From positions 1 through 35,587 of the IMG/VR virus record IMGVR_UViG_3300042887_001094: a stretch of DNA of 35,587 bases. One strand, given 5' to 3'. Source of the DNA: a virus. Below, one piece after another: positions 1 to 35,587 of the stretch; position 1 is the first letter of the stretch, and every line of letters begins with the position of its first letter. Under the pieces are notes generated by a model. That model was not told the DNA's origin. It worked only from the letters and a program-made list of their open reading frames with translations, and ran no database searches. Both the position numbers and the translations under genes were made by a program.

Positions 1-204
1 TATTACCAAGGGGACACTCTTGGCATAGATGCTGTTGGAGAGTCACTAGATGTTGCAGAGATGTGTGGCATTGTAGAAAAAGGTGGCGCTTGGTATACAG
101 TTAATGGAGAAAGATTCCAGGGGAGAGCAAAAGCAGTGCAGTATCTTCGTGAAAACCCTAAAGTAGTTGAAAAACTACAAGAGGATATTCGTGCCAAATC
201 TTAA
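1..204 (+). CDS. recA: RecA recombinase, C-terminal fragment (cut by window edge)
   Basis: The reading frame open at base 1 encodes 67 residues ending in TAA. It contains GIDAVGESLDVAEMCGIVEKGGAWY and then ENPKVVEKLQEDIRAK, which match the C-terminal domain of bacterial and phage RecA (the usual pattern is GE..D....GIV.KSGAW followed by a helix ..NP.....I...IR). RecA forms filaments on single-stranded DNA and drives strand exchange. The ATPase core lies outside the window. It heads a run of recombination genes (nuclease, SSB, Cas4-like, RuvC-like), as expected for a phage recombination-replication module. Confidence 0.85.
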   Translation, partial: YYQGDTLGIDAVGESLDVAEMCGIVEKGGAWYTVNGERFQGRAKAVQYLRENPKVVEKLQEDIRAKS

Positions 205-376
205 TGAGTTCTTTAATAAAGAAGAAATTAAGCCAGTAGAACTTGAAAAGTTTGGTGGCAAAAAGCCTTGTGCTAAATGCGACAAAGACTCAGAAGAATA
301 TTTTTGGGATGCAATGTCATTAACAATGAGTTGGGAATGTCCAAGTGGTCACAAAAATTCATTTAGGGTTAACTAA
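191..376 (+). CDS. Small zinc-ribbon protein
   Basis: This gene encodes 61 residues and starts at a GTG that overlaps the recA end by 14 bases. The start is chosen because AAGAGGA lies 5 bases upstream; a longer TTG start at 167 would run deep inside recA. Residues include CAKC and, about 20 residues later, a CPSGH pair, suggesting one zinc-binding site. Its stop overlaps the next ATG, so it is translationally coupled in the operon. The function is unknown; a role in recombination is suggested only by position. Confidence 0.6.
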   Translation: MPNLNEFFNKEEIKPVELEKFGGKKPCAKCDKDSEEYFWDAMSLTMSWECPSGHKNSFRVN

Positions 377-684
377 TGTCAGAAAGATCTGAAGTTAAAA
401 GAGATGGAGCCAAAGCACAAAAAAATAGTGGGCGTGGCGATTATCAAAAAGGTGATGCTAAATGGAAACAGTTTCTTGTAGATTACAAGGAATCTAAATC
501 TTCATTTAATTTAAACAAAGATGTATGGGCTAAAATCTGTACAGATACTTTTAAGGTAAGCAGGGATATGCATCCTGCTCTTAAAATAATTATCGGTGAA
601 GATTCCAAGGTCCGTCTTGGAATCATTGAGTGGTCGATCTTAGAAGATTTGATCGCATTTTGGGAGGAAAATAATAATGGCTAA
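376..684 (+). CDS. PD-(D/E)XK nuclease, Holliday-junction-resolvase-like
   Basis: This gene encodes 102 residues. The N-terminal half shows E..VKRDGAKAQKNSGRG, then KGDAKW, then VDYKESKSSF. A conserved Glu, a GD and a (D/E)xK followed by Ser-rich sequence is the layout of small PD-(D/E)XK resolvases such as archaeal Hjc and related phage endonucleases. The metal site would use the Asp of GD and the Asp and Lys of DYK. It lies between a zinc ribbon and SSB, with 1-base and 8-base overlaps, fitting a role in processing branched DNA. The family assignment is by motif only; another phage endonuclease class is possible. Confidence 0.55.
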   Translation: MSERSEVKRDGAKAQKNSGRGDYQKGDAKWKQFLVDYKESKSSFNLNKDVWAKICTDTFKVSRDMHPALKIIIGEDSKVRLGIIEWSILEDLIAFWEENNNG

Positions 685-1087
685 TCCAACAATTACAATA
701 GTTGGCAGAGTGGGGCAAGATCCAGTTAAGATTAATGGAGTCGGAGTTAGACTACGAGTTGTCTCTAATGATCGCATAAAAAATGATTCTACTGGTAACT
801 GGGATGATAAGGATACATCTTGGTGGACAGTAAAGGCTTGGAAGAATTTAGCGGAACAAACTGCTGCTACTATAAAAAAAGGTCAAGAGATAGTTGTTGT
901 AGGAAAGATTTATGAAGAGACATGGAAAGATAAAGAAGGAAACAATCGTACATCTTATAGTATAAACGCAGACACAATTGCAGTTACTACATGGTCTTTA
1001 TCTAAAAAAGAATCATCTTCGGGATCTGATAATTCATGGTCGGCACCATCTAAATGGGATATTGTAGATTCTGAGGTTAAGTTTTAA
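677..1087 (+). CDS. ssb: Single-stranded DNA-binding protein
   Basis: This gene encodes 136 residues with an OB fold of the bacterial SSB type: TITIVGRVGQDP at the N-terminus, DTSWWTVKAWKNLAEQ in the middle (pattern W..V..W...AE), KGQEIVVVGKI and then SINADTIAV. The C-terminus ends WDIVDSEVKF, an acidic-hydrophobic tail that resembles, but is not identical to, the DDDIPF tip that recruits partner proteins. It binds and protects single-stranded DNA during replication and recombination. It overlaps the upstream nuclease by 8 bases and the next small gene by 1 base. Confidence 0.9.
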   Translation: MANPTITIVGRVGQDPVKINGVGVRLRVVSNDRIKNDSTGNWDDKDTSWWTVKAWKNLAEQTAATIKKGQEIVVVGKIYEETWKDKEGNNRTSYSINADTIAVTTWSLSKKESSSGSDNSWSAPSKWDIVDSEVKF

Positions 1088-1218
1088 TGGGATCAAATAA
1101 TAAAATACCATTTAATAAAACAATTATAAAAGATGGAAGAATTGTAAGAATTAGAAAAGACGGAACAGTAAAAGCCGATTTGGGCCCCTACAGCACAAAA
1201 AAAACAAAGGCTAAGTAA
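1087..1218 (+). CDS. Small basic protein of unknown function
   Basis: This gene encodes 43 residues (MGSNNKIPFNKTIIKDGR..., ending STKKTKAK). The ATG overlaps the ssb stop (TAATG), and the stop overlaps the following ATG in the same way, which strongly supports translation. The KDGRIVRIRKDGTVKADLG stretch suggests a small beta-rich fold, and the protein is strongly basic. No family is recognised. Confidence 0.6.
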   Translation: MGSNNKIPFNKTIIKDGRIVRIRKDGTVKADLGPYSTKKTKAK

Positions 1219-1382
1219 TGGAACAATATATTTGGTTTCTTTTTGGCTTAGGGCTAGGCTTGGCCCTAGACTGGGTACTAGTTAAATTTATGCTTAAAGA
1301 TATAAAAAAAAGACTGTCTCGCTTAGAGGTAAAAAATAATTTACAAGCATTAGAGAAAAGGAATAGCAATGCCAGAGGATAA
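1218..1382 (+). CDS. Small membrane protein with charged tail
   Basis: This gene encodes 54 residues. Residues 4-24 form one hydrophobic transmembrane segment rich in Gly and Leu (FLFGLGLGLALDW), followed by a basic helical tail (KDIKKRLSRLEVKNN...) that would sit in the cytoplasm. The ATG overlaps the previous stop, and its 3' end overlaps the next gene by 14 bases. No family is recognised. Confidence 0.6.
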   Translation: MEQYIWFLFGLGLGLALDWVLVKFMLKDIKKRLSRLEVKNNLQALEKRNSNARG

Positions 1383-1704
1383 GAATACCCTAGAGCTTAT
1401 TAGTTCAATTACAGAATTTAATGACCTTCATGAATATATGAAGGATGAGAATTTAGACAAAGCTCTTGCTGTGGTTGTTAAATTATTGATGAATCCAGAA
1501 GTTCCTTCTGCTAAAGCCCCTATCTTAATTATTGAACTTCAAGCAATGTCAACAAAATTTGCAATGATGGCCTCAGTTTATTCAACAATTATGAAGGATA
1601 AAGCTGGATCGGTAAATAATAATAAAAAAAATATATACTATTCAGCAAAAGAATCTATAGATAAATTAGTAGATGCCCTTAAATATGTTGTTAGGTATAA
1701 TTAA
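1369..1704 (+). CDS. Hypothetical helical protein
   Basis: This gene encodes 111 residues, nearly all predicted helical by eye, with no Cys and no obvious catalytic motif. The segment LMNPEVPSAKAPILIIELQAMSTKFAMMA has the look of a conserved phage protein sitting beside the Cas4-like nuclease. The start ATG lies inside the upstream gene and follows GAAAAGGAATAGCA. It may work with the nuclease that starts 2 bases downstream; this is inferred only from position. Confidence 0.7.
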   Translation: MPEDKNTLELISSITEFNDLHEYMKDENLDKALAVVVKLLMNPEVPSAKAPILIIELQAMSTKFAMMASVYSTIMKDKAGSVNNNKKNIYYSAKESIDKLVDALKYVVRYN

Positions 1705-1706
1705 TA

Positions 1707-2492
1707 ATGGGTAGAGAAATAGTTAAAAATCTTAAATTTAAAAAGCATACTGGTAAGCACTTTGACCCAGAACTTTTTGCAAAACTAATAGACGAATCGT
1801 ATCGTAATACTAAACGTGCAGATGGAGAAATGACAAAAAAGTCTTTTAGCCCAAGCTCCCTTGGCTATGGACATGGTACTTGCCCAAGATACTGGTATAT
1901 GGCTTTTTCTGGTGCAATGTTTATTGATGATAATGATTCTGTTGCAGTTGCAAACATGGCTCAGGGAACTCAGGCTCATGAAAGACTACAGAATTTAATT
2001 AAAACAATGCCAGAATGGAAGGCAGAAGAAGAAGAAATAGTTAATGAGTATCCTCCAATTCGTGGATTTATAGATTTGATAATGGAATATGACGGTGAAA
2101 CAGTTATTGGGGAAATAAAAACTGCTAAGCAAGAAGTTTGGGATGCAAGGCAATCGGAAATGAAACCCACAACTAATCACTTATTACAATTGCTTACCTA
2201 TATGAAACTTAAAAATGCTAAAGAGGGATTTTTTCTGTATGAAAATAAAAATACCCAAGAATTAATAGTTATTCCAGTTTCTATGAATGAAAAAAATACT
2301 GCAATTATTGAAGAAGCTTTTTTATGGATGTGTGAGGTATGGGATAATTTTAAAGAAGGAGACCTTCCCATGAGGCCAGAAGGTGCAACAAAATCTAAAA
2401 TGCCGTGCACCTATTGCCCAATTAAAAAAGAATGTTACTCAGGTCTTACTGGAACAGTTCAAATAGAATCTTATAAGGTGCCTAAAATATGA
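1707..2492 (+). CDS. Cas4/RecB-like PD-(D/E)XK exonuclease with Fe-S cysteines
   Basis: This gene encodes 261 residues. Motifs in order are an N-terminal Cys in GHGTCPRYWYM, then GTQAHERLQ, then PIRGFIDLIMEYDGETVIGEIKTAK (the D...EIK metal-binding core), a Q-containing helix LLQLLTYMKL, and a C-terminal CTYCPIKKEC cluster. One N-terminal Cys plus three C-terminal Cys around a PD-(D/E)XK core is the Fe-S arrangement of Cas4 and AddB-type nucleases. The likely role is single-strand exonuclease processing of phage DNA ends for recombination. There is no CRISPR array or cas1 nearby, so a CRISPR adaptation role is not supported. Confidence 0.8.
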   Translation: MGREIVKNLKFKKHTGKHFDPELFAKLIDESYRNTKRADGEMTKKSFSPSSLGYGHGTCPRYWYMAFSGAMFIDDNDSVAVANMAQGTQAHERLQNLIKTMPEWKAEEEEIVNEYPPIRGFIDLIMEYDGETVIGEIKTAKQEVWDARQSEMKPTTNHLLQLLTYMKLKNAKEGFFLYENKNTQELIVIPVSMNEKNTAIIEEAFLWMCEVWDNFKEGDLPMRPEGATKSKMPCTYCPIKKECYSGLTGTVQIESYKVPKI

Positions 2493-2767
2493 AATGTGCA
2501 AACAATGAGTGTACTAAAAAGTTTGATGCCAAAACTCATAATCAAAAATATTGTTCTGACGAGTGCTGCAGGGTTGCAACTAATCGTAGAATTATGGAAA
2601 AATATTATGAAAAAAAGGCAATTAGAAATGGGGCTCCCAGAATTTGTAAAAAATGTAAAACTCAGCTAAGCAGATATAATCAGGCAGATGTATGTGCTGG
2701 CTGTGAAAAAAGAATAAGCAAAGAAAGTAAACTTGCGATATGGAAAATAATTAGTGAAATTAACTGA
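2489..2767 (+). CDS. Double zinc-finger protein
   Basis: This gene encodes 92 residues with two Cys clusters. The N-terminal one is C-x4-C followed by QKYCSDECC, and the C-terminal one is CKKCKTQLSRYNQADVCAGC. Between them lies a basic helix. The first cluster resembles the FCSxxC type of treble-clef fingers. The ATG overlaps the end of the Cas4-like gene (ATGA). It is probably a nucleic-acid-binding accessory protein; no family name can be given. Confidence 0.65.
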   Translation: MKCANNECTKKFDAKTHNQKYCSDECCRVATNRRIMEKYYEKKAIRNGAPRICKKCKTQLSRYNQADVCAGCEKRISKESKLAIWKIISEIN

Positions 2768-3320
2768 CCTAATTAAAACAAAAGCCAATAGGGTTTTAGG
2801 GATAGACGCCTCAACAAATTCAGTAGCATTCTGTTTAATGGAAAATAACAAGCCTATAAAGTGGGGTAAAATAAACCTGTCTGGTTCTGATATATATGAA
2901 AAAATATTAGATGCAAAAGTTAAAACTCATTGCATGCTAGATGAATTAAAAAGCGATTATATTGCGGTAGAAGGTGCTATACTTGTCAGATCGCCCGATG
3001 CTGTGATAAAATTATCATATGTTTATGGAGTGGTTATTGCCGAACTTATGTCTACTGGCGCTAGTGTTATTACTATATCTCCAAGTTCCTGGCAAGCATA
3101 CATTGGAAATAAAAATCCCACTAAAGAAGAAAAGGCGGCAATAAGATTAAAAAATCCAGGATATGCGGATTCCTGGTATAAGAATCAATTAAGGAATATG
3201 AGAAAACAAAGAACTGTAGATTATTTTAATAATAAATACAAGTTATCTTTAACAGATTTTGATGTAGCAGATGCATTCGGCATTGCTCATTATGCAAACA
3301 AAGTGCTTACAGAAAGGTAA
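2754..3320 (+). CDS. RuvC-like Holliday junction resolvase (RNase H fold)
   Basis: This gene encodes 188 residues with the RuvC layout: VLGIDAST (Asp18), YIAVEGAILVRS (Glu73) and C-terminal DFDVADAFGIAHYA (Asp170, Asp173). These four acidic residues are the expected two-metal site. The central SPSSWQAYIGNK matches the region before the third acidic strand in bacterial RuvC. The start is a GTG overlapping the zinc-finger gene by 14 bases. It would cut four-way junctions before packaging. RuvA and RuvB partners are not seen in the window. Confidence 0.8.
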   Translation: MKLTDLIKTKANRVLGIDASTNSVAFCLMENNKPIKWGKINLSGSDIYEKILDAKVKTHCMLDELKSDYIAVEGAILVRSPDAVIKLSYVYGVVIAELMSTGASVITISPSSWQAYIGNKNPTKEEKAAIRLKNPGYADSWYKNQLRNMRKQRTVDYFNNKYKLSLTDFDVADAFGIAHYANKVLTER

Positions 3321-3322
3321 AC

Positions 3323-4084
3323 ATGATTATTCAAATTATAGGGCTTCCAGGCTCTGGAAAAACAGAATTAGCAAAAACTCTAAAAGAGCGCATCAATGCT
3401 ATTCATCTTAACGCAGATGAAGTTCGTGCAGGTGTTAGCTCTGATCTTGGCTTCAGCCTTGATGATAGATTAGAGCAAGCACGACGTTTAGGAGAGATGG
3501 CTCGTTTAATTGCAAAGCAAGGTGTGGCTCCAGTAATTGTAGACTTTGTTTGTCCAACAGATTTAACTCGTGCAGCATTTGGAAAGCCAGACATTCTTGT
3601 ATTTATGGATACAATTTCAGAAGGTCGCTTTGAGGATACTAATAAGATGTTTGAACGACCAACTGATGCTGATGTATCTTTTATTAGTCACAACTTAAAT
3701 TCTGAAGCAAAGGCATCCCACATCATTGATAAGTTTAGTCTTCATGACTGGTCTGCACCTACAACGCTTATGCTAGGTAGGTATCAGCCATGGCACGAAG
3801 GCCACCACGCCCTTTACAAAGAAGCGGGCAATAGAACTAATCAAGTTCTTCTTGGAGTTCGTAATACATACAATACAAGTGAAAAGGATCCTCTTAAATT
3901 TGATCAGGTAAAAGAGTATATTGCTAAAGATGAGTTTATGAATGGTGCATTAGTACTGAGATTACCTAACATCACAAACATTGTTTATGGTCGTGATGTT
4001 GGATACAAGATTGAACAAGTAGATTTGGGGGCAGAGATTCATGCTATTTCGGCTACTGAAAAGCGTAAAGAATTGGGTATTTAA
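3323..4084 (+). CDS. P-loop kinase fused to NMN adenylyltransferase-like domain
   Basis: This gene encodes 253 residues in two domains. Residues 1-140 form a small-molecule kinase with Walker A GLPGSGKT (7-14) and HLNADEVR, most like adenylylsulfate (APS) kinases. Residues 146-253 are a nucleotidyltransferase with LGRYQPWHEGHH (151-162, the (H/T)xGH site) and ISATEKRKEL (the ISxTxxR site), most like nicotinamide-mononucleotide or related adenylyltransferases. The second domain would join a nucleotide to ATP, as in NAD synthesis. The DUF2061 gene next door is often seen with sulfate-activation genes, so the kinase substrate could be APS, but this is unproven. Confidence 0.75.
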   Translation: MIIQIIGLPGSGKTELAKTLKERINAIHLNADEVRAGVSSDLGFSLDDRLEQARRLGEMARLIAKQGVAPVIVDFVCPTDLTRAAFGKPDILVFMDTISEGRFEDTNKMFERPTDADVSFISHNLNSEAKASHIIDKFSLHDWSAPTTLMLGRYQPWHEGHHALYKEAGNRTNQVLLGVRNTYNTSEKDPLKFDQVKEYIAKDEFMNGALVLRLPNITNIVYGRDVGYKIEQVDLGAEIHAISATEKRKELGI

Positions 4085-4152
4085 TTTTGGCCAAGGTATT
4101 GCAGATGCAGAAGATAGATTTGTTAAAAGTATGTTTAAGGAAGATATAGATA

Positions 4153-4356
4153 ATGAAAGTAACTAGAGCAAGATCATTTGCGAAAGCAGTAAGTTATCGC
4201 ATATGGGGAACTCTTTCATCTGTTGTTGTTGCCTATGTTATAACAAAAAACGCTGCTCTTTCTGTAACAATTGCGTTTTGGGAAACGGTTGTTAAAATAT
4301 TTCTATACTACGCACATGAGCGTGGGTGGAACTATATTCAATGGGGAAGAAAATGA
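4153..4356 (+). CDS. DUF2061 family membrane protein
   Basis: This gene encodes 67 residues with the full DUF2061 signature: RSFAKAVSYRIWGTL at the start, two hydrophobic segments (LSSVVVAYVITK and ALSVTIAFWETVVKIFLYY), then YYAHERGWNYIQWGRK. It is a small inner-membrane protein of unknown activity. Family members often lie beside or fused to sulfate-assimilation genes, which fits the APS-kinase-like domain just upstream. It is separated from that gene by 68 bases and overlaps the next gene by 4 bases. Confidence 0.85.
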   Translation: MKVTRARSFAKAVSYRIWGTLSSVVVAYVITKNAALSVTIAFWETVVKIFLYYAHERGWNYIQWGRK

Positions 4357-4499
4357 AACTATATCAAAGCCAAACATGGATGTACAGAAGGTATGTTGTT
4401 CAAAATAAAACAGTAACAGAAATTGCCGAAGAGTGCAAAGTCTCTGCCATGACCATACAGAGAGCATTAGAAAAGTTTGGATTAATTAAAAAGAGATGA
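4353..4499 (+). CDS. Small helix-turn-helix protein
   Basis: This gene encodes 48 residues: an aromatic N-terminus (YQSQTWMYRRYVV) and then KTVTEIAEECKVSAMTIQRALEKFG, a clear helix-turn-helix of the type found in phage regulators and in the DNA-contact tails of homing endonucleases. No nuclease domain is attached, so it is complete as a stand-alone DNA-binding peptide. The ATG overlaps the DUF2061 stop, and its own stop overlaps the FkbM ATG. Confidence 0.7.
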   Translation: MKLYQSQTWMYRRYVVQNKTVTEIAEECKVSAMTIQRALEKFGLIKKR

Positions 4500-5176
4500 T
4501 AGATGAATTTAATAAGTTTTGTTTAAATAAAGAGTCTTACTCTCAAATAAGACAAGATCTTTTTGTGTTATTTGCACTTGGCTCAGAGCCAGGATTCTTT
4601 GTAGAGTTTGGTGCCTGCGATGGAGTTTATTTGTCTAATACCTTCTTGTTGGAAACTTACTATGGATGGGACGGAATACTTGTTGAGCCACTGACATATT
4701 ATAATAGAATCATAAAGAGCAAACGAACTGCGACAGTTGAAACTCTATGCGTTTCTGATAAATCAAATGATTCTGTAGAGTTTATTGAAGTCAGTGGAAT
4801 GCCTTGCTTATCTGGTGTTTCAGAACATATCTATGATGGTGTTCATGAGGATATGATTAAGTCTAAGGGAATTCCTTATAGCGTAAAGACAATCTCTCTG
4901 AATGATCTTCTAGATAAACATAATGCGCCACAAGTTGTTGATTTTCTTTCTATGGATACAGAGGGGTCTGAGTATTCAATTTTAAATGCATACAATTTCT
5001 CAAGAAAATTTAAGGTTATTTCTGTTGAAAACCATAACCAGGAAGCAAAGGCCAAAATAAATGAGCTTCTTGTTTCTAGAGGATATGTGCACGTTTTAGA
5101 AGCTGGTTCCGCCTGGGACAGCTGGTACGTATTGCCAGAAGTATACGAAGAAATGATTAATAGATTGGGGATCTAA
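4496..5176 (+). CDS. FkbM-family methyltransferase
   Basis: This gene encodes 226 residues. It starts with SYSQIRQDLFVLFAL, then FVEFGACDGVYLSNT (S-adenosylmethionine-binding glycine loop), GILVEPL, LCVSDKSN and VDFLSMDTEGSEYSIL, a set diagnostic for the FkbM methyltransferase family, which O-methylates sugars and related small groups. It is first in a four-gene glycan cassette (cytidylyltransferase and two glycosyltransferase-like proteins downstream, spacing 1 to -4 bases). It may methylate a glycan on the virion or host surface; the acceptor is unknown. Confidence 0.85.
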   Translation: MIDEFNKFCLNKESYSQIRQDLFVLFALGSEPGFFVEFGACDGVYLSNTFLLETYYGWDGILVEPLTYYNRIIKSKRTATVETLCVSDKSNDSVEFIEVSGMPCLSGVSEHIYDGVHEDMIKSKGIPYSVKTISLNDLLDKHNAPQVVDFLSMDTEGSEYSILNAYNFSRKFKVISVENHNQEAKAKINELLVSRGYVHVLEAGSAWDSWYVLPEVYEEMINRLGI

Positions 5177-5177
5177 T

Positions 5178-5606
5178 ATGGTTAATATTGTATATACAGG
5201 GGGAACTTTTGACCTTTTCCATTCTGGTCATGTGAACCTATTAAAAAGATGCAAAGAGGTTGCTGGAAAAGATGGTAAAGTAGTTGTTGCATTAAATACA
5301 GATGCATTCATTTTTGAATTTAAGAATAAGACTCCTATTTGTAGCGAAGAAGAGCGTTATGAAGTTCTGATGGCTTGTAAATATGTTGATGAAGTCGTAA
5401 TGAATGTAGGCGGAAGAGACTCTAGAATATGTATTGATTTGGTTGGACCAAACTATATATTAGTTGGATCAGACTGGGCTGAAAAAGATTACTATTCTCA
5501 GATGAGCTTTGATCAGAAGTGGCTAGATGATAGAGGAATTGGACTAATCTATGTTCCATATACAAAAACAATATCTTCTACTGCGATAAGAAAGCGAATG
5601 CAATGA
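5178..5606 (+). CDS. Cytidylyltransferase (glycerol-3-phosphate / ADP-heptose type)
   Basis: This gene encodes 142 residues with the compact nucleotidyltransferase fold: YTGGTFDLFHSGHVNLLKR (HxGH), VGGRDSRI, YILVGSDWAEK and TISSTAIRKR (the ISSTxIR motif). Length and motifs match TagD-type glycerol-3-phosphate cytidylyltransferases and the RfaE nucleotidyltransferase domain. It would make a CDP- or ADP-activated precursor for the glycan cassette. The host may also supply this; the true sugar or alcohol substrate cannot be told from sequence. Confidence 0.8.
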   Translation: MVNIVYTGGTFDLFHSGHVNLLKRCKEVAGKDGKVVVALNTDAFIFEFKNKTPICSEEERYEVLMACKYVDEVVMNVGGRDSRICIDLVGPNYILVGSDWAEKDYYSQMSFDQKWLDDRGIGLIYVPYTKTISSTAIRKRMQ

Positions 5607-6373
5607 AAATCCAAAATTATTTAGTTGCATGGGATGATTATCGTGATAATTGTATCGATATAGAAAACCAATTTAAATCAGCTGGGCTAAAGATTTCAGT
5701 GCTTAATTCAGGAACTCCAAAAGATGGATGGAATAATCTTGGAGATATAAGATATTACAGACAGTTTTATTATGCTTTAAAAGACTTTAATCAAAGCAAT
5801 GACTATCTTTTATTTATATGTGGGGATGTAAGTTATGATTCATGGAAAGATGTAATGCATAGAGCCAATGATGTATTGTCAAAATACAAAAATGTATATG
5901 CCTATGCAACACAGTTTACACATGACGCATGGGGATTTAATTCTACTAATATAAAGGTTTCTGAATTAGATAGCAATCTTTCAATTGCTACATGTACAAA
6001 TGGAACAACGATGTTTATACATAGAGATATTGTAAATGAAATGCTTGCCTTTTTTGATTATTTCCAGGACAAGTATGGGTGGGAAGGCATGGTTTCTGGA
6101 TGGGCTATAGATATCATATATGCATCAATATCCATAGGCAAGGGTAAAATTGTATTAAGAGATAGTAAGCATATCCTAACGCACCCAGTTGGATCTTCAT
6201 ATACAAATGAAAAGGCTGGTAGCGAGACTGGTTTAGTGTTTAAAGCATTTACTGAATTTTCTAGTATATATGATGAAATTATCAATAAAATCCACCTTAG
6301 ATTTAATTGTGATCCTCAGCATATGGACCTTTTATCATTCTATAGTAATGAGTTTGATTTGGAGTTAGCATAA
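5603..6373 (+). CDS. Glycosyltransferase-like protein
   Basis: This gene encodes 256 residues. It has a Rossmann-like start (YLVAWDDYRDNC), a strand YLLFICGDVSYDSW that could carry the nucleotide-sugar Asp residues, and the segments TCTNGTTMFIHRDIV and GWEGMVSGWAIDIIYA, typical of phage and capsule glycosyltransferases in which the acceptor region follows the donor site. It overlaps the cytidylyltransferase by 4 bases (ATGA). The family number is not certain. The genetic context makes a transferase more likely than a hydrolase. Confidence 0.55.
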   Translation: MKIQNYLVAWDDYRDNCIDIENQFKSAGLKISVLNSGTPKDGWNNLGDIRYYRQFYYALKDFNQSNDYLLFICGDVSYDSWKDVMHRANDVLSKYKNVYAYATQFTHDAWGFNSTNIKVSELDSNLSIATCTNGTTMFIHRDIVNEMLAFFDYFQDKYGWEGMVSGWAIDIIYASISIGKGKIVLRDSKHILTHPVGSSYTNEKAGSETGLVFKAFTEFSSIYDEIINKIHLRFNCDPQHMDLLSFYSNEFDLELA

Positions 6374-6374
6374 A

Positions 6375-7037
6375 ATGAATATAGCATACGCAATACTACA
6401 TGTAGATAAAGACACTGATAGAGAGTTTCTTTTAATTGAAAATAAAGAGTATCTCAATAAATATGCTGAAGATTTAAAGCAAAAAACATATGGAATATAT
6501 ACTGCCGAGCAGCTAAGTGAATACTACGCTGAAAATAATGGCCTTAATATTGATCCATCTACAAATTTTAGATATGCTGAAATTGGTTGTTGGGCTAGCC
6601 ATCACATGGCATGGAAATCATTTTATGAATCAGAATATGATGTAGTTGTTATATTTGAAGACGATATTAAGATTCAAGAAGGATTTTTTGAGAATTTAAT
6701 AGATAATCTAAAGCTAATTCCAGAAGATTGGGACGCCTTTTTTGCATTAGTTCCAGAGGGCAACTTTTCTTATTACAATTATAGACATGATATAGGAAGC
6801 CAATATGTGTGCAAAGCATACCAGGGCAATTGGCTTGGAGCTTATGTTCTTAATAAATCTGGTGCAAAAAAATTATTAGACAGCGCAAAGGGAAAAATTG
6901 ATAGGCCAGTTGATATTCATATATTCTATTCTCCAGAAATGCTTAACTCATACTCAATTATGCCAAATACAAAAATGTTTGTTGATGGCGTAGATTTAGG
7001 CACAACAATACATGCTGTTGATCGTGTAAAGGTATAG
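6375..7037 (+). CDS. Glycosyltransferase family 25 (LPS-type)
   Basis: This gene encodes 220 residues. The family signature is ...AEIGCWASHHMAWKSF followed by VVVIFEDDIKIQEGF (the EDD metal site), and later WLGAYVLNKSGAKKLL and RPVDIHIFYS. This matches GT25 enzymes such as lipooligosaccharide galactosyltransferases. It is the last gene of the glycan cassette, and a new promoter follows it. It would transfer a sugar from a nucleotide donor to a surface or virion glycan. Confidence 0.8.
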   Translation: MNIAYAILHVDKDTDREFLLIENKEYLNKYAEDLKQKTYGIYTAEQLSEYYAENNGLNIDPSTNFRYAEIGCWASHHMAWKSFYESEYDVVVIFEDDIKIQEGFFENLIDNLKLIPEDWDAFFALVPEGNFSYYNYRHDIGSQYVCKAYQGNWLGAYVLNKSGAKKLLDSAKGKIDRPVDIHIFYSPEMLNSYSIMPNTKMFVDGVDLGTTIHAVDRVKV

Positions 7038-7063
7038 ACAAAAACAGTAATTTTTGATAAAAT
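7035..7063 (+). promoter_or_regulatory. Sigma-70-type promoter for the DUF1599-like gene
   Basis: TAGACA (7035-7040), a 17-base spacer and TAAAAT (7058-7063) with TG one base before it (extended -10). Predicted transcription would begin near 7070, giving a leader of about 30 bases before the ATG at 7099. Confidence 0.6.
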
Positions 7064-7098
7064 ATCATTTATTATATAAAAGAATAGGAAGTAAGATA

Positions 7099-7422
7099 AT
7101 GCCAAAACCAGTATATGCAGATAGTAAACACTTTACCTATGATGAATTGTATATGCATTCGTTATCAGCGCCGTCTGGCGGAAAGATACTAGCATCTTGT
7201 ATTGATATAGCCCAAATGCTAATTGAAAAGAATATATCATATGGAGACTCAGCTTTAAATCCAATAAGGATATTCTCAGTTGCCGATGCAACGGAACAAT
7301 TAAAGGTTAGAATTGATGATAAATTAAATAGAGTAAAAAATAATCAAGGATTTGCTGGAGACAATGATATTGATGACCTAATTGGGTACTTAATATTATA
7401 TAAAATAGCCAAATCTAATTGA
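7099..7422 (+). CDS. DUF1599/DUF6378-like phage protein
   Basis: This gene encodes 107 residues from the ATG at 7099. That start is chosen over 7054 because the promoter -10 ends at 7063 and AGGAAG precedes the ATG. The C-terminal half has KNISYGDSALNPIRIF, RIDDKLNRVKNN and DNDIDDLIGYLILYK, the pattern of the DUF1599/DUF6378 families linked to phage nucleotide metabolism (MazG-like all-helical fold). The Asp/Glu residues could bind metal. The activity is unknown. Confidence 0.6.
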   Translation: MPKPVYADSKHFTYDELYMHSLSAPSGGKILASCIDIAQMLIEKNISYGDSALNPIRIFSVADATEQLKVRIDDKLNRVKNNQGFAGDNDIDDLIGYLILYKIAKSN

Positions 7423-7454
7423 CTTTTTAGTCAACTAGAATTATACTCTAATAT
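7419..7454 (+). promoter_or_regulatory. Promoter of the terminase operon, leaderless
   Basis: TTGACT (7419-7424), a 17-base spacer and TATACT (7442-7447). Only 7 bases separate the -10 from the ATG at 7455, so the transcript should start at or next to the start codon. The -35 is the left arm of a perfect inverted repeat TTGACT-TTTT-AGTCAA (7419-7434), which could be an operator. Confidence 0.75.
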
Positions 7455-7991
7455 ATGGAAATTGAATTATCAGATCATTTTGATCGAATGAACAAGGTTG
7501 TTGGTGAATTGCTTAAGGGCAATAATCCCACCAGCATTGCCGCAATTACTGGATTACAAAGAAAAGAAGTAATTGAATTAATTGATGAGTGGAAGACTGT
7601 TGTTCACAATGATACTAGCACGAGGGAGAGGGCTAAAGAAGCCATCTCTGGTGCAGACCAACACTATGCAATGCTTATTAAAGAGGCCTGGAAGACCGTA
7701 GAGGATGCTGATCAAGCAGGACAACTAAATGTTAAGGCAACTGCTTTAAAGCTTATTGCAGACATCGAGGGTAAAAGAATAGGAATGCTTCAAGAGGTTG
7801 GCCTTTTAGATAATGCAGAGATTGCTACACAGATTGCCGAAACAGAGCATAAACAAGAGATACTTATTAAAATATTAAAAGAGGTAACAGCAAGTTGCCC
7901 TAAATGTAAAATGGATGTTGCTAAAAGATTGTCTCAAATTACTGGGATAGTTGAACCAATAGAAATCATTGAGGAAGTAAGTGGATCTTAA
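7455..7991 (+). CDS. terS: Terminase small subunit (putative)
   Basis: This gene encodes 178 residues. The N-terminal region (about 17-50) has a helix-turn-helix, GNNPTSIAAITGLQRKEVIELIDEW, followed by long helices (KEAWKTVEDADQAGQ...KATALKLIADIEGKRIGM) suited to ring oligomerisation, and a CPKC pair near the C-terminus. It ends inside the large-subunit gene, the standard TerS-TerL arrangement. It would recognise phage DNA and recruit TerL. The call rests on fold pattern and position rather than strong sequence identity. No Shine-Dalgarno is visible; the promoter predicts a leaderless start. Confidence 0.7.
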   Translation: MEIELSDHFDRMNKVVGELLKGNNPTSIAAITGLQRKEVIELIDEWKTVVHNDTSTRERAKEAISGADQHYAMLIKEAWKTVEDADQAGQLNVKATALKLIADIEGKRIGMLQEVGLLDNAEIATQIAETEHKQEILIKILKEVTASCPKCKMDVAKRLSQITGIVEPIEIIEEVSGS

Positions 7992-9780
7992 TTTTAATGA
8001 CCTTATTGACATACTTGACGGTGAAGAGTTTGATGAAAAGCCAGTCGATCTAAGAACCTTTGTAAGGCATCCAGACTATTTAGGTTTACCAGAATTATCA
8101 GAATATCAATATACTTTAATTGAAAAAAGCTCACAAATTTATAAAGAGTCCACCCTAATAAAATTATTTGGAGAATCAGAAGGAAAAATACGGTTTAAAC
8201 AAACTGCAAACGAGATTGTAGCTCAATTAGGAAAAGGTTCTGGAAAAGATTATTGTTCTACAATTGCAGTTGCTTACACTGTATATTTGTTGCTGTGCCT
8301 TAAAGATCCAGCAGCTTATTACGGCAAGCCGCCTGGAGATTCAATAGATATAATTAATATTGCTATTAACGCACAACAGGCAAGCAATGTTTTCTTTAAA
8401 GGATTTAAAACCAGAATAGATAAGTCACCTTGGTTTATTGGTAAGTATACCGATAAAGCATCAGAAATTAAATTTAATAAAAATATTACAGTTCATTCAG
8501 GCCACTCAGAAAGAGAAGCGTGGGAGGGCTACAACGTAATTATAGTAATCCTGGATGAAATTTCAGGATTTAGTATTGAAAATACTACTGGGCACGATCA
8601 GGCTAAAACTGGTGGGGCAATATATGATATGTATAGGGCATCAGTTGATTCCCGTTTCCCAGACTTCGGTAAAGTAATTTTGCTCTCATTTCCAAGATAT
8701 AAAAACGACTATATACAACAGAGATATGACGCAGTTGTAGCTGATAAAGAAGTGGTTATTAAGTCTCATAGATTTAAGATGGACGATGACTTGCCAGACA
8801 ATACAGAAGGAAATGAATTTGATATAGATTGGGAAGAGGATCATATTATTTCATATAAAATACCTAAGGTATATGCTTTAAAAAGACCAACATGGGATGT
8901 TAATCCAGTAAGAAAAATAGATGATTTTAAAACAGCATTTTATACAAATCCTCAGGATGCTTTGTCTAGATTCGCCTGTATGCCACCAGATGCAATTGAC
9001 GCATTTTTTAAATCAAAAGAAAAAATTGAAAAAGCATTTAATATTGGTCAGTTAGCAGTAGATAATTTTGGAAGATTAGAAGAATGGTTTATTCCAGATC
9101 CAGATAAAGAATATTTTATTCACGTAGACTTAGCGCAAAAGCATGACCATTGTGCTGTATCTATGTCACACGTTCAAAAATGGGTAAACATAAAAATAAC
9201 AAGTGACTATTCGCAACCAGCCCCCATAGTAGAAATAGACGCTGTTAGATATTGGACTCCTACTAAAGATAAATCTGTAGACTTTACTGAAGTAAAAGAT
9301 TATATTCTTTCATTAAAAACACGAGGATTTAAAATTAAAGTGTGTACTTTTGACAGATGGAATTCTCATGACATGATGCAACAACTAAAACAATATGGCA
9401 TCAATACAGAAATTCTATCTGTCGCTAAAAAACATTATGATGATATGGCAATGATAGTAGCGGAAGAAAGATTAATTGGTCCGTACATTCAATTACTTAT
9501 AGATGAATTATTGCAATTAAAAATTATGAGAGACAGAGTAGATCACCCAAGAAAAGGATCTAAAGATTTAGCAGATGCTGTCTGTGGCTCAATATACAAT
9601 GCAATAAGTAGAAGTAAATTTAGTTCAGAACAGGAAATTAAAATACATACCTATCAATCCATGAGTTACGACAATGATTTTGCTAGAGACGACAAAGATA
9701 CTACAGTTACAAATATGATTAAGGCACCGCATATGCCAGATAGGTTAAGGGAAGCAATGGATAGGATGATGATAATATGA
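7981..9780 (+). CDS. terL: Terminase large subunit
   Basis: This gene encodes 599 residues from a GTG preceded by GAGGAAGTAA. The ATPase part has Walker A GKGSGKD (84-90) and Walker B VIIVILDEISGF (LDE at 191-193). The C-terminal RNase H-like nuclease has FIHVDLAQKHDHC (Asp383), a middle VCTFDRWNSHD, and KDLADAVCGSIYNA. This is a complete DNA-packaging motor and headful or end-cleaving nuclease. Unlike many phages, no portal gene follows directly; two small unknown genes come next. Confidence 0.92.
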   Translation: MDLNFNDLIDILDGEEFDEKPVDLRTFVRHPDYLGLPELSEYQYTLIEKSSQIYKESTLIKLFGESEGKIRFKQTANEIVAQLGKGSGKDYCSTIAVAYTVYLLLCLKDPAAYYGKPPGDSIDIINIAINAQQASNVFFKGFKTRIDKSPWFIGKYTDKASEIKFNKNITVHSGHSEREAWEGYNVIIVILDEISGFSIENTTGHDQAKTGGAIYDMYRASVDSRFPDFGKVILLSFPRYKNDYIQQRYDAVVADKEVVIKSHRFKMDDDLPDNTEGNEFDIDWEEDHIISYKIPKVYALKRPTWDVNPVRKIDDFKTAFYTNPQDALSRFACMPPDAIDAFFKSKEKIEKAFNIGQLAVDNFGRLEEWFIPDPDKEYFIHVDLAQKHDHCAVSMSHVQKWVNIKITSDYSQPAPIVEIDAVRYWTPTKDKSVDFTEVKDYILSLKTRGFKIKVCTFDRWNSHDMMQQLKQYGINTEILSVAKKHYDDMAMIVAEERLIGPYIQLLIDELLQLKIMRDRVDHPRKGSKDLADAVCGSIYNAISRSKFSSEQEIKIHTYQSMSYDNDFARDDKDTTVTNMIKAPHMPDRLREAMDRMMII

Positions 9781-10028
9781 GTACTTACCAAGAAAAAGCT
9801 AAAGAGTGTAAATGCTGTGGAAAGCATGTTCCACTTCCAACTGTATTGAAAGAATATAATAACATGCTTCTATGCCCTACCACATTTGCCAATGTAATGG
9901 AGTACAAAAGAATATGGAAAGCTTTGGGGGTCAGGCCAAAAGGCAATACTAGAAAGCATTTTTCTGAATATGTTCAACAGATAGTAGAGACCACTATTGA
10001 CAAAAATGATGATGGAACATTACAGTAA
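9777..10028 (+). CDS. Small zinc-binding protein
   Basis: This gene encodes 83 residues. It begins YQEKAKECKCCGKHVPLP, with a C-x-CC cluster and His, and has a further Cys in NMLLCPTTFANV. The rest is helical and basic (RKHFSEYVQQIVE). The ATG overlaps the terL stop by 4 bases (ATGA), so it is cotranscribed with the terminase. The function is unknown. Confidence 0.65.
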   Translation: MSTYQEKAKECKCCGKHVPLPTVLKEYNNMLLCPTTFANVMEYKRIWKALGVRPKGNTRKHFSEYVQQIVETTIDKNDDGTLQ

Positions 10029-10035
10029 AAAGAGG

Positions 10036-10047
10036 TATAATGTAGAT
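10036..10047 (+). promoter_or_regulatory. -10 element of a leaderless start
   Basis: TATAAT (10036-10041) lies 6 bases before the ATG at 10048. No good -35 is visible. It is part of the recurring -10 plus 6-7 bases plus ATG arrangement on this arm. Confidence 0.5.
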
Positions 10048-10377
10048 ATGGAAAATGATGATATCATGGGTAATTCAGATGATGAAAGACTTGAATATTA
10101 TTTAAGCATTGGTGTTGTAGAATTAGAAGGCGTAGATGAAAGCGGAGAAATTATTTATTCTATTAATGAAAGTGCAAAAGAGTTGGCTCCAGAATTATGG
10201 GAGTCTCACGAACAGCATATAGATAAATCTCTAATTGATTTATACAATAAAGACTTATTGTCTGTAGAGTATGATGAAAATTTAGAAGCCACATTTATAT
10301 TAAGCCCAGAAGGAAAAGCTCTTGCAAAAGAGTATGGGTTAATAGAGCTGTTTGATAAAGAAATACCAAACGATTAG
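10048..10377 (+). CDS. Acidic hypothetical protein, winged-helix-like C-terminus
   Basis: This gene encodes 109 residues. The ATG at 10048 is preferred over an in-frame start at 9997 because TATAAT sits just 6 bases before it. The protein is acidic. The segment YNKDLLSVEYDENLEATFILSPEGKALAKEYGL resembles the wing region of small winged-helix proteins (strand-turn-strand followed by SPEGK.LA). No family is recognised. Confidence 0.65.
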   Translation: MENDDIMGNSDDERLEYYLSIGVVELEGVDESGEIIYSINESAKELAPELWESHEQHIDKSLIDLYNKDLLSVEYDENLEATFILSPEGKALAKEYGLIELFDKEIPND

Positions 10378-10385
10378 GAGATAAA

Positions 10386-10565
10386 ATGCCATACAGTGTT
10401 AAGCAAAACGTAGCAGGCTGCACAGGATATGCAGTTGTAAACGATGAAGGCGAATTAAAAGGTTGTCATCCAGGTAAAACTGCAGCAATGGCTCAAATGA
10501 GAGCTTTATATGCAGCTACAGAAGATGAACAAAAAATGCAAGATAAGAAAAAGAAAATATACTAA
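10386..10565 (+). CDS. Small phage protein with YAVVN..GELKGCH..K motif
   Basis: This gene encodes 59 residues with a Shine-Dalgarno (AGGAGATAAAATG). The motif CTGYAVVNDEGELKGCHPGKTAAMAQMRALYA is common in tailed phages, often as a short independent protein or as an N-terminal piece of portal- or capsid-associated proteins. Two Cys and a His could bind metal. The tail is Lys-rich. Its role is unknown, but the motif is a reliable phage marker. Confidence 0.75.
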   Translation: MPYSVKQNVAGCTGYAVVNDEGELKGCHPGKTAAMAQMRALYAATEDEQKMQDKKKKIY

Positions 10566-10573
10566 GGAGAAAA

Positions 10574-10708
10574 ATGTTTAAAAAAATAAAAGAAATTCTA
10601 TTTCCAACCGTTACGGTTGTTATTCAAGAAAAATCATTAAAGGCTAAAACAAAAAAAGCCCCAAAGAAAAAGGCCCCAAAGAAAAAGGCCCCAGCTAAAA
10701 AAAAATAG
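10574..10708 (+). CDS. Lys-Pro-Ala tail peptide, possible DNA-binding protein
   Basis: This gene encodes 44 residues: a short helical or beta N-terminus (MFKKIKEILFPTVTVVIQEK) and then tandem KKAPKK units ending AKKK. The tail resembles the C-terminal arms of actinobacterial HU and of histone H1, which bind DNA without sequence preference. A good Shine-Dalgarno (AAGGAGAAAA) precedes the ATG. It may help condense phage or host DNA; this is inference. Confidence 0.6.
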   Translation: MFKKIKEILFPTVTVVIQEKSLKAKTKKAPKKKAPKKKAPAKKK

Positions 10709-10719
10709 TATAATATAAT
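10709..10719 (+). promoter_or_regulatory. Overlapping -10 boxes before the structured RNA
   Basis: Two overlapping TATAAT hexamers (10709-10714 and 10714-10719) lie directly upstream of the RNA fold at 10721. A transcript starting 6-7 bases after the first would begin exactly at the 5' CTGC of that fold. No convincing -35 is seen. Confidence 0.5.
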
Positions 10720-10720
10720 T

Positions 10721-10800
10721 CTGCACCCCGTCACTGGGGAGTCGCAGACTATTCGGGTCGCTACCCGAAGGATGGACCTGAGTAAGTCCTCAAACTGCTC
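10721..10800 (+). ncRNA. Structured leader RNA or small RNA upstream of the nuclease gene
   Basis: This non-coding stretch of about 80 bases holds three good hairpins: CCCC-GTCACT-GGGG, TTCGGGT-CGCT-ACCCGAA and GGAC-CTGAGTAA-GTCC. GCAG at 10744-10747 can pair either with CTGC at 10721-10724 (enclosing the first hairpin) or with CTGC at 10795-10798 (enclosing the other two). The two pairings exclude each other, so the RNA could switch. The Shine-Dalgarno AAGGAG of the thermonuclease follows at 10809. It matches no RNA family I recognise. It may be a cis-regulatory leader or an independent phage RNA. Confidence 0.5.
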
Positions 10801-10818
10801 TTATTTTTAAGGAGAATT

Positions 10819-11223
10819 ATGTTTGAATATTATGTTAAAAAAGTAAGTAAAGTTGTTGATGGGGATACGATTGATGTAGACATAGATCTCGGTTTTGATA
10901 TTTCATTTAGTTCACGAGTTAGGTTGGCTGGAATTGACACCCCTGAAAGCCGTACCACAGATAAAATAGAAAAAGCTCTAGGCCTTGAATCTAAAGAATA
11001 TTTAAAGAAGGCAATTGATGCGTCTAAAACTGTTGTAATTAAAACAGAAAAAATGGATTCATCAGAAAAATATGGACGCATTCTTGGGTGGGTATTTTTA
11101 GATGGATCAGAAGTTTCAATAAATCAAAAAATGATTAACGAAGGATATGCTTGGGGATACATGGGGGATACTAAAATAAAAGATTTTGATGCTTTAGCAA
11201 AACAAAGAGCAAAGAAGAAGTAA
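10819..11223 (+). CDS. Thermonuclease (SNase family)
   Basis: This gene encodes 134 residues covering the whole staphylococcal-nuclease fold: VVDGDTIDVDID, SSRVRLAGIDTPESR (catalytic Arg and acidic residues), ALGLESKEYLKKAI, SSEKYGRILGWVFLDG (second catalytic Arg) and INQKMINEGYAWGY. It has no signal peptide, so it should act inside the host cell, cutting DNA or RNA in a calcium-dependent way. The start follows AAGGAGAATT. It is preceded by a structured leader that may control it. Confidence 0.9.
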   Translation: MFEYYVKKVSKVVDGDTIDVDIDLGFDISFSSRVRLAGIDTPESRTTDKIEKALGLESKEYLKKAIDASKTVVIKTEKMDSSEKYGRILGWVFLDGSEVSINQKMINEGYAWGYMGDTKIKDFDALAKQRAKKK

Positions 11224-11406
11224 ATGCCAATATACGAATACTCATGTGTAACCTGCGACAAATTATTAGAAGTTACTCGTAAGTTTGACGAAAAAGAAGT
11301 CGTCCCCCCTTGCCCTTCATGTGGGTATGGGATGGCAAGATCCTATGGAACAGTTGGGGTGCAGTTTAAGGGAAATGGTTTTTACAAAACAGATAATCCT
11401 AAGTAA
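11224..11406 (+). CDS. FmdB-family zinc ribbon protein
   Basis: This gene encodes 60 residues starting immediately after the nuclease stop. MPIYEYSCVTCDKLLEV and later PPCPSCGYGMARSYGTVGVQFKGNGFYKTD form the CxxC...CxxC zinc ribbon and the GxGFYxTD end typical of the FmdB regulatory-protein family. These are found in many bacteria and actinophages; their molecular function is unclear. Confidence 0.85.
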   Translation: MPIYEYSCVTCDKLLEVTRKFDEKEVVPPCPSCGYGMARSYGTVGVQFKGNGFYKTDNPK

Positions 11407-11431
11407 CTAAGATTATTTAAATAAGCAAACA

Positions 11432-11465
11432 TGATATAATCTCTATGTAACAAAAATTTTGTTAC
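11432..11465 (+). promoter_or_regulatory. Extended -10 promoter with palindrome at the start site
   Basis: TGATATAAT (11432-11440) is an extended -10. Seven bases later comes a 19-base inverted repeat, GTAACAAAA-A-TTTTGTTAC (11447-11465), which starts where the transcript should begin. It could be an operator or a 5' hairpin protecting the long mRNA of the surface protein. Confidence 0.55.
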
Positions 11466-11477
11466 TTGGAGATCCAA

Positions 11478-14120
11478 TTGCATAGAAAGTTAAAACTATT
11501 TTTAGCTAGCCTTTTTGTAACAGGTTGGCTATTTTTTATTGGCCCAAGTTACGCATGGGCAACAGACAGTAGCGGACAAGAACAAGTTGTTGTAAGCCCT
11601 GCTCAACAGGCAGTCGATACAGCCCTTGCAACAGCCGCCACAGAGGTTCAGCAGGCTATTGCAGCCACGGATACTGCCACCGCCACCATAGCCGTAGCAG
11701 TTGCTGAAAGGATAGAGGCTCAGGCAGCGGTAGATACAGTGACAGCCACAGTAGCAGTAGCACAATCAAACGTAGCCTTAGTAGACACAGCAACAACCAC
11801 AATTAGTTCTGTAAATTTATCTGTTACACCAATAGATCAAAGTTCGCAGGTAGTTCAAGATGCTAAAAATACTATTATTACAGCACAAACCTCCATAAAT
11901 AATATTGACACATCAACTGCACAGGTACAAATATCTGAAGCCGTTGCAGCAAAAACAACAGCAACAACAGCACAAGCCACCGCACAAACCGAACTAACTC
12001 AAGCCAACATTGCAATTGATAATGCACAAACAGCAGTAAATAATTTGCAAGCCACTATTGGAACAAGTACAAATGTCCTTGCTGGTGTAGATGATGCTGG
12101 TGTTCAAATGAATCTTCCGTTTGGAATGCAAATGGGTGGAACTGTTTATAACAACGTTTATGTTGGGTCTAATGCAACTATAACATTTGGTGTAAATGAG
12201 GGTGCCATATACCATACAACTCCAAGTGCCCCATCGGTATCTATAGCGGGATGGGACTGGACAACCTGGAGCACAGGAACAGGTATTACTTATGCAACAA
12301 CTGGTACAAGTTTAGATATTGCTTGGGACCTACGTCCATACCCACAACAAGACGCTTCTACACAGATGGTTCAAATAAGATTTAATGCTGATGTAAATCC
12401 AAATGATGGTGCTTGGATAGCAAGTGTAACTGCTAATGGACCAATACCAGATCAAGCAAGATTTAATGTTAGAGAAACAACCAATGGCGCACTTATTCCA
12501 ATTACAGATACTAATGTTGGAGCAGGTTTTGCTGGACAAATAAGTCAAGGTGCAGCATTTACTCCGTATGTAGATCCAAACACAGAAACAGTTCAAGCAG
12601 CAGTTGATGCAGCAAATGCAACTATTGCACAGTTAAACTCAAGCCTTACTCCAGTAGTTGCTCAAAATACTACAAACACATCAGCAATAAATGCTATTAA
12701 TACAACATCTTTAACTAATGTCGTAAACTCAGCGGTATCTAGTAAGACAAACTTACAAACACAATTAAACACAAATGCTCAAGAGTTAATTACAGCAATT
12801 AGTGCTAACATTCCAACTCCTGCCCCAATAATTTCAACTCCAATTGTTGCAGGAACTACCGCAACTATTACGCCATCCCTACCTGAAGGATACACAGCAA
12901 ACACTTGGTTTTATCAAGTAATAACAGAAAACCCTGATGCAGAAAATCCATATGCTGGTGGAACATATAATACAAATGGTGCTCCTGCATCTATTCAGTT
13001 AAGTGGTTTAACAGAAGGCGCTACTTATACTGTTAGAGTTGCTAACTGGTCTGGACCTGTAAGTGAATATACTGAAGCTGTTATTTCTGTACCAGCGCTA
13101 CAAGGATCTAATTTAATTGGTGGTGGTCCTGTAGATACAACTCCAATTGATACAACTCCTGTGTACACAGAACCTATAAACACAGACCCTGTAGATACAG
13201 AACCAATTAATACAGAACCAGTTGAGACTGAGCCTATAGATACAGAACCAGTTGAGACTGAGCCTATAGATACAGAACCAGTTGAGACTGAGCCTATAGA
13301 TACAGAACCAGTTGAGACTGAGCCTATAGATACAGAACCAGTAGAAGAAATTTCCGTTAGCGAAGAGGCGGAGTCTGTATTTGAAGAAAGTGAAGTTTCT
13401 ATTGAAGAAATATCAGAAAGCGGTGCCAACCTTTCTGTAGCAGATGTTCAAGAAATTATTACTGATTTAATTAGTGATAGCACTTTAGATGCATCTGAAG
13501 TTTCTGCAGTACTAGAAGCAATCGCTGAAGGTGGAGAAGTGTCTGCAGAAATTGCTGCTGAAGTATCTGAATCTTTATCAGAAGGGGGATTAACAGAAGC
13601 AGAAGCAGAATTTATTACAGAAATGCTTTCTGCAGATGGAGAAATAACAACTGCAGAAGTTGTTAATTTATCTGAAGCCTTATCTGAAGACGGTAAATTT
13701 ACTTTAGTAGAAAAAGATTTAGTTGCAGATGTATTGGTAACTTCAGCAGAAGGAGCACCTGTAACTGCTGCCAACATAGAAGCATCGGGACTTGAATATC
13801 GTGATCTTCCCCCAACAATTCCAGTAGAGGTAAGAGAAGATGCTAATGGTAATCCAGTAGTTATTCAAGCAGAAGTTGCTTCCGCATTACTTGTTTTAGA
13901 AAGCCCAGCAGCAATAGCAAATGCAATTGCTGCTTGCTTCAATCCAGACGAGGCAATTGAAGGTTTAACAGAAGAACAAAAATGTGAATTAGGCAAAGCA
14001 CTACTGAACATGGGTGCCGATATGTCTATTCCAGAACGTGAAAAAGCAGAAGATATCGTAGTAGTAACAATAATAGCTGGCCAGATAGTTCTTGGCACAG
14101 CATATAGAAGGAAGGTATAA
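11478..14120 (+). CDS. Very large secreted repeat protein, membrane-anchored
   Basis: This gene encodes about 880 residues, most likely from TTG 11478 (GGAGA 5 bases upstream). A signal peptide (LKLFLASLFVTGWLFFIGPSYAWA) is followed by an Ala/Thr-rich helical region, a beta-sandwich-like domain (about 210-370), more Ala-rich helix, a fibronectin-III-like domain (about 455-540), Pro/Glu/Thr repeats of the unit VETEPIDTEP, an acidic helical region with EF-like LTEAEAEFITEMLSADGE segments, and a C-terminal hydrophobic stretch (VVVTIIAGQIVLGTAY) ending in RRKV. This looks like a Gram-positive surface protein anchored in the membrane. It may alter the infected cell surface or be a virion adhesin. 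Confidence 0.7.
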   Translation: MHRKLKLFLASLFVTGWLFFIGPSYAWATDSSGQEQVVVSPAQQAVDTALATAATEVQQAIAATDTATATIAVAVAERIEAQAAVDTVTATVAVAQSNVALVDTATTTISSVNLSVTPIDQSSQVVQDAKNTIITAQTSINNIDTSTAQVQISEAVAAKTTATTAQATAQTELTQANIAIDNAQTAVNNLQATIGTSTNVLAGVDDAGVQMNLPFGMQMGGTVYNNVYVGSNATITFGVNEGAIYHTTPSAPSVSIAGWDWTTWSTGTGITYATTGTSLDIAWDLRPYPQQDASTQMVQIRFNADVNPNDGAWIASVTANGPIPDQARFNVRETTNGALIPITDTNVGAGFAGQISQGAAFTPYVDPNTETVQAAVDAANATIAQLNSSLTPVVAQNTTNTSAINAINTTSLTNVVNSAVSSKTNLQTQLNTNAQELITAISANIPTPAPIISTPIVAGTTATITPSLPEGYTANTWFYQVITENPDAENPYAGGTYNTNGAPASIQLSGLTEGATYTVRVANWSGPVSEYTEAVISVPALQGSNLIGGGPVDTTPIDTTPVYTEPINTDPVDTEPINTEPVETEPIDTEPVETEPIDTEPVETEPIDTEPVETEPIDTEPVEEISVSEEAESVFEESEVSIEEISESGANLSVADVQEIITDLISDSTLDASEVSAVLEAIAEGGEVSAEIAAEVSESLSEGGLTEAEAEFITEMLSADGEITTAEVVNLSEALSEDGKFTLVEKDLVADVLVTSAEGAPVTAANIEASGLEYRDLPPTIPVEVREDANGNPVVIQAEVASALLVLESPAAIANAIAACFNPDEAIEGLTEEQKCELGKALLNMGADMSIPEREKAEDIVVVTIIAGQIVLGTAYRRKV
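13221..13340 (+). repeat. Four identical tandem 30-bp repeats
   Basis: The unit, which begins gttgagactgagcc, occurs four times without a mismatch at 13221, 13251, 13281 and 13311. Degenerate copies extend upstream to about 13132. It encodes the 10-residue unit VETEPIDTEP. Perfect identity implies recent expansion or strong copy correction. Confidence 0.95.
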
Positions 14121-14127
14121 TAAGAAT
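14116..14127 (+). promoter_or_regulatory. -10 element of a leaderless start
   Basis: TATAAT (14116-14121) lies 6 bases before the ATG at 14128. GAAGGAAGG further upstream is too far (12 bases) to be a good Shine-Dalgarno. Confidence 0.45.
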
Positions 14128-14313
14128 ATGAAATGGTTAAAAAAATGGAGCCTAGCCGCTCTAAATGAAAACTTTACATTCCTTGGATTTTTTGTAGCCT
14201 GGGTAGTATTAGAGGGTAGCGCAAAAACCGTTGTAGGTTATGTAACCCTAGCCTCAGTAGCCTTATGGTTTATGACTATAGGCATCAGAGAAAAAGCAGA
14301 AAAAGAAGAATAA
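14128..14313 (+). CDS. Small two-helix membrane protein (holin candidate)
   Basis: This gene encodes 61 residues with a basic N-terminus (MKWLKKWSLAALNENF), two hydrophobic segments (FTFLGFFVAWVVLEG and VVGYVTLASVALWFMTIGI) and a charged C-terminus (REKAEKEE). Size, topology and position 5' of an endolysin suit a class II holin. The start at 14128 is chosen because TATAAT lies 6 bases upstream; an in-frame ATG at 14092 would place that box inside the gene. Confidence 0.55.
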   Translation: MKWLKKWSLAALNENFTFLGFFVAWVVLEGSAKTVVGYVTLASVALWFMTIGIREKAEKEE

Positions 14314-14317
14314 ATGC

Positions 14318-14329
14318 TATAATAGTGGT
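14318..14329 (+). promoter_or_regulatory. -10 element of a leaderless start
   Basis: TATAAT (14318-14323) lies 6 bases before the ATG at 14330. There is no Shine-Dalgarno upstream of that ATG and no clear -35. Confidence 0.5.
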
Positions 14330-14536
14330 ATGAAAAGAATTACCGCTATTGCTTTATCTGGCCTATTAATGATATCATTAACAGGGTGTGGATATGACGG
14401 GCATTTTAGATACCCTTGTCAAGATCCTGCAAATTGGGAAAAAGCAGAATGTAAACCACCAATCTGTACGGCCAATGGGGCATGTCCAGAAGATTTAGTT
14501 AGTCGAGAAGAGATAGAAGGAACACAAAATGGCTAG
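14330..14536 (+). CDS. Phage lipoprotein with CQDPxNW motif
   Basis: This gene encodes 68 residues. A signal peptide with lipobox (SLTGC) places a lipidated Cys at residue 20. The mature part has YPCQDPANWEKAECKPPICTANGACPEDL, a Cys-rich pattern I know from many aquatic tailed phages next to lysis or tail genes. Six Cys after the lipobox could form disulfides. It overlaps the next gene by 8 bases. It may act in lysis or superinfection exclusion; neither is shown. Confidence 0.75.
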   Translation: MKRITAIALSGLLMISLTGCGYDGHFRYPCQDPANWEKAECKPPICTANGACPEDLVSREEIEGTQNG

Positions 14537-14939
14537 AGAAAGATTGTCCCCTCAAGATTTAGACGCAAGACTTAAATTTATTTTAGGTATTACTCTAGGA
14601 TCTATTTTATTTTTAACATCTGTAGGCATTATGTATGCCCTTATATTTGTTACACAACCAATTACTGGTCAATCAGAAAATGATAAAATGTTTTTTAACG
14701 TATTAGGTAGCGTTGCTACATTTATTACTGGAACATTAGCTGGATTATTAATTGGACAATCAGGTGCAAAAGATGTAATGGCTGCACAAATTGCTAATAA
14801 AGAAGTAGATGCAAAAAATACACAAGCGGATAAAAAATTAGAAGCAGAGATTGATGAAGCAAAAGCTCGTAGATTAGCAAAACCAGATGGCGCAATGCCA
14901 GCAGAGCAACCAGTAGACACAGACTGGGACAAGGACTAA
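14529..14939 (+). CDS. Two-transmembrane protein (holin or antiholin candidate)
   Basis: This gene encodes 136 residues. After a charged start there are two hydrophobic segments, ILGITLGSILFLTSVGIMYALIFV and FFNVLGSVATFITGTLAGLLIG, followed by a charged coiled coil (NKEVDAKNTQADKKLEAEIDEAKARR) and an acidic end. It ends 2 bases before the endolysin start. The position makes a lysis role likely, but the long cytoplasmic tail is unlike the simplest holins. Confidence 0.6.
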   Translation: MARERLSPQDLDARLKFILGITLGSILFLTSVGIMYALIFVTQPITGQSENDKMFFNVLGSVATFITGTLAGLLIGQSGAKDVMAAQIANKEVDAKNTQADKKLEAEIDEAKARRLAKPDGAMPAEQPVDTDWDKD

Positions 14940-14941
14940 AA

Positions 14942-15517
14942 ATGGCATCACAAGGAACAGCAGAGAGACTTATTGAAGTAGCTAAAGCTGAAATTGGAAC
15001 CATTGAAGGACCTAAAGATAACGAAACTAAATATGGTGCGTTCACCAAGGCTAATTTTCAGCCTTGGTGCGGATCATTCGTTATGTGGTGTGCCAACGAG
15101 GCTGGGGTAAAAGTGCCAAATACTGTTTACACTCCTGGTGGTGCCGCAGCTTTTAAGAAAAAGGGTTCATGGATTGACGGAGATGTAGCAGATCCAGAGC
15201 CAGGAGACATTGCATATTTTGATTTCCCATCTGACGGAGTAGATAGAATATCTCACGTAGCAATTGTTATTAAAGATAATGAAGATGGAACAGTTTGGTG
15301 TATCGAAGGAAACACATCTGGAGATCCTAAAGGCAGTCAGCGTAATGGCGGAGAGGTTTGCAAAAAACTTCGTGCTTATAAGAAAAATAAAAAGAATCTA
15401 ATGATTTCTATTGTAGGATTTGGTAGACCAAAATTTGCTAAATCTTCAACATCTGAAACACAACAACCTACTACACAAAATAAAAAATGTGAGGCTTGTG
15501 GTCAAGAAATAAAGTAG
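14942..15517 (+). CDS. CHAP-domain endolysin
   Basis: This gene encodes 191 residues. The CHAP amidase/endopeptidase domain has Cys43 in FQPWCGSFVMWCANEAG, His105 in RISHVAIVI and a polar residue in WCIEGNTSG, plus PGDIAYFDF. It cuts peptide bonds in peptidoglycan. There is no signal peptide, so it needs a holin, consistent with the two small membrane proteins upstream. The C-terminus ends in a short KKCEACGQEIK zinc-like motif that may help wall binding. Confidence 0.88.
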   Translation: MASQGTAERLIEVAKAEIGTIEGPKDNETKYGAFTKANFQPWCGSFVMWCANEAGVKVPNTVYTPGGAAAFKKKGSWIDGDVADPEPGDIAYFDFPSDGVDRISHVAIVIKDNEDGTVWCIEGNTSGDPKGSQRNGGEVCKKLRAYKKNKKNLMISIVGFGRPKFAKSSTSETQQPTTQNKKCEACGQEIK

Positions 15518-15518
15518 T

Positions 15519-15662
15519 ATGAATAACTATAAGGTTAAGTTGGAAATAGATGCTGAAGTTCAAGCATTTAATGAAAACGACGCCATAGATTATGTAAACG
15601 ATATTTTTGGCTTAGATGAAGAAATTAAAAATATTAAAATTGTAAGCGTAAAGGAGAAATAA
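15519..15662 (+). CDS. Small acidic protein
   Basis: This gene encodes 47 residues (MNNYKVKLEIDAEVQAFN..., ending IVSVKEK) with a beta-alpha-beta look: strand, helix NENDAIDYVNDIFG, strand. Its stop overlaps the next ATG (TAATG). The pattern V.LE.DAEV.AFNE.DA..YV is common in small phage proteins of unknown role. Confidence 0.65.
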   Translation: MNNYKVKLEIDAEVQAFNENDAIDYVNDIFGLDEEIKNIKIVSVKEK

Positions 15663-16513
15663 TGGCTAAAGAGGGATACAAGCCGACTGCTGGAATGAAA
15701 TCAGCAGCTAAAAGAGCTATTCGTTGGAAAGAGCAGGGAAAAGCTAAGGGCGCTGGAACTGCAGTAGGATGGACTCGTGCAGGACAACTTGCAAGGGGAG
15801 AAACTTTAAGCCTTTCTACAGTAAAAAGAATGTTTTCATTTTTTTCTAGACATGAAGTAGATAAAAAAGGTAAAGACTTTTATAATACATCAAATCCTTC
15901 AAATGGAAGAATAATGTGGGACGCTTGGGGCGGAGATGCAGGATTCTCATGGTCCAGAAAAATAACACAGAGGGAGAAAAATATGAAAAAGTCATTAGAA
16001 GTACAAGAAGTAATAGAGGAAATTAAAGACATGCTTGAGGATGTAATTAATCCAGTAGACACAGTCATTGAAATTCCAGAAGACACTTTATCGAAATCAG
16101 TGGATCCTAAACCAGAGGAAGAAACAGATGAAGAAATAAGCAAAAACTATGAGTCTGATAACGAAGAAGAAGATAAATGGGACAACTTACAAAAAGCCTG
16201 TTGGTCAGGATACAAGCAAGAAGGAATGAAAGAAAAGAACGGACGAATGGTTCCAAATTGCGTTCCTGTAAATAAATCTATGGATTCTGAGGACCTTGAT
16301 AAAGCTAAAGAAAAATATGAAGATGTGATTAAGCCAAGAAAAGGTGAGCCAGCAGACAAAGAACTTTATTCTAGAATTGTTTCTGAGGCCAAAAAGAAAT
16401 TTGATACCTATCCATCAGCATATGCAAATGGCTGGGTGGTTCAAGAATATAAACGTCGTGGTGGAACCTATAAAATTCAAAAGTCTATTTGGAGTGGAAC
16501 TTTTCTAAAATAG
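15662..16513 (+). CDS. Mosaic phage protein with three small conserved domains
   Basis: This gene encodes 283 residues. The first 100 residues (GMKSAAKRAIRWKEQGKAKG, AGQLARGETLSLSTVKRMFSFFSRH, GRIMWDAWGGDAGFSWS) form a module seen in phage prohead-protease or capsid-linked proteins. An acidic helical linker follows. Next is WDNLQKACWSGYKQEGMKEKNGRMVPNCVPV, then a DUF5872-like end, SRIVSEAKKKFDTYPSAYANGWVVQEYKRRGGTY. Each piece is known from phage and giant-virus proteins. A role in the virion or in DNA handling during assembly is likely; no catalytic site is evident. Confidence 0.65.
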   Translation: MAKEGYKPTAGMKSAAKRAIRWKEQGKAKGAGTAVGWTRAGQLARGETLSLSTVKRMFSFFSRHEVDKKGKDFYNTSNPSNGRIMWDAWGGDAGFSWSRKITQREKNMKKSLEVQEVIEEIKDMLEDVINPVDTVIEIPEDTLSKSVDPKPEEETDEEISKNYESDNEEEDKWDNLQKACWSGYKQEGMKEKNGRMVPNCVPVNKSMDSEDLDKAKEKYEDVIKPRKGEPADKELYSRIVSEAKKKFDTYPSAYANGWVVQEYKRRGGTYKIQKSIWSGTFLK

Positions 16514-16515
16514 CC

Positions 16516-16565
16516 TTGACAAAGCCGCAACACTACCTGTATAATAATAATCTGGGATGTTGCGG
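16516..16565 (+). promoter_or_regulatory. Promoter of the WhiB operon with inverted repeat
   Basis: TTGACA (16516-16521), an 18-base spacer and TATAAT (16540-16545). The inverted repeat CCGCAAC (16525-16531) / GTTGCGG (16559-16565) is centred exactly on the -10, and its right arm is in the early transcribed region. It looks like an operator for a dimeric regulator. Confidence 0.7.
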
Positions 16566-16583
16566 TTTAGTATTTAGGACAAT

Positions 16584-16817
16584 ATGTTATATTTAAACCC
16601 GCTTGGAGTAGAAGTCTTTATTAAAAAGGCCATCTCAAATAATGTCGACCCGCATTGGGATAACTATGATTTGGTAATTTGGAAAAAAAATAGCAATGGG
16701 TACACAAGTAAAAATGGTATGTTTAGAAAAAATGCATGGGGAATAGCAGACAAAGTGTCTATTAATAATCAAGGGATATGGAGGCTGCCAAAACAATATG
16801 TCAAATATTTTAAATGA
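16584..16817 (+). CDS. Hypothetical protein upstream of WhiB
   Basis: This gene encodes 77 residues, aromatic and basic (PHWDNYDLVIWKKNSNGYTSKNGMFRKNAWGIADK, ending LPKQYVKYFK). It is first in the operon under a strong promoter and overlaps whiB by 20 bases. The W/Y/N-rich sequence reads like a compact all-beta domain. No family is recognised. It could be a partner of WhiB. Confidence 0.6.
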   Translation: MLYLNPLGVEVFIKKAISNNVDPHWDNYDLVIWKKNSNGYTSKNGMFRKNAWGIADKVSINNQGIWRLPKQYVKYFK

Positions 16818-17109
16818 ATTAGGTGTAGACGAAAAAGATTTTGACTGGTGGCACTTAGGAATATGTCGTGGAATGGATACAAATTTATTCTATGATAAAT
16901 ATGAGATGGATCCGAACATTGCAAAAAATATTGATGAGGCCTGCCTTTCATGTCCAGTTAGCAAGATGTGCTATAAATCTGGAATAGAAAATAATGAATA
17001 CGGGGTATGGGGTGGAGTTTATCTTACTTCTGGATTAATGGATAAAACTAGAAACTTACATAAAACTCCAGAGGTTTGGAAAAAATTAAAGAGTAAAAAT
17101 GAATTCTAA
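16798..17109 (+). CDS. whiB: WhiB-family iron-sulfur transcription regulator
   Basis: This gene encodes 103 residues with the four conserved Cys: Cys23 in GICRGMD, then Cys49, Cys52 and Cys58 in EACLSCPVSKMC (CxxC-x5-C). The GVWGG turn follows at 69-73. These bind a 4Fe-4S cluster and contact the host housekeeping sigma factor. Mycobacteriophage TM4 WhiB is known to block host septation and cause superinfection exclusion, so a host-takeover role is plausible. WhiB proteins are restricted to actinobacteria and their phages, which identifies the host group. Confidence 0.88.
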   Translation: MSNILNELGVDEKDFDWWHLGICRGMDTNLFYDKYEMDPNIAKNIDEACLSCPVSKMCYKSGIENNEYGVWGGVYLTSGLMDKTRNLHKTPEVWKKLKSKNEF

Positions 17110-17404
17110 TCATTTTAAGTACGGGATAAATCAATGGACTGGCGAACCAAATAAGCCTGTATTCTATAGTAAAGAAATGGCTAAAGCCATTAGAAATATT
17201 ATTAAGCCTTCAAATAAATTACTGATGGATATTGTAAAATACCCAGAATTTTTAGCCATAAGATTGTATGAAGATAACTTTATACAGTTTGATGGAGTTA
17301 AAAAAGAACTGGTTATAGATTATGTTACTAAAGTAAAAAAAGTAATAGAGTCATACGGTGTACGATGTGAGCTTGAAGGAGTACCTAGTGAAAAAGTATT
17401 ATGA
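17099..17404 (+). CDS. Hypothetical protein
   Basis: This gene encodes 101 residues and overlaps whiB by 11 bases. It has an N-terminal FKYGINQWTGEPNKPVFYSKEMAKAIRNIIKPSNK and a C-terminal helix (VIDYVTKVKKVIESYGVRCELEGVP). It is mixed alpha-beta with no catalytic motif seen. It is part of the WhiB operon. Confidence 0.65.
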   Translation: MNSNHFKYGINQWTGEPNKPVFYSKEMAKAIRNIIKPSNKLLMDIVKYPEFLAIRLYEDNFIQFDGVKKELVIDYVTKVKKVIESYGVRCELEGVPSEKVL

Positions 17405-17585
17405 TATAGTTTCTATAATATTTATTCATAAAGAAGGCGTTTACGGATCCTGTGAAAAACTTGGGGCATTTGCTTCAGATGTTAGATATACAAAAGACGG
17501 AATAGAGTATGAAGTTACTCTAGAAAACGACGAATTCTCCATAATGGATGAAATTGTCTTTGAGCATGTAGAGGAAGAAAACTAA
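17388..17585 (+). CDS. Hypothetical protein
   Basis: This gene encodes 65 residues from a GTG preceded by GAAGGAG at 6 bases; a longer start at 17358 has no ribosome site. The sequence KEGVYGSCEKLGAFASDVRYTKDGIEYEVTLENDEFSIMDEIVFEHVEEEN suggests a small all-beta acidic protein. It overlaps both neighbours and belongs to the WhiB operon. Confidence 0.6.
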   Translation: MKKYYDIVSIIFIHKEGVYGSCEKLGAFASDVRYTKDGIEYEVTLENDEFSIMDEIVFEHVEEEN

Positions 17586-17821
17586 TGGATAAAGTTCTGT
17601 GCTACTCCTGCAGTAAAAATAAACATAAGCTAAACCTAAAAAGATCCAGCTTGTTTCCAATAAATTTATTTATGTGTGAAACATGTATATCTTTAAAGTA
17701 TGAGCCAAGGTGGGTAGTCATATTAGCTGGTAGACAACAAGGATCTGAGTCTGTAAGAGATTATATACTTAAAAAAAGATACGAGGGCCAAGAAATATCG
17801 GCCTCAGAATTATTTGTTTAG
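17585..17821 (+). CDS. Zinc-ribbon protein
   Basis: This gene encodes 78 residues. CYSCSKNKHKL and, 25 residues later, CETC form a zinc ribbon. It continues with YEPRWVVILAGRQQGSESVRDYILKKRYEGQEISASEL. This layout is frequent in small phage proteins. Its ATG overlaps the previous stop (TAATG). The function is unknown. Confidence 0.65.
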   Translation: MDKVLCYSCSKNKHKLNLKRSSLFPINLFMCETCISLKYEPRWVVILAGRQQGSESVRDYILKKRYEGQEISASELFV

Positions 17822-17850
17822 CATACTTTATAAGGTATAATTGATGTATA
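17814..17850 (+). promoter_or_regulatory. Promoter for the coiled-coil membrane protein
   Basis: TTGTTT (17814-17819), a 16-base spacer and TATAAT (17836-17841), with 9 bases to the ATG. A very short or absent leader is expected. Confidence 0.5.
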
Positions 17851-18162
17851 ATGAATTTAGACACGACCAGTATAACTATTGCCATTGCTGCCGCAATATT
17901 GAGCGGCATGGGAACGGCTATAATTGCTGGTATACACGAGAATAAAAAAGAAAAAAATAGGCAAAAAGAGCGTGAGCAAGACCTACTTAAATTAGAGATA
18001 AAAGATTTAAAAATTGAATTATATAGGCTTGAGCGTGATTTAATAGAATGGAAAGATAAGTATTATGAGGCAATTCAAGAATTAATTTCAGTTAAATCTG
18101 AGCTTGAAAATGCCCTGACCGAACTGTCATATATTGAAATATCGCCTCCCCTCGACACATAA
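17851..18162 (+). CDS. Membrane-anchored coiled-coil protein
   Basis: This gene encodes 103 residues. The N-terminal transmembrane segment (SITIAIAAAILSGMGTAIIAGIHE) is followed by a long heptad-rich charged helix (KKEKNRQKEREQDLLKLEIKDLKIELYRLERDLIEWKDKYYEAIQEL...). The topology recalls accessory proteins of phage spanins or wall-linked factors, but no signal-peptide cleavage site or lipobox is seen. It lies directly before the Ntn hydrolase. Confidence 0.65.
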   Translation: MNLDTTSITIAIAAAILSGMGTAIIAGIHENKKEKNRQKEREQDLLKLEIKDLKIELYRLERDLIEWKDKYYEAIQELISVKSELENALTELSYIEISPPLDT

Positions 18163-18186
18163 TTTTAAATTTAGTATACTGGGGGT
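18152..18186 (+). promoter_or_regulatory. Leaderless promoter of the Ntn hydrolase gene
   Basis: TCGACA (18152-18157), 17 bases and TATACT (18175-18180), with 6 bases to the ATG. The bases before the -10 are ATTTAG, as at 19168 and 20448. Confidence 0.65.
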
Positions 18187-18756
18187 ATGACATGTATAGT
18201 CGCCCTCATCCATGATAATAAAGTCCTTTTAGGAGGAGACTCTGCCGCATCTGAAGAAAAATCTGGATTAATATTTTCTAGAGTAGATCCAAAAGTTTTT
18301 AAAGTAGGCCAGTTTGGTATAGGTTTTGTTGATAGTTTTAGAATGGGTCAAATTTTACAATATAACTGGACCCCTCCAATTTATAAACCAACCTCTGGAT
18401 ATAGAAATTTAGATAAATTTATGAGAACTAAGTTTATTGAATCAGTTAAAGAAGCTTTTAAAGAACATGGATATGGAAACCAAACTCCTGGTTCTACTGA
18501 AGATGGCGATGAAGGTGGAATATTTATAATAACAGTTCAAGGCTCTGGAAGAATATTTACAATGGATACAGATTTTCATATAGGAGAAGCAGATATTCAG
18601 TATATGGCTGAGGGCGCTGGCCAAGACCTTGCCCTAGGATCTTTATTTTCTACAGCAACAATTAAAACCCCTCGTAAACGTGTCAGGATGGCTTTAGAAG
18701 CGGCTGCAAAGTTTAACATGACGGTTAGACCACCCTTTACAATAATTGAAGTCTAG
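18187..18756 (+). CDS. Proteasome-subunit-like Ntn hydrolase
   Basis: This gene encodes 189 residues. The start TCIVALIHDNKVLLGGDSAAS is the proteasome beta/HslV pattern: Thr2 would become the N-terminal nucleophile after Met removal, Asp18 stands for proteasome Asp17, and Lys36 or Lys39 (DPKVFKVG) stands for Lys33. The middle is shorter than in true beta subunits, and the C-terminus has ALEAAAKFNMTVRPPFTIIEV. There is no propeptide. It could be a stand-alone or self-assembling peptidase, or it could interfere with the actinobacterial 20S proteasome. Confidence 0.75.
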   Translation: MTCIVALIHDNKVLLGGDSAASEEKSGLIFSRVDPKVFKVGQFGIGFVDSFRMGQILQYNWTPPIYKPTSGYRNLDKFMRTKFIESVKEAFKEHGYGNQTPGSTEDGDEGGIFIITVQGSGRIFTMDTDFHIGEADIQYMAEGAGQDLALGSLFSTATIKTPRKRVRMALEAAAKFNMTVRPPFTIIEV

Positions 18757-18773
18757 AGTATAATTAAACTAAT
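18736..18773 (+). promoter_or_regulatory. Promoter for the zinc-ribbon gene at 18774
   Basis: TTTACA (18736-18741), 17 bases and TATAAT (18759-18764), then 9 bases to the ATG. It lies inside the 3' end of the Ntn hydrolase gene. Confidence 0.6.
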
Positions 18774-18986
18774 ATGGATATAAACGATCTTAGGCCACAA
18801 AATTATAACAGTGCGATGGATTTAAGGGGAACCCCAACACATATCTGTCCATGTGGGTGTAATATTTGGAACCTTAAGGTCGTTTTTGAAGATTTTGAAA
18901 TTGCAACATATTTTCTCGATATGGAATGCATTAATTGTGGCAGTTTTGCTACAGCCCCAACACCAGTAGATAGGATAGAAACATGA
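18774..18986 (+). CDS. Zinc-ribbon protein
   Basis: This gene encodes 70 residues. The sequence PTHICPCGCNIWNLKVVFEDFEIATYFLDMECINCGSFATAPTPVD holds CPCGC and CxxC, a rubredoxin-like zinc ribbon with a beta hairpin between the knuckles. This style is very common in actinophages, often near capsid or early genes. The role is unknown. It overlaps the next ATG by 4 bases. Confidence 0.7.
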   Translation: MDINDLRPQNYNSAMDLRGTPTHICPCGCNIWNLKVVFEDFEIATYFLDMECINCGSFATAPTPVDRIET

Positions 18987-19153
18987 GAAAATCAGAAAGA
19001 CTTAGATTAATTGAAATGCAACTACTTAGACTTGAATTTCAAATTGAGTCTTTGAATGCGGTAGTTCAAGTATTATTAGATATGAATAATCTACAAAAGC
19101 CAGAATTAGACGCTGGAAAATGGTACCAAAGAAAGTTTGACGGAAACCGTTGA
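18983..19153 (+). CDS. Small helical protein
   Basis: This gene encodes 56 residues starting in ATGA overlap with the zinc ribbon. The first 40 residues form one amphipathic helix (MRKSERLRLIEMQLLRLEFQIESLNAVVQVLLDM), probably a coiled coil, followed by a polar tail (ELDAGKWYQRKFDGNR). No family is recognised. Confidence 0.6.
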   Translation: MRKSERLRLIEMQLLRLEFQIESLNAVVQVLLDMNNLQKPELDAGKWYQRKFDGNR

Positions 19154-19186
19154 CAAAACCTGCCCATATTTAGTAAAATAAAGGTT
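19150..19186 (+). promoter_or_regulatory. Leaderless promoter of the subtilisin-like protease
   Basis: TTGACA (19150-19155), 18 bases and TAAAAT (19174-19179), then 7 bases to the ATG. ATTTAG precedes the -10, as in two other promoters of this arm. Confidence 0.75.
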
Positions 19187-20200
19187 ATGAATAAAAAACT
19201 AATAAGGGCGCTAGTCGCCTCAACACTTCTTGCCTACAATTTAATTCAAGTGTCACCTATGGCGCAAGCAAATCAAGCGCCTACGGTGGCTATTTTAGAT
19301 ACGGCTTTAGACACTTCATTGCCAATTTTTAAAGATAGAATTGTTTTTGAAGTTTGTATTTTAGAATGGAACTCTTGTCCAAACGGCACAAACTTTATGG
19401 ATGGACCAGGGTCAGCAACTCTTCCAATTTCTATTCTCAGTAATGGCAGAGGCTTTGATCACGGAACTGGAGTATCATCTGTTGTTGTAAATACAGACCC
19501 AAATGTAAAAATAGTCTTTGTTAGAATAATTGGAAATACAGCTTATGGCCAAAGACAATCGGCAAGTGAGGTTACTGTAAATAATGCATTGTCTTGGGTA
19601 TTGGCAAATAAAGATAAATACAACATTAAATCTATTGCAATGTCTCAAGGTCATCATAACCTAGGCCCAGCTGGAACAGAGTATTGTCCCTCAACTACTG
19701 ATACTAAAAACATATTAATATCTTTGGTTAATGCTGGAGTTGCTACATTTTTTCCAGCAGGCAATGCTAGGGATCACGCAAGATTGGATTGGCCAGCATG
19801 TATTCAAGAATCTATTTCTGTGGGATGGTCTGATCAATACGAAAAAATATCTTTAAATAGTAATTTTGATAAAAACAATTTAGATTTTTATGCTTTGGGA
19901 GACATGAGAGTTTCAGTCCCAGGCGGATATACAAAAAATGTTGGTGGCTCTTCAATTTCAGTTCAAGTAGCCGCAACAAAATGGGCTATTTTAAAATCTA
20001 AATATCCAGCGTATTCTCAACAACAGTTAATTGATTTATTGTCCCAAACTTCTAGACAAATTTATGGGTCTAAAGGTCAATTTGGGAAATTAATTAATTT
20101 AGATGCCGCAATTAAGTTAGCAGAATCAGAGTATCAATCTGAACTTAAGGCTTCTTTAGATAAATTTAATGCAATTAAAGCAGATTGGGATAAAAAATAA
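19187..20200 (+). CDS. Secreted subtilisin-like serine protease (S8)
   Basis: This gene encodes 337 residues. A signal peptide (LIRALVASTLLAYNLIQVSPMAQA) is followed directly by the catalytic domain: Asp38 in AILDTALD, His92 in GFDHGTGVSSV, oxyanion Asn193 in FFPAGNARDH, and Ser256 in GGSSISVQVAA, in place of the usual GTSMAAP. The propeptide is missing or tiny. A Lys-rich helix ends the protein. An exported protease is unusual for a phage; it might cut host surface proteins or mature the large secreted proteins encoded nearby. Confidence 0.8.
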   Translation: MNKKLIRALVASTLLAYNLIQVSPMAQANQAPTVAILDTALDTSLPIFKDRIVFEVCILEWNSCPNGTNFMDGPGSATLPISILSNGRGFDHGTGVSSVVVNTDPNVKIVFVRIIGNTAYGQRQSASEVTVNNALSWVLANKDKYNIKSIAMSQGHHNLGPAGTEYCPSTTDTKNILISLVNAGVATFFPAGNARDHARLDWPACIQESISVGWSDQYEKISLNSNFDKNNLDFYALGDMRVSVPGGYTKNVGGSSISVQVAATKWAILKSKYPAYSQQQLIDLLSQTSRQIYGSKGQFGKLINLDAAIKLAESEYQSELKASLDKFNAIKADWDKK

Positions 20201-20413
20201 ATGGCTAATATGACTGTATTGGAAGAAATAATTAAAGAAGTTTCTTCTGAATTATATCAAAAATGGTACAACGCTATGCCAGAAGAAGAAAAAAATGAAA
20301 TTTCTTCCGAGGCACTAATGAAGAATGCTGGCGAAACTACTTTTTTTGTAATCCAAACATTTATGAATAAATTCAATCAGGCAGCAGAAGAACTAAAAGA
20401 TAAGCCAGAATAA
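20201..20413 (+). CDS. Small acidic helical protein
   Basis: This gene encodes 70 residues starting immediately after the protease stop. It is acidic and helical throughout (TVLEEIIKEVSSELYQKWYNAMPEEEKNEISSEA... MNKFNQAAEELKDKPE), with no Cys and no signal peptide. It could be an intracellular partner or inhibitor of the protease, but only position suggests this. Confidence 0.6.
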   Translation: MANMTVLEEIIKEVSSELYQKWYNAMPEEEKNEISSEALMKNAGETTFFVIQTFMNKFNQAAEELKDKPE

Positions 20414-20430
20414 TTAAGGCGGGACGGGTA

Positions 20431-20466
20431 TTGACCAGTCCCTCTATATTTAGTAGAATGGATATC
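20431..20466 (+). promoter_or_regulatory. Leaderless promoter of the DNA glycosylase-like gene
   Basis: TTGACC (20431-20436), 17 bases and TAGAAT (20454-20459), then 7 bases to the ATG at 20467. This decides the start: the longer TTG reading frame begins exactly on the -35 and is therefore false. Confidence 0.75.
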
Positions 20467-20937
20467 ATGCAAACATTTTTACCAGAGGCGGACTTTAGCA
20501 AGACGGCAGAACATTTAGATCGTAAACGTCTTATTAAACAAAGCGTAGAAAATTTACAAATATTAAAGTCTTTAGTTGGACTTTATAGTTCAGGTGCATG
20601 GAAAAACCACCCAGCAGTAAAAATGTGGGACGGTCATGAAGACTGGTTATTTATGTACAATGAAGCAATAATTAAAGAGATTATACTTCGTGGATACAAA
20701 AACAGTACAAAAGAAAAATTTGATGAAATTTACCAAGAAAATTTTATGCTTTTAGAAACAGAATCCCCTTGGTGGCTAGGAAACGATAAGCTTCATTACA
20801 CCCACAAAGGTAGACTGTTTGAAAAGGATCCAGAAAAATATTATTTCTATTCAGACTTTGCAGACTATCGTGAATTAGGGTATACTTGCTGTGAATCCTG
20901 CAGTTATTACTGGCCAACCCACATGGAGATAAAATGA
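20467..20937 (+). CDS. Pyrimidine-dimer DNA glycosylase-like protein (MSMEG_6728 family)
   Basis: This gene encodes 156 residues starting MQTFLPEADFSKTAEHLDRKRLIKQSVENLQIL, the exact N-terminal pattern of the actinobacterial family annotated as pyrimidine dimer DNA glycosylase (MQTFLP..DF...A..LDRKRL.KQ..E). Further conserved parts are GAWKNHPAVKMWDGHEDWLFMYN and SPWWLGNDKLHYTHKGRL. It would cleave the glycosidic bond at UV-induced dimers. That suits a phage in sunlit water, but activity is inferred from family annotation. Confidence 0.8.
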   Translation: MQTFLPEADFSKTAEHLDRKRLIKQSVENLQILKSLVGLYSSGAWKNHPAVKMWDGHEDWLFMYNEAIIKEIILRGYKNSTKEKFDEIYQENFMLLETESPWWLGNDKLHYTHKGRLFEKDPEKYYFYSDFADYRELGYTCCESCSYYWPTHMEIK

Positions 20938-21236
20938 TACTTACTGAAGAATCTTTTAGCCAACAGGTTACTAGTAAAAACATCATGATTGTTGATTTTT
21001 GGGCAGAATGGTGCGGTCCTTGCAGAAGGCTTTCGCCAATCTTAGACGAAATATCATCAGAATATAATATAGAAATTGGGAAAGTGAATATTGATGACTA
21101 TCCAGAATTGGCTAGCAAATACAATATATCTTCAATTCCAGCAATTATTGTTTTTGAAAAAGGGATACCAGTAAAAAATATTGTTGGTGCACAACCTAAA
21201 CATAAAATGATAAAGGAGCTCGAAGGATGGCTATAG
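20934..21236 (+). CDS. Thioredoxin
   Basis: This gene encodes 100 residues, a full thioredoxin fold: MIVDFWAEWCGPCRRLSPIL (WCGPC at 26-30), KVNIDDYPELASKYNISSIPAIIVF (cis-Pro after SI) and a C-terminal helix. It reduces disulfides in the cytoplasm, for example of ribonucleotide reductase, or acts as a polymerase processivity factor as host thioredoxin does for T7. The ATG overlaps the glycosylase stop (ATGA). Confidence 0.92.
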   Translation: MILTEESFSQQVTSKNIMIVDFWAEWCGPCRRLSPILDEISSEYNIEIGKVNIDDYPELASKYNISSIPAIIVFEKGIPVKNIVGAQPKHKMIKELEGWL

Positions 21237-21400
21237 AATTCTTAGATGTACAATCTTGGTATGAATATGGTCGTGAAAAAAATTGGGTTTCAGAAGTATT
21301 TTGCGATACTCATGAAGGCCCACCATTATCTGATGAAGAAATGGAAGAATGGGATGAAGGCGGAGACCCATGTAGTTTCCATATAAAAATGTGGGACTAA
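21227..21400 (+). CDS. Small acidic protein
   Basis: This gene encodes 57 residues, very acidic and aromatic (FLDVQSWYEYGREKNWVSEVFCDTHEGPPLSDEEMEEWDEGGDPCSFHIKMWD). Its ATG lies inside the thioredoxin end with GAAGG upstream. Two Cys and two His are present. The segment CDTHEGPPLSDEEMEEWDEG.DPC is a recurring small-protein pattern of actinophages. The function is unknown. Confidence 0.65.
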   Translation: MAIEFLDVQSWYEYGREKNWVSEVFCDTHEGPPLSDEEMEEWDEGGDPCSFHIKMWD

Positions 21401-21461
21401 TAAACACAACAATCTGCCTAGTTAAACGTATAGATACATGGGATCAAACCCAAAACAAAAT

Positions 21462-21481
21462 TCCATTTTATAAAAAATGGA
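21462..21481 (+). other. Leader hairpin before the secreted surface protein
   Basis: CCATTTT-ATAA-AAAATGG is a perfect 7-base-pair inverted repeat about 10 bases before the Shine-Dalgarno AAGGAG of the 21503 gene. It could stabilise the mRNA 5' end. The bases between 21401 and 21461 hold nothing else I can identify. Confidence 0.45.
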
Positions 21482-21502
21482 TAAAAAGGAGAAATAAATA
21501 GA

Positions 21503-22525
21503 ATGAAATCATTCAAAAAAATATCGCTAATCATCGCTGCAGCCCTGACTAGCACAATGTTTGTATCACCAGCAGCTAATGCTAATGCTGGAACTGTCAC
21601 ATTAACAGTGGCAGGATCTGCAGCAACGGGTGGAACAGTAGTAACAACTCCTGTATCACTACCAGTGCCAGCAGATAACAGTATTGATGCAGCAGATGCA
21701 TTAAAGATTGCTGTAACATCAGTAGACACAGGAACAGTAATAACAGCAGTTGCAGTAAATGCAACTCTTGTACCTGCTCTTGCAGCAACTGGTTCAGCAG
21801 TAACAGCATCATCTGGAACATCAACGCTGTCAATTGCAACAGGAACTGGAACATCAGCAGACTTTTATGTATATACTAAAAGTACATCAGTAGGATCAGT
21901 ATCGATTACTCGTGCTGGAACTACAACAGTTTATTATGTCCAAGGTACCGCAGGTGCTTTGAACTCAATTACATTGACTGCACCTGCATCAGCAGCAGCA
22001 GGAACAACACAGGTGCTTAAGGTATCTGGGTACGATGTATTTGGTAATCTAAAGGGCGGAGCCACAATTAATACTTTGGTTTCAAACTCTGGAGCAGCAA
22101 CATCAACTGCTTTGACAACAGACACAGCAGTAGCAACTGTTGGAACAAAAGAGCAGACAATAACAATGCCTGCAACTGGTTCAGTAACAATAGTTGCATA
22201 CGCAACAGTGGCAGCAGCCGTAACAGGATTAGCGGCACCAGTTGGTTCTGTGAGCGCTACAATTGTAGTTCGTGATGTTGTATCAGAACTTGCAGTAGTT
22301 AACGCAGCATTAGCAGCAGAAAAAGCTGGTCGTGCAGCAGATAAGATTGCATCAGATAAAGCACTTGCAGAAGCAAAGGCAGCATCAGATACAGCAACAG
22401 CAACTTTAAAGGCAGAGAACGAAGCCCTAAAGAAGACTATTGCAGATCTAAAAACAAAGTTCAATGCCTTGGCTAAAAAGTGGAATGCAAAGTTCCCTAA
22501 GCTAAAAGTAAATTGGATTAAGTAA
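21503..22525 (+). CDS. Secreted Ala/Thr-rich surface protein with coiled-coil tail
   Basis: This gene encodes 340 residues. It has a signal peptide (FKKISLIIAAALTSTMFVSPAANA), then beta-rich Ig-like domains dominated by Ala, Thr, Val and Ser (about 28-255), then a long helix (VVNAALAAEKAGRAADKIASDKALAEAKAASDTATATLKAENEALKK) and a basic end KKWNAKFPKLKVNWIK. The style is that of actinobacterial S-layer or surface proteins, not of a standard phage fibre. A strong terminator follows. It may coat the infected cell or decorate the virion; export is inferred from the signal peptide. Confidence 0.75.
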   Translation: MKSFKKISLIIAAALTSTMFVSPAANANAGTVTLTVAGSAATGGTVVTTPVSLPVPADNSIDAADALKIAVTSVDTGTVITAVAVNATLVPALAATGSAVTASSGTSTLSIATGTGTSADFYVYTKSTSVGSVSITRAGTTTVYYVQGTAGALNSITLTAPASAAAGTTQVLKVSGYDVFGNLKGGATINTLVSNSGAATSTALTTDTAVATVGTKEQTITMPATGSVTIVAYATVAAAVTGLAAPVGSVSATIVVRDVVSELAVVNAALAAEKAGRAADKIASDKALAEAKAASDTATATLKAENEALKKTIADLKTKFNALAKKWNAKFPKLKVNWIK

Positions 22526-22536
22526 TAATTTAAATT

Positions 22537-22575
22537 AAAGGGGCAGGACTTAGGTCTTGCCCCTTTGCTTTTTAA
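22537..22575 (+). terminator. Strong intrinsic terminator
   Basis: AAAGGGGCAGGAC / GTCTTGCCCCTTT is a 13-base-pair stem (one G-T pair) with loop TTAG, followed by GCTTTTTAAA. It ends the transcript of the 21503 surface protein. Confidence 0.9.
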
Positions 22576-22576
22576 A

Positions 22577-22591
22577 TGATAGAATATATAC
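22577..22591 (+). promoter_or_regulatory. Extended -10 of a leaderless start
   Basis: TGATAGAAT (22577-22585), an extended -10, lies 6 bases before the ATG at 22592 and just after the terminator. Confidence 0.55.
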
Positions 22592-22717
22592 ATGGATTAT
22601 ATAGAAGATCAAATTAGGGAAAAGATAGCGGACGAAATAAGATATTTAGAGCTTCCCTATGAATGGAAACCTAATGATGTCTTAAAATATATAGTTAGAA
22701 AAATAGAAAAGAAATAG
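22592..22717 (+). CDS. Small helical protein
   Basis: This gene encodes 41 residues (DYIEDQIREKIADEIRYLELPYEWKPNDVLKYIVRKIEKK), two helices joined by a Pro turn. It is supported by the promoter directly before it and by codon use like its neighbours. No family is recognised. Confidence 0.6.
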   Translation: MDYIEDQIREKIADEIRYLELPYEWKPNDVLKYIVRKIEKK

Positions 22718-22725
22718 GGATAGTA

Positions 22726-22842
22726 TTGTTAGATAAGTGTGATATAGAAAATTGTGATGGCATAGCAACCAGAATTACTGCCACAGAAACAAGATACATT
22801 CAAATTTGCAACGAATGCTACCAGGAAAAATATAAAACATGA
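22726..22842 (+). CDS. Tiny zinc-finger protein
   Basis: This gene encodes 38 residues from TTG (AGGGA upstream). The sequence CDIENCDGIATRITATETRYIQICNECYQEKYKT has the C-x4-C and C-x2-C pairs of a treble-clef zinc finger. It overlaps the next ATG by 4 bases. It is small, but the two Cys pairs and the coupling support it. Confidence 0.55.
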   Translation: MLDKCDIENCDGIATRITATETRYIQICNECYQEKYKT

Positions 22843-22952
22843 TAGATAAAATATGGATTTTGATAGATAAATTGGCCTCTATTCCAGATGACCTCATGGA
22901 TATCCATGATGATGAGGAAAATGCTATAATGGGTTCATGGATGGATTTCTAG
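22839..22952 (+). CDS. Tiny acidic protein
   Basis: This gene encodes 37 residues (IDKIWILIDKLASIPDDLMDIHDDEENAIMGSWMDF). It starts in ATGA overlap with the zinc finger. The end of the gene contains a TATAAT that would start the next short transcript. The function is unknown. Confidence 0.5.
   Translation: MIDKIWILIDKLASIPDDLMDIHDDEENAIMGSWMDF
22925..22936 (+). promoter_or_regulatory. -10 element before a 12-codon ORF
   Basis: TATAAT (22925-22930) lies 6 bases before an ATG at 22937, the same geometry as the other leaderless starts. Confidence 0.45.
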
Positions 22953-22975
22953 ACCCATCTAAATACAACCTATAG
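22937..22975 (+). CDS. Possible leader peptide (12 residues)
   Basis: The ORF MDGFLDPSKYNL begins 6 bases after TATAAT and ends at a TAG that overlaps the Shine-Dalgarno (AGGAG) of the next gene. That arrangement would let its translation control the next start. It is short, so it may be chance. Confidence 0.35.
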   Translation: MDGFLDPSKYNL

Positions 22976-22984
22976 GAGAACAAA

Positions 22985-23137
22985 ATGACAGACGGATTAA
23001 ATTTAACAGGATTTAATGAAACAGGAGAGCAATCAGGCTCAAACACCTTGGATCTAAATCCAACTGGACAAGCACCAGCAGCAGCTTTCCCAGCAAAAGA
23101 CGTTTCAAATCAATCAACTGCCCAAGGACCTAAGTAA
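22985..23137 (+). CDS. Small disordered protein
   Basis: This gene encodes 50 residues rich in Gly, Asn, Thr, Ala and Pro (TDGLNLTGFNETGEQSGSNTLDLNPTGQAPAAAFPAKDV). It has a strong Shine-Dalgarno (AGGAGAACAAA). The composition suggests no stable fold. Together with the two following genes it resembles phage scaffold or decoration leader peptides, but nothing proves this. Confidence 0.6.
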   Translation: MTDGLNLTGFNETGEQSGSNTLDLNPTGQAPAAAFPAKDVSNQSTAQGPK

Positions 23138-23139
23138 CA

Positions 23140-23298
23140 ATGTGCGTTGAATGTGGATGTGAAGCATTTGGTAGTCAGGCTGGAATGTCAGACATTCAAG
23201 GTGGCATACTAAACGTTTCAAGAGATGGAGAAGCAGGTCTTACGTTAGACATGACAGCAACTTCAGAACAAAGAGAAAGATTTATTAATGAGCGATAA
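23140..23298 (+). CDS. Small Cys-rich-start protein
   Basis: This gene encodes 52 residues. It begins MCVECGCEAFGS, a CxxCxC metal- or cluster-binding start, and continues IQGGILNVSRDGEAGLTLDMTATSEQRERFINER. A similar MC(G/V) start recurs in the gene at 23509. It overlaps the next gene by 11 bases. The function is unknown. Confidence 0.6.
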   Translation: MCVECGCEAFGSQAGMSDIQGGILNVSRDGEAGLTLDMTATSEQRERFINER

Positions 23299-23506
23299 TG
23301 GTACAGGAATGGCGTCACCTGCAGTTAACGCACCATCTGGTGCAGTAACTAGCGAAGAGGCTACAAGAAAGAATCCTAGGCAGGGCGGATTTAGATCTGG
23401 ATTTAAAACAGATAAACCTGCAACCAAAGTTGATCGAAATAGACATGGAATACGTAGAGAGACTAATTTAGGTCCAAAGAAAACTGGAAGACCTAAGAAA
23501 GTTTAA
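23288..23506 (+). CDS. Basic disordered protein with AT-hook-like end
   Basis: This gene encodes 72 residues. The first half is Ala/Ser/Gly rich; the second half is strongly basic and ends LGPKKTGRPKKV. The GRPKK core matches an AT-hook, a minor-groove binder suited to AT-rich DNA. It could coat phage DNA or act as a regulator. The start overlaps the upstream gene. Confidence 0.6.
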   Translation: MSDNGTGMASPAVNAPSGAVTSEEATRKNPRQGGFRSGFKTDKPATKVDRNRHGIRRETNLGPKKTGRPKKV

Positions 23507-23508
23507 CT

Positions 23509-23610
23509 ATGTGTGGTCAAACAGTAAGTAGTTCATCAGACTTATTTGTTGATATAGTAAATACTATTGATGACCAGATAGATAGATTTGATGAAACTGG
23601 GATAATCTAG
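23509..23610 (+). CDS. Tiny protein MCGQTV...
   Basis: This gene encodes 33 residues (CGQTVSSSSDLFVDIVNTIDDQIDRFDETGII). The ATG is 2 bases after the previous stop. An amphipathic helix in the second half is the only visible structure. A terminator follows directly. Confidence 0.5.
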   Translation: MCGQTVSSSSDLFVDIVNTIDDQIDRFDETGII

Positions 23611-23625
23611 TCCCAGAAAAACCAA

Positions 23626-23655
23626 GCCCCCTAAGAAATTAGGGGGCACTTTAAT
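23626..23655 (+). terminator. Intrinsic terminator
   Basis: GCCCCCTAA-GAAA-TTAGGGGGC is a 9-base-pair perfect stem with a GAAA tetraloop, followed by ACTTTAAT. It ends the run of small genes from 22592. Confidence 0.75.
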
Positions 23656-23666
23656 CTAAGGATGAT

Positions 23667-23783
23667 ATGAATAAAACTAATAATATACCAGAAGAGTCAG
23701 GAGCTGGTTACAGTACTGGAAAGTGGTCAGACGATGACGATGACTGGAACCCAATTACCCCATTTTTAGGAAGGTCAAGATGA
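23667..23783 (+). CDS. Tiny acidic protein
   Basis: This gene encodes 38 residues (NKTNNIPEESGAGYSTGKWSDDDDDWNPITPFLGRSR). AAGGATGAT precedes the ATG, and the stop overlaps the next start (ATGA). The poly-Asp centre suggests a disordered acidic peptide. Confidence 0.5.
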   Translation: MNKTNNIPEESGAGYSTGKWSDDDDDWNPITPFLGRSR

Positions 23784-23944
23784 TTAAATTTAGAAGCCCA
23801 ATATACTGGGAAAAGAAAATTAACGGACAATTAAGCGTACTATGCCAATCTTGTGGTAGTCGATATATGACAACCTTTACTAAGTTTAAGAAGACAAAAG
23901 AATGTCCAAATTGTATATATAAAATGGTTGACTATACCGTATAA
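23780..23944 (+). CDS. Zinc-ribbon protein
   Basis: This gene encodes 54 residues. LCQSCGSRYMTTFTKFKKTKECPNC carries two CxxC knuckles about 18 residues apart, a compact zinc ribbon, preceded by a short beta strand region (FRSPIYWEKKINGQL). It overlaps its upstream neighbour by 4 bases. It may bind nucleic acid. Confidence 0.65.
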   Translation: MIKFRSPIYWEKKINGQLSVLCQSCGSRYMTTFTKFKKTKECPNCIYKMVDYTV

Positions 23945-23975
23945 ATAATATATACTTATCTTGAAAGGCGGGAAT

Positions 23976-24116
23976 ATGACATATGATTTCTTTGGACAAG
24001 AGTGGTACGGAAGCTGTGGTGCATGCAATACAGAGCTATATGCCCCTACAAAGGGTTCCTACCTTGTTCAACGCTCATTGCACACCCATTCAAATAAGTG
24101 TTTAAACGGATGGTAA
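23976..24116 (+). CDS. Small zinc-finger-like protein
   Basis: This gene encodes 46 residues. The sequence YGSCGACNTELYAPTKGSYLVQRSLHTHSNKCLNGW has a CxxC plus a HTH...C end, fitting a C2HC finger. A good ribosome site (GAAAGGCGGGAAT) precedes the ATG. The function is unknown. Confidence 0.6.
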   Translation: MTYDFFGQEWYGSCGACNTELYAPTKGSYLVQRSLHTHSNKCLNGW

Positions 24117-24367
24117 CTACAACTGTAAAAGTAAAAATATTAATATATAGATCGCAATTAGTGAAAGCGAAAAGTGCGGCGGAAAAGAGAACCCCTATGT
24201 CAGTACCTGACAATATTAGACCTAAGGTTGTTGAGGCTATAGAAAGAGTATTTAAAGATAATAAAGAACTCCTAGATAAGCTAGGATCTGATTATGATAA
24301 AGATGGGGTGGCATATTGGGAAAAATACGAAGAGCGTTTAAAATACATGGAAGAAAATGGCATATGA
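24110..24367 (+). CDS. Hypothetical helical protein
   Basis: This gene encodes 85 residues from the ATG at 24110, which overlaps the previous gene's end. An alternative ATG at 24200 would give 55 residues beginning SVPDNIRPKVVEAIERVFKDN, and that part looks better conserved (helical, YDKDGVAYWEKYEERLKYMEENG). The weak N-terminal part makes the start uncertain. It overlaps the next gene by 4 bases. Confidence 0.5.
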   Translation: MVTTTVKVKILIYRSQLVKAKSAAEKRTPMSVPDNIRPKVVEAIERVFKDNKELLDKLGSDYDKDGVAYWEKYEERLKYMEENGI

Positions 24368-24570
24368 GCGAAGAGTTAAAAAAGGCTATCGAGGATGCCC
24401 AAAATGAGATCGCAACCAACCTTACTTGGTTAGAGGAGGATATAGGCCTATGGAAGGGTTGGAGCTATAGCCCAGAAAAGAATCGGTATTACTTTGATGA
24501 TATTGGCAGTGAATCATTAACTGAGTTTTGGTCAGACACCTTCTTGAATCAGGCATATGAAAGAGTTTAG
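24364..24570 (+). CDS. Hypothetical protein
   Basis: This gene encodes 68 residues starting in ATGA overlap. The sequence ELKKAIEDAQNEIATNLTWLEEDIGLWKGWSYSPEKNRYYFDDIGSESLTEFWSDTFLNQAYERV combines an N-terminal helix and an aromatic beta-like centre. No family is recognised. Confidence 0.6.
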   Translation: MSEELKKAIEDAQNEIATNLTWLEEDIGLWKGWSYSPEKNRYYFDDIGSESLTEFWSDTFLNQAYERV

Positions 24571-24754
24571 CGCATACTGTAAATACTGTGAGATGGTGGT
24601 CACGGGAAAGACCAATGTGATCACAGATCTAGAATCAGGCAATCGTCTATATATTGGAGAGTGTCTCATATGCTGCTATGAGATTAGAAGAATTGTTGCT
24701 AGAAATAAAATAGCTATAGATAACCCAAATCCAGGGTCATGGAATGGTTTATAG
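24557..24754 (+). CDS. Small protein with Cys pairs
   Basis: This gene encodes 65 residues. CKYCEMVV and GECLICCYEIRRI make a likely zinc ribbon. The rest is polar. It overlaps the upstream gene by 14 bases. It may bind nucleic acid; the function is unknown. Confidence 0.6.
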   Translation: MKEFSAYCKYCEMVVTGKTNVITDLESGNRLYIGECLICCYEIRRIVARNKIAIDNPNPGSWNGL

Positions 24755-24775
24755 TCTTAGTTGACTAGGATATAT

Positions 24776-24922
24776 ATGAATATATTAGGACGAGACCCAA
24801 ATTGTTATACAGGAGCAGATTGCTGGAGTTACGATCATTCAGATAGATCTATCTTAATCCTTGGAGTTATATTAGGAATATGGCTAATAGTTTATATGGT
24901 TAATAAAAGGCGGGGGAAGTAG
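24776..24922 (+). CDS. Small single-pass membrane protein
   Basis: This gene encodes 48 residues. A polar N-terminus with two Cys (DPNCYTGADCWSYDHSD) would lie outside, followed by ILILGVILGIWLIVYMV and a basic end KRRGK inside. The next GTG overlaps its stop. Confidence 0.6.
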   Translation: MNILGRDPNCYTGADCWSYDHSDRSILILGVILGIWLIVYMVNKRRGK

Positions 24923-25131
24923 TGGAAATAACAATTAAAGAGTATATACCCTATATAAACAAGAAACAGAAAGCAAAAGAGATATACCCAATACCTTGTC
25001 TTAATTGGACATGGACCCTAAGCTCAAAGGGCAAGATACTCACATATGGGTATGCATATACCCAAGAGAGAGCAATAGATATAGCCAAGAATGAGCTAAG
25101 AAATAGGTCTAAATTTACCTGCAACTCCTAG
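24922..25131 (+). CDS. Hypothetical protein, last + strand gene
   Basis: This gene encodes 69 residues from GTG with GGGGGAAGTA upstream. The sequence LNWTWTLSSKGKILTYGYAYTQERAIDIAKNELRNR looks like a small beta-alpha domain (double-stranded-RNA-binding-like or DUF-type) with a W.L...G.....G.A.....A...A pattern. It ends at the strand-switch region. Confidence 0.6.
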   Translation: MEITIKEYIPYINKKQKAKEIYPIPCLNWTWTLSSKGKILTYGYAYTQERAIDIAKNELRNRSKFTCNS

Positions 25132-25383
25132 GTTGCCCCCATTCATATACCCCCCTTAAAATCGATTCTATGGCTTATTAGGCATATTGTAGAGGATATC
25201 TATGGATAGAATGACTATCAATTATGGTCTAAATACTATTATAATACTAAGATGAATATTATCATGTAATTGGGCGACCTATTTAAACTCTCCATAATCC
25301 TCCACTTTGCCCCACATATCCCCATATGTACCATATTGATCTCATATTGTCAATATATATAACGAAAATGTTATTCATATAGG

Positions 25384-25440
25384 CTTCAGGGGCTCCAGAA
25401 TATGGCTCGTAAACGAGCAAATTTGCCCACAGTTTCTGGT
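25384..25440 (+). repeat. Composite element copy 1
   Basis: CTTCAGGG, 16 bases, CGTAAACG, 9 bases, then GCCCACAG. Spacing is identical to the other copies. It overlaps the GCTCGT/ACGAGC hairpin. Confidence 0.65.
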
Positions 25441-25507
25441 ATATTCTGGCATATTCTTATATATAATACTTAGATAAGTATATGTTTTTATGAGATTCTT
25501 CTATATA

Positions 25508-25556
25508 TTTCAGGGATTTTTTATAGCTTGTCGTAAAGGAGAATTTCTGCCCCCAG
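25508..25556 (+). repeat. Composite element copy 2
   Basis: TTTCAGGG (25508-25515), 16 bases, CGTAAAG (25532-25538), 9 bases, then TGCCCCCAG. The third block is part of a TTTCTG/CAGAAA hairpin. Confidence 0.65.
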
Positions 25557-25652
25557 AAAATATATACAAATGGGACATATATCTCAAAATGTACATATAG
25601 TACAAATTGGACATATGTCCCTATGGGTAGATATTACTTATTCTAGTATATG

Positions 25653-25829
25653 TTACTTAGATATATATGATACTGTTACTGGGCCGCAAAGGGAGTTATA
25701 TCTTTCTTCCTCTGCCGCCTTCTTTGCTTTCTCTATCTTCTTCCACTTGCGCCATGAAGCTAGAGCTGGGTTCTTGCTCTCTACGAAGCCCCTCTTAGGC
25801 TTTCTCTGAGTCGCACCTTTAGGCTTCAT
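25653..25829 (-). CDS. Small basic protein
   Basis: This gene encodes 58 residues starting MKPKGATQRKPKRGFVESKNPALASWRKWKKIEKAKKAAEEERYN and ending SLCGPVTVSYISK. The ATG overlaps the stop of the upstream gene (ATGA). It is strongly basic with a helical core; it may bind DNA or RNA. It is the last gene of the leftward operon. A + strand frame across the same bases (25570-25809) is rejected in its favour. Confidence 0.7.
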   Translation of the reverse strand: MKPKGATQRKPKRGFVESKNPALASWRKWKKIEKAKKAAEEERYNSLCGPVTVSYISK

Positions 25830-26227
25830 TGCGAGATCACATGTGTGTGGTCGAATGGATCCCGTTGCTCCTCATGCAGCCATGAATACTTAGACTGAGA
25901 ATCGCCTGGTTCAGGCAGGGAGGCAATTACCTTCTTGGTTTCCTTAGGTAAGGATAGGTTCTCCCATTTGTATTGCTTGGATAGAATACTTAATTTAGCA
26001 TTAAGTTCATTTGATAGGAACAATCCTTCAGATGTAGTTCCTTGCTCAAAGTCTGCTTTATAGCGTTTGCTATTAAACTTTAATAAATGAGTAACTACTT
26101 CCATTAATCTATCAATCGTGAAATGTGGTTGATTAGATAATAGATGTGCCAATATGGCTGGATTAAACCAATGGTCTTCCACAACATTAGCGAGGTCATC
26201 TGCTAGTTTCTGTTCTTTAGTTTTCAT
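25826..26227 (-). CDS. Hypothetical protein
   Basis: This gene encodes 133 residues, mostly helical: KEQKLADDLANVVEDHWFNPAILAHLLSNQPHFTIDRLMEVVTHLLKFNSKRY, then an acidic and polar C-terminus. It has a canonical promoter and the leader variant GCGAAAGGCGG before its ATG. No family is recognised, though H/N/R-rich helices of this sort are typical of actinophage early proteins. Confidence 0.7.
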   Translation of the reverse strand: MKTKEQKLADDLANVVEDHWFNPAILAHLLSNQPHFTIDRLMEVVTHLLKFNSKRYKADFEQGTTSEGLFLSNELNAKLSILSKQYKWENLSLPKETKKVIASLPEPGDSQSKYSWLHEEQRDPFDHTHVISQ

Positions 26228-26232
26228 ATCCG

Positions 26233-26273
26233 CCTTTCGCTAAGATTATACCAAAATGTGTGGGGAAGGTCAA
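26233..26273 (-). promoter_or_regulatory. Canonical promoter of the 26227 operon
   Basis: On the - strand: TTGACC (26273-26268), 17 bases, TATAAT (26250-26245), then leader GCGAAAGG, a one-base variant of the AACGAAAGG block. It lacks the TGTC(A/G)G box. Its -35 overlaps the right arm of the upstream hairpin, so termination and initiation are packed together. Confidence 0.65.
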
Positions 26274-26295
26274 TACCGAATTATGGACCCTCCCC
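26262..26295 (-). terminator. Terminator-like hairpin after the Lsr2-like gene
   Basis: On the - strand GGGGAGGGTC pairs with GACCTTCCCC (one G-U pair), loop of 14, followed by ACACATTTTGG. The wobble works only in the - strand RNA (it is an A/C mismatch on the + strand), which points to function for leftward transcripts. The U run is weak. Confidence 0.5.
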
Positions 26296-26302
26296 AACTT
26301 TA

Positions 26303-26449
26303 TTACTTAGAGCTCTTAGGAGTCTCTGCAGTAAACTTCATTCCGCTCTTCTCAGCTTCTGAGAGAGCTTGCTTTGCGGCACCTGAAAAACGGCCTCGTA
26401 AACCGACCGTTATGCCCTTAGTCTTTAAGTACTCACGCTTTGTTGTCAT
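26303..26449 (-). CDS. Lsr2 C-terminal-domain-like DNA-binding peptide
   Basis: This gene encodes 48 residues: TTKREYLKTKGITVGLRGRFSGAAKQALSEAEKSG... The pattern of a charged helix, G-x-x-V-x-x-RGR and a second helix matches the C-terminal domain of actinobacterial Lsr2, whose RGR inserts in the minor groove of AT-rich DNA. The N-terminal dimerisation domain of Lsr2 is absent. A free DNA-binding piece could compete with host Lsr2 silencing of AT-rich phage DNA. AAGAAAGG precedes the ATG. Confidence 0.55.
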   Translation of the reverse strand: MTTKREYLKTKGITVGLRGRFSGAAKQALSEAEKSGMKFTAETPKSSK

Positions 26450-26495
26450 GTGTAACCTTTCTTATAACTGGGCTCCGCCTTGAAGCCCAGGTCCT

Positions 26496-26879
26496 TCATT
26501 CCATATTAAGTTGTACATCATCTGATTGTACGTCAGAATCCTCATCCTCTAGCCAGCCGTCATCATCTAGTAATGCTAAGAAATCGTTATCGATCATCCA
26601 GTCCTGAATTGCCTCGTCAACATACTCTGCGCCATACTCTAGAGTAAATTCGGAAGGCGGGTTGGACCAAAGTTTCTCCCAGATAACATCCAGAGTAACT
26701 CCCTCAGGAATAGCATAATCATTAAACTGATCAATCTCTTTATATGTCTTATACTTATCTGATATTACATCCCATACCCATAGCCATACTAATGACATAC
26801 CTATAGGCATATTGTTTAACTGAGTAATCATTTGATCTAACTGCATTTTAACTTGAGGACCTATATCTGAATTAGCCAC
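26496..26879 (-). CDS. Hypothetical acidic protein
   Basis: This gene encodes 127 residues from GTG, with AACGAAAGG upstream inside the preceding gene. The first half has helical IGPQVKMQLDQMITQLNNMPIGMSLVWLWVWDVI; the second half is very acidic and ends DDDGWLEDEDSDVQSDDVQLNME. Such acidity can mimic DNA, but no family supports this. It overlaps the upstream gene by 8 bases. Confidence 0.65.
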   Translation of the reverse strand: MANSDIGPQVKMQLDQMITQLNNMPIGMSLVWLWVWDVISDKYKTYKEIDQFNDYAIPEGVTLDVIWEKLWSNPPSEFTLEYGAEYVDEAIQDWMIDNDFLALLDDDGWLEDEDSDVQSDDVQLNME

Positions 26880-27123
26880 GTTGTTTTGCCCTTTCGTTGA
26901 TAGCGAATGATAAATTATACGTCATAACATAGATTTCTGTCAAGGCGTCTAGTCGACCTGAAATATATCTATATGTAGGATAGTCCTGTAACTCAGAAAC
27001 ATTTAACAATCCTTGCTCTGCGTCTAGCATTAGATTTTTTAATTCTCCATGCATGATGTCTGTACCTGTCTCACCCATATCTACAAGCTTTTGAAGATGT
27101 GGGTCAAGTTTAGTTGAATTCAT
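26872..27123 (-). CDS. Hypothetical helical protein
   Basis: This gene encodes 83 residues with a strong Shine-Dalgarno (GGAGGTAGCAA). It is all helical: LDPHLQKLVDMGETGTDIMHGELKNLMLDAEQGLLNV, then YRYISGRLDALTEIYVMTYNLSFAINERAKQRG. It is part of the 27652 to 26496 operon with overlaps on both sides. Confidence 0.65.
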   Translation of the reverse strand: MNSTKLDPHLQKLVDMGETGTDIMHGELKNLMLDAEQGLLNVSELQDYPTYRYISGRLDALTEIYVMTYNLSFAINERAKQRG

Positions 27124-27280
27124 TTGCTACCTCCAGTAAATGCCTAGTTGCCTCAATCTGTCCCTCTATATATTCAACTAGTAATGTGTCTTCAGGTCTA
27201 TGTTTATCTAAGTCTTGATTAAGACTAATTAAATGAAGATTGATATATTCAATTAACTTAGTATGATTCACCTTGGACAT
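27110..27280 (-). CDS. Small helical protein
   Basis: This gene encodes 56 residues (SKVNHTKLIEYINLHLISLNQDLDKHRPEDTLLVEYIEGQIEATRHLLEVANEFN), two helices. AGAAGGG precedes the ATG. It overlaps the gene before it by 23 bases and the gene after it by 14 bases, as is usual in this operon. Confidence 0.6.
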   Translation of the reverse strand: MSKVNHTKLIEYINLHLISLNQDLDKHRPEDTLLVEYIEGQIEATRHLLEVANEFN

Positions 27281-27419
27281 ACCCTTCTGCTAGTAGGCCT
27301 TCAAAGAAGTCCCATATGGTTAATAGACCTTGCTTAACATCAGGGTCGGAAGCGGAATCAATAGCAACAGTTAAACTATTACCAAACTCCTGTATATCCT
27401 TATATGTATATCCTAACAT
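27258..27419 (-). CDS. Small helical protein
   Basis: This gene encodes 53 residues from the ATG at 27419 (LGYTYKDIQEFGNSLTVAIDSASDPDVKQGLLTIWDFFEGLLAEGYVQGESY), overlapping the upstream stop. AGGAGAGGAA is 10 or more bases upstream. A TTG start at 27455 would add 12 residues but lies further inside the upstream gene. No family is recognised. Confidence 0.6.
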   Translation of the reverse strand: MLGYTYKDIQEFGNSLTVAIDSASDPDVKQGLLTIWDFFEGLLAEGYVQGESY

Positions 27420-27652
27420 TCTATGTAGTATTCCTCTCCTGGCTCCACCTGCCAATATTCGTTAAATTGTTTTTTGACGGAATCGTCAGAACACATATTT
27501 GCCATTTCATAGTCAGCAATAAACATACCTTCATCTATATGACCAGTTATCCAAGAATCAAATAACTGCTCTTGAATATCTAGTAATACGGCGTCTGAGA
27601 CATGTTTAGCCATATCGTCAAACATACTTGGTTTATCATTTTGATATCCCAT
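27413..27652 (-). CDS. Hypothetical acidic protein, first gene of its operon
   Basis: This gene encodes 79 residues: GYQNDKPSMFDDMAKHVSDAVLLDIQEQLFDSWITGHIDEGMFIADYEMANMCSDDSVKKQFNEYW... It is acidic and helical. The leader AACGAAAGGAGATAT carries a full Shine-Dalgarno, and a TGTCAG-type promoter lies upstream. The function is unknown. Confidence 0.65.
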   Translation of the reverse strand: MGYQNDKPSMFDDMAKHVSDAVLLDIQEQLFDSWITGHIDEGMFIADYEMANMCSDDSVKKQFNEYWQVEPGEEYYIEC

Positions 27653-27658
27653 ATATCT

Positions 27659-27697
27659 CCTTTCGTTATGCCCTAATTATATAACAGACCACTGACA
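27659..27697 (-). promoter_or_regulatory. TGTCAG-type promoter and AACGAAAGG leader
   Basis: On the - strand: TGTCAG (27697-27692), 10 bases, TATAAT (27681-27676), then AACGAAAGG (27667-27659) running into the ATG at 27652. Confidence 0.75.
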
Positions 27698-27712
27698 TTG
27701 TATATAGAATAT

Positions 27713-27727
27713 AGGTGTGTTTCACAC
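27713..27727 (-). promoter_or_regulatory. Palindrome upstream of the 27652 promoter
   Basis: GGTGTG-TTT-CACACC is a perfect inverted repeat about 16 bases upstream of the TGTCAG box. It may be an operator for a dimeric regulator. Confidence 0.45.
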
Positions 27728-27747
27728 CACATGTCCAAGCTTTGAGA

Positions 27748-27806
27748 TTTCAGGGAAATATATTTGACATCCGTAAAAGAGATATGCTACCCTCACGGCT
27801 GAGCGC
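27748..27806 (-). repeat. Composite element copy 3
   Basis: Read on the + strand: TTTCAGGG, 16 bases, CGTAAAAG, 9 bases, then ACCCTCACGGCTGAGCG. It lies between the small-RNA terminator and the promoter of the next operon. Confidence 0.7.
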
Positions 27807-27836
27807 AAAAACCAAACCCCCCGTTTTACTGGGGGG
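27807..27836 (-). terminator. Intrinsic terminator of the candidate small RNA
   Basis: On the - strand CCCCCC-AGTAAAAC-GGGGGG is followed by TTTGGTTTTT. The U-rich tail exists only for leftward transcription, so it ends the candidate small RNA and any read-through from the 27951 operon. Confidence 0.85.
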
Positions 27837-27933
27837 TAAAGAGAATGGCTGCTAGGACCTCAACGAAAGGAAAAACCTGCCTTACTTAGCAACGGGAAGA
27901 GTTGCACCATTCGTATGAATAGGCACATGGCCT
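27807..27933 (-). ncRNA. Candidate trans-acting small RNA, antisense to the AACGAAAGG leaders
   Basis: An extended -10 (TGATATAAT, 27948-27940) predicts a start near 27933. The RNA has a hairpin GCAAC-TCTTCCC-GTTGC (27905-27889), then an open stretch whose 27874-27861 part reads TTTTCCTTTCGTTG, then the terminator hairpin. That stretch is the exact reverse complement of the leader AACGAAAGGAAAA carried by right-arm genes; matches range from 9-10 bases to 14 (gene at 33007). Hairpin, accessible seed and terminator is the classic layout of bacterial small RNAs. No ORF here has a ribosome site. Transcription is not proven. Confidence 0.6.
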
Positions 27934-27936
27934 AAA

Positions 27937-27950
27937 CAAATTATATCACA
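27937..27950 (-). promoter_or_regulatory. Extended -10 promoter of the small RNA
   Basis: TG at 27948-27947, then TATAAT at 27945-27940, just beyond the stop of the 27951 gene. It has no TGTC(A/G)G box and no good -35, so it is wired differently from the mRNAs it may target. Confidence 0.55.
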
Positions 27951-28358
27951 CTAGGTTGTAAGAATTTTCTCCAATGCATACTTCTCGCAGAACGCCGATA
28001 GGTCCATGGTGAAGATTGCTTCATTCTTCATGCCACGCACCTTATTGTCAAGGTTGCGGTGATCGTCCCAATCATGCAATGAGAATGTTTGTTGCTGCCA
28101 ATTGATAACAGCAATCTTGTGTTCGTTGTCTCCAATTGAATTTACCTGCAGTCCCCATCCAGTTTCCATATTCCATTGGTCACCAATCAATTGACTGATA
28201 GCAATGCGTGTCGCATAAGATTCATCTGTCCAGCGGGGACGGGCAGCAATGACAGCATCCGCTAATTTACCTAACATGTTATATCCAGCCCAGTGTCCGT
28301 ATAGACATATGGTGTCGCCTGCTCCGTCTACGAATACGTAGTTTGCTCTATCTCCCAT
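27951..28358 (-). CDS. Conserved actinophage protein (MGDRANYVFV type)
   Basis: This gene encodes 135 residues. The start MGDRANYVFVDGAGDTICLYGHWAGY is a pattern seen in small conserved proteins of actinophages and actinobacteria. It continues LADAVIAARPRWTDESYATRIAISQLIGDQ and INWQQQTFSLHDWDDH. It is mixed alpha-beta and of unknown role. AAGGCGGAAATATA precedes the ATG, which overlaps the upstream stop. Confidence 0.75.
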   Translation of the reverse strand: MGDRANYVFVDGAGDTICLYGHWAGYNMLGKLADAVIAARPRWTDESYATRIAISQLIGDQWNMETGWGLQVNSIGDNEHKIAVINWQQQTFSLHDWDDHRNLDNKVRGMKNEAIFTMDLSAFCEKYALEKILTT

Positions 28359-28585
28359 TATATTTCCGCCTTTTCTAGTTGAGGTACTTCTTCCGTTTTA
28401 TTTAATTCTACTATTTCTAGTGTTACTTTGTCAAGAGCCTGTTTATTCTTGTTTAAATGGTGGCTACAGAAGCTGAGCTCATTTGATGTAAGCCCTCCCA
28501 CTGTATCTACATCTGACTTATTAACAAATCTGATTATCCATTTAGCCTGAGCTGGACAAGAATCGCATTTAACCCACTCGCTCAT
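28358..28585 (-). CDS. DUF7455-like zinc-binding protein
   Basis: This gene encodes 75 residues. The N-terminus CDSCPAQAKWIIRF, then a Gly/Leu turn (GGLTSNELSFCSHHLNK), matches the C-x2-C...ELxFCxHHxxK signature of DUF7455, a small zinc protein common in actinobacteria and their phages. The acidic C-terminal helix is extra. It overlaps the neighbours in ATGA fashion. Confidence 0.7.
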   Translation of the reverse strand: MSEWVKCDSCPAQAKWIIRFVNKSDVDTVGGLTSNELSFCSHHLNKNKQALDKVTLEIVELNKTEEVPQLEKAEI

Positions 28586-28728
28586 ATCTTGTTACTCTCA
28601 ATCATGTCTGCTAACCTATCGAGAAGCCAGTTATCGATATCGTTAATATCAATCTCTCTTAACTTCTCCATCATTTCCTCACGGGCAAACTTATACCCGT
28701 CTTGGAATCCATCTTTATAGTCAGACAT
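28582..28728 (-). CDS. Small acidic protein
   Basis: This gene encodes 48 residues: SDYKDGFQDGYKFAREEMMEKLREIDINDIDNWLLDRLADMIESNKI. The start DYKDGFQDGYKFAREE is a common phage small-protein motif (Y.DGF.DG......E). ATGA overlap with the next gene and an 8-base overlap with the previous one support it. Confidence 0.65.
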   Translation of the reverse strand: MSDYKDGFQDGYKFAREEMMEKLREIDINDIDNWLLDRLADMIESNKI

Positions 28729-28960
28729 TAATCATCCTATCATATCTATAAGCCAATTCGTTATCGGCATATTTACTTTCAATAAGAACCTTAAGTTGGT
28801 GCTTAGATATTAATCTGCTCACCTTCTCAATGTTACCAGTTCCAATCTCGAAAGTCAACGCTTCTGCATTACATGAATCGGGATCCAGTCCGCCAACCTC
28901 AGCGTCCCATATAGAAAACTGGAACGCTTTGGCTGAAGTTGCTTTTAATTTATAGTACAT
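28721..28960 (-). CDS. Hypothetical protein
   Basis: This gene encodes 79 residues from the ATG at 28960, which overlaps the upstream stop (TAATG). A TTG start further upstream is less likely. The sequence YYKLKATSAKAFQFSIWDAEVGGLDPDSCNAEALTFEIGTGNIEKVSRLISKHQLKVLIE is mixed alpha-beta. No family is recognised. Confidence 0.6.
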   Translation of the reverse strand: MYYKLKATSAKAFQFSIWDAEVGGLDPDSCNAEALTFEIGTGNIEKVSRLISKHQLKVLIESKYADNELAYRYDRMINV

Positions 28961-29619
28961 TAGTTCCAATCCACATCTGTACTCTCGATTGTCCAATCGC
29001 CAACTTCAACATCGTTTCCGTAAGATGTTAAAGAAAGTTCATCACCAAGTTTGTAGTAGGCATCGAAGTTATCGATCTCATCAAGTGGGACTTGAACATT
29101 TACTTCAAAGTTAATAGTTCCAGTTACGGTAACTGTCTTTGATAATTCAAATCCAAACAGTTCTGCTACTTGTTGAAGCACTTCCTCTTTTGTATAATTA
29201 GGATTATACAGTTCAACTAGAAGTTCTTCTAACTCATTAACCTTAAGTTTAAGGCCAAGGTACAGGTCATCAGCACGGCGACCTTGTTCTAGGGCCCACT
29301 CTAAGTCAACTACTTTTTGAGTAATATACTCAGGTGCTTCGGGTTGTGCGTATGTCCCAGCAATCTTCTTGTAAGTTACAAGTAGATTAGGGTTATACTC
29401 ATTAGGTACTGCAGGTGTTACTGTTGCTCCATATGTTTCCATTATTTCCCTTTCGTTGGTTGGTTGTATTGTAACATCTCCGACTGACAGTAGTACATAT
29501 GGGCTATTATTAAGTGGGGTGAGAAGTAGCTTTTCCTCAGTCCCTTCTAAATGAGTAACCTCAATTAAACAGTCAGTGTCTGTATTTAAATAACTATACT
29601 TATTCCATTTTTCTTTCAT
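28960..29619 (-). CDS. Hypothetical protein with internal promoter and second start
   Basis: The frame runs 219 residues from an ATG in ATGA overlap with the upstream gene. It also contains, in frame, a full TGTCAG promoter and AACGAAAGGG leader before the ATG at 29442, which would give a 160-residue product starting METYGATVTPAVPNEYNPN. The C-terminal 160 residues include a helix pair (VVDLEWALEQGRRADDLYLGLKLKVNELEELLVEL) and a beta region (TVTVTGTINFEVNVQVPLDEI). Both products are plausible. The family is unknown. Confidence 0.65.
   Translation of the reverse strand: MKEKWNKYSYLNTDTDCLIEVTHLEGTEEKLLLTPLNNSPYVLLSVGDVTIQPTNEREIMETYGATVTPAVPNEYNPNLLVTYKKIAGTYAQPEAPEYITQKVVDLEWALEQGRRADDLYLGLKLKVNELEELLVELYNPNYTKEEVLQQVAELFGFELSKTVTVTGTINFEVNVQVPLDEIDNFDAYYKLGDELSLTSYGNDVEVGDWTIESTDVDWN
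29449..29489 (-). promoter_or_regulatory. Internal TGTCAG-type promoter
   Basis: On the - strand: TGTCAG (29489-29484), 10 bases, TACAAT (29473-29468), then AACGAAAGG (29457-29449) and the ATG at 29442. It lies inside the longer reading frame. Confidence 0.7.
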
Positions 29620-30353
29620 ACTTTAACCTTGTGAACACTGCATTCTGCCATAGCCTCTTCATCCTGCCAAGATCCTTCATTGCATTCAGAACAGAATTCA
29701 CCGCAACCCTCTTCGCAGTCTTCTATTGTGTCACAGGAATCGCAAGCATAGCACCTATTGCTATATTCTAGGTTTTCTTTTACTTCACCACGGACAATCT
29801 CATATTCCCCACCCCAACCTGTCTCTTCCTCAAATTCAAGGGTTAGTAGAGAGTTAGGAACTAGATTACTTAGTTTAGTTAATATAGTTACAGCAGGTGA
29901 CCAAGCAGTATTATATTTATATACTAACCAGTTATCATCACCTTTTGATTCATATTGAAGCAACTCAGTATCAGGATACTTATCACCGTCTGATACGGCT
30001 ACATCCCATTTGGTTCCCCAGTTAGTTGTATTCCATGAATACCAATCTTTAGATATCTTAGCCTTCTCGACAGATTTAGCAAACCAATCAGGGTCGTTGG
30101 TTACATCTATACCTGTTCTGTCAGGCTGTTGAACATATTGTTCCATTGTAATACCGTCTTGTAATGGAGAATGTATATTCCAAAACGCAAAAACAGGGTT
30201 GGAGTAAATAGATTCTGATACTTCCATTTTATTAGTTTCCATATTCCAACTGTCGTGCCATACGGTAAATGGTTCGTTAAGTTTGTCTTTGATAAAATCT
30301 ATCTCAGACTTTGGTCCTTGTATTGTTAATGTGTTATACACCCAGTTAGGCAT
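29616..30353 (-). CDS. Api92-like protein with ferredoxin-like domain (DUF1281)
   Basis: This gene encodes 245 residues from the ATG at 30353, set by the AACGAAAGG leader; the longer frame from 30407 starts upstream of the promoter -10. MPNWVYNTLTIQGPKSEIDFIKDKL is the signature start of the phage Api92/YubB ferredoxin-like family. The centre holds NPVFAFWNIHSPL and NWGTKWDV, also typical. The C-terminus is a Cys cluster (CYACDSCDTIEDCEEGCGEFCSEC) that probably binds metal. The function of the family is unknown. Confidence 0.8.
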   Translation of the reverse strand: MPNWVYNTLTIQGPKSEIDFIKDKLNEPFTVWHDSWNMETNKMEVSESIYSNPVFAFWNIHSPLQDGITMEQYVQQPDRTGIDVTNDPDWFAKSVEKAKISKDWYSWNTTNWGTKWDVAVSDGDKYPDTELLQYESKGDDNWLVYKYNTAWSPAVTILTKLSNLVPNSLLTLEFEEETGWGGEYEIVRGEVKENLEYSNRCYACDSCDTIEDCEEGCGEFCSECNEGSWQDEEAMAECSVHKVKV

Positions 30354-30359
30354 ATTATT

Positions 30360-30400
30360 CCTTTCGTTAATTAGCGCAATTGTATCAGAGTCAACTGACA
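30360..30400 (-). promoter_or_regulatory. TGTCAG-type promoter of the Api92-like operon
   Basis: On the - strand: TGTCAG (30400-30395), 10 bases, TACAAT (30384-30379), then AACGAAAGG (30368-30360). A TTGATA precedes at the -35 position, so here both kinds of upstream contact are possible. Confidence 0.75.
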
Positions 30401-30411
30401 TTATCAAGGAT

Positions 30412-30470
30412 TGCTGGGGCTTTTTTTATACATGCCGTAAAAGCTTATAAGTGCCTTCAGGTCTGGGCGC
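30412..30470 (-). repeat. Composite element copy 4 (divergent)
   Basis: Read on the + strand: TGCTGGGG, 16 bases, CGTAAAAG, 9 bases, then GCCTTCAGGTCTGGGCGC. Spacing is kept although the first block is degenerate. It lies directly 3' of the tRNA. Confidence 0.5.
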
Positions 30471-30476
30471 AGCTTG

Positions 30477-30550
30477 CGATCCCAACGGGACTTGAACCCG
30501 TAGCCTCTACCGTGACAGGGTAACGATCTAACCAATTAATCTATGGGACC
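30477..30550 (-). tRNA. tRNA-Asp (anticodon GUC)
   Basis: A 74-base cloverleaf. The acceptor stem GGTCCCA pairs with TGGGATC, the anticodon arm is TTACC-CTGTCAC-GGTAG with GUC, the T arm is ACGGG-TTCAAGT-CCCGT, the D loop holds TTAATTGGTTA, and the discriminator is G. CCA is not encoded. It reads GAC and GAU codons. No integrase is seen, so it looks like an expression helper rather than an attachment site. Confidence 0.9.
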
Positions 30551-30556
30551 AGACGT

Positions 30557-30574
30557 GGGGCCCTTTCGGGCCCC
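30557..30574 (-). other. Strong hairpin between DUF932 gene and tRNA
   Basis: GGGGCCC-TTTC-GGGCCCC (on the - strand the loop reads GAAA). No U run follows in the leftward direction, so it is more likely an mRNA 3' end or tRNA-processing barrier than a true terminator. Confidence 0.6.
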
Positions 30575-30581
30575 AATTTAT

Positions 30582-31589
30582 TTAAGCGAGGGATTTAACC
30601 ATCTTGAGAATTTTATTCTTCTCAGCAGTTAATACAGGGTCAAAGCCACTTGCCGAAGCCATTAAGGAATCGGAGTTGCCAGTTTTAGATGAGCGGTAAT
30701 AATCTAAACGCTCAGTCAATGCATTAAACGCACCCCAAGCGGTGCCCTTAATTGCGGTATTAGTTGGTGAATTATGATACAGGTCATCGATAACCACAAC
30801 TTTATTTTCCCAACGAGTTAGAGCAGCCTTAGTTGCCTCTTCAGGTTTAGGATATAGATTGCGAATCAAATCTGAGAATTGCTTATCAGTAATTGATTGC
30901 TTGAATAACTCTTCAGCCTGCTTTTGAAATTCATCAGCATAGGCAAATGTTAATCCCAATGCTTGACGGGCTTGAACAATTCTGCCCTCGGCGGTTTGGG
31001 TATGGCGAATCTTGAATGATTGTTTAGCACCCTTCATAGCAAGATTAAGAGTGTTTTGGCATACAACACGAACAGGTGTGATTGCTGCTTGAACAGCCAC
31101 TGAGCCATCGTGTGATGTCCAGACAATTAAATATAACTTAGTTTTATCGTTAACACCTTGTGGGTCTAATACGATTTCACGAGGAATATCTAATGAGCCA
31201 AATACAACTTTGCCCTTTTTAATTGAGCCAGCGGATTCCCATTTAGCAGCATCATTGTCTAATACATTATCAGCAAATGCGAATAACTCTTCATTTTGAA
31301 CAGTCTTATATCGCTTACCAACTACTGACAAAACATCGGTGCCTTGATCGAATGGGTTATCACGAATTACATAGAAATTATCTGATGTATTTCTCCATGT
31401 GTTTGGGATATGATCTGCAACATCTGACAAGCGGACATTCCAGTTATTTAACTTTGCTTCTTCAAGCATAGTTGCGGTGCTTACCTTCTCATCTTGAGAG
31501 AAGATACGATTTGCAAGATTGTGCCAAGCAGGTGCGCCACGCAGCGCAAATGCTACTTTGCCATCTTGCTCTTCTAGGTTGTGAGCCAT
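30582..31589 (-). CDS. DUF932 family phage/plasmid protein
   Basis: This gene encodes 335 residues of the TIGR03299/DUF932 type: an N-terminal GAPAWHNLANRIF, then NFYVIRDNPF.....VLSVVGKRYKTVQNEELFAFAD, ESAGSIKKGKVVFGSLDIP, VWTSHDGSVAVQAAITPVRVVCQNTLNLAM (the family's best-known block) and a C-terminal TAWGAFNALTERLDYYRS. It is widespread in phages and plasmids; the role is unknown, perhaps DNA-related. It has its own TGTCAG promoter. Confidence 0.9.
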   Translation of the reverse strand: MAHNLEEQDGKVAFALRGAPAWHNLANRIFSQDEKVSTATMLEEAKLNNWNVRLSDVADHIPNTWRNTSDNFYVIRDNPFDQGTDVLSVVGKRYKTVQNEELFAFADNVLDNDAAKWESAGSIKKGKVVFGSLDIPREIVLDPQGVNDKTKLYLIVWTSHDGSVAVQAAITPVRVVCQNTLNLAMKGAKQSFKIRHTQTAEGRIVQARQALGLTFAYADEFQKQAEELFKQSITDKQFSDLIRNLYPKPEEATKAALTRWENKVVVIDDLYHNSPTNTAIKGTAWGAFNALTERLDYYRSSKTGNSDSLMASASGFDPVLTAEKNKILKMVKSLA

Positions 31590-31594
31590 TTTAT

Positions 31595-31638
31595 CCTTTC
31601 GTTTGGTTGAATGCTTATTCTAACATAGTCCACTGACA
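31595..31638 (-). promoter_or_regulatory. TGTCAG-type promoter of the DUF932 gene
   Basis: On the - strand: TGTCAG (31638-31633), 10 bases, TAGAAT (31622-31617), then AACGAAAGG (31603-31595). TAGACA lies at the -35 position. Confidence 0.75.
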
Positions 31639-31662
31639 TTGTCTATCTTATCTTACTTTAAT

Positions 31663-31721
31663 TTTCAGGAGTTTTCCACACATATCCGTAAAGCTGTGGA
31701 TAACCCCCCAGCTCTGCGGGC
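31663..31721 (-). repeat. Composite element copy 5, with two DnaA-box-like sites
   Basis: Read on the + strand: TTTCAGGA, 16 bases, CGTAAAG, 9 bases, then ACCCCCCAGCTCTGCGGGC. It contains TTTTCCACA (31672-31680) and TGTGGATAA (31695-31703), both good matches to DnaA boxes. Confidence 0.7.
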
Positions 31722-31731
31722 AGGGGAAGAT

Positions 31732-31755
31732 GGGCCAGGGATTTGGACCTGGCCC
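31732..31755 (-). terminator. Hairpin after the 31763 gene
   Basis: GGGCCAGG-GATTTGGA-CCTGGCCC is a perfect 8-base-pair stem just past the stop of the 31763 gene. The following - strand bases are ATCTTCCCC, a weak tail. Confidence 0.6.
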
Positions 31756-31762
31756 AAGATTA

Positions 31763-31978
31763 TTATTTAATTAATTCTCTAACATCCATAGGATAAAAAG
31801 ATGCTGCAGTTTTCTTTTTCTTTATTTGATCATATACATATGCTTTAACATTACCATTAAATTTTGGCAAATGAGAAAATACAATTTTAGATAAGCCATC
31901 ACGCTCTATGTTTTCATCTGAGTAAATAGTTAAATCGTTAGCTTTTACTTCATCATAGATTTCTATTCTATAACGCAT
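31763..31978 (-). CDS. Hypothetical protein
   Basis: This gene encodes 71 residues: RYRIEIYDEVKANDLTIYSDENIERDGLSKIVFSHLPKFNGNVKAYVYDQIKKKKTAASFYPMDVRELIK. It is a beta-rich, basic protein. Its leader is TACAAAAGGAAACAA, a diverged form of the AACGAAAGG block, and its promoter has TTAAAAT but no TGTC(A/G)G box, so it may lie outside the regulon. Confidence 0.65.
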   Translation of the reverse strand: MRYRIEIYDEVKANDLTIYSDENIERDGLSKIVFSHLPKFNGNVKAYVYDQIKKKKTAASFYPMDVRELIK

Positions 31979-32016
31979 TTGTTTCCTTTTGTAGTAGGGA
32001 TAACTATTTTAACATA

Positions 32017-32041
32017 GGGGGCTAGATTTTGTCTAGCCCCC
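32017..32041 (-). terminator. Strong hairpin after the 32049 gene
   Basis: GGGGGCTAGA-TTTTG-TCTAGCCCCC is a perfect 10-base-pair stem between the 32049 stop and the -10 of the next gene. The - strand bases after it are TATGTTAAAAT. It is symmetrical enough to work in both directions. Confidence 0.7.
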
Positions 32042-32048
32042 CTTATTA

Positions 32049-32474
32049 TTACAAGTATCTTGCGATAGCGTTGTAAGTAGAAGTGCTAACCACTTCCTCA
32101 TCGGTCATTTTGAGAATACGGATAGCGTTTTCCATTTCATCTGCCATCTCATTGTAAGTATGGCGGTGGATTTCCTCATAGTCCTTTTCAGGCTCTTTAG
32201 GGAAGTCTTTGCCATCTGTTGTTATATCAAAATCAACATTTAGCGTTTTGTTGTAAGAACGATAGTTGGTGCGAAGGTTCTCAGCCTTTGTGAAATTAGC
32301 AATAGCCCACTTGCCGATTTCTTTCTGCCAAGCCTCTTTCTTTTTTGAGAACTTAGCATCGTTCTCGTCTTGCTTTGCGTAGTCAGCCTTTAGTTTGGCT
32401 AACCTTGTTTCTAAGGCTTTGATAACCTTAGCAGTAGGTATTTTTACCTGTATTGCTTTACCGCTTCTTGCCAT
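32049..32474 (-). CDS. Hypothetical coiled-coil protein
   Basis: This gene encodes 141 residues. The N-terminal half is a basic coiled coil (IPTAKVIKALETRLAKLKADYAKQDENDAKFSKKKEAWQKEIGKWA). The second half is polar (YRSYNKTLNVDFDITTDGKDFPKEPEKDYEEIHRH), ending in helices. The W-containing helix pair followed by a D/E-rich segment occurs in other actinophage early proteins, but the function is unknown. It has a TGTCGG promoter and the AACGAAAGGAAA leader. Confidence 0.7.
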   Translation of the reverse strand: MARSGKAIQVKIPTAKVIKALETRLAKLKADYAKQDENDAKFSKKKEAWQKEIGKWAIANFTKAENLRTNYRSYNKTLNVDFDITTDGKDFPKEPEKDYEEIHRHTYNEMADEMENAIRILKMTDEEVVSTSTYNAIARYL

Positions 32475-32482
32475 TTGTGTTT

Positions 32483-32535
32483 CCTTTCGTTAGGTGGGTT
32501 TATTATAGCGGATACCACCGACAAGCGGTATCCGC
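32483..32535 (-). promoter_or_regulatory. TGTCGG-type promoter overlapping a terminator hairpin
   Basis: On the - strand: TGTCGG (32523-32518), 10 bases, TATAAT (32507-32502), then AACGAAAGG (32491-32483). The box sits in the loop of the inverted repeat GCGGATACC (32508-32516) / GGTATCCGC (32527-32535), which ends directly at the -10. Confidence 0.75.
32508..32535 (-). terminator. Hairpin after the 32543 gene
   Basis: GCGGATACC / GGTATCCGC, 9 base pairs, loop of 10. It follows the 32543 stop and is followed by TATAATAAA, the next promoter's -10, so one sequence serves as an RNA 3' end and as promoter DNA. Confidence 0.6.
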
Positions 32536-32542
32536 ATTATGA

Positions 32543-32695
32543 TTAGTTAGTTAGACTTGTCCAACGCTCTTTACCTTCTACATCAAGTAGAATACGACTT
32601 ACACCGCTTGGGTGGTTGTCTATTGCTTTGATAACACCGACAACATTACTTGTTGTGGTTGTATAGGTCTGTCCGACCTCTAGTGTTTGGTTCAT
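32543..32695 (-). CDS. Small beta-rich protein
   Basis: This gene encodes 50 residues: NQTLEVGQTYTTTTSNVVGVIKAIDNHPSGVSRILLDVEGKERWTSLTN. The pattern L.VGQTYTT..S.V.G.I..I..HP.G..R..LDV.G..RWT.L is a neat SH3-like small barrel. It begins with the leader AACGAAAGGAAACAA and a TGTCGG promoter. Both flanks and the clean frame support it. Confidence 0.7.
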   Translation of the reverse strand: MNQTLEVGQTYTTTTSNVVGVIKAIDNHPSGVSRILLDVEGKERWTSLTN

Positions 32696-32701
32696 TTGTT
32701 T

Positions 32702-32740
32702 CCTTTCGTTAGGGGTTTATTATAGCACCAGCCACCGACA
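32702..32740 (-). promoter_or_regulatory. TGTCGG-type promoter
   Basis: On the - strand: TGTCGG (32740-32735), 10 bases, TATAAT (32724-32719), then AACGAAAGG (32710-32702) before the ATG at 32695. Confidence 0.75.
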
Positions 32741-33007
32741 TTATTCGGCTTCAGGTAGCCACGCTTCTAGGTGATGAGCCTCAATTATTGCTGAGGCGGG
32801 AGATGAGGTCTGACCTCTCCATGACACTCCCTCAGGTAGTTTAATTAACTTATCATAGTCCTCCTCATAGTAAGCATCAATAGCATCAATACATGGTTCT
32901 ACCATAGATGCGGGTACGGGTGGATAATGATTATTTCTTAGATGAAGTAGAATTGCTTGGTCTAAGTCAAAACTCTCCGCTAAGTCTAATGCTGTGTTAT
33001 ATCCCAT
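32741..33007 (-). CDS. Hypothetical protein
   Basis: This gene encodes 88 residues: GYNTALDLAESFDLDQAILLHLRNNHYPPVPASMVEPCIDAIDAYYEEDYDKLIKLPEGVSWRGQTSSPASAIIEAHHLEAWLPEAE. The motif HLRNNHYPPVP..M...C..AI.A...ED......LPEGV..RG....A..IIE.HHLEAWL is compact and looks like a conserved actinophage early protein. Its leader has the longest match (14 bases) to the candidate small RNA. Confidence 0.7.
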   Translation of the reverse strand: MGYNTALDLAESFDLDQAILLHLRNNHYPPVPASMVEPCIDAIDAYYEEDYDKLIKLPEGVSWRGQTSSPASAIIEAHHLEAWLPEAE

Positions 33008-33013
33008 TGTTTT

Positions 33014-33057
33014 CCTTTCGTTGGTGTTGGGCTAGATTATACTCTAGCCCACTGACA
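33014..33057 (-). promoter_or_regulatory. TGTCAG-type promoter with palindrome over the -10
   Basis: On the - strand: TGTCAG (33057-33052), 10 bases, TATAAT (33041-33036), then AACGAAAGG (33022-33014). The -10 lies inside a perfect inverted repeat GGGCTAGA-TTATAC-TCTAGCCC (33029-33050), a likely operator. Confidence 0.75.
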
Positions 33058-33318
33058 TTATACTAAGGCTAGGATAGCGCTAGAAGCATATTGGTTTGCG
33101 TCTGCTAATTTATTTTCTATTTCAGAGCGTGTCATTTTAGCAGGGTCACCAATAAGGTGTTTTACCATGCGAATATTTTCGATAGTAAAAACTCCTTTAG
33201 GTAATTTTTCTATCTTGGAATAAAACTCTCCATCAGGGTTAATTAAAGACAAAAAATCCACTCCATTTACGGAGAAAGGATATTTAACCCAGTTAGTTGT
33301 ATCTAGTATTGTTTCCAT
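33058..33318 (-). CDS. Hypothetical protein
   Basis: This gene encodes 86 residues: an aromatic beta start (TTNWVKYPFSVNGVDFLSLINPDGEFYSKIEKLPKGVFTIENIRMVKHLIGDPAKMTRSEIENKLADANQYASSAILALV) followed by helices. KMTRSEIENKLADA resembles a small helix-turn-helix or LEM-type packing, not a firm family. It has the AACGAAAGGAAACAA leader and a TGTCAG promoter. Confidence 0.65.
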   Translation of the reverse strand: METILDTTNWVKYPFSVNGVDFLSLINPDGEFYSKIEKLPKGVFTIENIRMVKHLIGDPAKMTRSEIENKLADANQYASSAILALV

Positions 33319-33324
33319 TTGTTT

Positions 33325-33364
33325 CCTTTCGTTATTTATGGAATTATATCAGTTCTAACTGACA
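33325..33364 (-). promoter_or_regulatory. TGTCAG-type promoter
   Basis: On the - strand: TGTCAG (33364-33359), 10 bases, TATAAT (33348-33343), then AACGAAAGG (33333-33325) before the ATG at 33318. Confidence 0.75.
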
Positions 33365-33386
33365 TTTATTACAACACGCCCATATT

Positions 33387-33448
33387 TTCCAGGGTGATTT
33401 ATCTCACATCCTTAAAGACACGCCCGACCCCGCAGCTCTGTGGGCGCC
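33387..33448 (-). repeat. Composite element copy 6
   Basis: Read on the + strand: TTCCAGGG, 16 bases, CTTAAAG, 9 bases (ACACGCCCG), then ACCCCGCAGCTCTGTGGGC and GCC. It is nearly identical to copy 7 from the CTTAA block onward. Confidence 0.75.
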
Positions 33449-33548
33449 AGCGGCGTTATTTAAATAAAAAATAAAAAAATAATATAAATGGGGCCACCAA
33501 TATTATGGATAGCAGGGCCCCAAATATTTCACCTAACGCAAACGCCAT

Positions 33549-34268
33549 TTATTTTTTACTCGCAGAAAATCTTATATCTGCTTTACCATAAACACACAAT
33601 CCGCAAGATACGCAGGCAGAGCCGTTAGCAGATATTAATGGAATTTGTTTATTATTTTCAGGACATTTAGCGCCAGGCTTACCAATTAATTCTTTCATGG
33701 TATTTTCTGTAACCGCAAAAGTTTTTCCTAGATAAGCCAATCTAATTTTAGTACCAGTCTTACGCAGATCATGCGCTATATCTTTATTCTCATCATCTGT
33801 TGAATAATAAAGAGATAGGTTTTCAATACTGTCAAGGATGAGGGCGGCAGACTTAACTCGTGTATACACCCAGAATTGAATATCGGAATTATTATTAATT
33901 ACCGTCTTCCATGCAATGGCATAAGTATCATTAAAGAAATCGCCGTCCCAGTGGATACGGAATAATAATTTAGCATTTTTCTTTTCACAATCTTTTCTAA
34001 AATCATTAATCATATTACCTAATAAATCCACCATGGTGTCATGATCAGCGTCTTTAAGTAAATTCCAATTGTGCATTAAAACATTCTTAACACCCTTATA
34101 TAATTTTTCTAATTTACCCGCATAACATACGCTTTCGCATATGCTAGTAGCGCCAGGACATGAGAATGCCTTGCCCGCAGGCAGGCCGAATGTATTAGCA
34201 ATAGCAGGAGTTTTACCATTCTTAGCGACAAGGTTAGCAACCTTGCGATCATTAGATCTTTTTAACAT
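33549..34268 (-). CDS. GP88-family phage protein
   Basis: This gene encodes 239 residues. The start at 34268 is set by a promoter -10 only 7 bases upstream; a longer frame to 34343 would read through that promoter. KAFSCPGATSICESVCYAG, LFRIHWDGDFFNDTYAIAWKTVI, IQFWVYTRV and a C-terminal cluster (AKCPENN...ACVSCGLCVYG) match the actinophage gene product 88 family (PF17338). Cys groups at both ends suggest a metal or Fe-S centre. The function is unknown. Confidence 0.85.
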   Translation of the reverse strand: MLKRSNDRKVANLVAKNGKTPAIANTFGLPAGKAFSCPGATSICESVCYAGKLEKLYKGVKNVLMHNWNLLKDADHDTMVDLLGNMINDFRKDCEKKNAKLLFRIHWDGDFFNDTYAIAWKTVINNNSDIQFWVYTRVKSAALILDSIENLSLYYSTDDENKDIAHDLRKTGTKIRLAYLGKTFAVTENTMKELIGKPGAKCPENNKQIPLISANGSACVSCGLCVYGKADIRFSASKK

Positions 34269-34275
34269 GGGAGTA

Positions 34276-34297
34276 ATTATAGCAGCGGGGACCGACA
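34276..34297 (-). promoter_or_regulatory. TGTCGG-type leaderless promoter of the GP88 gene
   Basis: On the - strand: TGTCGG (34297-34292), 10 bases, TATAAT (34281-34276), then 7 bases to the ATG at 34268. There is no AACGAAAGG leader, so this gene would escape the candidate small RNA while sharing the promoter class. Confidence 0.7.
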
Positions 34298-34453
34298 TTA
34301 CAAATCCCCCATTTCTACATCGGCCATGCGTGTCATAGCCCAATCTTGAGCTAAATCCCGATCATACACGGCCATTCCTTCGGTAGAATAACCACGGGCA
34401 CAAATTGTGCAAATAGAATGGTTAGTGCAGTAGCATGAGTTTACATCGTTCAT
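34298..34453 (-). CDS. Small Cys-rich protein
   Basis: This gene encodes 51 residues from the ATG at 34453 (leader AACGAAAGGTCAACTT). The sequence NDVNSCYCTNHSICTICARGYSTEGMAVYDRDLAQDWAMTRMADVEMGDL has four Cys and a His in CYC..H..C..C, a small zinc site. A longer frame to 34504 is rejected because the promoter lies inside it. Confidence 0.7.
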   Translation of the reverse strand: MNDVNSCYCTNHSICTICARGYSTEGMAVYDRDLAQDWAMTRMADVEMGDL

Positions 34454-34460
34454 AAGTTGA

Positions 34461-34503
34461 CCTTTCGTTGGGTGAATTGATATTATACCTAACACGGCTG
34501 ACA
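34461..34503 (-). promoter_or_regulatory. TGTCAG-type promoter
   Basis: On the - strand: TGTCAG (34503-34498), 10 bases, TATAAT (34487-34482), then AACGAAAGG (34469-34461) before the ATG at 34453. Confidence 0.75.
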
Positions 34504-34524
34504 TTTATTTGAAAACACCCAGTT

Positions 34525-34586
34525 TTTCAGGGTGTTTTTAGTCACACTCTTAACGACACGCCCGACCCCGCAGCCCTGAGGGCGCC
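34525..34586 (-). repeat. Composite element copy 7
   Basis: Read on the + strand: TTTCAGGG, 16 bases, CTTAACG, 9 bases (ACACGCCCG), then ACCCCGCAGCCCTGAGGGC and GCC. The first block is also part of a hairpin AAAACACCC / GGGTGTTTT (34512-34538). Confidence 0.75.
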
Positions 34587-34624
34587 GACACGCCCGACTG
34601 CGTTGTAAGCTGCGACACGCCCGA
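34552..34624 (-). repeat. Short repeats CGACACGCCCGA, three copies
   Basis: CGACACGCCCGA occurs at 34554, 34586 and 34613 (approximate starts), and related forms lie at 33374, 33416 and 35328. It overlaps composite element 7. Its GC-rich composition stands out from the AT-rich background. Confidence 0.6.
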
Positions 34625-34626
34625 GA

Positions 34627-34758
34627 TTATATTAAATCAGATTTTTTATATTTAATTTTGCGTGTGTATTTTTTTTTATTGCGAATAGGTTGCGCCGCAT
34701 TACTGCGACGCAATTCCTGAATTCGTTTTACTTTATTTTGAAGAGAAGTTAGGAACAT
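34627..34758 (-). CDS. Small very basic protein
   Basis: This gene encodes 43 residues (FLTSLQNKVKRIQELRRSNAAQPIRNKKKYTRKIKYKKSDLI). It is rich in Arg and Lys with an Arg-rich helix, a type common among phage peptides that bind nucleic acid. It overlaps the end of the upstream gene by 26 bases. The ribosome site is weak (AAGG at a distance), so the call is moderate. Confidence 0.5.
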   Translation of the reverse strand: MFLTSLQNKVKRIQELRRSNAAQPIRNKKKYTRKIKYKKSDLI

Positions 34759-34924
34759 GATAACCGCTTGCCTTATGAAATCTGCTTACATCAAATCGCT
34801 CATTATCTTTTGCAAACATTTCTGCGAAATCGTGAACAGTTTTACTAAAAACAGCAGGGTGAATTTTATCTGAAATATAATTCATAATTTCAGCGGTAGC
34901 AATATAATCTTTTCTTGTCATCAT
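34733..34924 (-). CDS. Hypothetical protein
   Basis: This gene encodes 63 residues from the ATG at 34924 (GGGGGAAAATAAT upstream); a longer frame inside the upstream gene is rejected. The sequence MTRKDYIATAEIMNYISDKIHPAVFSKTVHDFAEMFAKDNERFDVSRFHKASGY matches a pattern I know from small actinophage proteins (RKDY...A..I......HP.....V..FA..FA.DN.RFD..RF..A.G). The function is unknown. Confidence 0.75.
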   Translation of the reverse strand: MMTRKDYIATAEIMNYISDKIHPAVFSKTVHDFAEMFAKDNERFDVSRFHKASGYHVPNFSSK

Positions 34925-34925
34925 A

Positions 34926-35129
34926 TTATTTTCCCCCAATAAATCCAGCACGATTAAAGTTTTTAGTATACATTTTACCATTAGGTAAAGATAAATTATA
35001 GGTTGCTAATTCATCAGCAAAGCCAACATCTATACATTTAAGTAAATAATCTGAGAAGGCTTGTAGTGGGTCAGAGTATTGCATGGCTAATTCTAATTTG
35101 CCATCATAGTAAGTATCTAGTCTATACAT
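34926..35129 (-). CDS. Hypothetical protein
   Basis: This gene encodes 67 residues from the ATG at 35129, overlapping the upstream stop (TAATG). The sequence YRLDTYYDGKLELAMQYSDPLQAFSDYLLKCIDVGFADELATYNLSLPNGKMYTKNFNRAGFIGG has a small alpha-beta pattern (DPLQAF..Y..C.D.G.A.E.ATYNL..P.GKMYTK.F) seen in other phage early regions. Confidence 0.7.
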   Translation of the reverse strand: MYRLDTYYDGKLELAMQYSDPLQAFSDYLLKCIDVGFADELATYNLSLPNGKMYTKNFNRAGFIGGK

Positions 35130-35260
35130 TAGATACCCCACGCATTCTTAACACAATCGCAACTTTCCACATCATAATTCTTTTCATCACCAAAGAATAT
35201 GAAACCAGCACCGCCACATTCATCACAAGCGACCCCGATTATTTCTGTTAGATTTCCCAT
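35129..35260 (-). CDS. Small zinc-binding protein
   Basis: This gene encodes 43 residues (GNLTEIIGVACDECGGAGFIFFGDEKNYDVESCDCVKNAWGI). CDECGGAGF and CDC form a DnaJ-type or treble-clef zinc knuckle. Its leader AACGAAAGGAAAACT has a 13-base match to the candidate small RNA. It is first in its operon. Confidence 0.7.
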   Translation of the reverse strand: MGNLTEIIGVACDECGGAGFIFFGDEKNYDVESCDCVKNAWGI

Positions 35261-35270
35261 TTATAGTTTT

Positions 35271-35316
35271 CCTTTCGTTTGTTTGTTAATGGTAATTATA
35301 GCCTAAGCCACCGACA
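35271..35316 (-). promoter_or_regulatory. TGTCGG-type promoter
   Basis: On the - strand: TGTCGG (35316-35311), 10 bases, TATAAT (35300-35295), then AACGAAAGG (35279-35271) before the ATG at 35260. Confidence 0.75.
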
Positions 35317-35334
35317 AAGTGGGGAGGACACGCC

Positions 35335-35457
35335 CTAAAGCGCACCCTCATTAAATAATCCTAATTCTAATTCTAATAAAGTTTCTTCAGGAATATCGGA
35401 GAGGTCAAGCCACCCCGCACCCTCAGAATTCATGGTAAAAATTTCTATGTATCCCAT
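35335..35457 (-). CDS. Small acidic protein
   Basis: This gene encodes 40 residues (GYIEIFTMNSEGAGWLDLSDIPEETLLELELGLFNEGAL). The ATG overlaps the stop of the gene upstream (TAATG), and the frame is clean. It is acidic, with a beta start and a Leu/Glu helix. Confidence 0.6.
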   Translation of the reverse strand: MGYIEIFTMNSEGAGWLDLSDIPEETLLELELGLFNEGAL

Positions 35458-35587
35458 TACTCACCTACCTTAACCGCAATTATGCGATAGTGGTCTTTAT
35501 AAGAATGCGGTGTGCGAATTAAAACACGATACGCTTCTTTATCATTACCAAACCAATGGTCGGTTTTTTCACCGCTAATAATTTCTC
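35457..35587 (-). CDS. Hypothetical protein, 3' end only (cut by window edge)
   Basis: An open frame runs from the window end to TAA. The visible residues are EIISGEKTDHWFGNDKEAYRVLIRTPHSYKDHYRIIAVKVGE, a beta-rich segment. The start lies outside. The stop overlaps the next ATG. Confidence 0.65.
   Translation of the reverse strand, partial: EIISGEKTDHWFGNDKEAYRVLIRTPHSYKDHYRIIAVKVGE

Follow-up and report, generated by a model that had tools for sequence, protein, structure and literature searches.

The protein repressor RegA of phage T4 binds many early mRNAs at their initiation regions. In alphaproteobacteria, the alpha-r14 ('cuckoo') sRNAs, such as NfeR1, have unpaired loops with an ultraconserved anti-Shine-Dalgarno motif on stems that vary, and NfeR1 has been shown experimentally to silence several mRNAs, whose translation initiation regions it covers (PMC10746234). 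In cluster K mycobacteriophages, the short asymmetric repeat SAS overlaps the Shine-Dalgarno sequence of many right-arm genes in one orientation; it is conserved beyond its pairing with 16S rRNA, and whether an RNA or a protein binds it was left open by the authors, who also remarked on a single reverse-oriented SAS in Anaya (PMC3203893). The phage antisense RNAs P22 sar, P1/P7 c4, and lambda OOP pair with phage mRNA and lower its expression (PMC12197685). We found no precedent in the literature for one phage RNA that controls a whole gene set via a shared leader.

In this study, we analyzed a stretch of viral DNA of 35,587 bases (IMG/VR virus record IMGVR_UViG_3300042887_001094; hereafter, the window), in which a first-pass annotation had proposed a small RNA antisense to the ribosome-binding leader shared by the right-arm genes. 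The principle resembles that of the alphaproteobacterial anti-Shine-Dalgarno sRNAs, but the RNA is a new phage family directed at a shared phage leader. As in alpha-r14, an unpaired anti-Shine-Dalgarno loop is complementary to several initiation regions (11 leaders in the window and 793 sites in relatives), with the silencing effect being inferred here. However, alpha-r14 RNAs carry the CCUCCUCCC motif in three hairpins, whereas CUUUCGUU occurs in one hairpin here, so the RNA does not qualify as a member of that family. Moreover, alpha-r14 RNAs are cellular and address ordinary host Shine-Dalgarno sites, while the RNA described here is phage-encoded, has an unrelated structure, and matches a phage-specific extended leader. 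With SAS, the leader AACGAAAG shares the property of being a one-orientation repeat that overlaps the Shine-Dalgarno sequence of non-structural genes; by sequence, it is not a SAS, which is the 13-bp GGGATAGGAGCCC as opposed to AACGAAAG(G). P22 sar, P1/P7 c4, and lambda OOP have one specific target each, in contrast to the motif of about a dozen leaders matched by the RNA of the window. RegA is likewise a single phage factor for many initiation regions, but acts as a protein and not by RNA complementarity.

The reverse SAS of Anaya lies in the gap between gp96 and gp97 (L285:33820-33935), where a long hairpin is predicted whose terminal loop contains CCTCCTATCC. The CCTCCTATCC sequence is kept in Anaya-group relatives; some of them fold differently, and the fold of the 88-base stretch in Anaya is not clearly more stable than those of shuffled sequences (z -1.1). 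The right ends of TM4, ZoeJ, and Pixie and the right arm of Amgine have SAS, but no antisense SAS hairpin was seen there. This predicted hairpin is a parallel to the RNA of the window and not evidence for it.

The RNA gene is flanked by the - strand genes 27951-28358 and 27413-27652 and lies in the gap that separates them. A check against the sequence found the coordinates and counts of the first-pass annotation to be correct, and confirmed both its extended -10 element on the - strand (27948-27940) and its terminator with a U-rich tail (stem 27837-27816, followed by TTTGGTTTTT). The features are listed below in the direction of the predicted transcript.

27940..27948, - strand: extended -10 promoter element TGATATAAT, from the sequence
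27807..27933, - strand: predicted RNA of ~127 nt (about 125), the stretch between the -10 element and the U tract
27841..27913, - strand: conserved structured core of the RNA family, from covariance model R1 (E 1.6e-8)
27906..27912, - strand: stem P1, 5' side (partner 27843-27849); P1 is 91% paired, with two-sided changes at 4/7 pairs
27901..27905, - strand: stem P2, 5' side (partner 27889-27893); P2 is 100% paired
27889..27893, - strand: stem P2, 3' side, from alignment and covariation
27876..27880, - strand: stem P3, 5' side (partner 27851-27856, with one bulged A at 27853)
27862..27869, - strand: invariant loop octamer CTTTCGTT (anti-leader seed), in 111/111 true hits of a loop-agnostic scan
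27851..27856, - strand: stem P3, 3' side, from alignment and covariation
27843..27849, - strand: stem P1, 3' side, from alignment and covariation
27807..27837, - strand: strong intrinsic terminator, stem 27837-27816 plus the U-rich tail TTTGGTTTTT

Beyond the terminator there is a second noncoding block (27659-27806, - strand), which is conserved and occupies the same place in relatives. It contains GAGGGTAGCATAT..TTTACGGATGTCAAATATATTTCCCTGAAAT.., then short inverted repeats and TTATATAATTAGGGCAT, and finally the next leader; it is possibly an origin or a regulatory region.

Searching viral contigs with the protein encoded by the gene upstream of the RNA yielded 65 loci, most of which have the same RNA at the same position in the gap downstream of that gene, and pattern scans brought the total to 126 loci whose RNAs are non-identical. 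We aligned 64 diverse RNAs and parsed their stems from conserved anchors. The resulting architecture consists of an outer stem P1 around hairpin P2, a conserved UAARUAA linker, and hairpin P3. The 'small hairpin' and 'open seed' initially described were thus refined to a structure of three stems, the third of which carries the seed in its loop. In the alignment, P1, P2, and P3 are all backed by many two-sided changes; one P2 position is occupied by G-C, C-G, A-U, and U-A pairs (63/63 paired, compared with 28 after shuffling). In a 40-sequence alignment that excluded the window subtype, 94.1% of cells were paired versus 79.9% in shuffled alignments, and the covariation score was 0.383 versus 0.138 shuffled and <=0.11 slid. 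The covariance model R1, built from this alignment, detects the RNA of the window at 27841-27913(-) with an E of 1.6e-8, and the fold of the window RNA itself has a predicted energy of -39.4 kcal/mol (z = -2.06). The P2 closing base and the R of UAARUAA are C and G, or U and A, in 62/63 sequences. A pseudoknot of AARUAA with UUACUU or UUAUUU (six base pairs) is possible in only 20/63 and is not general.

A TGn-TATAAT-like element was found <=75 nt upstream of the RNA in 34/63 relatives (6.7% of random stretches) and a terminator in 30/63 (1.4% of random stretches); both are recognizable in 26/63 relatives, and both are present in the window. Because promoter and terminator can each be recognized in only about half of the relatives, a longer transcript may supply the RNA in some phages. 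In one locus (L061), the identical loop sits on a bare, unrelated-looking hairpin at the same position. The window RNA and eight diverse relatives matched no Rfam family (release 15) at gathering or relaxed thresholds, where only tRNAs were reported, and DNA searches of INPHARED gave no match. A pattern scan of genome_contigs returned 37 matches, which were read as chance; flanking stems were seen in none of them. This is a real and new phage RNA family, previously uncatalogued and absent from Rfam.

Next, a scan constrained just the linker and the P3/P1 ends and left the loop free. All 111 true hits (74 distinct) of this loop-agnostic scan have CUUUCGUU; six hits lacking it are located in unrelated sequence and are not true hits. 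The bases flanking the octamer vary (C, A, or T before it; G, T, or C after it). The claim that the seed is the exact complement of the leader was retained, while its proposed length of 9-14 bases was not: 8 bases, CTTTCGTT, are kept across phages, not 13, and the additional complementarity in the window (C before the octamer and TTTTT after it) is peculiar to the window subtype. A 3' extension of the pairing was also rejected: the seed base is not tracked by the base following AACGAAAG in the A and T subtypes, so the common pairing comprises only 8 bases. A one-base loop variant, CTTTCGAT (CUUUCGAU), occurs uncompensated in L396, a locus from the protein search; apart from this, the loop is either CUUUCGUU or gone, and no clean compensatory double change of loop and leader was found. 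A pattern search for a changed seed with GACGAAAG gave five hits, which lack both the leader motif and the flanking RNA stems and were read as chance coding sequence. Taken together, the conserved, covarying stems and the invariant octamer uphold an RNA whose loop is antisense to the shared leader, and conservation across loci rules out a chance origin of the match between seed and leader, which the first-pass annotation had kept as unlikely but possible.

The 9-mer AACGAAAGG occurs 12 times in the window, compared with 0.18 expected and a maximum of 2 in 100 shuffles. Eleven copies are on the - strand, every one just 5' of a - strand start codon; the sole + strand copy (27862-27870) is within the candidate RNA, and no + strand gene in the whole window has AACGAAAGG ahead of its start. 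This count confirms the previous statement that the leader precedes 11 named right-arm genes and no + strand gene. The target leaders and the energies of their predicted duplexes with the seed are as follows.

26890..26898, - strand: target leader AACGAAAGG, gene start 26879, -20.6 kcal/mol
27659..27667, - strand: target leader, gene 27413-27652, -16.6 kcal/mol
29449..29457, - strand: target leader, gene start 29442, -19.5 kcal/mol
30360..30368, - strand: target leader, gene start 30353, -18.5 kcal/mol
31595..31603, - strand: target leader of the DUF932 gene (Pfam), gene 30582-31589, -15.5 kcal/mol
32483..32491, - strand: target leader, gene 32049-32474, -18.4 kcal/mol
32702..32710, - strand: target leader, gene 32543-32695, -16.9 kcal/mol
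33014..33022, - strand: target leader, gene 32741-33007, -19.9 kcal/mol
33325..33333, - strand: target leader, gene 33058-33318, -16.2 kcal/mol
34461..34469, - strand: target leader, gene start 34453, -16.4 kcal/mol
35271..35279, - strand: target leader, gene 35129-35260, -17.4 kcal/mol

A perfect TTGACA-18-TATAAT promoter (26914-26943, - strand) is present just upstream of the leader at 26890. The RNA-RNA interaction prediction that had been suggested as a check thus came out in favor of pairing, with -15.5 to -20.6 kcal/mol for the 11 leaders versus mostly -3 to -12 kcal/mol for 30 left-arm leaders against the loop; one left-arm leader, at 15662, reaches -15.9 kcal/mol and counts against the proposal. 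The octamer is predicted to be more open than the average of the RNA (median 0.69 versus 0.41), and 10 of the 11 window leaders are mostly open as well (0.61-0.85 unpaired). For the window subtype, the fold also allows a weak 4-bp helix involving part of the loop, which was counted against our best explanation.

We propose that the locus encodes a trans-acting regulatory RNA of the phage, which in the window phage would be transcribed, as inferred from the sequence signals, from its own extended -10 promoter and would end at the intrinsic terminator. The P3 loop would display CUUUCGUU and pair with the AACGAAAG leader, including the GAAAG(G) Shine-Dalgarno sequence. By imitating the 3' tail of 16S rRNA, the RNA would withhold the Shine-Dalgarno sequence from ribosomes. 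The actinobacterial 16S rRNA tail ends in CCUCCUUUCU, which the loop sequence UCCUUUCGUU resembles; the C of AACG would interrupt pairing with 16S rRNA and complete pairing with the phage RNA. On accumulation, the RNA would lower translation of the whole right-arm set together, for example at an early-to-late switch, a timing that is inferred. The RNA carries the complement of the leader and not the leader itself, which favors pairing over a protein decoy. Base pairing between loop and leaders is very likely from their sequences; that it takes place in the cell is inferred. Coordinated repression by masking of the Shine-Dalgarno sequence is likely, and is inferred because the pairing position covers both the Shine-Dalgarno sequence and the preceding AAC, not shown. 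Since the loop is exactly complementary to a tag before about a dozen genes, the whole set would probably be turned off at once. As a whole, this trans-acting RNA with masked Shine-Dalgarno sequences and a repressed gene set is the best explanation and, in our judgment, a probable one, for which no transcript, 5' end, or binding data are available.

The same pairing evidence would also fit if the RNA activated or protected the transcripts, by recruiting ribosomes or a host factor or by blocking RNase entry, and the complex conserved body (P1, P2, and UAARUAA) exceeds what a simple antisense loop needs. However, the bare hairpin of L061 manages without such a body, pairing covers the GAAAG(G) needed by the 30S subunit, and the leaders, being already mostly unpaired (0.61-0.85 in 10/11), offer no inhibitory structure to be opened. 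Activation therefore appears unlikely; it is not excluded, as the sequence alone does not separate it from repression.

Pairing with the shared leader can further be considered in the light of the relatives. In the 126 RNA-bearing loci, AACGAAAG occurs 793 times on the strand of the RNA, 768 of these followed by a start codon and an open frame, and 132 times on the other strand, i.e. about once per locus, which is the RNA itself. It is the commonest 8-mer in the gene-upstream regions of these loci and mostly lies 7-11 bases from the start codon. Although AACGAAAG overlaps the Shine-Dalgarno sequence (GAAAGG), the two are separable, as leaders with AACGAAAGAGGA and AACGAAAGAAGG have a separate Shine-Dalgarno sequence. 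On the same strand of these loci, a second motif, CTAACAAAGGCGGAAT, is also frequent upstream of genes and may represent one orthologous gene.

AAC precedes GAAAGG in 510/832 distinct leaders of RNA-bearing loci (514/841, 61%, by a slightly different count), compared with 16/66 (24%) among relatives that lack a matching loop (Fisher 7e-9; per-locus Mann-Whitney 1e-4; uncorrected for phylogeny). The latter set, reached with a diverged query, comprises L380, L382, L407, L410, L423, L446, and phage DSL-LC01. As the loci are related to each other and to the RNA-bearing ones, these p values overstate independence; in addition, most of the loci without the loop are parts of contigs, so that absence of the RNA from the entire phage remains unproven. 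L446 has a homologous RNA (R1, E 4e-4) with its own promoter and terminator, and shares the flanking promoter sequence GTTATATAATTAGGGCAT with the window. Its P3 loop is UCCCAGU, and only 2/10 of its GAAAGG leaders have AAC; judged by sequence, L446 is a natural case of loop loss. GGGAA, which is complementary to UUCCC in this loop, occurs in 5/19 L446 leaders versus 83/1547 for the main family (p 0.003, post hoc, one genome), which gives a hint, and no more, of retargeting in L446/L454. In the suggested comparison of seed and leaders, fixation of AAC is associated with the loop, and a clean double change is missing. Leaders that change without matching changes in the seed had been named as a refutation; this was not what we observed, as relaxed leaders occur where the RNA or the loop is absent.

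Conservation of the leader beyond the needs of the ribosome was borne out, whereas the inference from this alone to selection for pairing was not, given the counterexamples of DSL-LC01 and cluster K. DSL-LC01 has 22 conserved ACGAAAGG leaders, for which no exact complement was found in this phage, and R1 finds no family member there; a conserved leader thus does not require an RNA. An intergenic CTTTCGTT at 4279 of DSL-LC01 was rejected, with terminal G-U pairing and a fold unlike the family. A structured gap (L287:4196-4336, z -2.5) in this phage holds a CTTTCGTT and GTCCTAAGGTAGCGA, the latter presumably resembling a conserved segment of 23S rRNA. In DSL-LC01 (L281) and L380-L382, leaders with CGACGAAAGGACA or ACCGAAGGGACA are kept before many genes, and no matching RNA was found in them. 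Conserved leaders without the RNA in DSL-LC01, and in those cluster K mycobacteriophages where a search showed no antisense site (PMC3203893), are compatible with AACGAAAG being an independent, SAS-like signal for translation or at the DNA level, with the loop binding something else that has the same octamer or matching by coincidence. We regard this as improbable in view of the exact 8-base complement that is invariant in every true loop-agnostic hit, the strand specificity of AACGAAAG, and the relaxation of AAC where the loop is missing. That the site is merely a DNA element, such as a protein-binding repeat or an origin, might be suggested by the second conserved noncoding block just downstream, but is hardly tenable against the compensatory changes in covarying stems, the flanking promoter and terminator, and the narrow spacing between leader and start (mostly 7-11 bases), a property of translation.

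For the product of the DUF932 gene, the nearest proteins are those of Streptomyces phages (52%); the neighbor protein has matches in Actinomycetia phage DSL-LC01, Nocardia phage NTR1, and Streptomyces phages. The host is likely actinobacterial. DSL-LC01 came from lake water, from which we infer, with the IMG records unchecked, that the RNA family occurs in freshwater viruses. In the fetched stretches of Streptomyces phage IchabodCrane and Nocardia phage NTR1, neither a AACGAAAG leader set nor the RNA was found. IchabodCrane has a tmRNA gene after the homolog of the gene upstream of the RNA, at the same relative position (L283:20001-20695). NTR1 (L284) has a start-linked repeat before open frames, TTAGCACGGGTTCC on one strand and AACGCACGGAACCC on the other. 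A further phage group (L455-L458) has leaders with CTTAAGAC(A/G)GGAGA, whose palindromic CTTAAG core is also frequent elsewhere in the contigs; no convincing anti-leader hairpin was seen in this group.

The RNA family, absent from Rfam, is present in more than 100 environmental phage loci. The chances are about even that the phage has a translational regulon of its own, apart from host mRNAs, made up of a single structured RNA whose loop is fixed and of the matching tag carried by a dozen operons, and that similar pairs may explain some actinophage SAS. If the proposal is true, it would be an RNA version of a translational repressor that acts phage-wide, and the question of who reads the start-associated leaders of actinophages, the ribosome, a protein, or an RNA (PMC3203893), would become directly testable. 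The phage would then have a virus-specific 'second anti-Shine-Dalgarno' that addresses its genes separately from host mRNAs.
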